This document shows, piece after piece, positions 1-34,698 of a stretch of DNA of 34,698 nt. Position 1 is the stretch's first letter. Every line of letters begins with the position of its first letter. The stretch is from the NCBI GenBank assembly GCA_017395505.1, contig JAFPUH010000040.1:1-34698 (forward strand), read 5' to 3'. The notes beneath the pieces were generated by a model, which was not told the DNA's origin, made no database searches, and was given only the letters and a program-made list of their open reading frames with translations. This DNA comes from Kiritimatiellia bacterium (GTDB lineage: Bacteria > Verrucomicrobiota > Kiritimatiellia > RFP12 > UBA1067). The position numbers were made by a program, and so were the translations under genes.

Positions 1-920
1 TGATCACCGGCGCTGCTCAGATGGATGGTGCGATTCTCGTCGTGTCCGCCGTCGACGGCCCGATGCCCCAGACCCGCGAGCACGTTCTTCTCGCCCGTCA
101 GGTCGGCGTTCCGAAGATCGTCGTGTTCCTCAACAAGTGCGACCTCGTCGATGACGCCGAGATGCTCGACCTCGTCGAGATGGAAGTCCGCGAGCTCCTT
201 TCCAAGTACGACTACGATGGCGACAACGCTCCGGTGATCCGTGGCGCGGCTTATCCCGCGACCCAGGCCGCCGCCGCCACCGATGACGCCTGCAAGTGCA
301 TCGACGAGCTCATGGATGCTCTCGACAGCTACATCCCCGAGCCTCAGCGCGAGCTCGACAAGCCGTTCCTCATGCCGATCGAAGACATCTTCTCGATCGA
401 AGGTCGTGGTACGGTCGTCACGGGCCGTGTCGAGCGCGGTATCGTCAAGGTTGGCGACGAAGTCGAGATCGTCGGTCTCAAGCCGACGGCCAAGACTGCC
501 GTCACCGGCGTCGAGATGTTCCGCAAGCTCCTCGACCAGGGTCAGGCCGGCGACAACATCGGTACGCTCCTCCGCGGCACCAAGAAGGAAGACGTCGCTC
601 GCGGTCAGGTTCTCGCGAAGCCGGGTTCCATCACCCCGCACACCGAGTTCTCCGGTCAGGTCTACGTCCTCACGAAGGAAGAGGGTGGCCGTCACACCGC
701 GTTCATGAAGGGCTATCGTCCTCAGTTCTACATCCGTACGACCGACGTGACGGGTGACATCCAGCTCCCCGAGGGCGTTGAGATGGTCATGCCCGGCGAC
801 AATGTCGAGATCACCGTCAAGCTCATCGCTCCGGTCGCTCTCGAAGAGAAGATGCGCTTCGCTATCCGCGAAGGCGGCCGCACGGTCGGCGCCGGCACGG
901 TTTCGAAGGTGATCAAGTAA
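1..920 (+). CDS. tuf: Elongation factor Tu, 5'-truncated by the window edge
   Basis: EF-Tu is the GTPase that carries aminoacyl-tRNA to the ribosomal A site. The reading frame is open from the first base: the codons before the first in-frame ATG at 21 still encode EF-Tu ([16 protein letters not shown]), so the gene begins upstream of the window. About 305 residues remain of a usual ~394; the P-loop and switch I are outside. Visible parts are the G4 motif NKCD in FLNKCDLVD, then domain 2 ([24 protein letters not shown]) and domain 3 (ACQ-type barrel, [15 protein letters not shown], ending [14 protein letters not shown]). It is the first gene of the cluster and is followed after about 100 bases by rpmG, as in many bacteria. 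Confidence 0.98.
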
Positions 921-943
921 CAAGATCAGGTCTTCTGTGAGAT

Positions 944-981
944 GCCTGCCCGTCAGGCCCGGCCGGAAGTGGCCGGCCGGG
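944..981 (+). promoter_or_regulatory. GC-rich hairpins between tuf and rpmG
   Basis: CCCGGCCGG at 958-966 pairs perfectly with CCGGCCGGG at 973-981 around a 6-nt loop. Just before it GCCTG (944-948) can pair with CAGGC (954-958), which shares bases with the larger stem, so the two are alternatives. No T-run follows, so this is not a normal intrinsic terminator. It could reduce read-through or be a processing site separating the abundant tuf message from rpmG. The function is inferred. Confidence 0.45.
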
Positions 982-1027
982 GCGGCGGGTGGGCTCGACT
1001 CTCGCAGAGACAAAGGAAGTAAAGAAA

Positions 1028-1177
1028 ATGCGTGATCTCGCGATACTGGCGTGCCAGGAGTGCAAGGAGCGTAACTATACGACGACCCGCAACAAGAAGA
1101 CTGTTACGGAGCGCCTCGAGAAGGTTAAGTTCTGCCCGTCCTGCCGCAAGCGCACGACCCACAAAGAGACCAAGTAA
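1028..1177 (+). CDS. rpmG: 50S ribosomal protein L33
   Basis: A small protein of the large ribosomal subunit, 49 residues starting [17 protein letters not shown]. It keeps both CxxC pairs (ACQEC and FCPSC), so it is the zinc-binding form of L33. An in-frame start at 989 exists but would add 13 residues unlike L33; the ATG at 1028 is preceded by AGGAAGTAAAG and gives the usual family length. It lies between tuf and tRNA-Trp/secE, the standard place for rpmG. Confidence 0.95.
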
Positions 1178-1194
1178 GGTCTTATGCCTTTCAT

Positions 1195-1268
1195 AGGGTA
1201 GTAGCACAATGGCAGTGCAGCGGTCTCCAAAACCGCCTATGGGGGTTCGATTCCCTCCTACCCTGCCA
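1195..1268 (+). tRNA. tRNA-Trp (CCA anticodon)
   Basis: The acceptor stem AGGGTAG (1195-1201) pairs with CTACCCT (1258-1264). The anticodon arm CGGT-CTCCAAA-ACCG shows anticodon CCA, and the T arm has GGTTCGATTCC. The discriminator G at 1265 is followed by an encoded CCA (1266-1268). Its place between rpmG and secE is a classic arrangement, and it is probably processed out of the same transcript. Confidence 0.96.
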
Positions 1269-1282
1269 AACCGGAGAAGAAG

Positions 1283-1480
1283 ATGCACATATTCGAGAAG
1301 ACAAAAGAATATCTGGGCGGCGTTTCGGCCGAAGCCAAGCGCGTGAGCTGGCCAGGTAAGCGCGAGCTGTGGGAGTCGACGCTCGTCGTCATCTCGTTCA
1401 TTTTCATTCTTGCGGTGACAACGCTCGTGTGCGACAAGGTGATCGAAGGGTTCATCCGCTTCGTCCACGCTGGAGCGTAA
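1283..1480 (+). CDS. secE: Preprotein translocase subunit SecE
   Basis: Small essential subunit of the SecYEG channel. It has 65 residues in the short single-helix form. The conserved amphipathic stretch before the membrane is clear (EYLGGVSAEAKRVSWPGKRE), followed by one transmembrane helix at about residues 34-58 (TLVVISFIFILAVTTLVC). The start is 15 bases behind tRNA-Trp with GGAGAAGA upstream, and nusG follows 10 bases after the stop. The secE-nusG pair is nearly universal. Confidence 0.95.
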   Translation: MHIFEKTKEYLGGVSAEAKRVSWPGKRELWESTLVVISFIFILAVTTLVCDKVIEGFIRFVHAGA

Positions 1481-1490
1481 GGAGTCTGAG

Positions 1491-2099
1491 ATGGAAAAGC
1501 AGTGGTTTGTCCTTCACACGCTGACGGGTCAGGAGAACAAGGCCCAGAAGTCGATTGAGGCTCGCGTCAAGATCGAGCGGATGGAGGATTTCATCGGCAA
1601 GTGCGTCATCCCTACCGAGCGTGTGACGGAGAAAAAGGATGGCCGCAAGCGTACGATGATCAAGAAGTTCTTCCCTGGCTATGTACTTTGCGAACTCGCC
1701 CTTTATGATGAGACCAAGGGCGTCGACGAGCGCGGGAGGAAGGCTATTTACGAGCGGACGTGGCAGTTCCTCAGGGAGACGCCGGGAGTCATCGGCTTTG
1801 TCGGCGGTGACCGTCCGATGCCGCTCAAGCAGAGTGAGGTGGACGCGATACTGCTCGACAAGCCGGCTGGCGCGAGCATGCCTGAGCGTCCGAAGGTGTC
1901 TTACAACGTCGATGAGACGGTTAAGGTGATAGATGGCGCGTTCATGGGTTTGACGGGCCAGGTCACAATGGTGGATCCCGACAAGGGCAAACTCAAGGTT
2001 GAGGTCAACATCTTCAATCGCAAGGTCCAAGTCGACGCCGAATACTGGCAGGTGGAGAAGGTTGCCGTCGAGGAGACCTTTGAGCCGCTGAAGCCGTAG
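1491..2099 (+). CDS. nusG: Transcription termination/antitermination protein NusG
   Basis: NusG binds RNA polymerase and couples it to Rho or to the ribosome. It has 202 residues; the N-terminal NGN domain starts WFVLHTLTGQENKAQKSIEAR and includes KKFFPGYVLCEL and TPGVIGFVGG. The C-terminal KOW domain is at about 145-180 (VKVIDGAFMGLTGQVTMVDPDKGKLKVEV). It is about 20 residues longer than the E. coli protein, mostly between the PGYV and TPGV motifs (ALYDETKGVDERGRKAIYER), a region that varies in length in the family. It follows secE directly and precedes rplK. Confidence 0.97.
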   Translation: MEKQWFVLHTLTGQENKAQKSIEARVKIERMEDFIGKCVIPTERVTEKKDGRKRTMIKKFFPGYVLCELALYDETKGVDERGRKAIYERTWQFLRETPGVIGFVGGDRPMPLKQSEVDAILLDKPAGASMPERPKVSYNVDETVKVIDGAFMGLTGQVTMVDPDKGKLKVEVNIFNRKVQVDAEYWQVEKVAVEETFEPLKP

Positions 2100-2111
2100 T
2101 AGGCAGGTTTT

Positions 2112-2151
2112 GCGGTCCGCTTGACCGGGAAGGATCCCCGGGAGGAGCCGC
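2112..2151 (+). promoter_or_regulatory. Structured leader upstream of rplK (candidate)
   Basis: In the 73 bases between nusG and rplK, CCGGG (2125-2129) pairs with CCCGG (2137-2141). An outer helix can form from GCGGTCC (2112-2118) with GGAGCCGC (2144-2151), leaving one bulge. Ribosomal proteins of L11/L1 and L10 operons commonly repress their own mRNA through such leaders, so this is a candidate L1- or L10-type site. Only the pairing is seen; the regulator is inferred. Confidence 0.4.
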
Positions 2152-2172
2152 ACGAAAGAAGGAAGAAGGAAC

Positions 2173-2598
2173 ATGGCTAAGAAAGTCACTGGAGTCGTCA
2201 AGCTCCAGATTCCGGCAGGCGCCGCAAATCCCGCGCCGCCAGTCGGTCCGGCCCTTGGTTCTGCTGGTGTAAACATCATGCAGTTCTGCAAGGAATTCAA
2301 TGCGAAGACGGCGAAGGACGCCGGTCTCGTGATACCCGTGATCATCACGGTCTACCAGGACCGCAGCTTCTCGCTGCAGTTCAAGTCGCCGCCTGCGAGC
2401 GTCCTCCTCAAGAAGGAGGCTGGTCTTGCCAAGGGCAGCGGAGTGCCCAACAAGAACAAGGTTGGCAAGGTCACCAAGGCCCAGCTCCTGAAGATTGTGG
2501 AGATGAAGAAGGCCGACCTGAACACCGACGATCCGGAGCATGCTGTCAAGATGATCGCCGGCACGGCCCGCAACATGGGAATCGAGGTGGTCGAATGA
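2173..2598 (+). CDS. rplK: 50S ribosomal protein L11
   Basis: L11 forms part of the GTPase-associated centre of the 50S subunit. The 141 residues match the normal family length. The N-terminal domain starts [28 protein letters not shown] and holds the proline-rich helix; the C-terminal rRNA-binding domain has [16 protein letters not shown] near the end. It has a strong GAAGAAGGA ribosome site, and its stop overlaps the rplA start (ATGA), so the two are translationally coupled. Confidence 0.98.
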
Positions 2599-3287
2599 AG
2601 CACGGCAAGAAGTATTTCAACGCGCTGAAGAAGGCGCCCAAGAAGGCTGTCTCCATCGAGGAGGCCGTCAAGTTCGTCAAGGCCAACCCTGGCGCGAAGT
2701 TCGACGAGACTGTCGATGTGTATTTCCGCCTCGGCAAGGATCTCACGAAGGGCGATACCGCCGTTCGTGGTGTCGTAAAGCTTCCCAACGGCTCGGGCAA
2801 GACGGTCCGCGTTGCTGTGTTCGCCGGCGGTGACGCCGCCGAGGCCGCCAAGGCCGCAGGCGCCGATTTCGTTGGCCTTTCCGACCTTGTGGAGAAGGTC
2901 TCGAAGGAGGGCTGGTGCGACTTTGACGTGGCGATCGCCACGGTCGAGGCCATGAAGGAGGTTCGCAAGTGCGCTCGCGTGCTCGGCCCCCGCGGTCTCA
3001 TGCCCAACCCCAAGACCGGAACCGTTACGGACGATACCGCGACGGCCGTCAAGGAGGCCAAGGGCGGCAAGGTCGACTTCCGCATGGACAAGACGGGCAA
3101 CCTCGCCGTGATTGCTGGTAAGCGCAGCTTCGATGATGCGGCGCTCGTCGGCAACATCAAGGCGATCGTTTCCGCCGTCAATTCGGCCAAGCCCGCTTCG
3201 GTGAAGGGTGTCTTCATCAAGGGCATGAGCATCTCCTCCACAATGGGCGTCGGCGTGCCTGTGATCGTCGCGGCGGATGCCGAGTAA
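2595..3287 (+). CDS. rplA: 50S ribosomal protein L1
   Basis: L1 forms the mobile L1 stalk near the E site and in many bacteria represses its own operon. It has 230 residues, normal for the family. Typical segments are [14 protein letters not shown] at the start, [14 protein letters not shown]-like text ([17 protein letters not shown]) in the middle and the C-terminal [19 protein letters not shown]. The start overlaps the rplK stop by 4 bases; rplJ follows after 15 bases. Confidence 0.98.
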
Positions 3288-3302
3288 GGGAGGTTCGGTA
3301 AA

Positions 3303-3833
3303 ATGAGAATCGAAAAGATTGCCATACTGGACGAAGTCGTTGCCCGCATCAAGGACTCCGACTACTGCTTCATCGTCAACCACGGCGGCGCCAGCGTCGC
3401 CAAGATGTCGAAGCTTCGTGCCGACCTGCGTAAGCTTGACAGCCGTCTTCTCGTCGTAAAGAACACCTTCCTCGCGAAGGTCGCGAAGGAGAAGGGCTGG
3501 AGTGACGAGGTCAACTCGATGCTTTCCGGTCCTACGGCCGTAGTGATCGGCAAGGGCGAGCCCACCGCGGTCGCCAAGGCCATCATGGAGTTCGTCAACG
3601 ACAAGGAGCTCGCCGGTAAGGCTTCCGTCAAGGGTGCCGACTACGACTCCAAGATCGTCGATGCTGCCATGGTCGAGGCACTCTCCAAGGTTCCCGGCAA
3701 GGATCAGCTCCGTGCTACGTTGCTCATGCTCCTCAAGGAGCCTGCGACACGTCTCGCGCGCGTCCTTTCCGAGAAGGCGAAGAAGGAAGGCGGCGAGGCC
3801 GCGCCCGCAGCGGAGCCTCCCGCACAGGCGTAA
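3303..3833 (+). CDS. rplJ: 50S ribosomal protein L10
   Basis: L10 is the base of the ribosomal stalk and holds the L7/L12 dimers. It has 176 residues. The N-terminal globular part includes CFIVNHGGASVAKMSKLRADLRK, LLVVKNTFLAKVA and LSGPTAVVIGKGEP. The C-terminal helix that binds L7/L12 ends in an Ala/Pro-rich tail (GGEAAPAAEPPAQA). The upstream site GGGAGG is at good distance. It lies in the fixed order L11-L1-L10-L7/L12. Confidence 0.97.
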   Translation: MRIEKIAILDEVVARIKDSDYCFIVNHGGASVAKMSKLRADLRKLDSRLLVVKNTFLAKVAKEKGWSDEVNSMLSGPTAVVIGKGEPTAVAKAIMEFVNDKELAGKASVKGADYDSKIVDAAMVEALSKVPGKDQLRATLLMLLKEPATRLARVLSEKAKKEGGEAAPAAEPPAQA

Positions 3834-3841
3834 ACAAATTT

Positions 3842-3865
3842 CCCTTGGATGCAACACGCCAAGGG
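3842..3865 (+). promoter_or_regulatory. Hairpin between rplJ and rplL
   Basis: CCCTTGG (3842-3848) pairs perfectly with CCAAGGG (3859-3865) around a 10-nt loop, in the 60-base gap before rplL. No T-run follows, so it is unlikely to terminate. L7/L12 is made in about fourfold excess over L10, so a processing or stabilising hairpin here would make sense; that role is inferred. Confidence 0.4.
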
Positions 3866-3893
3866 TTGACAAGTAAAACAAAGGAAAAAGAAA

Positions 3894-4259
3894 ATGACAA
3901 ACGAAGAGATCATCAAGGAACTGTCGGGCAAGACCGTTCTCGAAATCAACGACCTCGTGAAGGCTCTCGAGGAAGCTTGGGGCGTTTCCGCCGCCGCTGC
4001 TGTCGCGGTTGCCGGTCCCGCCGCCGGTGCTGCTCCTGCTGAGGAGAAGACCGAGTTCGACGTCGTCCTCAAGGCGGCCGGTGCGAACAAGATTGCGGTC
4101 ATCAAGGAGATCCGTGCGATCACGGGCCTCGGCCTCAAGGATGCAAAGGACCTCGTCGATGGCGCTCCCAAGACGGTCAAGGAAGGCGCTTCCAAGGAAG
4201 ACGCCGAGAAGATCGCCGAGCAGCTCAAGAAGGCTGGCGCCGAAGTCGAAGTCAAGTAA
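3894..4259 (+). CDS. rplL: 50S ribosomal protein L7/L12
   Basis: The multi-copy stalk protein that recruits translation GTPases. It has 121 residues: an N-terminal dimerisation helix ([21 protein letters not shown]), an Ala/Gly/Pro hinge ([20 protein letters not shown]) and the conserved C-terminal domain ([45 protein letters not shown]). The upstream site is AAAGGAAAAAG. A strong terminator closes the operon directly behind it, so the usual rpoB-rpoC genes do not follow. Confidence 0.98.
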
Positions 4260-4282
4260 TCCGAGGATTGCTCGATACGATA

Positions 4283-4312
4283 AAGACCGCGGCGCATCAG
4301 CCGCGGTCTTTT
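4283..4312 (+). terminator. Intrinsic terminator after rplL
   Basis: AAGACCGCGGC (4283-4293) pairs without mismatch with GCCGCGGTCTT (4300-4310) around a 6-nt loop, and the stem runs into a TTTT stretch. It sits 23 bases behind the rplL stop and 18 bases ahead of queA. It closes the ribosomal protein operon. Confidence 0.9.
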
Positions 4313-4330
4313 CGTCAAGGAAGGTAGTAC

Positions 4331-5431
4331 ATGAAGACTTCGCAGTTCTGGTATCCGCTTCCGGCGCGTCTGATTGCACAGCATCCGGCGGAGAGGCGCG
4401 GCACGGAGAGGATGCTTGTGCTTCATCGCGACACTGGCGTCGTCGAGCACAAGCACATCGCCGACATAACCGACTACATCACCGCGAACGATCTTCTTGT
4501 CGTCAATGACACCAAGGTGTTTCCTGCACGTTTGATCGGCACTTGGGAGGACACCCCCGGCGAGGTCGAGGTTCTGATGGTCGCTGCGGCTCCGGTCGAC
4601 GGATCTGACATGCCTAGCTTTGCGGACAACAGCCTCGATCGGCTTGAATGGAACTGCATCATCGGAAGCGGCCGCAAGTGCCGCGAAGGCCAGATTGCGG
4701 TCTTCGGGCCGAACCGCGAGCTTAAGGCCAGGCTTGTCAAGCCGCTTCGGGGCATAGGCATGTGGCGTGTGGAATTCATCTGTTCCCGTCCGCTGTCCGA
4801 CTTGCTCGACGAATTTGGCCATACCCCCGTGCCGCCGTATGTGAAGCGTGAAGGAACGGCCGAGGAGGAGCGCGCCGACAGGGAGCGCTACCAGACGATA
4901 TATGCTAGACACACAGGGTCGGTTGCTGCCCCTACGGCTGGGCTACACTTCACACCGGAGATATTCGCATCGCTTGAGGCGAAGGGAGTGAGGCGCGTGT
5001 CAATAACGCTCCATGTAGGACCAGGCACGTTCAGGCCCGTCAAGGCCGAGAACATAGAGGACCATCACATGGACTTCGAGGCCTTCACGGTTCCACAGGA
5101 TGCGGCTGATGCGATCAATGAATGCAAGGCGCGTGGAGGACGTGTGTGCTGCGTGGGCTCTACCACCGTGCGCACGCTTGAGACTGTTGCCGCATCAACG
5201 CCCGACGGACGGGTCGTCGCTGGTTCAGGCGCAAGTGACATCTTCATATATCCGCCATACGAGTTCAAAGTCTGCGACTGCATGCTGACGAACTTCCACC
5301 TGCCGCAGTCGACGCTTGTTATGATGGTCTCCGCGCTGGCCGGTCGCGAGAGGATACTTTGCTCCTATGCTCTTGCGGTGCAGAAGGAATATAAATTTTT
5401 CAGCTATGGCGATTGCATGCTTATAGTCTGA
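4331..5431 (+). CDS. queA: S-adenosylmethionine:tRNA ribosyltransferase-isomerase QueA
   Basis: QueA moves the ribosyl part of AdoMet to preQ1 in tRNA and makes epoxyqueuosine, a late step in queuosine synthesis. It has 366 residues. Family signatures include YPLPARLIAQHPAERRGTERML at the start, LLVVNDTKVFPARLIG, the RYQTIYARHTGSVAAPTAGLHFTPE block, VGPGTFRPVKAENIEDHHMDFE and the C-terminal CMLTNFHLPQSTLVMMVSALAGRE. It starts just after the rplL terminator with AAGGAAGGTAG upstream. No other queuosine genes are seen nearby. Confidence 0.96.
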   Translation: MKTSQFWYPLPARLIAQHPAERRGTERMLVLHRDTGVVEHKHIADITDYITANDLLVVNDTKVFPARLIGTWEDTPGEVEVLMVAAAPVDGSDMPSFADNSLDRLEWNCIIGSGRKCREGQIAVFGPNRELKARLVKPLRGIGMWRVEFICSRPLSDLLDEFGHTPVPPYVKREGTAEEERADRERYQTIYARHTGSVAAPTAGLHFTPEIFASLEAKGVRRVSITLHVGPGTFRPVKAENIEDHHMDFEAFTVPQDAADAINECKARGGRVCCVGSTTVRTLETVAASTPDGRVVAGSGASDIFIYPPYEFKVCDCMLTNFHLPQSTLVMMVSALAGRERILCSYALAVQKEYKFFSYGDCMLIV

Positions 5432-5442
5432 TTTGATATAAT
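5413..5442 (+). promoter_or_regulatory. Promoter of the PAS-domain gene, placing the start at the ATG
   Basis: A -35 like TTGCAT (5413-5418) and a perfect -10 TATAAT (5437-5442), 18 bases apart, lie at the very end of queA. The -10 is preceded by TTTGA. Transcription is expected near 5448-5449 and the ATG is at 5453, so the message would have almost no leader and no room for a ribosome binding site. Confidence 0.75.
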
Positions 5443-5452
5443 ACATTCAAGT

Positions 5453-6169
5453 ATGGCACCATTGTTCGTTCCAAAAGACCGCAAATCGCTTTTCCGCCAG
5501 TTCTTGGCGGGGATGTATGATGCCGTTGTGATAACCGATCCGAGCGGCCACATACTTGAGATCAATCCTAGGGCCGAAGAGCATTTCGGCTATTCGCAGG
5601 AGGAGGTCGCGGACCGCCCCATCTCGTTTTTCATACCTGGTCTGACTCCCGACATCGTACAGCGCATTCGCAAGGGGCTGAACGAGAACCGCCATGTGAT
5701 GATTGATGCAAACGGCCGCAGCAAGGAAGGCAAGAACTTCGTCTGCGAGGTCGCGATATCTCCGATCGAGATGACCGATCCCGATGACCTTGTGTTCACG
5801 ATACGCAACGTCGAGCGTCGCCGTAGCATACTGGAGCTTCTTCGCGCGAAGGAGTCCGCGTTCGAGACGTCACAGGCGGCCTTGTTCTCATGCGATCCGT
5901 CAGGAGCCTTCACCAGCACGAACAAGGCGTTCCGCGAGATGTTCGACATACCTTCCGAGGATGCGGCGAAGAAGCTGACGTTCAACGAGGTGTTCACCGA
6001 CAACCCTCTTCCGGTCAACTTCAAGAAAGCACTGGACGGCGAGACTACGACAACAGGTATCGTCGCCGAGGACGAGAACGACGACAACGAAGAGGTCGAG
6101 GTCGTGCTTGCGCCCAACCGCCTTGGCCGCAAGGTGCGCGGCGTCGTCGGCAGCGTCATAAAGATCTGA
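5453..6169 (+). CDS. Protein with two PAS domains, no effector domain
   Basis: The 238 residues hold a clear PAS fold at about 12-120 (FLAGMYDAVVITDPSGHILEINPRAEEHFGYSQEEVADRP, ending with the PAC-like DDLVFTIRNVERRR) and a second, weaker one at about 125-200 (AKESAFETSQAALFSCDPSGAFTSTNKAFREMF). PAS domains sense ligands, redox state or light, or mediate dimers. No kinase, GGDEF, HTH or methyl-accepting domain is attached, and none is next to it, so its output partner is unknown. An acidic stretch (EDENDDNEEVEVV) lies near the C-terminus. It has its own promoter with a predicted leaderless start. The next gene begins one base behind its stop. Confidence 0.85.
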   Translation: MAPLFVPKDRKSLFRQFLAGMYDAVVITDPSGHILEINPRAEEHFGYSQEEVADRPISFFIPGLTPDIVQRIRKGLNENRHVMIDANGRSKEGKNFVCEVAISPIEMTDPDDLVFTIRNVERRRSILELLRAKESAFETSQAALFSCDPSGAFTSTNKAFREMFDIPSEDAAKKLTFNEVFTDNPLPVNFKKALDGETTTTGIVAEDENDDNEEVEVVLAPNRLGRKVRGVVGSVIKI

Positions 6170-6170
6170 G

Positions 6171-7085
6171 ATGCGCCGCGCCCCTCAGCATGCCGCAGGC
6201 ATAACGACGCTTTCGGTAAACAAGCTTGATCCGAAGTCGCTTCAGGATTTCCTTGCGCAGAAGTTTGCGCTTTCACGCCGTACGGCCAAGGCCGTTATCG
6301 ACGGCCGTTCTGTGTGGGTCAACAGGAAGTGCGTGTGGATTGCGCGCTACGAGCTTAAGATCGGCGATGTGATCGAGGTTCCTTCTGCAGTCGTGAAGGG
6401 CGCGATGGCTCAAGGCCGCTCTGCCGAGTCTGCGGCCAAGACGCCTGCTGTAGGGGCCAAGCGCCACGTACGCGTGATATGGCAGAACGACGACTACCTT
6501 GTCGCAGACAAGCCTGCCGGTATCGTCAGCTGCGACGATCCGAAGTCTGCTGAGGCGATACTGCGCGTCCAGGAGAACATACCGACGCTTGAGGCCGTCC
6601 ATCGACTCGATCGCGACACCACTGGTTGTCTTGTCTTCGCGAAGCGCCATGCGGCTCTGACCGCGGCCATAGAGATGTTCAAGACCCACAAGGTCTCCAA
6701 GACCTACCATGCGATAGTCGTCGGCGAGTTCAAATTTGCGCACCAGGTCATAGATACGCCGCTCGATGGCGAGACCGCCGTATCTAAGGTTGCGCGCGAA
6801 GCCAAGTCACCAGACGCGAGTTTTCTGAGGGTCAGGATAGAGACCGGGCGCACAAACCAGATACGCCGACATCTCGCGTCCGTACGATCGCCGATAGTCG
6901 GCGATAGGGTCTTCGGGCTGAAGTCGGCTCGAGATCCGCGCCTGATGAGCGTGCCGCGCCAGATGCTTCACGCCTCCACGATAGCGATGCCTGATCCGAT
7001 GAATCCGCGTAGCCAGATAAAGGCGCATTCGCCTCTGCCTGCCGATTTCCGCGCAACGCTCAAGCTGTTTGGAATGGGCAAGTAA
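6171..7085 (+). CDS. RluA-family 23S rRNA/tRNA pseudouridine synthase with S4 domain
   Basis: It converts uridine to pseudouridine in structured RNA. The 304 residues show an N-terminal S4 RNA-binding domain at about 20-70 ([28 protein letters not shown]) and the catalytic domain from about 100. The active-site motif is HRLDRDTTG with the catalytic aspartate at residue 147, followed by [11 protein letters not shown] and PIVGDRVFG. Exact target (RluC-, RluD- or TruC-like) cannot be set from sequence. It starts 1 base after the PAS gene stop and probably shares its transcript. Confidence 0.92.
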
Positions 7086-7098
7086 CGCCCGTTTATGG

Positions 7099-7104
7099 TA
7101 TAAT
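7099..7104 (+). promoter_or_regulatory. -10 box of the tRNA-Arg promoter
   Basis: TATAAT preceded by TTTATGG sits 13 bases before tRNA-Arg, matching the extended -10 seen at other genes of the window. The -35 is weak. Transcription should start within a few bases of the mature tRNA 5' end and may continue into coaC. Confidence 0.7.
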
Positions 7105-7117
7105 ACACCCCACTCAC

Positions 7118-7194
7118 GCGACTGTAGCTCAATTGGATAGAGCGTTGGCCTCCGAAGCCGAAGGTTGCTGGTTCGAACCCAGTCAGTCGCACCA
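7118..7194 (+). tRNA. tRNA-Arg (CCG anticodon)
   Basis: The acceptor stem GCGACTG (7118-7124) pairs with CAGTCGC (7184-7190). The D arm has TAGCTCAATTGGATAGAGC. The anticodon loop CTCCGAA gives anticodon CCG, reading CGG codons. The T arm has GGTTCGAACCC and CCA is encoded at 7192-7194. It has its own upstream -10 box. Confidence 0.96.
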
Positions 7195-7212
7195 AACGGA
7201 AGGCGTTGTCAG

Positions 7213-7737
7213 ATGGGCAGAAATGTTCTGATCGGTGTAACTGGTTCTATCGCGGCCTACAAGGCGGCGGAACTTGTTCGGCTGTTCGTTAAGAACGGCG
7301 ACGAGGTGCGCGTTTTGATGACGCCGGCGGCGTGCGAGTTCATTGCGCCGCTTACGTTCCAGACACTTTCAAGGAATCCGGTGGCAGTGGACCAGTTTGC
7401 ACAGCCTGCGGAATGGAAGCCCGAGCACATATCTCTGGCCGAGTGGGCCGATATCGCGCTCGTCGCCCCGGCGACTGCGAATACGATCGCGAAGATGGCC
7501 TACGGACTGGCCGACAATCTTCTTACTGCGACGCTCCTTGCGACCAGGGCGCGAGTCGCCGTTGCCCCGGCCATGAACGACGGCATGTGGGGCTCCCAAG
7601 CAATGCTCGAGAATATCGAAAAGCTGCGTTCGCGTGGCGTACTTGTGATGTCGCCCGGCGAAGGCGACCTGGCCTGCGGCAGGCGCGGTCTTGGGCGCAT
7701 GCCGGAGCCTGCGGACATACTGGAGGCTCTCAAGTGA
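7213..7737 (+). CDS. coaC: Phosphopantothenoylcysteine decarboxylase, stand-alone CoaC
   Basis: A flavoprotein of coenzyme A synthesis that decarboxylates 4'-phosphopantothenoylcysteine. The 174 residues cover only the flavin domain: [17 protein letters not shown] at the start, the catalytic histidine at 72 ([10 protein letters not shown]), the PAMNDGMW substrate clamp at 119-126 and the cysteine at 155 in [12 protein letters not shown]. In most bacteria this is fused to the CoaB synthetase as Dfp (~400 residues); here the reading frame stops right after the flavin domain, so CoaB must be encoded elsewhere. ATG at 7213 is chosen because it sits just before the flavin fold; an upstream in-frame start would lie inside tRNA-Arg. 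Confidence 0.92.
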
Positions 7738-8429
7738 AGACCATCGTCGTCATACCTACATATGACGAGCGCGAAAACGTGGCGGCTATGGCTAAGGCCG
7801 TGCTCGCGCAGGATCCTTCCGTAGAGCTACTCTTCGTAGACGACAACTCTCCTGACGGCACCGGCGCCGAGATAGACAGGCTGTGCGCCGGAGAACCGCG
7901 CATCCGATGTCTGCACCGCGAGCGGAAGGAGGGTCTCGGTCGCGCATACGTTGCGGGGTTCCGCAAGGCAATTGAGCTTGGGGCCGATCGGATAGTCCAG
8001 ATGGACTGCGACTTCAGCCACGATCCCGCCGACATTTCTCGGCTTATGGCAGCCAACGCCGACCTTGTCATCGGCTCTCGCTACGTCCCCGGCGGAGGAA
8101 CGCCAGGCTGGCCGTTTGGTCGTCGGCTCATCTCCCGCCTTGGCGGAGCTTTCATCCGCTTTATGACCGGCATGCCGCTTAGGGATCCGACGGGCGGCTT
8201 CAAATGCTGGCGCGTCGAGGCCCTGAAGGCGATAGACTTCGAGACTGTCGAGAGCGCCGGATACTCGTTCCAGCTCGAAATGAACCACCGCGCATGGAAG
8301 GGCGGCTTTTCGATACTTGAGACCCCTATAGTGTTCTCCGCGCGTGCCGCAGGGTACTCCAAGATCACGACGGCGATCGCGGTCGAATCCTTCAGGATAG
8401 CAATAAAACTCAGGTTCAAACAAAAATGA
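7734..8429 (+). CDS. Family 2 glycosyltransferase, DPM1/polyprenyl-phosphate mannosyltransferase type
   Basis: Enzymes of this type move mannose or glucose from a nucleotide sugar to a polyprenyl phosphate. The GTG start at 7734 overlaps the coaC stop by 4 bases (GTGA) and opens directly with [16 protein letters not shown]. The 231 residues include LFVDDNSPDGTG, the DxD-like metal site MDCDFSHDP, VIGSRYVPGG and a TGGFKCWRVEAL acceptor region. There is no long C-terminal membrane part, as in soluble DPM1/Ppm1. The product may feed protein or envelope glycosylation; the sugar cannot be told from sequence. Its stop overlaps the gmk start (ATGA). Confidence 0.9.
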   Translation: MKTIVVIPTYDERENVAAMAKAVLAQDPSVELLFVDDNSPDGTGAEIDRLCAGEPRIRCLHRERKEGLGRAYVAGFRKAIELGADRIVQMDCDFSHDPADISRLMAANADLVIGSRYVPGGGTPGWPFGRRLISRLGGAFIRFMTGMPLRDPTGGFKCWRVEALKAIDFETVESAGYSFQLEMNHRAWKGGFSILETPIVFSARAAGYSKITTAIAVESFRIAIKLRFKQK

Positions 8430-9025
8430 AGACAAAGCCTCTTTTCATAGTGATGTCCGCACCCAGCGGATGCGGCAAGTCGACATTGATCGACATGCTT
8501 CTTCAGGAGTACCACGACATAGTCTACTCCATAAGCTGCACCACTAGGGCGCCGCGTGGCGAGGAGGAGGATGGCCTCGACTATCACTTCCTCTCGAAGG
8601 AGCGCTTCGAGGAGCTGCTGAAGGAGGATGCGTTCCTCGAGTACGCCAAGGTTCACGACAACTACTACGGCACGCTCAAGGCGCCTATCGTGGAGGTGCT
8701 CGCCGAAGGTAACACGATGATCCTGGATATCGACGTTCAGGGTGCGGCAAAGGTTCGCGAGTACGTGCGTTCGCTGCCGAACACGGACCCCCTCAAGATT
8801 GGCTATGTCGACATATTCATAAACCCGCCTTCGCTCGAGGAGCTTCGTGAACGTCTTGAGCGTCGCGGCACCGACAGCCTCGAGGTCATAGAGAAACGAA
8901 TGCGTAACGCGGAAGGCGAGATCGCCCGCGCTGGCGAATACATGTTCCAGGTGACGAACGACGATCTGGCAATCTGCTACAAGAGGCTCTGCGATCTGAT
9001 CGACGCCTTAAGCGGCAGGATGTAG
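8426..9025 (+). CDS. gmk: Guanylate kinase
   Basis: Phosphorylates GMP to GDP with ATP in the cytosol. The 199 residues are the normal length. Seen are the P-loop APSGCGKST at 12-20, SISCTTRAPRGEEEDGLDYHFL with the GMP-binding arginines and tyrosine, EYAKVHDNYYGT, ILDIDVQGAAKV and the lid arginines in RLERRGTDS. Its ATG overlaps the stop of the glycosyltransferase by 4 bases, and apbE starts 3 bases behind its stop. Confidence 0.97.
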   Translation: MKTKPLFIVMSAPSGCGKSTLIDMLLQEYHDIVYSISCTTRAPRGEEEDGLDYHFLSKERFEELLKEDAFLEYAKVHDNYYGTLKAPIVEVLAEGNTMILDIDVQGAAKVREYVRSLPNTDPLKIGYVDIFINPPSLEELRERLERRGTDSLEVIEKRMRNAEGEIARAGEYMFQVTNDDLAICYKRLCDLIDALSGRM

Positions 9026-9028
9026 TCC

Positions 9029-9787
9029 GTGGCTGCGGCAAAGGCATTTACCTGGCTTCTATTTGCGGGTGCGGTCTGCTGCACAGTAGGTTGCGGACGC
9101 AAGCCTGCGGAGCGCGTCGAATGGACGACCATGGGCACAGTGGCCGCTTTTGTCTGTCGCGATGCCAGTGAACTCAAGCGGTCTGCAGAGGTGATAGATG
9201 TGTTTCGGCGCGTGGAGGATCTTCTCAACGCGCACGATCCCGTCTCCGAGTTGAGCCGGCTAGCGCCGCTTCCTGAGGAAGACATACTTGCGCAGTGCGA
9301 CGGCGGGATGCGTCCGTGCTACGAGGCGGCGTTCCGTCTTATGAGGGAATCCGAGGGCGTGTTCAATCCGCGCTGGCGTGGTCCGTCGACATTGGATCTT
9401 GGCGGAATCGCAAAGGGCTTTGCGCTCGATGTAGCGGCGGACAGGCTTGGCGATGCAGAGGTGCTTGTAGATCTCGGCGGCAACCTGAAGTCATGCGGAG
9501 GCGAATGGAATGTCGGCGTCTACGGTGGATCGGGCGGGACTTTGCGTCTCACTCCGCGGCAGGCATGCGCGACAAGCGCAGAATACGCCAGAGGCAAGCA
9601 CATCTATGACGGACGCACCGGCCTCGCCGTGAGCAACGACGTATTCTCCGTCACTGTGGTGCATCCGACATCGGCCATGCTGGCAGACGGGCTTTCTACG
9701 ATACTCTTCATACTCGGACGCGAAAAGGGCGAGGACTTTCTGCGGACGCACCATCCCGAGGCGTACGCAGTCTGGCAAATGCGCTAA
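9029..9787 (+). CDS. apbE: FAD:protein FMN transferase, ApbE-type lipoprotein
   Basis: ApbE attaches FMN covalently to threonines in flavoproteins such as RnfG and NqrC on the outer side of the membrane. A GTG at 9029 gives 252 residues with a signal peptide (AFTWLLFAGAVCCTVGC) that can end in a lipidated cysteine, although the box is not ideal (TVGC). Family motifs are WTTMGT, DPVSELSRL, the STLDLGGIAKGFALD flavin/metal site and LADGLSTILFILG near the end. It is short for the family (usually 300 or more). No rnf or nqr genes are in the window, so its substrate is elsewhere. Confidence 0.88.
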   Translation: MAAAKAFTWLLFAGAVCCTVGCGRKPAERVEWTTMGTVAAFVCRDASELKRSAEVIDVFRRVEDLLNAHDPVSELSRLAPLPEEDILAQCDGGMRPCYEAAFRLMRESEGVFNPRWRGPSTLDLGGIAKGFALDVAADRLGDAEVLVDLGGNLKSCGGEWNVGVYGGSGGTLRLTPRQACATSAEYARGKHIYDGRTGLAVSNDVFSVTVVHPTSAMLADGLSTILFILGREKGEDFLRTHHPEAYAVWQMR

Positions 9788-9816
9788 TTGCGTTATGCGA
9801 ATGGATATGGTATAAT
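9788..9816 (+). promoter_or_regulatory. Promoter of pyrH, predicting a leaderless GTG start
   Basis: A -35 like TTGCGT (9788-9793) and a perfect -10 TATAAT (9811-9816) are separated by 17 bases; the -10 is extended by GATATGG. The initiation point is expected at about 9823. The in-frame GTG of pyrH is at 9824-9826, so the message would begin at or next to the start codon. The in-frame ATG at 9788 lies inside the -35 and cannot be on this transcript. Confidence 0.8.
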
Positions 9817-9823
9817 TACAGTC

Positions 9824-10558
9824 GTGAAAACAACATCGCGCAAATTGAAGTACCGCCGGATTCTCCTCAAGCTGTCCGGCGAGGTTCTCGGCAACCGCGA
9901 AACGGGCGAGTGCATCGACCCGAAAAACCTTGCGTTCATGGCCGAGCGTGTGAAGAAGATACACAAGCTCGGCGTCGAGGTCGGCATTGTGCTCGGTGGC
10001 GGCAACATATTCCGCGGGCTCACTGGTGCGGGCAAGGGCGTCAATCGTGTCACAGGCGATTCCATGGGCATGTTGGCGACGATCATTAACGGCCTCGCCA
10101 TGATGAACGCTCTCGAGTCGATAGGCGTGCCGACGCGAGTGATGACTTCGATAGAGATGCCCAAGCTCGCCGAGCCCTTCATACAGCGCAAGGCTCTTCG
10201 CCACTTCGAGAAGAAGCGCGTCTGCATATTTGCTGGCGGTACGGGAAATCCGTATTTCTCCACAGACTCTGCGGCGGCGCTTAGAGCTAGCGAGATCGGC
10301 GCCGACGCGCTTCTCAAGGCTACGAAGGTCGATGGCATCTATACGGCCGATCCGAAGAAGGATCCCAAGGCCAAGAAGTACGGCTCGCTCAAGTACGAGA
10401 CAGCCCTTGAGAAGCGCCTTAAGGTGATGGATTCCGCCGCCTTCGCGCTTTGCATGGATACCGGGATCCCCATAATCGTGTTCGACTTCTTCGACGGCGA
10501 CGCGTTGGAGCGCGTCGTGAAGGGCGAGGCCGTCGGTACTCTCGTAAGCGACAAGTGA
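9824..10558 (+). CDS. pyrH: Uridylate kinase (UMP kinase)
   Basis: Makes UDP from UMP; bacterial UMP kinases are hexamers of the amino acid kinase fold. The GTG at 9824 gives 244 residues starting VKTTSRKLKYRRILLKLSGEVLG. Further motifs are VGIVLGGGNIFRG, TGDSMGMLATIINGLAM and LLKATKVDGIYTADPKKDPKA. A longer version from the ATG at 9788 adds residues that no UMP kinase has and overlaps the promoter. It is followed 23 bases later by frr, a common pair. Confidence 0.96.
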   Translation: MKTTSRKLKYRRILLKLSGEVLGNRETGECIDPKNLAFMAERVKKIHKLGVEVGIVLGGGNIFRGLTGAGKGVNRVTGDSMGMLATIINGLAMMNALESIGVPTRVMTSIEMPKLAEPFIQRKALRHFEKKRVCIFAGGTGNPYFSTDSAAALRASEIGADALLKATKVDGIYTADPKKDPKAKKYGSLKYETALEKRLKVMDSAAFALCMDTGIPIIVFDFFDGDALERVVKGEAVGTLVSDK

Positions 10559-10581
10559 TCTAAACGAAAGGTTCAAGCAAG

Positions 10582-11145
10582 ATGGAAACTGTCAGTGAAG
10601 TGTTGAACGACGCGAATTCGAAGATTCAGAAGAGCTTTGACGCGCTTAAGGCCCAGTTCGCCGGTCTTCGTACGGGCAAGGCCAGCCCTGCGATGGTCGA
10701 TCAGATCAAGGTAGACTACTACGGCTGTCCGACGCCAATCAAGAACCTCGGCACGATTTCGACGCCGGAGCCGCGCCAGATAAAGATCACGCCGTTTGAT
10801 CCCACGGTGCTCGATGCGATGAACAAGGCGATACTTGCGGCCAACATCGGCGTCACGCCGCAGACCGACGGCAAGGTTCTCCGAATCACGGTGCCTGAGC
10901 TGAACGAGCAGCGCCGCAAGGAGATTGTCAAGGTGGCCAAGACCCAGGCCGAGGCCCAGAAGGTCGCCATGCGCAACGTCCGTCGCGATGCGAACGACGC
11001 CACAAAGAAGCTTGAGAAGGACAAGAAGATATCCGAGGACGATCTCAAGCAGGCCCTCGAGAAGATACAGAAGGCGACCGATGACGGCGTCGCGAAGATT
11101 GACGCCGAGCTCAAGACCAAGGAAGCCGAAGTGATGGCCGTTTGA
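10582..11145 (+). CDS. frr: Ribosome recycling factor
   Basis: RRF splits post-termination ribosomes together with EF-G. The 187 residues fit the family. Signatures are FAGLRTGKASPAMVDQIKVDYYG, the NLGTISTPEPRQIKITPFD segment, VPELNEQRRKEIVKVAKTQAEAQKVAMRNVRRDAND in the long helix and the final helix with DDGVAKIDAELKTKEAEVMAV. The upstream site is CGAAAGG. It lies in the conserved pyrH-frr order. Confidence 0.97.
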   Translation: METVSEVLNDANSKIQKSFDALKAQFAGLRTGKASPAMVDQIKVDYYGCPTPIKNLGTISTPEPRQIKITPFDPTVLDAMNKAILAANIGVTPQTDGKVLRITVPELNEQRRKEIVKVAKTQAEAQKVAMRNVRRDANDATKKLEKDKKISEDDLKQALEKIQKATDDGVAKIDAELKTKEAEVMAV

Positions 11146-11176
11146 TTCATCGACAATTTCAAGGGAGGTAAAAGCC

Positions 11177-12403
11177 ATGGCAGAAGAGACATCCAACGGA
11201 CCCGTCAGCGCGGCTGAGCCGCCTAAGGCGAATCCACTTGCGGCATCGGCTACCAAGCCGGCCGGAACCCTGCAGATGAAGCCTGTCATAAGGAAGCCTG
11301 CCATTGGCGGAGCCCTCAAGCCCGGGCTCAAGCTGCCTCCCAAGCCGGCAGGTTCGGCTCCTCTTAAAACCGTGACCACGGCATCTCCTCTGAAGCCTGG
11401 CTTGAAGATGCCGGCGACGCCTACGCTCAAGGCTGGCCTGAAGCTGCCGACAAAGCCAGTCATACGAAAGCCTGGCTCCGCGCCCGCGCCGTCGCTCTTG
11501 AAGCCTGCCGCTCCTGCGGCTGCGGCTCCTGCTCCCGCGCCGACACCTGCACCCGCGCCTGCTCCGGCCGCAGCCCCTGTCGCCGCCCCTGTCGTCGCTA
11601 AGCCTGTCGCGGCACCCGTTGTCGCCAAGCCCGTGGCGGCTCCGGCTGTAGCTAAGCCTATCGCCGCAGAGGCTCCTGCTGGTGCGCTCAACGCCCTCAA
11701 GGCGGTAACCCAGAACCTCAAGGCGGTAACCCAGAATCTCAATGGCGCGGCGCCCGCCACCCAGCAGGCCGTTCTGCACAAGACCGGCATCATAGCCGAT
11801 CCTGCCAAGGAGATGACTGAGGCGCAGAAGCAGGCGGCAAAGTCCAAGACAGCCCGCATTTCGCTGTCAGAGGCGGTCGGCGTCGCTCCCGTCAAGAACG
11901 AGAACGCGCCGATGAAGACGATTCGTATCAAGCGTCCCACAGATCTTCAGGCCGGTGGCCCTGCCAAGCCGGCAGTGGCTCCTGTCGCAGCTCCTGCGGT
12001 CGCTCCTGTCGCGGCTCCCGCTGCCCCTGCAGAGAAGACGGAAGATGCTTCGGTGACCCAGCGCAAGACCCTTAAGATCACGCGTCCGTCGGCTGGCGTC
12101 GTACGCCCAGCCGGCAAGTTTGGCATAAAGAAGCCTGCGGCTCCCTCGGCGGCTCCCGCGGCCCTTGCCGCCGCAACTCCTGCCGCCGCTCCGGCGCCAG
12201 CGGCAGATGTCGCGGACATACCTGACATCCCGGATATTCCTGCAGTTGCTCCGCTTTCGCCCGTGGGCGCAGCCGGCGATACCGTCTCCGACGTTCCTGC
12301 GATCGTTGGTGTGATCAGCGTCATAGCGCAGGCCGCCGCATGCGTCGTGATCGGTGCCTTGGCCTGGTTCCTTTATCAGGACGCGCAGGTTCCGCTGTTC
12401 TGA
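11177..12403 (+). CDS. Ala/Pro/Lys-rich disordered protein with a C-terminal membrane anchor
   Basis: No enzyme domain is recognised in these 408 residues. Nearly all is low-complexity Ala, Pro, Lys and Val. Internal repeats are visible: LK(P/A)GLK(L/M)P at about 48, 72 and 84; KPVIRKP at 35 and 93; a 21-base tandem repeat (11696-11737) giving LKAVTQN twice; and three basic K-T-x-x-I motifs (KTARISL at 224, KTIRIKRPT at 247, KTLKITRPS at 297). An acidic DIPDIPDIP stretch precedes one transmembrane helix at about 375-398 and a short tail, which suggests a tail-anchored protein with its body in the cytoplasm. It starts 31 bases behind frr with AAGGGAGG upstream. Function unknown; nucleic-acid or ribosome contact is a guess from charge. 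Confidence 0.8.
   Translation: MAEETSNGPVSAAEPPKANPLAASATKPAGTLQMKPVIRKPAIGGALKPGLKLPPKPAGSAPLKTVTTASPLKPGLKMPATPTLKAGLKLPTKPVIRKPGSAPAPSLLKPAAPAAAAPAPAPTPAPAPAPAAAPVAAPVVAKPVAAPVVAKPVAAPAVAKPIAAEAPAGALNALKAVTQNLKAVTQNLNGAAPATQQAVLHKTGIIADPAKEMTEAQKQAAKSKTARISLSEAVGVAPVKNENAPMKTIRIKRPTDLQAGGPAKPAVAPVAAPAVAPVAAPAAPAEKTEDASVTQRKTLKITRPSAGVVRPAGKFGIKKPAAPSAAPAALAAATPAAAPAPAADVADIPDIPDIPAVAPLSPVGAAGDTVSDVPAIVGVISVIAQAAACVVIGALAWFLYQDAQVPLF
11696..11737 (+). repeat. Tandem 21-bp repeat in the Ala/Pro-rich gene
   Basis: Two adjacent 21-base units (11696-11716 and 11717-11737) differ only in the last base and each encode LKAVTQN. The recent in-frame duplication fits the low-complexity nature of this protein. 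Confidence 0.8.
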
Positions 12404-12411
12404 TACGTTTG

Positions 12412-13293
12412 ATGAGGCGCTGGCTGGCGATCATACTTGCTACGGCGCTGGAGCTGCTTTGCGAACCGCTGTTCCTGCTGGTTCTGCTGGCGGCTCTTGT
12501 TCTTGCCGCCGTAGCCCCTGCGATGCACTACCACCAGTTCGGCGAAGCTTCGCGCATGGCCAGGGACGCGGGACTGTCGTCTGTGCTGATAGGTGGCGCA
12601 GTCGTAGCTTTCGTCGGCCCTGTCCGCACCTTCCGCCGCGAGTTCGAGACTGGAACCGCCCAAGTGGCTCTCGCCCACTCCGTATCCCGCACGGCATTCT
12701 TCCTGTCCAAGACAATCGGATGTGCTGTGGCCTACTTCGCCTTTGTCGCCATTGTATCGCTCACATCTCTGACCATAGTCAATGGCGCAGAGATCGGGGG
12801 GCGTTTCGCGTCGGTGCGCGGCGACATGGCCCGTCTTTGGGGGCCATCGTTCGCATTGGCCGTGGCTGTGATCGTTCTGCCCCTCGTAGCTGGCGCTGTA
12901 CTGAACAGGTTCGCCAGATTCCGGTTCACCCTGACTGCGAATGTGTTCGCCCTCCTCGTCGCCTTCGCCGGCGCATTCTACAGATTTGACGCAGCGCTCG
13001 CCTCGCGCCTCCTGCCGGCGCTTGCTCTCGCAACCTCCCCCGCGCTCGTACTTCTTGCGTCGTCCGCCGCCTTCGCCGTCCGTTTCAAGGCCAATGCCGC
13101 CATGTCGTTCGTGGCCTTGGTTGCGGCGTGCCTCATGCCGGCGCTCGGCTGCTACTGCCTCTCTGATGCGCTGGCCGACGGCGGCTCGATTCCGGCGGGC
13201 TATGCGGCGCTCGCGTTCGCGGTTCTGGCACCTGCTGTCGCCGCGCCGCTCGTGCTCGGCGTCCACTTCATAAACGGACGGGATGTGCAATGA
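12412..13293 (+). CDS. ABC-2 type exporter permease (first)
   Basis: An integral membrane protein of 293 residues with about six helices, for example LELLCEPLFLLVLLAALVLAAV, SVLIGGAVVAFVG, FFLSKTIGCAVAYFAFVAIV and a final ALAFAVLAPAVAAPLVLGV. The pattern FRREFETGTAQVALAHSVSRTAFFLSKTIG (a cytoplasmic loop with E-x-x-x-G followed by a helix) is typical of ABC-2 permeases. The ATG at 12412 is chosen; a TTG three bases upstream is equally possible. It is followed by the ATPase with a 4-base overlap (ATGA) and then a second permease, so the three form one exporter. The substrate is unknown. Confidence 0.82.
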   Translation: MRRWLAIILATALELLCEPLFLLVLLAALVLAAVAPAMHYHQFGEASRMARDAGLSSVLIGGAVVAFVGPVRTFRREFETGTAQVALAHSVSRTAFFLSKTIGCAVAYFAFVAIVSLTSLTIVNGAEIGGRFASVRGDMARLWGPSFALAVAVIVLPLVAGAVLNRFARFRFTLTANVFALLVAFAGAFYRFDAALASRLLPALALATSPALVLLASSAAFAVRFKANAAMSFVALVAACLMPALGCYCLSDALADGGSIPAGYAALAFAVLAPAVAAPLVLGVHFINGRDVQ

Positions 13294-14051
13294 ATGAAGA
13301 AATCGTCATTTCGCTGAAGGGCGTCAGGAAGACGTTCAGGGACTTCTGGCTCAGGCCTACCGTGAATGCCGTCGACGGACTCGACCTCTCCGTCCGCCGA
13401 GGCGAGGTCTTCGGCCTGCTCGGCCCCAACGGCAGCGGCAAGTCGACCACGATAAAGATGATACTAGGGCTGCTCGACCCCACCGCCGGAGAGGTATTGA
13501 TGTTCGGCAGGTCCCCTCGTTCGCTGTCCGCTAGGGCCCGCCTCGGTTACCTGCCGGAGCTGAGCTACATGCATCCGTTCCTGACTGCACGCGAGACGCT
13601 CATGTACTACGCAGGACTTTGCGGACTCTCCCGCAATGAGGGCGCTAAGCGCACGGCAGAGCTTCTGGCCATGGTCAAGCTGGAGGATGTTGCGAACCGT
13701 GCCGTCGGCGGCTTCTCTAAGGGCATGGCGCGGCGTGTGGCGCTTGCCTCGGCGCTCGTGGGGCGCCCTGAGCTGCTGGTGCTTGACGAACCGACATCCG
13801 GACTTGACCCCGTATCGACCAAGGAGGTGAAGATGCTCGTCAAGGCTCTTGCGGCCAACGGCATGACGATACTCATGACGTCGCATCTCCTTGCCGATGC
13901 CGAGGATGTCTGCGACAGGGTAATGATCTTGAACCACGGCAAGGCTGTGGCTGAGGGTAGGGTCGCCGAGCTCGGCGGATCCCTTGAGGACTTCTTCCTA
14001 GCGAAGGTAGGCAGTGCAGATGAATTCGTTCTGGCGGATTTTCTCTCTTGA
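13290..14051 (+). CDS. ABC transporter ATP-binding protein
   Basis: The energy-coupling subunit of the exporter, 253 residues. Walker A is GPNGSGKST at 45-53, the signature is VGGFSKGMARRVALASAL, Walker B is LLVLDEPTSGLDP and the switch histidine is in TILMTSHLLADAE. The sequence is closest to CcmA/NatA-type ATPases that pair with ABC-2 permeases. It overlaps the upstream permease by 4 bases and the downstream permease by about 30, which implies coupled translation. Confidence 0.93.
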   Translation: MNEEIVISLKGVRKTFRDFWLRPTVNAVDGLDLSVRRGEVFGLLGPNGSGKSTTIKMILGLLDPTAGEVLMFGRSPRSLSARARLGYLPELSYMHPFLTARETLMYYAGLCGLSRNEGAKRTAELLAMVKLEDVANRAVGGFSKGMARRVALASALVGRPELLVLDEPTSGLDPVSTKEVKMLVKALAANGMTILMTSHLLADAEDVCDRVMILNHGKAVAEGRVAELGGSLEDFFLAKVGSADEFVLADFLS

Positions 14052-15300
14052 GTTAACGGCGGCGGTCCGGTCGAAGTCGCTGCTTTTGCTGCTTATCGCG
14101 TCGGTCGCGTGGATGGTCGCTGCGCCGTTCCTCTTCGTGGGCGATGGTACGGTCGAGGGCTCTCGCGCGCTTGCCGTGCACTATTCCCTCGGCGGGGTCG
14201 CAGCCTTGCTGGCTGTTTCGCTTCTGGCCTCCGCCACCGGCTCGATAGCAGGCGAGCGCTCCGCCAAGCGGCTTCAGTTGACTCTAGTCCGCCCCGTCCA
14301 CTACATCGTCGTCGCGCTTGCCAAGATGGCTGCGCTAGTCTCGCTCGGCGCTCTCGTGCTTGCGGCGGCTACGGCTGTCGAGGCGTGCCGCTCAGATTTG
14401 TCGCGTCCATGCCGCCATGTGCTGTCGCCTATCCTGCCGACACCGCGAGAGGAGGCGGTGATGGCGTATGAGGCGTTCATGAGCAATCCCGATACACCAG
14501 CTGCGGCCAAGCGGGCGAAGAAGCAGGTTGTGCTGCGTTTGCTGGCCCAGCGCGCCCTCGACAGATACGAGACGATCGGCACAAACTCCGTCGCCAAGTG
14601 GAACTTCAAGGTGGAAGAGGCGTCGGCTCAGGCCGACGGACTCGCTGTCAGGCTGCGCTTCACCAATGCCTACGACATCAGGCAGGATGTACGCGGCGAA
14701 CTTTTGCTGCGTATCGGCGGATCGCTTTGGAGCGGATCCGTCAGCAACATAACGCAGGCCGTTGTCGAGGTCCCTCTCGTCCGCATAAGGGAAGGGACTG
14801 TTTGCTGCGGAACAGCCGAACTTACCTTCCGCAACATAGGTGGTTCGGCTGTAATGCTTCGCCCAAGGCGCGACGTGAACCTGCTTTCGCCTGCGGACGG
14901 TTTCGGGTGGAATCTCATCCGAGCCTATGTCGAGCTTGTCGCGATGCTCTCGATACTTGTGGCGTTTGGGGTGTTCCTCGGCGCCGGACTTGGGCGTCCC
15001 GTGGCCCTATTTACTGCGATAGTCGCCCTCATTGTGAGCGAGATGAGCCCAAGCGTCATAGAGCAGTATCCTGACGAGCTTGAGACCGACAGGCTGGACG
15101 CCATAGGCCTCTACATTACGCGCGCTGCAGCTGAGGCGACGCATCCAATAAGTTCGCTCGTGCCGCTGGAGAAGCTCTCCGAGGACGCATGCATCGAGCG
15201 GCGAGAGGTTCTCAGGACGGCTACCGCCAACATGGTTTTTGCGCCGCTGATCCTAGCGCTTCTTGCGGCCCTTGCGATGCCGCGAAAGGTAGAGGTATAA
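14020..15300 (+). CDS. ABC-2 type exporter permease (second, with large soluble insert)
   Basis: A membrane protein of about 426 residues. Helices are seen near the N-terminus (SLLLLLIASVAWMVAAPFLF, YSLGGVAALLAVSLLASATGSIAG, IVVALAKMAALVSLGALVLAAATAV) and the C-terminus (VELVAMLSILVAFGVFLGAGLG, ALFTAIVALIVSEM, MVFAPLILALLAALAM). Between them, at about residues 130-300, lies a non-membrane part with beta-rich text (VRLRFTNAYDIRQDVRGELLLRIGG) that is probably outside the cytoplasm. The ATG at 14020 is preceded by GAAGGTAGG; a GTG at 14014 is also in frame. It overlaps the ATPase gene in another frame. Confidence 0.8.
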   Translation: MNSFWRIFSLELTAAVRSKSLLLLLIASVAWMVAAPFLFVGDGTVEGSRALAVHYSLGGVAALLAVSLLASATGSIAGERSAKRLQLTLVRPVHYIVVALAKMAALVSLGALVLAAATAVEACRSDLSRPCRHVLSPILPTPREEAVMAYEAFMSNPDTPAAAKRAKKQVVLRLLAQRALDRYETIGTNSVAKWNFKVEEASAQADGLAVRLRFTNAYDIRQDVRGELLLRIGGSLWSGSVSNITQAVVEVPLVRIREGTVCCGTAELTFRNIGGSAVMLRPRRDVNLLSPADGFGWNLIRAYVELVAMLSILVAFGVFLGAGLGRPVALFTAIVALIVSEMSPSVIEQYPDELETDRLDAIGLYITRAAAEATHPISSLVPLEKLSEDACIERREVLRTATANMVFAPLILALLAALAMPRKVEV

Positions 15301-15302
15301 CG

Positions 15303-15959
15303 ATGGACGTTGGTTTTCTGGAAGGTCGCCGCATTGTATTCGTTTCCGGCATCGACACCGGCGTCGGCAAGACCGTGGTGATGGGCGAGATGGCTCGTTC
15401 GGCGATGGCGAAGGGACGTGACGCAATCACCGTCAAGATGGTGCAGACCGGCAACGTCGGCCGTTCGGAGGATATAGAGGAGCATCGCCGTCTTATGGGT
15501 GTAGGCGAAATGCCTGAGGATGTCGAAGGCCTAACGGCCCCACAGATATTCGCGTTCCCAGGCTCTGCTCAGCTCGCCGCCAGACTTGAGGGCCGTCGGG
15601 TGAACCTGAAAAGGATAACGCGCTCCGTCGAAGAGTGCGCAAGGCGTCGGGACCTCGTGCTTGTGGAGTCCGCCGGCGGGCTGTTTGTTCCTCTGACGTC
15701 GTCCGTTCTTACTGTCGACTACCTTGCCGAGCGCGGGTGGCCGCTTGTGCTTGTCACCAATGGACGCCTAGGCTCGATAAACCACACCCTGATGTCAATA
15801 GAGGCCGCCGCCGGAAGGGGCATAGAGATCGTTGCGGTGGTCTATGACTGGGCGCCGGATGTTGACCCGGTCATAGACAAGGATACGCCCATGGCCATCA
15901 AGGCCTACCTGAAAAGGAAGGGTCTTGACGTTCCGCTGGTCAGGCTCAAACGTGCCTGA
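15303..15959 (+). CDS. bioD: Dethiobiotin synthetase
   Basis: BioD closes the ureido ring of biotin with ATP and CO2. The ATG at 15303, two bases behind the permease stop, gives 218 residues, the usual size; longer versions would run back inside the permease gene. The P-loop is VSGIDTGVGKTVV, the substrate lysine is in ITVKMVQTG, and LVESAGGLFVPLTSSVLTVDYL and VLVTNGRLGSINHTLMSIEA are typical. No other biotin gene is adjacent. Its last 14 bases overlap the 3' end of fabF on the other strand. Confidence 0.92.
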   Translation: MDVGFLEGRRIVFVSGIDTGVGKTVVMGEMARSAMAKGRDAITVKMVQTGNVGRSEDIEEHRRLMGVGEMPEDVEGLTAPQIFAFPGSAQLAARLEGRRVNLKRITRSVEECARRRDLVLVESAGGLFVPLTSSVLTVDYLAERGWPLVLVTNGRLGSINHTLMSIEAAAGRGIEIVAVVYDWAPDVDPVIDKDTPMAIKAYLKRKGLDVPLVRLKRA

Positions 15960-17241
15960 GCACGAGCACGCCGTTGTGGCCGCCGAAGCCGAGCGAGCTT
16001 GAGAGCGCCACGCGGATTTCGCGCTTGACGCCGACGTTCGGCGTATAGTTCAGGTCGAGCGGCACCTCTCCCTTTTCGGTATCGACCTCGAGGTCGGGTG
16101 TCTCGTAGTTGATCGTCGGCGGTACGAATCCCTCGTGGATGGCGAGAGCGGTGATCGCCGCCTCAAGCGCTCCCGTTCCGCCGAGAAGGTGGCCGTGCAT
16201 CGACTTGGTGGACGATATGTTGATCGCCTTCGCACCCTCTTCGCCGAACACGCGCTTGAACGCCTTGGTCTCCATCTGGTCGTTGAGGTGGGTCGAGGTT
16301 CCGTGCGCATTGATGTAGTCGACAGTCGAAAGGTCGGTGACTCCGGCGTCCTTGAGCGCGGCCTTGATCGCCTTGACCGCACCGTCGCCGGACGGATCGG
16401 GCGCCGTTATGTGGTAGGCGTCCGACGACGCGCCGTAGCCAGCCAGCTCGCAGTAGATCCTGGCGCCGCGTGCCTTGGCGTGCGACTCGCTCTCGAGAAT
16501 CAGAACCGCCGCGCCTTCACCCATGACGAAGCCGTCGCGGTTCTTGTCGAAGGGACGAGAAGCCGTCGAAGCCTTGTCCTCGTCGTTGTAGTGGGTCGAG
16601 AGCGCCTTCATCTTCATGAAGCCGCCGATCGTGAACTCAAGTATCGCGGCCTCGGTTCCTCCGGCGATCATGACGTCGGCGCGCCCCGCGCGAATCATGT
16701 CGAGCGAGAAGCCCAGCGCGTCAGTCGAGCTTGCGCATGCCGTGCAGACGACCTGCGCCGGCCCCTTGGCTCCTATCGTGATGGACACGTTGCCGGCCGC
16801 CTCGTTGGGGATGAGCTCGGGTATGGCGAGCGGCGAAAGGCGCTCCGGCCCGCGCTCGAAGAGTATCTTGTAGTTGTCGCCCGTCACCTCGAACGAGCCG
16901 TTGCCGTTGCCGATCATCGTGCCGACGCGGTCCATATCGGGCTTGTTCTCTTCGGTGTAGCCTGCGTCGCGCCACGCCTCGACGGCCGCTGCGACGGCAT
17001 ACTGCGAGAAGAGCGCCATGTGCCTGGCCTCGCGCTTGTCGAGAAGCCCGCCGCCGATGGCGTACACCTCGAAGCCCTTGACCTCGCCAGCGACCTGACA
17101 GGTGAGTCGCGAAGGGTCAAACTTTGTTATACGCCCCACGCCGGGCTTGCCCGCTTTTATCGACTCCCACGCGGCGGCCTTGCCGTTGCCGTTCGCGCAA
17201 AGCATTCCAATGCCAGTTACAACAACCTTCTCCATGTTCAT
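15946..17241 (-). CDS. fabF: 3-oxoacyl-[acyl-carrier-protein] synthase II
   Basis: Elongating condensing enzyme of fatty acid synthesis, 431 residues. The active-site cysteine is in VCTACASSTDALG, the two histidines in NAHGTSTHLNDQMETKA and KSMHGHLLGGTGALEA, and the C-terminal glycine-rich loop is SSLGFGGHNGVLVLR. It starts with MNMEKVVVTGIGMLCANGNG. It lies 30 bases behind fabH on the same strand, so the two share a transcript. No acpP, fabD or fabG is between or next to them. Confidence 0.97.
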   Translation of the reverse strand: MNMEKVVVTGIGMLCANGNGKAAAWESIKAGKPGVGRITKFDPSRLTCQVAGEVKGFEVYAIGGGLLDKREARHMALFSQYAVAAAVEAWRDAGYTEENKPDMDRVGTMIGNGNGSFEVTGDNYKILFERGPERLSPLAIPELIPNEAAGNVSITIGAKGPAQVVCTACASSTDALGFSLDMIRAGRADVMIAGGTEAAILEFTIGGFMKMKALSTHYNDEDKASTASRPFDKNRDGFVMGEGAAVLILESESHAKARGARIYCELAGYGASSDAYHITAPDPSGDGAVKAIKAALKDAGVTDLSTVDYINAHGTSTHLNDQMETKAFKRVFGEEGAKAINISSTKSMHGHLLGGTGALEAAITALAIHEGFVPPTINYETPDLEVDTEKGEVPLDLNYTPNVGVKREIRVALSSSLGFGGHNGVLVLRHV

Positions 17242-17271
17242 GCGCCTTTCGAATGATTTTTGGGTTTTCGT

Positions 17272-18297
17272 TCAGAGCTCCGGCCACGTGCAGTACGTTC
17301 CGGCGTAGGTGAGGCCGGCGCCGAAGCCGACCATGACGATCTTCATGCCGTCCTTCAGCTCGCCCGCCTTTACCGCCTGGTCGAGCGAGATCGGGATCGA
17401 CGCGGCGGAAGTGTTCGCCGTCGTCTCGAGGTTGAGCCAGAACTTCTCAAGCGGCAGCTTCATGCGGCGGGCGACCGCCTCGATGATGCGTCCGTTGGCC
17501 TGATGGGCGAAGACGCGGTCGAGCTGTTCGGGCGACGTGCCGAGCTTCTCGCAGAGGTCGCGGGCGACCTTCGAGAGTGTGCGCACCGCGAATGCGAACA
17601 CGTCATGGCCCATGAGCGTCATTACGGGAGCCTCCACGTTCTCGCGCGGAAGGGGAATACCCGTCTCGGCGTCAAAAGGCAGCGGCTCGCGGCATCCACC
17701 CGAACGCGTGATGAAGTGGCTGCCGAGGCCGTCCGCACCGAGTATCGTGTACGCCGTCGTCTTCGCACTGGCCACGCCCGCCGGATCGTCGCAGCCGAGA
17801 ACAACGGCGCCAGCGCCGTCACCAAAGAGGATGCAGCTCGAGCGGTCGCTCCAGTCCAAGACGCGCGTCAAAGTCTCGGCGCCGATGACTAGAGCCTTCT
17901 TGTCGGGATAGAAGTTTACGAAGCCCCTCGCCTGCTCCAGCGCGTAGACAAAGCCCGCGCACGCCGCCTGCAGGTCGAACGCGCCGGCGTTTTTGCACCC
18001 GAGAAGGCCCTGCACGATGCATGCCGTGGAAGGGTAGGGGTTGTAGTCGGGGGTCGATGTCGCGAGCACTATGAGGCCGATCTCGTCGGGCGATACGTTC
18101 GCCGCGGCCATGGCGGCGCGCCCTGCCTCGGCGGCCATCGTCGAGGTGGACTCGTTCTCTCCGGCTACGTGGCGGGAATGGATTCCGGTGTGCGAATATA
18201 TCCACTCGTCGGTGGTGTCAAGCTTTCTCGCGACATCATCGTTCGTCACGACCTTCGGCGGCAGGTAGCTGCCCGTTCCAAGAATCCTGATGCTCAT
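17272..18297 (-). CDS. fabH: 3-oxoacyl-[acyl-carrier-protein] synthase III
   Basis: Initiating condensing enzyme that joins an acyl-CoA to malonyl-ACP. The 341 residues include the motif IRILGTGSYLPPKVVTND at the start, the active-site cysteine in LQAACAGFVYALEQA, histidine in FAHQANGRIIEAVA and asparagine in ANTSAASIPI. The upstream site AAGGAG is at 18306-18311. A promoter with a palindrome lies about 45 bases upstream. It is the first gene of a leftward fabH-fabF operon. Confidence 0.97.
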   Translation of the reverse strand: MSIRILGTGSYLPPKVVTNDDVARKLDTTDEWIYSHTGIHSRHVAGENESTSTMAAEAGRAAMAAANVSPDEIGLIVLATSTPDYNPYPSTACIVQGLLGCKNAGAFDLQAACAGFVYALEQARGFVNFYPDKKALVIGAETLTRVLDWSDRSSCILFGDGAGAVVLGCDDPAGVASAKTTAYTILGADGLGSHFITRSGGCREPLPFDAETGIPLPRENVEAPVMTLMGHDVFAFAVRTLSKVARDLCEKLGTSPEQLDRVFAHQANGRIIEAVARRMKLPLEKFWLNLETTANTSAASIPISLDQAVKAGELKDGMKIVMVGFGAGLTYAGTYCTWPEL

Positions 18298-18338
18298 GCC
18301 TTGGCTCCTTCCGTGGATGGATTGAATGCAACACCCGT

Positions 18339-18344
18339 ATTATA
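18339..18344 (-). promoter_or_regulatory. -10 box of the fabH-fabF promoter
   Basis: On the minus strand the sequence reads TTTGGTATAAT with the hexamer at 18344-18339, the same extended -10 as at other genes here. The expected start is near 18332, giving a leader of about 35 bases with an AAGGAG site before fabH. Confidence 0.75.
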
Positions 18345-18357
18345 CCAAATATTTGGT
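18344..18357. promoter_or_regulatory. 14-bp palindrome on the fabH promoter, candidate operator
   Basis: ACCAAATATTTGGT is a perfect palindrome that covers the extended part of the fabH -10 and the spacer. A protein bound here would block polymerase. Fatty acid synthesis genes are often repressed by TetR- or FapR-type proteins at such sites. Half of the palindrome (TTTGGT) is the promoter motif itself, so part of the symmetry may be accidental. Confidence 0.45.
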
Positions 18358-18377
18358 GCTGTGTGGAAGTCGGGAAT

Positions 18378-18454
18378 TGGTCGGAGCGGAGGGATTTGAA
18401 CCCTCGACCTTTTGCTCCCGAAGCAAACGCGCTACCAGACTGCGCTACGCTCCG
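18378..18454 (-). tRNA. tRNA-Pro (CGG anticodon)
   Basis: On the minus strand the acceptor CGGAGCG (18454-18448) pairs with CGCTCCG (18388-18382). The anticodon stem TTTGC/GCAAA encloses TTCGGGA, giving anticodon CGG for CCG codons. The T arm has GGGTTCAAATCCC and an A plus encoded CCA end the gene (18381-18378). It has its own strong promoter and lies upstream of fabH on the same strand. Confidence 0.95.
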
Positions 18455-18471
18455 AACGAAAACAAGTGTGA

Positions 18472-18500
18472 ATTATACGCTTTTCGATGCCGCAAGTCAA
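18472..18500 (-). promoter_or_regulatory. Promoter of tRNA-Pro
   Basis: On the minus strand TTGACT (18500-18495) and TATAAT (18477-18472) are 17 bases apart, one of the best matches to the sigma-70 consensus in the window. The start is expected near 18465, about 11 bases before the mature tRNA. It is back-to-back with the helicase promoter, and the two overlap. Confidence 0.85.
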
Positions 18501-18510
18501 TGGGGTATGG

Positions 18511-18516
18511 TATAAT
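18511..18516 (+). promoter_or_regulatory. -10 box of the helicase promoter, predicting a nearly leaderless mRNA
   Basis: TATAAT preceded by GTATGG ends 8 bases before the ATG of the helicase at 18525. Transcription should start at about 18523, leaving one or two bases before the ATG. No ribosome binding site fits. The -35 is poor; the divergent tRNA-Pro promoter occupies the same stretch. Confidence 0.75.
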
Positions 18517-18524
18517 ATGCGCCT

Positions 18525-20567
18525 ATGACCGATTTCTCGAAACTGCTGAACAAGGAACAATTCGAGGCCGCCACGGCCGGCGACGGGCCTCTGCTCGTGC
18601 TGGCCGCCGCCGGAACCGGCAAGACGCGCACACTCGTGCACCGCGTGGCATACCTCATCGAAAACGGCGTCGACCCGAACCGCATACTTCTTCTCACCTT
18701 CACCAACCGTGCTGCCCGCGAGATGCTCGAACGCGCCGAAAAGGTCGTCGGCCCCGAGGTGGCGACCATATGGTCCGGTACATTCCACTCCATATGCGCC
18801 CGCCTGCTGCGCCGATATGGCAATGCGATAGGCTATCAGCCGGGCTTTCAGATACTCGACGAGGACGACCAGAAGAAGCTCATTGGCGAGATCATAAAGA
18901 CCAACTTCAAGGATGCGAAGGACTTCCCTAAGAAGGACGTCGTCGCGAAGATGCTGTCCGAGGCCGCAAACGAGCAGCGTCCGGTAGCCGACATAGCGAG
19001 CCGCTGGCAGACAAAAGCCGCCGGATTCGAGCCGGAGGACATAGAAAAGGTCGCCGCGCTCTACGCCGCGCGCAAACTGGAGCTGAATTCGATGGATTTC
19101 GACGACCTTCTGGTCAATGGGCTCAAGCTGCTCAAGACCCAGGAGCGCATCCGCACCATGCTCCAGGAGCATTTCCTTCATGTGCTCGTGGACGAATATC
19201 AGGACACCAACGGACTTCAGGCCGAGTTTACCGACATACTCGCCGGACGCCACCGCAACATACTCGCCGTCGGCGACGACTTCCAGTGCATCTACACCTG
19301 GCGAGGCGCGCAGATCGAGAACATACTAGAGTTCCCCAAGCGCTGGCCCGGCTGCCGCATCGTCAAGCTTGAGCGCAACTACCGCAGCCTGCCAGGAGTG
19401 CTGGATGTCGCAAATGTCGTGATGAAGGATGCCTGCGGACAGTTCGACAAGACCCTCCGCGCCTTCCGAGAGGGCGACGGCGAGAAGCCTTGGCTATACA
19501 AGGTCTACGACGGACACGCCCAGGCGAACGAGATACTCAAGCTCGTCAACGAGGTGCACAGCTACGGCTATCGCTACTCCGACATCGCCGTGCTGTATCG
19601 CGGACACTACCAGTCGATCGACATCCAGATGACTATGGCTCGCATGGGTACGCCCTACCGCATAACGAGCGGTGTCGGCGTCTTCGAGCAGATTCATACG
19701 AAGGACGTGATAGCCTACCTTCGCCTGCTCCTGAACCCAGCCGACGAACTTTCCTTCCTTCGCCTCGTAGAGCTGCTGCCTGGCGTTGGCGAGAAGAGCG
19801 CCCAAGGCTACTGGAAGAAGCTTGCCCACCGTTTCGATGCCTCCCGCCGTGAAGACCGTGAGGCGCTCGGCAACATGCTCGGTGCGAAGGCGAAGGCCGT
19901 CTGGCCGCCGCTTGCCAAGTGCCTCGAGCGAGCCGCCGACCACCTCCTCGCGGACGAGACGGGCGAGCTCATCGAAGACTTCTGCGACATGTTCTACGAG
20001 GACCACCTGAACCGCGAGTGGGAGGCCGCCGAAGCCTCCGACCGCCTCGACGACGTGCGCGAACTGGCTGCACAGATCGCCGACGGACGCGAGGGCCTCG
20101 TAAAGTTCCTTTCCGAAGTCGCCCTCATGACGAACCTCGACGTGCGCCGCAACGACCCTGGCCTCGACCGCGTGACGCTCTCGACCGTCCATCAGGCGAA
20201 GGGCATGGAGTGGCCCGTCGTGATCGTGCCGTGGCTTACCGAAGGCATGTTCCCCAGCTCCAAGGCCGCCGAGGAAGGGCGGCTTGACGAGGAGCGCCGC
20301 CTATTCTACGTGGCCGTCACGCGCGCCAAGGACAAACTCTACCTCTTCGTGCCCCAGGTGCGCAAGATGCCCGACGGCGGAATGTTCCCGGTGGACGCCT
20401 CGACCTTCGTGAAGGAGATTCCGGAGCGCCTTGTGAACATCCGCCGCGTGCAGAGCTATCCCGCCGCGTACTTTGGAGGATACGGCAATCGCGGCTACGG
20501 CGGATATGGCGGCGGATACCGCAAGCCCGCCCCGCAGCCTACGTATCGTACGACCTGGCGTCGCTGA
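18525..20567 (+). CDS. UvrD/PcrA-like superfamily 1 DNA helicase with Gly/Tyr-rich tail
   Basis: A 3'-5' helicase for DNA repair and replication-fork clearing. The 680 residues hold all motifs: Walker A AAAGTGKTRT near 28, TFTNRAAREML, VDEYQDTN (II), GDDFQCIYTWRGA (III), LERNYRSLPGVL (IV), VTLSTVHQAKGMEWPVVIVP (V) and DEERRLFYVAVTRAKDKLYL (VI). After the helicase core comes a 35-residue tail rich in Gly, Tyr and Arg (YFGGYGNRGYGGYGGGYRKP), not the polymerase-binding Tudor-like end of usual PcrA. It stands alone with its own promoter. PcrA, UvrD and Rep cannot be told apart safely. Confidence 0.92.
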   Translation: MTDFSKLLNKEQFEAATAGDGPLLVLAAAGTGKTRTLVHRVAYLIENGVDPNRILLLTFTNRAAREMLERAEKVVGPEVATIWSGTFHSICARLLRRYGNAIGYQPGFQILDEDDQKKLIGEIIKTNFKDAKDFPKKDVVAKMLSEAANEQRPVADIASRWQTKAAGFEPEDIEKVAALYAARKLELNSMDFDDLLVNGLKLLKTQERIRTMLQEHFLHVLVDEYQDTNGLQAEFTDILAGRHRNILAVGDDFQCIYTWRGAQIENILEFPKRWPGCRIVKLERNYRSLPGVLDVANVVMKDACGQFDKTLRAFREGDGEKPWLYKVYDGHAQANEILKLVNEVHSYGYRYSDIAVLYRGHYQSIDIQMTMARMGTPYRITSGVGVFEQIHTKDVIAYLRLLLNPADELSFLRLVELLPGVGEKSAQGYWKKLAHRFDASRREDREALGNMLGAKAKAVWPPLAKCLERAADHLLADETGELIEDFCDMFYEDHLNREWEAAEASDRLDDVRELAAQIADGREGLVKFLSEVALMTNLDVRRNDPGLDRVTLSTVHQAKGMEWPVVIVPWLTEGMFPSSKAAEEGRLDEERRLFYVAVTRAKDKLYLFVPQVRKMPDGGMFPVDASTFVKEIPERLVNIRRVQSYPAAYFGGYGNRGYGGYGGGYRKPAPQPTYRTTWRR

Positions 20568-20574
20568 ATTTTGG

Positions 20575-20580
20575 TATAAT
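20575..20580 (+). promoter_or_regulatory. -10 box of the glf promoter
   Basis: TATAAT preceded by TTTTGG directly behind the helicase stop. The start would be near 20587, with a short leader carrying AGGAGG before the glf ATG at 20606. Confidence 0.7.
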
Positions 20581-20605
20581 ACTGGCAAAGCAAGGAGGCA
20601 ACCAC

Positions 20606-21685
20606 ATGTCAATAGATTGCATAGTCGCAGGCGCCGGCATCTGGGGGTGCACTGTCGCGAGGCGTCTAGCTGAATCCGGCAGGAGGGTGCTCGTCCTCGA
20701 GAAGCGTCCTGTCGTGGGCGGCAACGTGCGCTGCGAGATCGACGAAGAGACCGGCATCGAGATACACTCCTACGGCTCGCACATCTTCCATACGCACATC
20801 CCCGAGGTATGGGAGTTCGTCAACCGCTTCATTAAGTTCAACGGCTACCAGCACAAGGTGCTCGCGAACTACGAAGGGCGCATCTACTACCTGCCTCTCG
20901 GCCTGGCGCTCATAAACAAGTTCTTCGGCGTCGAGCTGAAGCCGGGCGAGGTTGCGGACTTCATGGCCGACGAGGCACACTCAAAGGCGATCTTCGACGC
21001 CTTCTTCCGCGGCTACACCTCGAAGCAGTGGGGCAAGCCGCCGGAGGAGATCGACGATTCGATCATCAAGCGCGTGCCGGTGCGTTCGAACTACGACGTC
21101 AACTACTTCAACGACTACAACCAGGGCATTCCGCTCACCGGCTACAACTCGCTCTTTGAGAGGCTTCTCGACCATCCGAACATCGAGGTTCGCTGCAACG
21201 CCGCCGTCGAACTGGACGGCGCGACCCTCAAGCTGTCCGGCGAGGCGCTGCCAGCAGTGCCGACGTACTACTCTGGTCCGATCGACGCCCTCTTCGGCTA
21301 CAGGTTCGGCCACCTGCCGTGGCGCACCCTGCGCTTCGAGACGGAGAAACTTGACGTCAAGGACTATCAGGGAACATCCGTCGTCAACTACACCGAGGCA
21401 TCCGTTCCCTATACGCGAATCCACGAGTTCAAGCACTACCATCCCGAGGATGCCGCCGTCATGAATTCGCCGAAGACAATCATCATGCGCGAGTATTCCG
21501 CTACGTGGCGTCCGGGCGACGAGCCGTACTATCCGGTGGACAACACCGAGTCGCGCGAGCTGCTCGCGAAGTATCAGGCCGAGGCCGCTAAGGTGCCTAA
21601 CCTAACCGTGGGCGGTCGTCTCGGCGGCTACAAGTACTACGACATGGACAAGTCCATCGAGTCGGCTCTCAACCTTGCCCTTTAA
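20606..21685 (+). CDS. glf: UDP-galactopyranose mutase
   Basis: An FAD enzyme that turns UDP-galactopyranose into UDP-galactofuranose, a precursor of galactofuranose in surface glycans. The 359 residues start with the dinucleotide fold CIVAGAGIWGCTVARRLAESG and VLEKRPVVGGNVRC. Other family text is GSHIFHTHIPEVWEFVNRF, YTSKQWGKPPEEI, RVPVRSNYDVNYFND and the C-terminal GRLGGYKYYDMDKSIESAL. The upstream AGGAGG fixes the start. Galactofuranose transferases are not seen near it. Confidence 0.95.
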   Translation: MSIDCIVAGAGIWGCTVARRLAESGRRVLVLEKRPVVGGNVRCEIDEETGIEIHSYGSHIFHTHIPEVWEFVNRFIKFNGYQHKVLANYEGRIYYLPLGLALINKFFGVELKPGEVADFMADEAHSKAIFDAFFRGYTSKQWGKPPEEIDDSIIKRVPVRSNYDVNYFNDYNQGIPLTGYNSLFERLLDHPNIEVRCNAAVELDGATLKLSGEALPAVPTYYSGPIDALFGYRFGHLPWRTLRFETEKLDVKDYQGTSVVNYTEASVPYTRIHEFKHYHPEDAAVMNSPKTIIMREYSATWRPGDEPYYPVDNTESRELLAKYQAEAAKVPNLTVGGRLGGYKYYDMDKSIESALNLAL

Positions 21686-21703
21686 CGTGGCTTATGGTAT
21701 AAT
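21675..21703 (+). promoter_or_regulatory. Promoter of nagA
   Basis: TTGCCC (21675-21680) and TATAAT (21698-21703) are 17 bases apart; the -10 is extended by TTATGG. The -35 overlaps the last codons of glf. The start is expected near 21710, giving a 25-base leader with AAAGGAGA before nagA. An in-frame ATG at 21675 lies in the -35 and cannot be the start. Confidence 0.8.
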
Positions 21704-21734
21704 TCCGTCAAACTCACCAAAGGAGATAACTGCG

Positions 21735-22892
21735 ATGCAGAAGACCATCATCAAGAACGCTCACGTGATCTCGCCCGGCGTTGACGTCGAGAAGGCGACG
21801 ATCGTAATCGAGGGCAAGCGCATCAAGGACGTAACGACACGCGCGGTGTCCGAGAAGGGCGCGACGACAATCGTCGACGTGAAGGGCCAGTACGTCATGC
21901 CCGGCTTCATCGACGTGCACACCCACGGTGCGCTGACGTACGACTTCTGCGATCCAGATCCCCAGGCGATCTTCAAGCTCGCCGAGGCCAAGCTCGCCGA
22001 GGGTGTGACGACCGTGCTGCCTACGACGCTTACCGTCTCCCACGAGGAGCTGCTCGTCGCGGCGAAGAACGCCAAGGCCTATGTCGAGGCCGGTGCGCCG
22101 TTCGCGAAGGTTCCCGGCATCCACCTCGAAGGTCCGTTCATCAACATCAAGTGCTGCGGCGCCCAGAATCCGAAGTTCGTGCGCAAGCCCGAGATCAAGG
22201 AGGTCAAGGAGATCAACAAGGTCTTCCCCGTAAAGGAGATCTCCTACGCTGTCGAGACCGAGGGCGGCGCGAAGTTCGCCAAGGAGTGCATCAAGATGGG
22301 TATCGTGCCAAGCTGCGGCCACACGGGCGCGAAGCTCGCCGACCTCATGCCGGCCTACAAGAACGGCCTTAGGCACATGACCCACTTCTGCAACCAGATG
22401 ACGCCGCTCCACCATCGCGAGATCGGCATGGTCGGCGCGGGCTTCCTGATCGAAGACCTCAACACCGAAGTCATCTGCGACAAGATCCACCTCTGCCCCG
22501 ACATGCTGCGCCTCATCTTCACGCGCCGCAGCCTCGAGCACGTCCAGATGATCACCGACTCCCTGCGCTGCTCGCACTGCAAGGACGGCTATGCGTTCTC
22601 GATGGGCGGTCTCGACGTCCTGCTGAAGGGTGGCGAGGCGCGTCTCGTGCAGGGCGGCAACCTCGCTGGCTCGACGCTCTGGATGGGCATGGGCCTCAAG
22701 AACGTCCATGACGTCACCGGCATCCCGCTCAAGGACCTCGTCCGCACGACCTCCTGGAACCAGGCGATCGAGTTCGGCTGGGGCAAGGAGCTGGGCAAGG
22801 TGCAGAAGGGCTACTTCGCCGACCTCGTCGTCATCAACCCGAAGAGCTGGAAACCTTCGGCCGTGTTCGTTGACGGTGAGCAGCGTATATGA
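21735..22892 (+). CDS. nagA: N-acetylglucosamine-6-phosphate deacetylase
   Basis: Removes the acetyl group of GlcNAc-6-phosphate, a step in amino sugar use and cell wall recycling. The ATG at 21735 behind AAAGGAGA gives 385 residues. Amidohydrolase motifs are PGFIDVHTHG (metal HxH), PGIHLEGPFIN, CGHTGAKLADLM, MTHFCNQMTPLHHREIG and the catalytic Asp in QMITDSLRC. The deviation from usual NagA (LFNAM to FCNQM, TDAM to TDSL) suggests a distant branch, so another N-acetyl sugar phosphate is possible. No nagB is adjacent. Confidence 0.9.
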   Translation: MQKTIIKNAHVISPGVDVEKATIVIEGKRIKDVTTRAVSEKGATTIVDVKGQYVMPGFIDVHTHGALTYDFCDPDPQAIFKLAEAKLAEGVTTVLPTTLTVSHEELLVAAKNAKAYVEAGAPFAKVPGIHLEGPFINIKCCGAQNPKFVRKPEIKEVKEINKVFPVKEISYAVETEGGAKFAKECIKMGIVPSCGHTGAKLADLMPAYKNGLRHMTHFCNQMTPLHHREIGMVGAGFLIEDLNTEVICDKIHLCPDMLRLIFTRRSLEHVQMITDSLRCSHCKDGYAFSMGGLDVLLKGGEARLVQGGNLAGSTLWMGMGLKNVHDVTGIPLKDLVRTTSWNQAIEFGWGKELGKVQKGYFADLVVINPKSWKPSAVFVDGEQRI

Positions 22893-22898
22893 TATAAT
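22870..22898 (+). promoter_or_regulatory. Promoter of tRNA-Ser
   Basis: TTGACG (22870-22875) and TATAAT (22893-22898) are 17 bases apart, overlapping the end of nagA. It is a near-consensus promoter; the start is near 22905, 13 bases before the tRNA. Confidence 0.85.
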
Positions 22899-22917
22899 AC
22901 GCGCCGTTTGACGATTT

Positions 22918-23010
22918 GGAGGGATGGCTGAGTGGCTGAAGGCAGCGGTTTGCTAAATCGTCGTACGGGGTAAACCCGTACCGGGGGTTCGAATCCCCCT
23001 CCCTCCGCCA
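22918..23010 (+). tRNA. tRNA-Ser (GCU anticodon)
   Basis: A class II tRNA with a long variable arm (GTACGGG/CCCGTAC). Acceptor GGAGGGA (22918-22924) pairs with TCCCTCC (23000-23006). The anticodon loop TTGCTAA gives GCU for AGC/AGU codons. The T arm has GGGGTTCGAATCCCC and CCA is encoded at 23008-23010. Confidence 0.96.
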
Positions 23011-23020
23011 AATGCGGAAA

Positions 23021-23049
23021 GGCCTCAGATTTCTCTGAGGCCCTTTTTG
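23021..23049 (+). terminator. Intrinsic terminator after tRNA-Ser
   Basis: GGCCTCAG (23021-23028) pairs with CTGAGGCC (23035-23042) around a 6-nt loop and is followed by CTTTTTGTTT. It ends the tRNA-Ser transcript 10 bases behind the CCA. Confidence 0.92.
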
Positions 23050-23106
23050 TTTCCTCGAATCTGTTGTTTGCAGAATGCGTTCTTTACTGATGCGGTATAG
23101 ATTTGA

Positions 23107-23112
23107 TATAAT
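23107..23112 (+). promoter_or_regulatory. -10 box of the esterase promoter, predicting a leaderless GTG start
   Basis: TATAAT preceded by ATTTGA ends 6 bases before the GTG at 23119. The expected first base of the message falls on the GTG itself. No ribosome binding site is possible between them. Confidence 0.75.
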
Positions 23113-23118
23113 AGCACC

Positions 23119-24702
23119 GTGAAAACTAAAATCATTGCCGTCGTATTTGCGTCGATAGCCCTTGCCGCGTGCGCCGCGGACAAGACAAAGGTCGCCTGTA
23201 TAGGCGACTCCATAACGTATGGCTACGGCCTGCAGAACAGGGATGTCGAGAGCTACCCCGCGCAGCTCCAGAAGATGCTCGACGAGAGCTTCCCCGGCCA
23301 GTACGAGGTTCGCAACTTCGGCAACTCCGGCCGCGGAATCTACCTCGACTCGATGCGCGGCAACGAGAAGCGCGGCTACCGCTACATGCCCGAGCACAAG
23401 GCGGCGCTCGAGTGGAAGCCCGATGTCGTCATCTGCAACCTCGGCATCAACGACAACGGCGAGTACATAAAGGAGTATGCCGGCGGTAGGAAGCGCGGGC
23501 AGTTCGTCCACGACTACATGACCCTGCTGGCGGACTACGTGCAGCAGTCGCCGAAGCCTAAGTTCTACATCTGGACGAAGCTCTCGCCGCTCACCGAAGG
23601 TCAGCGCTTCTACCGCAGCCCCGAGCCTTTCCTCATGCAGCGCGACCTTGAGGAGGTCGCCCGCATGACCCGCGCGCGTGGAATCGACATGCAGGAGCCG
23701 CTTCGCGAGAACATGGATTCGATCTTCGCGAAGGACAAGATCCACCCCGACGCGTCTGGCGCCCGCATAATCGCCGAGACCACCTTCAAGGCGCTTACCG
23801 AGCCTGCCGCCGAGCCGTCGGAGATTCCTGCGGTGTTCAAGTCGGACAAGCCTTGCGAGGTCTGGCTCTGCGCCGGACAGTCGAACATGCAGAAGGGCTG
23901 GAACGAGTTCAGCTCCTCGCCCGTCGAGAAGGAGCGCCTGAAAGGCGAGCTCGACCGCCTCGCCAAGCTCGAAATCTACTTCTGGGACTTCAACGACGGC
24001 TTATGGACCAGGCTTACCCCGCAGAATGCGCCCCGCAAGAGTGCGTTCGGCGTAAGCTTCGCCATCCGTCGTGCCGAGGCTAGCGGCAAGCCCGTCGCCA
24101 TGCTCTATGTTGCGGCCGGCGGCGCACCGACAGAGTCGTTCCTCTCGGAGCAGACGATGTGCACTGTCAAGGGCGACGGCAAGCCGCTCTATCCGAGCCT
24201 CGCGGCGATTGCGACGAACCGCCACCGCCTCGACCAGAACAAGGACTTCCCGTGCGCTTGGGTGGCCCGCGAGTATCCTCGTCGCCGCGCCAACAAGAGC
24301 GAGGCCTACTGGTGGCCCGTCTCCAAGATGTACGACAACGGCATTTCCAAGCTGCCCAAGCTGCCGCTCACCGGAATTCTCTGGTATCAGGGCGAGTCCA
24401 ACGCGACTACCTGCGTCGCGCCCGACACCGCGACTGACTCCGCCTATCAGGAGGAGACGCTTCGCGCCGTCGTCAACGAACTTCGCGGCGGCAAGAAGGT
24501 TCCTTTCGTGATGGTCGGCCTGCCTAAGATGGGCCGTCCGTGGGAGCCCTACCGCGCTTCGCAGAAGAAGGTGGCCGAGGAGACCGGCGCCATATTCGTC
24601 GATACCTTCGCCGCTGGCCTTGGCGAGATGAACGACGTGCATCCGCGCGACAAGGTCGCATTCGCCGATCTGGCTGCGAAGGCTGCCGCCTCAGTACGCT
24701 GA
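23119..24702 (+). CDS. Lipoprotein with two SGNH esterase domains (GDSL plus sialate O-acetylesterase type)
   Basis: The 527 residues start with a lipoprotein signal (IIAVVFASIALAAC, cysteine at 18). Domain 1 (about 22-235) is a GDSL esterase: CIGDSITYGYG with Ser31, FGNSGRG, NLGINDN and KIHPDASG. Domain 2 (about 245-527) is like sialate O-acetylesterases: CAGQSNM with Ser255, WYQGESN, and the Asp506/His508 pair in NDVHPRDK. Each domain has a full catalytic set, so both should be active, probably removing acetyl groups from host mucin or plant glycans at the cell surface. It starts GTG directly behind the -10 box. The exonuclease gene begins on its stop codon (TGATG). Confidence 0.9.
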   Translation: MKTKIIAVVFASIALAACAADKTKVACIGDSITYGYGLQNRDVESYPAQLQKMLDESFPGQYEVRNFGNSGRGIYLDSMRGNEKRGYRYMPEHKAALEWKPDVVICNLGINDNGEYIKEYAGGRKRGQFVHDYMTLLADYVQQSPKPKFYIWTKLSPLTEGQRFYRSPEPFLMQRDLEEVARMTRARGIDMQEPLRENMDSIFAKDKIHPDASGARIIAETTFKALTEPAAEPSEIPAVFKSDKPCEVWLCAGQSNMQKGWNEFSSSPVEKERLKGELDRLAKLEIYFWDFNDGLWTRLTPQNAPRKSAFGVSFAIRRAEASGKPVAMLYVAAGGAPTESFLSEQTMCTVKGDGKPLYPSLAAIATNRHRLDQNKDFPCAWVAREYPRRRANKSEAYWWPVSKMYDNGISKLPKLPLTGILWYQGESNATTCVAPDTATDSAYQEETLRAVVNELRGGKKVPFVMVGLPKMGRPWEPYRASQKKVAEETGAIFVDTFAAGLGEMNDVHPRDKVAFADLAAKAAASVR

Positions 24703-25154
24703 TGGAATTCGCGGCGATCGACTTCGAGACTACCGGATACGAGGACGGCGGGCGCAACGAGCCTTGGCAGCTCGGTTTTGCGCTCGTCCGCGACCTCGAA
24801 GTCGTCGAGACGCGCGAGTGGTTCTTCGGAACGCCCCTCACTCCCGATTTCGAGCCGCTTATGAATCAGTGGGACGACTTCTATCCCCATCTGGCGGGAC
24901 GCCGTCTCGTCGCCCACAACATCGCCTGCGAGCGGACGATACTAACGCGCATCGCCCCGCTTACGAAGTGGGGACCGTGGACCGATACCCTGAAGGTCGC
25001 AAAGGCGCGATATCCAGGCCTGCCGAGCTACAAGCTTGGCGACCTCTGCGAAATGTTCGGGCTGGTGCCGCAGATTGAGGGGCGCACATGGCATGACGGA
25101 CTCTTCGATGCCGTCGCGTGCGCCAATTTGGCGATGTGGCTGGCGGAGTTCTGA
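24702..25154 (+). CDS. DnaQ-like 3'-5' exonuclease
   Basis: A single-domain DEDDh exonuclease of 150 residues. Exo I is IDFETTG (Asp7, Glu9), Exo III is TWHDGLFDAVAC with the histidine and last aspartate. Exo II reads LVAHNIACERTILTRI: a glutamate stands where most members have aspartate (HNxxFD). The ATG at 24702 overlaps the esterase stop by one base and gives MEFAAIDFETTG, the normal family beginning. It could be a proofreading-like subunit or an RNA/DNA trimming enzyme; its partner is unknown. Confidence 0.85.
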   Translation: MEFAAIDFETTGYEDGGRNEPWQLGFALVRDLEVVETREWFFGTPLTPDFEPLMNQWDDFYPHLAGRRLVAHNIACERTILTRIAPLTKWGPWTDTLKVAKARYPGLPSYKLGDLCEMFGLVPQIEGRTWHDGLFDAVACANLAMWLAEF

Positions 25155-25155
25155 C

Positions 25156-26286
25156 ATGAAGCTTGTCCGCCTCTTTTTCGAGATGTTCCGTATCGCCCTC
25201 TTCGTGGTGGGCGGGGGCTACGCGATAATCGCAGTCGCAGACGATACTTTTTCGCGAAAGCTGAAATGGACGAAGGAAGGCGAACTTGTCGACGCTCTTT
25301 CGCTTTTTCAGACGTTTCCAGGCATAATGGCGGCACATTGCGCGGTCTATGTCGGACGAAAGGTGGCGGGAGTCGCGGGATCTCTCGTCGCGCTAGCGGG
25401 AGTGATACTGCCGAGCCTCGTGATATTTACGTGTGTTTCGATGGGATATGGAGCAATTCCGCTTGATAATCCGTGGCTGGGCGCTGCGTTCGCCGGACTT
25501 CGCGCGGCGCTGACAGGCGTGATTGCCGGAATGGTAGTTCGCGGCTGGCGAAAGAGCGTCGTCGGGCGCTATGGATATTCCGCCATGCTTGTTGGGCTGG
25601 CGCTTTTGCTGTCGGGGGCGAATCCGGCGCTCGTATTGGTGGCGGCGATGCTGGTCGGCGTGATTGTCGAGTTCACCCCGATTCGCGCCGCCGGTTCGCG
25701 CCGCTTCAATTCGCTCGCGATGGTGGTGCCGATATTCCTTAAGTATGGCGCGCTCGCATTCGGCGGCGGATATGTGCTCGTTCCAATGTATATCAGCGAT
25801 TTTGTCGGCGAAGCGGCACGATTCCTGCAGCTGCCGTCGGAGGAGTTCGCCAACCTGATGGCGCTAACCCAGATGACTCCCGGGCCGATCGGCATAAACG
25901 CGGCGACATTCTTCGGCCTCAGGCTGGGCGGAATTCCGGGGGCGGTGTTGGCGACCTTCGCGCTGGTCCTTCCTGGGTCGCTGATGCTTAGCTTGGCGCT
26001 TGCGTCGATGGAGCGGTTCAGCGAAAGTCGGGTCGTGAAGGGGATTTTTGCGGGAGTGAGGCCGGTAACGATGTCGCTAATGCTGTCGGCGGCGTGGTCA
26101 TTCGCCGGAATGTCGATGTGGAACACGTCGGCGGATGGAGGATTTTTCATTGATATCGTTGCGGTGGCGCTTGCGGGTTTCGCCGCTTTTGCGACGATCC
26201 GCAAGATTTGCGGCGTGATGCAGGCGATCTTCATCTGCGCCTTCGCCTCGCTCGCCATCCGTGCAGTGTGTGGCCTTTGCTTTTAA
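25156..26286 (+). CDS. chrA: Chromate-transporter (CHR) family membrane protein, two-domain form
   Basis: The 376 residues contain two homologous halves. Half 1 begins FFEMFRIALFVVGGGYAIIAV and has LFQTFPGIMAAHCAVYVGRKVAGVAGSLVALAGVILPSLVI; half 2 begins FLKYGALAFGGGYVLVPMYI and has LTQMTPGPIGINAATFFGLRLGGIPGAVLATFALVLPG. The GGGY and (T)PG(P)I motifs are signatures of CHR. About ten membrane helices are likely. Many gut bacteria carry CHR proteins with no link to chromate, so the real substrate is open. The ATG at 25156 lies one base behind the exonuclease stop. It is the last GC-rich gene before the composition drops. Confidence 0.88.
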   Translation: MKLVRLFFEMFRIALFVVGGGYAIIAVADDTFSRKLKWTKEGELVDALSLFQTFPGIMAAHCAVYVGRKVAGVAGSLVALAGVILPSLVIFTCVSMGYGAIPLDNPWLGAAFAGLRAALTGVIAGMVVRGWRKSVVGRYGYSAMLVGLALLLSGANPALVLVAAMLVGVIVEFTPIRAAGSRRFNSLAMVVPIFLKYGALAFGGGYVLVPMYISDFVGEAARFLQLPSEEFANLMALTQMTPGPIGINAATFFGLRLGGIPGAVLATFALVLPGSLMLSLALASMERFSESRVVKGIFAGVRPVTMSLMLSAAWSFAGMSMWNTSADGGFFIDIVAVALAGFAAFATIRKICGVMQAIFICAFASLAIRAVCGLCF

Positions 26287-26288
26287 TC

Positions 26289-26316
26289 CCGCGCTTGAAA
26301 TGAGCGCGGCGATTTG
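26289..26316 (+). repeat. 28-nt direct repeat, copy 1 (hairpin and -35 element)
   Basis: These 28 bases recur without a change at 26884-26911, so that the two copies bracket one gene. Within it CCGCGCT pairs with AGCGCGG around TGAAATG. It begins 2 bases behind the chrA stop. TTGAAA (26295-26300) in the repeat lies 17 bases before TATCAT (26318-26323), so this copy also supplies the -35 for the next gene. Confidence 0.8.
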
Positions 26317-26323
26317 GTATCAT
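26295..26323 (+). promoter_or_regulatory. Promoter of the DUF6922/AbiEii fusion gene
   Basis: TTGAAA and TATCAT with 17-base spacing and a TTTGG extension before the -10. The predicted start is near 26330, 22 bases ahead of the ATG, with AGGGGCTAAAAAG as the ribosome site. Confidence 0.65.
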
Positions 26324-26351
26324 ATCTCTTAAGTTATGAGGGGCTAAAAAG

Positions 26352-26867
26352 ATGAGTGGTTTCATCAAGAATCTGTCGAAACGTTTGTTTTGGGATGTAG
26401 ATCCCGAAACAATCGATGATCGCACTCATTGTCGCTATGTGATTCAGCGTGTGTTGGAGCGTGGAACTCTTGAGGACATCAGGGCGACTGTTGCCCATTA
26501 TACCATGCCTTTCATGATTGCCGAAGCCCAGCAGATTCGCTCTCTCGATCCGGTCACATTGGCGTTTGCGGCATGTCTTGGGAACGTCAAGGAGGAAACT
26601 TTCAGATGCTATTCCTCGATGCGAACAAATCGCGGGACACGCAAGGACTTTGTCGACATGGCCCGTTTGCTGGATGATTATTCCCTCAATGACATTTTTG
26701 CGTGGTACAGCGAGAAGTATCCCGAGGCGAATCCAGCATTGGCTATGCGGAGCCTCTCATATTTCGTCGATGCCGAGACGATGCCTATGCCTAAAATGCT
26801 TGTTCCCTTTGATTGGGAAGAAGCCAAAGATCGCATCCGAGCCGCCGTCCGCAAATTGGCGATGTAA
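26352..26867 (+). CDS. Fused remnant: DUF6922 domain joined to the C-terminal end of an AbiEii-type nucleotidyltransferase
   Basis: The 171 residues fall into two parts. Residues 10-88 match the DUF6922 pattern: RLFWDVDPETIDDRTHCRYVIQRVLERGTLEDIRATV, RSLDPVTLAF and the closing ETFRCYSS. From about 92 the text matches the C-terminal end of AbiEii-like toxins: NRGTRKDFVDMARLLDDYSLNDIFAWYSEKYPE, LSYFVDAETMPMPKML and FDWEEAKDRI. The nucleotidyltransferase core (GGT-type GS motif and its aspartates) is missing, so it cannot have transferase activity. In other bacteria the two parts are, from memory, adjacent genes. The join near base 26620 keeps the frame. It is AT-richer than its left neighbours. 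Confidence 0.7.
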   Translation: MSGFIKNLSKRLFWDVDPETIDDRTHCRYVIQRVLERGTLEDIRATVAHYTMPFMIAEAQQIRSLDPVTLAFAACLGNVKEETFRCYSSMRTNRGTRKDFVDMARLLDDYSLNDIFAWYSEKYPEANPALAMRSLSYFVDAETMPMPKMLVPFDWEEAKDRIRAAVRKLAM

Positions 26868-26883
26868 TTTCTTTCCCATCCCG

Positions 26884-26918
26884 CCGCGCTTGAAATGAGC
26901 GCGGCGATTTGTTTTATT
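26884..26918 (+). terminator. 28-nt direct repeat copy 2, acting as terminator
   Basis: The second exact copy of the 28-nt repeat (26884-26911). Here the stem is longer, CGCCGCGCT with AGCGCGGCG around TGAAATG (9 pairs), and is followed by ATTTGTTTTATTT, so it can terminate the fusion gene, whose stop is at 26867. Copy 1 lacks the T-run. Confidence 0.7.
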
Positions 26919-26925
26919 TGACCCC

Positions 26926-26954
26926 TTGCACAGAGTGAGGATTTTTGGTAAACT
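26926..26954 (+). promoter_or_regulatory. Promoter in front of the candidate structured RNA
   Basis: TTGCAC (26926-26931) and TAAACT (26949-26954) are 17 bases apart and the -10 has the TTTTTGG extension typical of this window. Transcription should start close to 26961. No protein-coding gene follows on this strand before 27551. Confidence 0.55.
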
Positions 26955-26960
26955 AACTTA

Positions 26961-27240
26961 CGTCTGATGATAGGCGAGCACGGGTTCGCAAATCGTTGGG
27001 TTAGATTTCCCGCGTGGAAATGGTGCTAGTGGTGCGCCAGGAACACGTCTGGGATCGCGTCGGATGAAAGCCTGAGAAACTTCACCCCGAAGACGCAACA
27101 GAAAAAGGGTCCTGCATCCTAAATGCAGTTTCGCCTTCTCCGTTGTATCTTCAAGGTTCATCTCAGGCACCTCATCCGATGCATCGGGGGAGGTGTCAGA
27201 GTCCCGCACCAAGCCCGACCTAAAACAAGGGGCTGAGGTG
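26961..27240 (+). ncRNA. Candidate structured RNA with a long interrupted rod
   Basis: No plausible protein is encoded here, yet two arms about 100 bases apart are complementary in the same order. From outside in: GTTGGG (26995-27000) with CCCGAC (27214-27219); GGTGCG (27031-27036) with CGCACC (27205-27210); ACAC (27043-27046) with GTGT (27193-27196); GCGTCGGATG (27057-27066) with CATCCGATGC (27173-27182, one G-U); CCTGAGA (27071-27077) with TCTCAGG (27161-27167); GAAGA (27089-27093) with TCTTC (27148-27152); CAAC with GTTG; AAGG with CCTT; and a tip CTGCAT/ATGCAG (27112-27128). A side hairpin ATTTCC/GGAAAT is at 27005-27021. A 10/10-base bubble lies at 27047-27056 and 27183-27192, recalling 6S RNA, but no known family was recognised. 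The 3' end is uncertain. Confidence 0.55.
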
Positions 27241-27262
27241 TGGTTTGAATAGTGGTGTGGTA

Positions 27263-27300
27263 AAGGTAGCTTCTACCTTCATGCTTGCATTGAAGGGTAG
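27263..27300 (+). promoter_or_regulatory. Two mutually exclusive hairpins
   Basis: CTACCTT at 27273-27279 can pair with AAGGTAG just upstream (27263-27269, loop of 3) or, with A/T additions and one bulge, with TGAAGGGTAG downstream (27291-27300). Only one can form at a time, as in attenuators. No T-run follows on the plus strand. It may mark the 3' end of the RNA candidate or of the leftward small gene. Confidence 0.35.
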
Positions 27301-27330
27301 GGCTTCTTGCGTCAAAACCGCGTCGCGCAA

Positions 27331-27504
27331 TTATCGCGACACGGCTTTGCGCACACTTCGGCACTTGTCCGCTTCAATCCAACGCAGCAACATCTTTCTG
27401 GTGTCCCGAACAATTTGCTCGTGCGGGATTCCCTTGCCTTCAGCAAATTCATGTCGCGATGTTGCAACGTCTTTGGACAAATCAATTAGCTTGTTCGGTT
27501 TCAC
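27331..27504 (-). CDS. Small hypothetical protein, 57 residues
   Basis: A GTG at 27504 opens a frame reading VKPNKLIDLSKDVATSRHEF, AEGKGIPHEQIVRDTRKMLL and RWIEADKCRSVRKAVSR. The composition is that of a real, helical, basic small protein, not of noise, and resembles small antitoxin-like or DNA-binding proteins, though no family was recognised. A TATATTAT sequence lies 5-7 bases before the GTG, so the message could be leaderless like others here; its -35 is weak. A hairpin (CCGTGTCGCG with CGCGACGCGG, one mismatch) covers the stop region. It is divergent from the 27551 gene and shares its AT-rich promoter stretch. It could also be a fragment of a longer lost gene. Confidence 0.45.
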   Translation of the reverse strand: MKPNKLIDLSKDVATSRHEFAEGKGIPHEQIVRDTRKMLLRWIEADKCRSVRKAVSR

Positions 27505-27508
27505 GCGT

Positions 27509-27514
27509 TATAAT
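27509..27514 (+). promoter_or_regulatory. -10 box of the membrane protein gene
   Basis: TATAAT with a weak TTAGCT -35 (27486-27491, 17-base spacing). The start is near 27521; the 30-base leader carries a perfect AGGAGG (27537-27542) 8 bases before the ATG. The same bases read on the other strand give the -10 of the 57-codon gene. Confidence 0.6.
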
Positions 27515-27550
27515 ATAAATTGCAACGTGTTCAGATAGGAGGATGCGAGA

Positions 27551-28438
27551 ATGTTCGGATATGAGTTGGTAAAGAAAGATAATGCACCAAAGCGTGGCAA
27601 CCTTAAGATGGAGTGTTGCGTTTGGACTTTGGCCGTCTTTTCTGTCGTTGTGATCGCCTTGGGTCTTTATGACATTCTTGCCCTAAATTGGCTTGATGTT
27701 GCCAACGCTAAGAAAGAGTGTTTGGCAAGGTTTTCCTATACGCATCTTGGAACGTTGATATCATTTATTGCCGCCGTGTTCGCCTTCCTTGCCATTGTGG
27801 TAACGGCGAAAGTTAACGAGACCATGAATCTTCATTCCTTCAATCTTCGCTATGGTGAAGATCAAATGTTGACGGCCGTCCGTACTATTGGCGATGTTTA
27901 TCGCCGCTGGAACGATTTGCGCAAGGCTGGGGTGCTTCCAGGTGCTTCGCCGTTCGATACGCCTCCAGAATCTGATGTACGGACTGACAAGCAAAACGAA
28001 AAGGGACATGTTGTTATTTCAAATTACGACAAGTTTGTGACCGCAACTGAGCGGTTTAAGCCATGGACTGAAGAAGATGACAAGGCTCGTCGTTTAGTCA
28101 AAAACTATTTCTCATCCGCGTTGGAACTCTATCGTTGCGGAGCTATCAGTAAGAAAACATTGCGCGTAGTGTGTGATACGGATGCTATTACCTTGTTGTT
28201 CAATGTCATCGAGCCGATGGAGTACATTACAAATGAAAATTACAAGTTTGATGTGTTTTACGAGTTAATGAAAGTCCTGCGAGATGTCTATGTGCGCAAG
28301 ATTAAAGAATCAGCGGCGCACAAGAAGGCGAGTCATTTCAGGATTCCGCCCAAACCGTCACCCGCGAGGAAGAGTCTGTCAAAGCATCTTACAAAGGCAA
28401 AAAAACCTGGAAAGAAAGCGAAAAAAAGGAAGCCTTGA
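27551..28438 (+). CDS. Membrane protein with two N-terminal helices and a polylysine tail
   Basis: The 295 residues have two membrane helices at about 23-46 (VWTLAVFSVVVIALGLYDIL) and 64-86 (THLGTLISFIAAVFAFLAIV), then a soluble domain of about 200 residues. That domain is helical (YFSSALELYRCGAISKKTLRVV, FDVFYELMKVLRDVYVRKI) and faintly recalls DUF4760-like proteins, but no family can be claimed. The last 30 residues are very basic (SKHLTKAKKPGKKAKKRKP) and could touch nucleic acid or lipid head groups. A perfect AGGAGG fixes the start. The next gene begins 45 bases after the stop and may be on the same transcript. Confidence 0.8.
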   Translation: MFGYELVKKDNAPKRGNLKMECCVWTLAVFSVVVIALGLYDILALNWLDVANAKKECLARFSYTHLGTLISFIAAVFAFLAIVVTAKVNETMNLHSFNLRYGEDQMLTAVRTIGDVYRRWNDLRKAGVLPGASPFDTPPESDVRTDKQNEKGHVVISNYDKFVTATERFKPWTEEDDKARRLVKNYFSSALELYRCGAISKKTLRVVCDTDAITLLFNVIEPMEYITNENYKFDVFYELMKVLRDVYVRKIKESAAHKKASHFRIPPKPSPARKSLSKHLTKAKKPGKKAKKRKP

Positions 28439-28483
28439 GCAATCTTAAAGAGAAACACGCTAAGAGAGAAAGGAAAAATTACA

Positions 28484-31400
28484 ATGAAAAATCTACTCGA
28501 AGGATTAAAAGAATTGGTCGTGCCAGATGTGCGACTAGTCACAATGATGCTGGCTCTCTGCGCAACAGGCCAAGCATGGGCGACGCCATATGAGACTACA
28601 GGCTACGAAGCTTTTGGTAGCACAGATGGTGTGGTTCTGTGGCGAGCAAAATCAACTGAAGAGAACTTTCACGCCAGTACTGTTATAAATGTTGCTGCGG
28701 ATGGAACAGAGGGTACTGAGTATCAAATGAGGGTTTATAACGCGAACCCTACACAAGCTACTCAGACTACAGACAAGACCATTGCGTGGCAACGCTTTGC
28801 CAGAAACCAGACTTCTGTTTATGCTGCGCCAGGCAAAGTGCTAGTATATGATGAGGCTGGTTATAGAGAGAGTTCCGATGCGCAGTTTTCGCCGCTATCT
28901 TTTGGTGGTCTATATGTGAAGGCATTGGCTGCTGAAGGGAAGCCATATACAATAACGGATAGTAAGAGCGATGCAACGGATCGTATAGTTGAACTTGGCG
29001 CATCTGGTTATAGCACTGTTTTCAAATTTGAAAAGTCTTTCACTTTTAACCGCAACTCTGCGACTGAAGTGAAGGGTACTGCTACTGTTGATATCGACAC
29101 TGGGGCCACATTCACAATCAATAATCGTGATGGCAAAGGGGCAAAGGTAGATAGCGGCAACACGCTTATATTGAAAGGCAGTGGGACATTGTTAGTGAAT
29201 GGTGGATTGACGGTCGGCGGTACGCTAGACATTTCCAACTCGCCTTCTTCCATTTCTGGTGATGTGACACTTAATGCAGGCTCTACACTTGTCCTTCCAG
29301 CCGGCGTATCGAAAAACGCAACAGTGAGCATTGCTGTCTGCTCAGGCACATTGACTGCCAGTGGAGATGTTAATGTCAAGATCGGTACTGATGATGCCGT
29401 TTCTGCCGATCTTATCGTTTCTGGAGGAACGATAACTAAAATCCTTACTGCGCGTACTTATGCTGCCACGGTAGGCGGCACTAAGGACTTTAGTGCTATC
29501 ACATGGACGATGGGCGAGGGCGCATGCGATCCAGTGTTTAGCGCTTTGGCAAGCGCAGAAGTGACGGTAAGCGAGGCAAGCACAATCACAATTGACAGTG
29601 CAACGACCATGGCGACACTTAAGCTACTTGGTTCTGCCGATCTTACAATAGTGACAAGTTCGCAATTGACGCTAGCCGCGTTGAATCTTTCCGAATATAC
29701 AGGCAACGTAACGATTTCAGGAACGGCCTTTACCCTGGCGAATGGAGGATTGACCGGTGCTGCTACATTTATCCTTGACCCTGGCGCAGGGAACACATAT
29801 ACTATGTCCCAGAGCAATACGGGATATACAGGCGAGGCTGTAATCAAGAGCGGAACTGTGAAGATGGGCGATGCGACCTCGTTTGGTAATATCGGGCGCG
29901 ATAATTATTATATACGTGTTAAGGGCGATGCAACATTTGATGTGAATCATCATGATGCGACTTCTGGTGCATATACCTCTCGCAAAAATCAAGTTGTCCT
30001 TGAAGAGGGGGCAAAATTGACATCATCTACAGCACAAGATAACAACGACACAAAATTATCTGGATTCCAGACGATTAAACTTGATGGCGATGCTGAAGTT
30101 GTTGCCGATACAACTTATGTGTCGCTTTCACTGCACTATAATTACTGGCCTTCCAGGCTTGAGCTTGGCACACACACATTAACAAAAACAGGAGCGAACC
30201 AGCTGTACCTCTCAATTTGCACCATTACGGGTACTGGTATGTTGGATATTGAAGAGGGCGGTGTAACGATTTTCAATGGTAATAATGGTTCATTGAGCAC
30301 GTGCGAGAATGGGACAATCAGGATTGGTTCAGGGGGTCGACTTGATTTTTCAAAATACAGTAGCGGAGCGCCAACTCTTTCTGTGAAGAATCTCGAGCTG
30401 TATGGCTCCGTGACTCGGGTTGCAGATTCCTCGACCCTCACAGTAACAGGCTACATTTCAGGCACAGGCACAACGCCTATGCTGACATTGGCGAATGGCG
30501 CAACTCTGAAGCCAAAGAGCATCACAGGAGGATTGACCGTAACAGATTCGTTGACGCTGAGCGGCTCGATAAATGTCGATCTTTCCGAAATAAACCTGTC
30601 CTCCAAGGCGGACGGTTCATATTTCGCGATTCTTACAGCACCTGCAGATGGCGAGTTCAATTTGGCCAATGTTACGTTGAATCACGGGGGCAATGGTTCT
30701 GGTTGGGAGCTTTATTCAAGGGAAACATACACCGGTTCGGGCAAATATGAGCTCGGTGTTTATCTGAGACCGGATGTTACTTGGAGGGGAGCATCGGGAA
30801 CCTGGTCTGACACGAGTTTCAATGGAGGTACAGACAACTATACAACAGGTCAGCAGGTTGTCTTTTCTGATAGCGGTGCGTCAAATGATCCCCTCGCGAT
30901 TACCGTAAGTGGCGCAAAGACCGTCAGCTCACTTGACTTTATTGCTGATAACCGTGATATGACCTTGTCTGGCGACGCGATTTCCGCAGGGACAGTTTCA
31001 AAGGCAGGTGACGGAATTGCGACGGTCAATAACGCACTTTCCGTTACGACCTCAATATCTGTAACGGATGGTGTTCTCGTCTTGAATCCGACGGCTGAAG
31101 TTGTTGCGGATGAATGGACTGCATCGGACAGTGGAACGTTGGTAGTTTATGTCGATTCTGGCAACACAACCACAATCTCGATTCCGATTACCGCAACCAA
31201 ACTCATAAAGCGCGGCGCAGGAGTGTTGATATTGGAAAATGCTGCAAATACTATATCGCAAGGCACGATTATCGAAGCAGGCACGATAAAGGTTAATCAA
31301 AAAAAATCTGACAATATATCGCAAGTGTTTGGTTCTGGGTCTGTCACAATTGCAGCTGATGGCAATGGTGTAGGCGGCGCGTTGGATGTAAATAATTGCT

Positions 31401-34400
31401 ACGTCGAGAACCAAATATATATCTGTGGAAATGGCCCAGACGGGAATGGTGCACTTATAAATAACAACAGCGATATGGGTAGCGACAAGAGGTGGAAGGT
31501 TTCCTTGACCGGTAATGCATCGTGGGGCGGGAGCAAGTATATACATTTTGGTGCATCCTCATCAATAGTGTTGAACGGGCATACTTTCACCAAGAAGGGA
31601 TCCAATAGTTTCCCGCTAAATAATACTACAATGAGTGGGAACGGCACGATTGTAGTAGAAGCAGGTCAATTCCAAAATAATAACAACGTGAACAATCTAA
31701 GCGGAATTGATATTGTGATAAAGTCCGACGCTACTTTGAACATGGCTGGAGGCACCTCTCTCTCTGTCAAAAACTGTACCTTTGAGGGAACAACGGCAAC
31801 GGTTACCGCAAATGCAGCTGTCGCCAATTCTGCTAACTTGATTGTTAATGGCACATTGACGGTTAATGGTACGCTTTCGCTTCCTAAGTTGGAAATGGCG
31901 AGCGGATCAGGAATATCGTTTGCTGGAACAGGTGCTGCAATCACGGTGGGTAATGCGTTCGCGCTCCCCGCTTCTGGTACAGTGACGCTTGATGTCACAA
32001 GCCTCACTCTGCCAACAGGAACAGATAAGTTGACGCTTTTCTCTACGACCACAGCACTTGACCTAACTAAGTTCTCCGTAACGGGTAATAGTGACTATTA
32101 CCTGCAGCAGAATGCACAGGATGCCGAAACCAATCCAGGTGCGGTTACGTTGCAACTTTATGCGGCAAAAGATGATGCTGGTGGATATTATAGAGATGCA
32201 ACTGGTGCTTTGTTGGCGATGGCTGCAAACCACTCCTTGACATTGACTATACTTGATGGAACAGAAGAAGATGATTGGACGGCAGACGAACTTTCTCCTC
32301 GGGGGCTTGAGCGTTCGGGAACATCGGTATATTATGTTGCAGCAAAGATTGGCTCTACACCATATAATTCACTGCAGGGGGCTGTGGATGCGGCTACAGG
32401 CGGAGAGACGATTATGCTCGCTTTTAATTCAGATGATTCGATAACACTGAACGGCAAGAACATTGTTTTCTCTGAGGGCTCTTATACCTTCTCCGGCTCG
32501 TTTACTGGCAATGGAACGGTTGAGCTTGCATCCGCTCTGAAATCTGCGGCTACTGCTCGTTGGGCGGAAGGGTGGACCGGAACGGTCGTGTTGCCGGTTG
32601 GTGCGTTGAGCAGTCCGTTGAACTTCAACCTCTACGGTATTTCTGGATCAAGTGTACAAATCACAGGCGCCGTATCTGGGTATCTGCCCAATGAGGAGAT
32701 TGTTGCGACTGTCAAAATACCAAGTAGCGCTTCATTGACGCTTACGGCATTTTCGCCCTCGTATGTCAACGCTTTCGCTAAGATTGAGGGTGAAGGCGCT
32801 TTGTCTGTGCCGGTAGCGGCAACCACTGGTGCAAGCGGCAATGATTTGGGCAATGCCGCGAACTGGGGCGCTGGGTACAACTATTCTGCTTATTTGCTCA
32901 TCAAAGATGTATCCAAATTTACTGGCTCGCTTACGGCAAATCAAGCTGTCGGTATTGCGATCGGCTCTTCGAAACCGCATAAGAATACCGTGGGCGGTAA
33001 GATAATCGTTGATTCTGGAGCATCAGCTACAATTGCTTCGGGCAAGACATGGAGCGCTGTAAACGGTATTGTTGTGAATGGCACATTGAATGTTGCAGGG
33101 ACCGTGACAGGCGGCATTACCAGTGGTAATGGACTTGTCAATCTTACGGGCGGTAGCGTAGACCTTGGCACGCTAGGCGCGGCAATAACGCATAAGTATG
33201 TTGCCGTAAGCGGAGAGAGCTCGCTCACGCTTCAATGCGAGTATAATGATGGTTCTGGTGTAATCTTCAACGGTGATGCGATTGAGAATCCGTTCATTAA
33301 GGTTGAATCAGGAGCAACACTCAACCTCTCATATGGCAATTTCTCTGGATGGAGTGGAGATGTTTGCGATGGTTATATCGTCAATGAAGGTACCCTTAAT
33401 ATATCTCAAAAAGGGAGTGTGTCAACCTTCTTCCGTAATCACTTGATTCTGACAGATGGTTGCACGACTACAATCGGTGGTTCAGGTAATCTTTCGCTTT
33501 ATGGTGGAGTTGCGACTGAGTCCACGGCGCAGATCCAACTTGTTTCTGGCGAGGCAGAAATTTCTAGTGTCTCCGCGGGAATTGGCTTCGGCAATGTCTC
33601 AAACCAAGGTGTTTATGGTGGAAAAGGTGTTGGCATCGCTGTGGGCGATGATGCAACACTGACCATTAGCGCACAGATATATGCCAGTAACGTGAGTTCT
33701 GGCAGCAATCCGGTAGCTAAGTACGGCAATGGTACGCTCGTTCTCAGCAATTCTAGCAACAGTAATGCCGAGCCTTGGACCCTTTATGCTGGCGTCATAA
33801 AGTCTGTTGTCGCGCTTACGGTCTCCAGCGCAGATACGTCGAAGAGAGTGAACGATGTCTCTGTGGGTGACTACCATGTCTATTCACTTGTTCCTTCTCC
33901 TGCAGAGATAACTACGACTAGTTTCGGTTTCAACTCCTTCACATATGGAGACAATCCGGTTACTCTTGGCCCGGATGACACCGTCATTGTCCCTTCCGAT
34001 TGCACGGGCGATCAATGGAATCCAACATTGTCGAACGTGGCTGGGCATCCTGTAATCGTAAGAAAAGACATGAATTGGAAGGCAGGAATCGTCACAATGA
34101 CAATCGATTCAGGTGTGACGGTGTATGCGTATGCTGGCTATAAATCAGTTATAAATAATGGTTCGGAGATTTCTGGAACAGGAACTCTATCACTGAACGG
34201 CAATGTCCCTGTCGAGGGTGTCGCTTCAGTGTTGTGCACGGTAGGTGGCAGCGGGAAACTCTTGCTTGCGAACAAAAATGCAATACTGACAGTGAGTTCT
34301 CCGCTCGAAGATGGTAAGGTTATAACCTCTGTCACTGGTGCAAAGGTCATCAGCGAATCGGTAGATGGAGGAACACGCTATCGTGTTGTCTACGGCACCA

Positions 34401-34417
34401 TCTTCTCGGTCTGGTAA
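28484..34417 (+). CDS. Giant secreted beta-repeat protein (autotransporter-strand-repeat type)
   Basis: The 1,977 residues begin with a long signal peptide ending ALCATGQAWA, with cleavage likely after residue 33. The rest is Thr/Ser/Gly/Asn-rich with the rhythm of a right-handed beta-helix: stretches such as GTLDISNSPSSISGDVTLNAGSTLVL, a PATR-like unit NTGYTGEAVIKSGTVKMGDATSFG, LIKRGAGVLILENAAN and GKIIVDSGASATIASGKTWS. Around residue 765-800 a block WRGASGTWSDTSFNGG...YTTGQQVVFSD resembles linker units of such proteins, and near 1,290 a YYVAAKIGSTPYNSLQGAVDAATGG unit starts another solenoid. The C-terminus (RYRVVYGTIFSVW) shows no autotransporter barrel, PEP-CTERM or T9SS domain, so the anchoring is unknown. 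It is AT-richer than the housekeeping genes. The ribosome site is GAAAGGAAAAA. Adhesion or surface coat is the likely role. Confidence 0.85.
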   Translation: MKNLLEGLKELVVPDVRLVTMMLALCATGQAWATPYETTGYEAFGSTDGVVLWRAKSTEENFHASTVINVAADGTEGTEYQMRVYNANPTQATQTTDKTIAWQRFARNQTSVYAAPGKVLVYDEAGYRESSDAQFSPLSFGGLYVKALAAEGKPYTITDSKSDATDRIVELGASGYSTVFKFEKSFTFNRNSATEVKGTATVDIDTGATFTINNRDGKGAKVDSGNTLILKGSGTLLVNGGLTVGGTLDISNSPSSISGDVTLNAGSTLVLPAGVSKNATVSIAVCSGTLTASGDVNVKIGTDDAVSADLIVSGGTITKILTARTYAATVGGTKDFSAITWTMGEGACDPVFSALASAEVTVSEASTITIDSATTMATLKLLGSADLTIVTSSQLTLAALNLSEYTGNVTISGTAFTLANGGLTGAATFILDPGAGNTYTMSQSNTGYTGEAVIKSGTVKMGDATSFGNIGRDNYYIRVKGDATFDVNHHDATSGAYTSRKNQVVLEEGAKLTSSTAQDNNDTKLSGFQTIKLDGDAEVVADTTYVSLSLHYNYWPSRLELGTHTLTKTGANQLYLSICTITGTGMLDIEEGGVTIFNGNNGSLSTCENGTIRIGSGGRLDFSKYSSGAPTLSVKNLELYGSVTRVADSSTLTVTGYISGTGTTPMLTLANGATLKPKSITGGLTVTDSLTLSGSINVDLSEINLSSKADGSYFAILTAPADGEFNLANVTLNHGGNGSGWELYSRETYTGSGKYELGVYLRPDVTWRGASGTWSDTSFNGGTDNYTTGQQVVFSDSGASNDPLAITVSGAKTVSSLDFIADNRDMTLSGDAISAGTVSKAGDGIATVNNALSVTTSISVTDGVLVLNPTAEVVADEWTASDSGTLVVYVDSGNTTTISIPITATKLIKRGAGVLILENAANTISQGTIIEAGTIKVNQKKSDNISQVFGSGSVTIAADGNGVGGALDVNNCYVENQIYICGNGPDGNGALINNNSDMGSDKRWKVSLTGNASWGGSKYIHFGASSSIVLNGHTFTKKGSNSFPLNNTTMSGNGTIVVEAGQFQNNNNVNNLSGIDIVIKSDATLNMAGGTSLSVKNCTFEGTTATVTANAAVANSANLIVNGTLTVNGTLSLPKLEMASGSGISFAGTGAAITVGNAFALPASGTVTLDVTSLTLPTGTDKLTLFSTTTALDLTKFSVTGNSDYYLQQNAQDAETNPGAVTLQLYAAKDDAGGYYRDATGALLAMAANHSLTLTILDGTEEDDWTADELSPRGLERSGTSVYYVAAKIGSTPYNSLQGAVDAATGGETIMLAFNSDDSITLNGKNIVFSEGSYTFSGSFTGNGTVELASALKSAATARWAEGWTGTVVLPVGALSSPLNFNLYGISGSSVQITGAVSGYLPNEEIVATVKIPSSASLTLTAFSPSYVNAFAKIEGEGALSVPVAATTGASGNDLGNAANWGAGYNYSAYLLIKDVSKFTGSLTANQAVGIAIGSSKPHKNTVGGKIIVDSGASATIASGKTWSAVNGIVVNGTLNVAGTVTGGITSGNGLVNLTGGSVDLGTLGAAITHKYVAVSGESSLTLQCEYNDGSGVIFNGDAIENPFIKVESGATLNLSYGNFSGWSGDVCDGYIVNEGTLNISQKGSVSTFFRNHLILTDGCTTTIGGSGNLSLYGGVATESTAQIQLVSGEAEISSVSAGIGFGNVSNQGVYGGKGVGIAVGDDATLTISAQIYASNVSSGSNPVAKYGNGTLVLSNSSNSNAEPWTLYAGVIKSVVALTVSSADTSKRVNDVSVGDYHVYSLVPSPAEITTTSFGFNSFTYGDNPVTLGPDDTVIVPSDCTGDQWNPTLSNVAGHPVIVRKDMNWKAGIVTMTIDSGVTVYAYAGYKSVINNGSEISGTGTLSLNGNVPVEGVASVLCTVGGSGKLLLANKNAILTVSSPLEDGKVITSVTGAKVISESVDGGTRYRVVYGTIFSVW

Positions 34418-34432
34418 GACAAGAAACAATTT

Positions 34433-34472
34433 GGCTGCGGCGTTACACACACACACACACCACGTCGCAGCC
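34433..34472 (+). terminator. Hairpin with an (AC)8 loop behind the giant gene
   Basis: GGCTGCGGCGT (34433-34443) pairs with ACGTCGCAGCC (34462-34472) with one G-U. The 18-base loop contains the dinucleotide run (AC)8 at 34445-34460. It sits 15 bases after the stop; it has no T-run of its own but is directly followed by a true terminator. Confidence 0.7.
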
Positions 34473-34474
34473 TC

Positions 34475-34514
34475 GGCGGGGGAGGAAGACAGAGCCTCCC
34501 TCGCCATTTTCTTT
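34475..34514 (+). terminator. Intrinsic terminator after the giant gene
   Basis: GGCGGGGGAGG (34475-34485) pairs with CCTCCCTCGCC (34495-34505), one G-U, loop 9, followed by ATTTTCTTT. With the hairpin just before it, this makes a tandem stop. Confidence 0.85.
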
Positions 34515-34698
34515 GACAGGGTTGCCGCCGCTGTGCCCCAGCTTTGACCGTTGACCGTTGGGGACAGCAACTGTAAATTTCAAATGAAATTTTCTGTCTT
34601 TGTCTTAGGGTGCGGAATTTTATCCCAGGCGCGTCAGCACATGGAAAAGACAGGAAGAAGGATGAGGGGTGCAGGGGGGAAGGAGGAAGGGAGGAGAA
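34515..34698. other. Non-coding tail of the window
   Basis: No gene is seen. It holds a doubled TTGACCG near 34548, an AAATTTC/GAAATTT hairpin with loop AAAT (34575-34592), and from about 34640 a nearly pure A/G stretch that runs off the window. The latter may be upstream of a gene beyond the edge. Confidence 0.6.

Follow-up and report, generated by a model that had tools for sequence, protein, structure and literature searches.

Probable leader RNAs with a predicted double-pseudoknot fold in rumen and gut Kiritimatiellae

In transcription-attenuating riboswitches, such as the T-box and c-di-GMP elements, a conserved domain lies directly after the promoter and is followed by variable expression platforms. 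EAR (epsC RNA), which is found in the exopolysaccharide operons of another phylum than the one considered here, acts on transcription elongation (Weinberg et al. 2010, PMC2864571), and the LoaP/dfn leader hairpin is a short signal for long accessory operons that recruits a NusG paralogue (PMC12691694). Our literature search found no paper on RNAs of Kiritimatiellota or Kiritimatiellae. Here we describe a locus at positions 26961-27240 on the plus strand of a 34,698-nt contig from a Kiritimatiellia bacterium, the whole of which was analysed and is referred to as the window. We are practically certain that this locus represents a new, previously uncatalogued conserved structured RNA, and the family to which it belongs probably controls, as an RNA switch, the entry of transcription into the downstream gene.

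Fold and parts of the window copy

The original prediction had placed a series of nested helices just behind a promoter, in a stretch that no protein fits, and had proposed a new structured RNA. All of these points have held up. The plus strand of 26961-27240 folds as RNA with -117 kcal/mol (z -5.25), which none of 200 dinucleotide shuffles equalled, and the helices, in the order and at the place predicted, covary in 28 homologous copies. A sigma-70-type promoter can be read from the sequence at 26926-26954 on the plus strand, with the -35 element TTGCAC at 26926-26931, a 17-nt spacer and the -10 element TAAACT at 26949-26954; this -10 is weaker than that of relatives, and a generic promoter scan made no call here. 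No conserved protein was found within 26961-27240, and an Rfam search (cmscan) of the whole window matched only four tRNAs and nothing in this interval. The functional unit is wider than the predicted interval: it begins at the promoter and reaches as far as the start-codon position (about 26926-27245). Since the minus strand folds equally well (z -5.68), energy alone cannot pick the strand. In the covarying helices of the homologous copies, however, 56 G-U cells on the plus strand stand against 8 A-C cells, which would be G-U if the RNA were read from the minus strand. Judged from the alignments, this bias shows that the plus strand is the RNA strand, and it rules out a minus-strand RNA.

The first element of the transcript would be a variable hairpin at 26963-27000 (MFE structure), whose sequence differs between copies. 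It is followed by a 5′ domain (27002-27053) with the near-invariant UAGAUUUCCCGCG, closed by pairing of 27009-27016 with 27044-27053; across copies its helices are 97-98% paired, and two pairs show double changes. The strand alpha (GCGUC, 27057-27061) forms the 5′ flank of a long rod. Within this rod, five pairs of P1 (27062-27067 with 27172-27177) carry compensatory changes among the 28 copies, as do four pairs of the 8-bp helix P2 (27070-27077 with 27161-27168) and all six pairs of P3 (27088-27093 with 27148-27153), whereas the four pairs C-G, U-A, G-C and C-G of the apical hairpin P4 (CCUGC ... GCAGU, 27111-27129) are invariant. Between P3 and P4 lies a 10/10 internal bubble, with beta (GACGC, 27092-27096) as its 5′ strand and J (CCUUCUCCG, 27134-27142) as its 3′ strand. 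Behind the rod follow alpha′ (27178-27182), the tail (CGGGGGAGG, 27185-27193) and the position at which most relatives have a U-rich tract (27194-27203; U fraction 0.60-0.68 in relatives), which is degenerate here (UGUCAGAGUC, 3/10 U). All helices and both pseudoknot pairings described below are present in the window copy; its -10 is weak and its U-tract decayed.

Distribution and subclasses

The locus had been described as a single one; it is real, but it belongs to a multi-copy family that is found across a bacterial order and beyond. By DNA search we recovered three copies in the window's genome (100, 83 and 76% identity) and one to four copies in 16 of 58 genomes, the window's own included. 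The covariance model of class I (R1), built from 28 copies, is positive in 39 of 61 congeneric genomes, many of which hold strong copies (>130 bits), and detects a second, weaker set. Over the whole order, 81 of 162 genomes and 12 of 33 genera are positive with R1, and the class II model (R2) is positive in 80 of 288 genomes of the class. Full scoring yields 6 copies for the window's own genome, 13 for genome G041 and 16, the highest number, for G222, a complete genome from another family. The weaker set keeps the same rod, the GAAA/RCCUC internal loop and the 3′ tail, features by which its copies are recognized as genuine members of the family. It divides into class II (GUCGUC...GAGACACGAAGAGAGGUUUU) and class III (109-nt core), which gives three sequence subclasses overall. 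Beyond the class there are isolated matches only, among them one in G592 (E 3e-7) in which the fold is retained. Named records with copies are rumen, goat, sheep, yak and other gut metagenome-assembled genomes (MAGs) labelled Kiritimatiellae, Verrucomicrobia or Lentisphaerae. A cmscan of members of classes I, II and III against Rfam 15 gave no match of note. Two copies, L082 (1063-1158) and L169, are natural deletion forms in which P2, P3, P4 and J are missing, while the 5′ domain, the tail and a stump of P1 are retained; one of them still lies 48 nt before a gene for a secreted protein of at least 965 aa.

Occurrence in multiple copies adjoining accessory genes, with hairpins formed by chance, could also be explained by an element at the DNA level, for example a site for recombination or for gene cassettes, and the three copies in the window's genome are indeed closer to each other than to copies of other genomes. 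This explanation is largely refuted by the asymmetry of G-U over A-C cells, which indicates selection on RNA pairing. Moreover, the promoter and the U-tract are conserved, and the family pattern was not found in viral contigs, so that we regard a DNA element as extremely improbable. A phage origin was rejected on the same absence from viral contigs.

Rod, pseudoknots and 3′ end

That the helices covary in homologues, which the original prediction had itself named as its test, is borne out by compensatory changes in 18 of the 42 consensus pairs of class I (28 copies) and in 22 of 36 pairs of class II. Over the whole structure 135 double-changed cells were counted against 41 in shuffles, and slid controls collapse. 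At the level of the alignments, the rod P1-P2-P3-P4 is thus shown by covariation.

Both strands of the bubble have partners outside the rod. J is complementary to the tail, the sequence directly 3′ of the rod, with 98% of class I cells paired. Duplexes of J with the tail of its own copy surpass those with swapped partners in class I (p=0.004) and in divergent copies (p=0.0005); own pairings reach -20.5 kcal/mol versus -16.5 kcal/mol when swapped (p=0.0005), and a further test gave p=0.0002. No double changes were found within class I alone, where the helix is almost invariant, and support therefore comes from covariation across the subclasses (CCUCUCAUUGUGU/ACACAAUGAGAGG, CCUCGCUUCGUG/CACGAAGCGAGG and CCUCCUUCAG/CUGAAGGAGG). 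Beta is complementary to alpha, the sequence directly 5′ of the rod (98.6% of class I cells paired). The two strands read GCGUC/GACGC in class I, GUCGUC/GACGAC in class II and GGCUC/GAGCC in class III, and in distant copies UUGCC/GGCAA (within GGUUGCC/GGCAAC) and GAUAUC/GAUGUC; own pairings in divergent copies amount to -6.86 versus -3.94 kcal/mol for swapped ones (p=0.0002). Since the alignments used in these tests were made with models that contain no pseudoknots, they are not biased towards pseudoknot pairings. These complementarities make the J:tail pseudoknot highly probable and argue well, if a little less firmly, for the alpha:beta pseudoknot.

Alpha can alternatively pair with alpha′ and close the rod; this pairing is likewise formed in 98.6% of class I cells and covaries less. 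In class I, a pairing of beta with beta′ would contain a nearly constant C-A mismatch, and for beta′:alpha′ alone independent support was not found (p=0.09). Together, these pairings describe a four-strand junction with two possible isomers. The comparisons of sequence favour alpha:beta together with J:tail, a predicted double pseudoknot with the strand order A B A C B C and kissing-hairpin topology; when the alpha:beta or the alpha:alpha′ isomer would be occupied is something we infer.

The bubble had originally been said to recall 6S RNA. It is not open: its strands are the conserved partners of alpha and the tail and appear to pair with the rod flanks as a pseudoknot, unlike an open, promoter-mimicking central bubble. 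The 6S model (RF00013) had no match in the window at the gathering threshold or at E<=10 and none in the class II and III loci. The analogy is given up, as no copy reaches the Rfam 6S family and the leader is tied to a downstream gene. With 6S-like signals of relatives being weak and located elsewhere, an identity with 6S RNA was rejected. One weak 6S candidate in a relative (L261, G115:C21:10031-10185) scores 38.4 bits against a threshold of 46.4 and does not lie at a family member. A more general lesson is that a 6S-like bubble in a predicted rod can conceal pseudoknot strands.

The ten nucleotides after the tail helix contain 60% U in class I, 60% in divergent copies and 68% in a further set, compared to 10-19% further downstream. 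At least six of the ten are U in 57/80, 31/43 and 23/26 copies of the three sets (111/149 in total). Textbook U-runs follow the tail in the distant copies L259 and L260 (GAGGCACGC-UUUUUUU and GGAGUCCGCGCC-UUUUUU), while many class I copies have an imperfect tract, for example UGUCUAUUUCCC, and the window copy has almost none. Because the U-rich tract follows directly after the J:tail helix, the 3′ end resembles an intrinsic terminator with J as the 5′ arm. Two hallmarks of an attenuator can thus be compared: its position between a promoter and a co-directional gene is found, and a terminator helix with a U-tract before the gene is a feature of the family, not of the window copy. In the test of own against swapped pairings, no convincing second state of J was found; a weak candidate antiterminator, J with the 5′ bubble strand, gave p=0.005 overall and p=0.35 in divergent copies.

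In the window's subgroup, a second expression platform is apparently provided by a hairpin at 27205-27242, within which lies the Shine-Dalgarno-like GAGGUGUGG that precedes the position of the start codon. Both sister copies in this genome have the same hairpin (z -2.75 and -5.42), and start-codon-proximal hairpins of the subgroup and of some other copies, including some of class III, have z values of -2.75, -5.42, -4.04 and -5.27. Across 88 copies, however, the mean z is -0.87 and the median -0.51. As the hairpin is not general, a universal sequestration of the ribosome-binding site was rejected. A translational switch or mRNA-protecting leader, in which the pseudoknotted ring would block exonucleases or control access to the ribosome-binding site, could draw on this hairpin, which pairs the purine-rich pre-start sequence in the window's subgroup and some other copies, and on the Shine-Dalgarno-like class I tail GGAGGAGGUG. 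Furthermore, ring-like pseudoknots resemble exonuclease-resistant folds in kind. Yet besides the limited occurrence of the hairpin, the median distance of ~75 nt between tail and start codon is too large for a ribosome-binding site, and the U-tract would be left unexplained; we consider this explanation quite unlikely.

Gene context, possible mechanism and known systems

Genes were called as open reading frames rather than with a gene finder. Among 127 distinct copies, 100 have the next downstream gene on their own strand and 12 have it on the opposite one, compared to 60:45 for same versus opposite strand upstream, and the median gap between RNA and ORF is 74.5 nt. In a wider count, 58/82 class I copies have a match of at least 5/6 to TATAAT in the 75 nt before the element (44/57 in a narrower count), but only 7/89 intervals between RNA and ORF contain one. 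Based on the co-direction, the short gap and the promoter that lies upstream but rarely between RNA and gene, the family very likely consists of cis-acting 5′ leaders with their own promoter. A free-standing trans-acting small RNA, 6S-like or other, which is merely located near genes, would share the own promoter, the terminator-like 3′ end and the long interrupted rod. It is hard to reconcile with the co-orientation and tight spacing of the next gene, the few promoters in between, the many different copies per genome with different neighbours and the lack of a 6S match, and appears very unlikely to us.

The 113 downstream proteins match 79 Pfam families, most frequently BspA LRR_5 (12), FGE-sulfatase (7), FRG (6) and Sel1 (5), followed by Listeria-Bacteroides repeats (4) and peptidase C10 (3); Hsp70, methyltransferases, Septu PtuA and TerY are also among the targets. 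According to a crude heuristic, 44% of the targets versus 26% of the background have signal-peptide-like N-termini (Fisher p=0.004). The targets are mixed accessory genes, often for secreted, surface or defence proteins, and since they have no pathway in common, no ligand can be read from them. A c-di-GMP riboswitch is unlikely, as GGDEF (PF00990) was found in 0/10 carriers with controls detected; c-di-AMP cyclase is present in 10/10 carriers but is so widespread that this is uninformative. In L145, L146, L165, L172, L173, L188, L021 and L025 a conserved module, GAUGUCUGAAAA-GGGAACGACACGUUGC...GGUUCUCGCGCCGAGGGUGUCAACGUGCAAGCAACAGGUGCGGG, lies between tail and ORF and is common to several otherwise unrelated target genes.

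In the window, the first target gene is apparently decayed (27245-27538, plus strand; no ATG, 97-aa remnant), whereas in sister copies an ATG opens the reading frame of a secreted protein at the equivalent position, ~45 nt downstream. Further downstream on the plus strand are a 295-aa ORF and a gene for a 1977-aa secreted protein of the PATR type, with PATR repeats (28484-34417), a possible present target via read-through. Its signal peptide, LALCATGQAWA, is similar to the LALCATSGAWA found in the target of a sister copy, and the protein has distant similarity to three other leader targets. Judging from the similarity of the proteins, the window leader would originally have served a gene of this kind, and today it may drive the two downstream genes. 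On the minus strand, the decayed interval behind the leader also contains a 57-aa ORF w/o Pfam match (27331-27504), perhaps the toxin-type remnant mentioned in the original prediction. Directly upstream of the leader, 26352-26867 encodes a 171-aa protein with a DUF6922 domain (E 5e-17). A GC-rich terminator-like palindrome, CGCCGCGCTTGAAATGAGCGCGGCG and a shorter form, ends two successive genes at 26882-26906 and ~26285-26306; similar palindromes, possibly REP-like repeats, stand directly before the leader promoter in other copies of the window's genome (L003, L064).

The best explanation, and a probable one, is a family of cis-acting 5′ leaders that work by attenuation with J:tail termination as the default; for attenuation as the mechanism in itself our confidence is moderate. 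A sigma-70-type promoter would give rise to a transcript with the 5′ hairpin, the small conserved 5′ domain and the long rod P1-P2-P3-P4. The rod-flanking strands would then fold back beside the rod tip, alpha with beta and tail with J, to form the double pseudoknot, and completion of the fold would create an intrinsic-terminator-like structure ~75 nt before the start codon. Premature termination would be the default state, and some signal that separates J from the tail would allow transcription into the gene, whose product is usually a secreted, surface or defence protein. The window's subgroup has a weak U-tract, and there the hairpin over the ribosome-binding site may replace or supplement this step. 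Both termination at the tail and the existence of a signal are what we infer.

Alternatively, the leader could serve processive antitermination or anti-polarity, with the RNA acting on the elongating polymerase, like put RNA, EAR or the LoaP hairpin with its NusG paralogue, and thereby permitting transcription through long genes of horizontal origin. Its position directly after the promoter, the long accessory targets, including surface and polysaccharide genes, and the NusG paralogues in many carriers would suit this mode, which has precedents in the EAR and LoaP leaders (PMC2864571, PMC12691694). However, RNA-positive G010 (92% complete) and RNA-positive genomes of the f3 family have one NusG only, which indicates, with the caveat of MAG incompleteness, that a paralogue is not required. 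Moreover, the conserved U-tract right after the tail helix fits a terminator and not an antiterminator. We therefore think antitermination unlikely, although an RNA-only, put-like variant may be envisaged. A strict dependence on a NusG paralogue (LoaP/UpxY/RfaH) was rejected because not every carrier has one, subject to the same incompleteness. The window itself encodes a full-length, probably housekeeping NusG (1497-1850), and a NusG paralogue is located at G000:C16:15063-15299.

A more far-reaching and tentative possibility is that the family is an RNA switch of a new class, perhaps a riboswitch that senses a second messenger or stress signal, with a double pseudoknot whose closing helix is the terminator. 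Present as many as 16 times in a genome, it would serve as a single regulon switch for anti-phage genes and genes of secreted and surface proteins in a group of gut bacteria w/o studied regulatory RNA. If one signal works all copies, the regulon would unite adhesins, polysaccharide genes and defence genes. The proposed mechanism is directly testable in vitro. Overall, our analysis adds a leader-RNA family that is large and abundant and whose double-pseudoknot fold is unusual and supported by covariation; its hosts are rumen and gut Kiritimatiellae, a lineage sampled here only as metagenome-assembled genomes.

Among known systems, 6S RNA shares with the leader family a length of ~200 nt, a long rod that, in the simple secondary structure, is interrupted by a central internal loop, and an own promoter. 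The family differs in that it has no 6S score, its loop strands are pseudoknotted to the flanks, and it lies as a leader before genes in many copies per genome. Like EAR, it is a cis-acting structured RNA tied to accessory surface-type genes, but its targets are heterogeneous, its 3′ end is terminator-like and the Rfam search gave no sequence match. RfaH-ops and LoaP/dfn are leader signals as well and serve long accessory operons; they are short hairpins or DNA signals, whereas the leader family measures ~200 nt and has no strict link to a paralogue. With attenuating riboswitches it has in common a terminator-like or ribosome-site hairpin before the gene and a platform that differs between copies, and this combination of a conserved domain with differing expression platforms gives it, by analogy, a riboswitch-like appearance. 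In contrast to these riboswitches, it matches no known aptamer, its targets share no common pathway, and the conserved fold itself includes J, the terminator arm.
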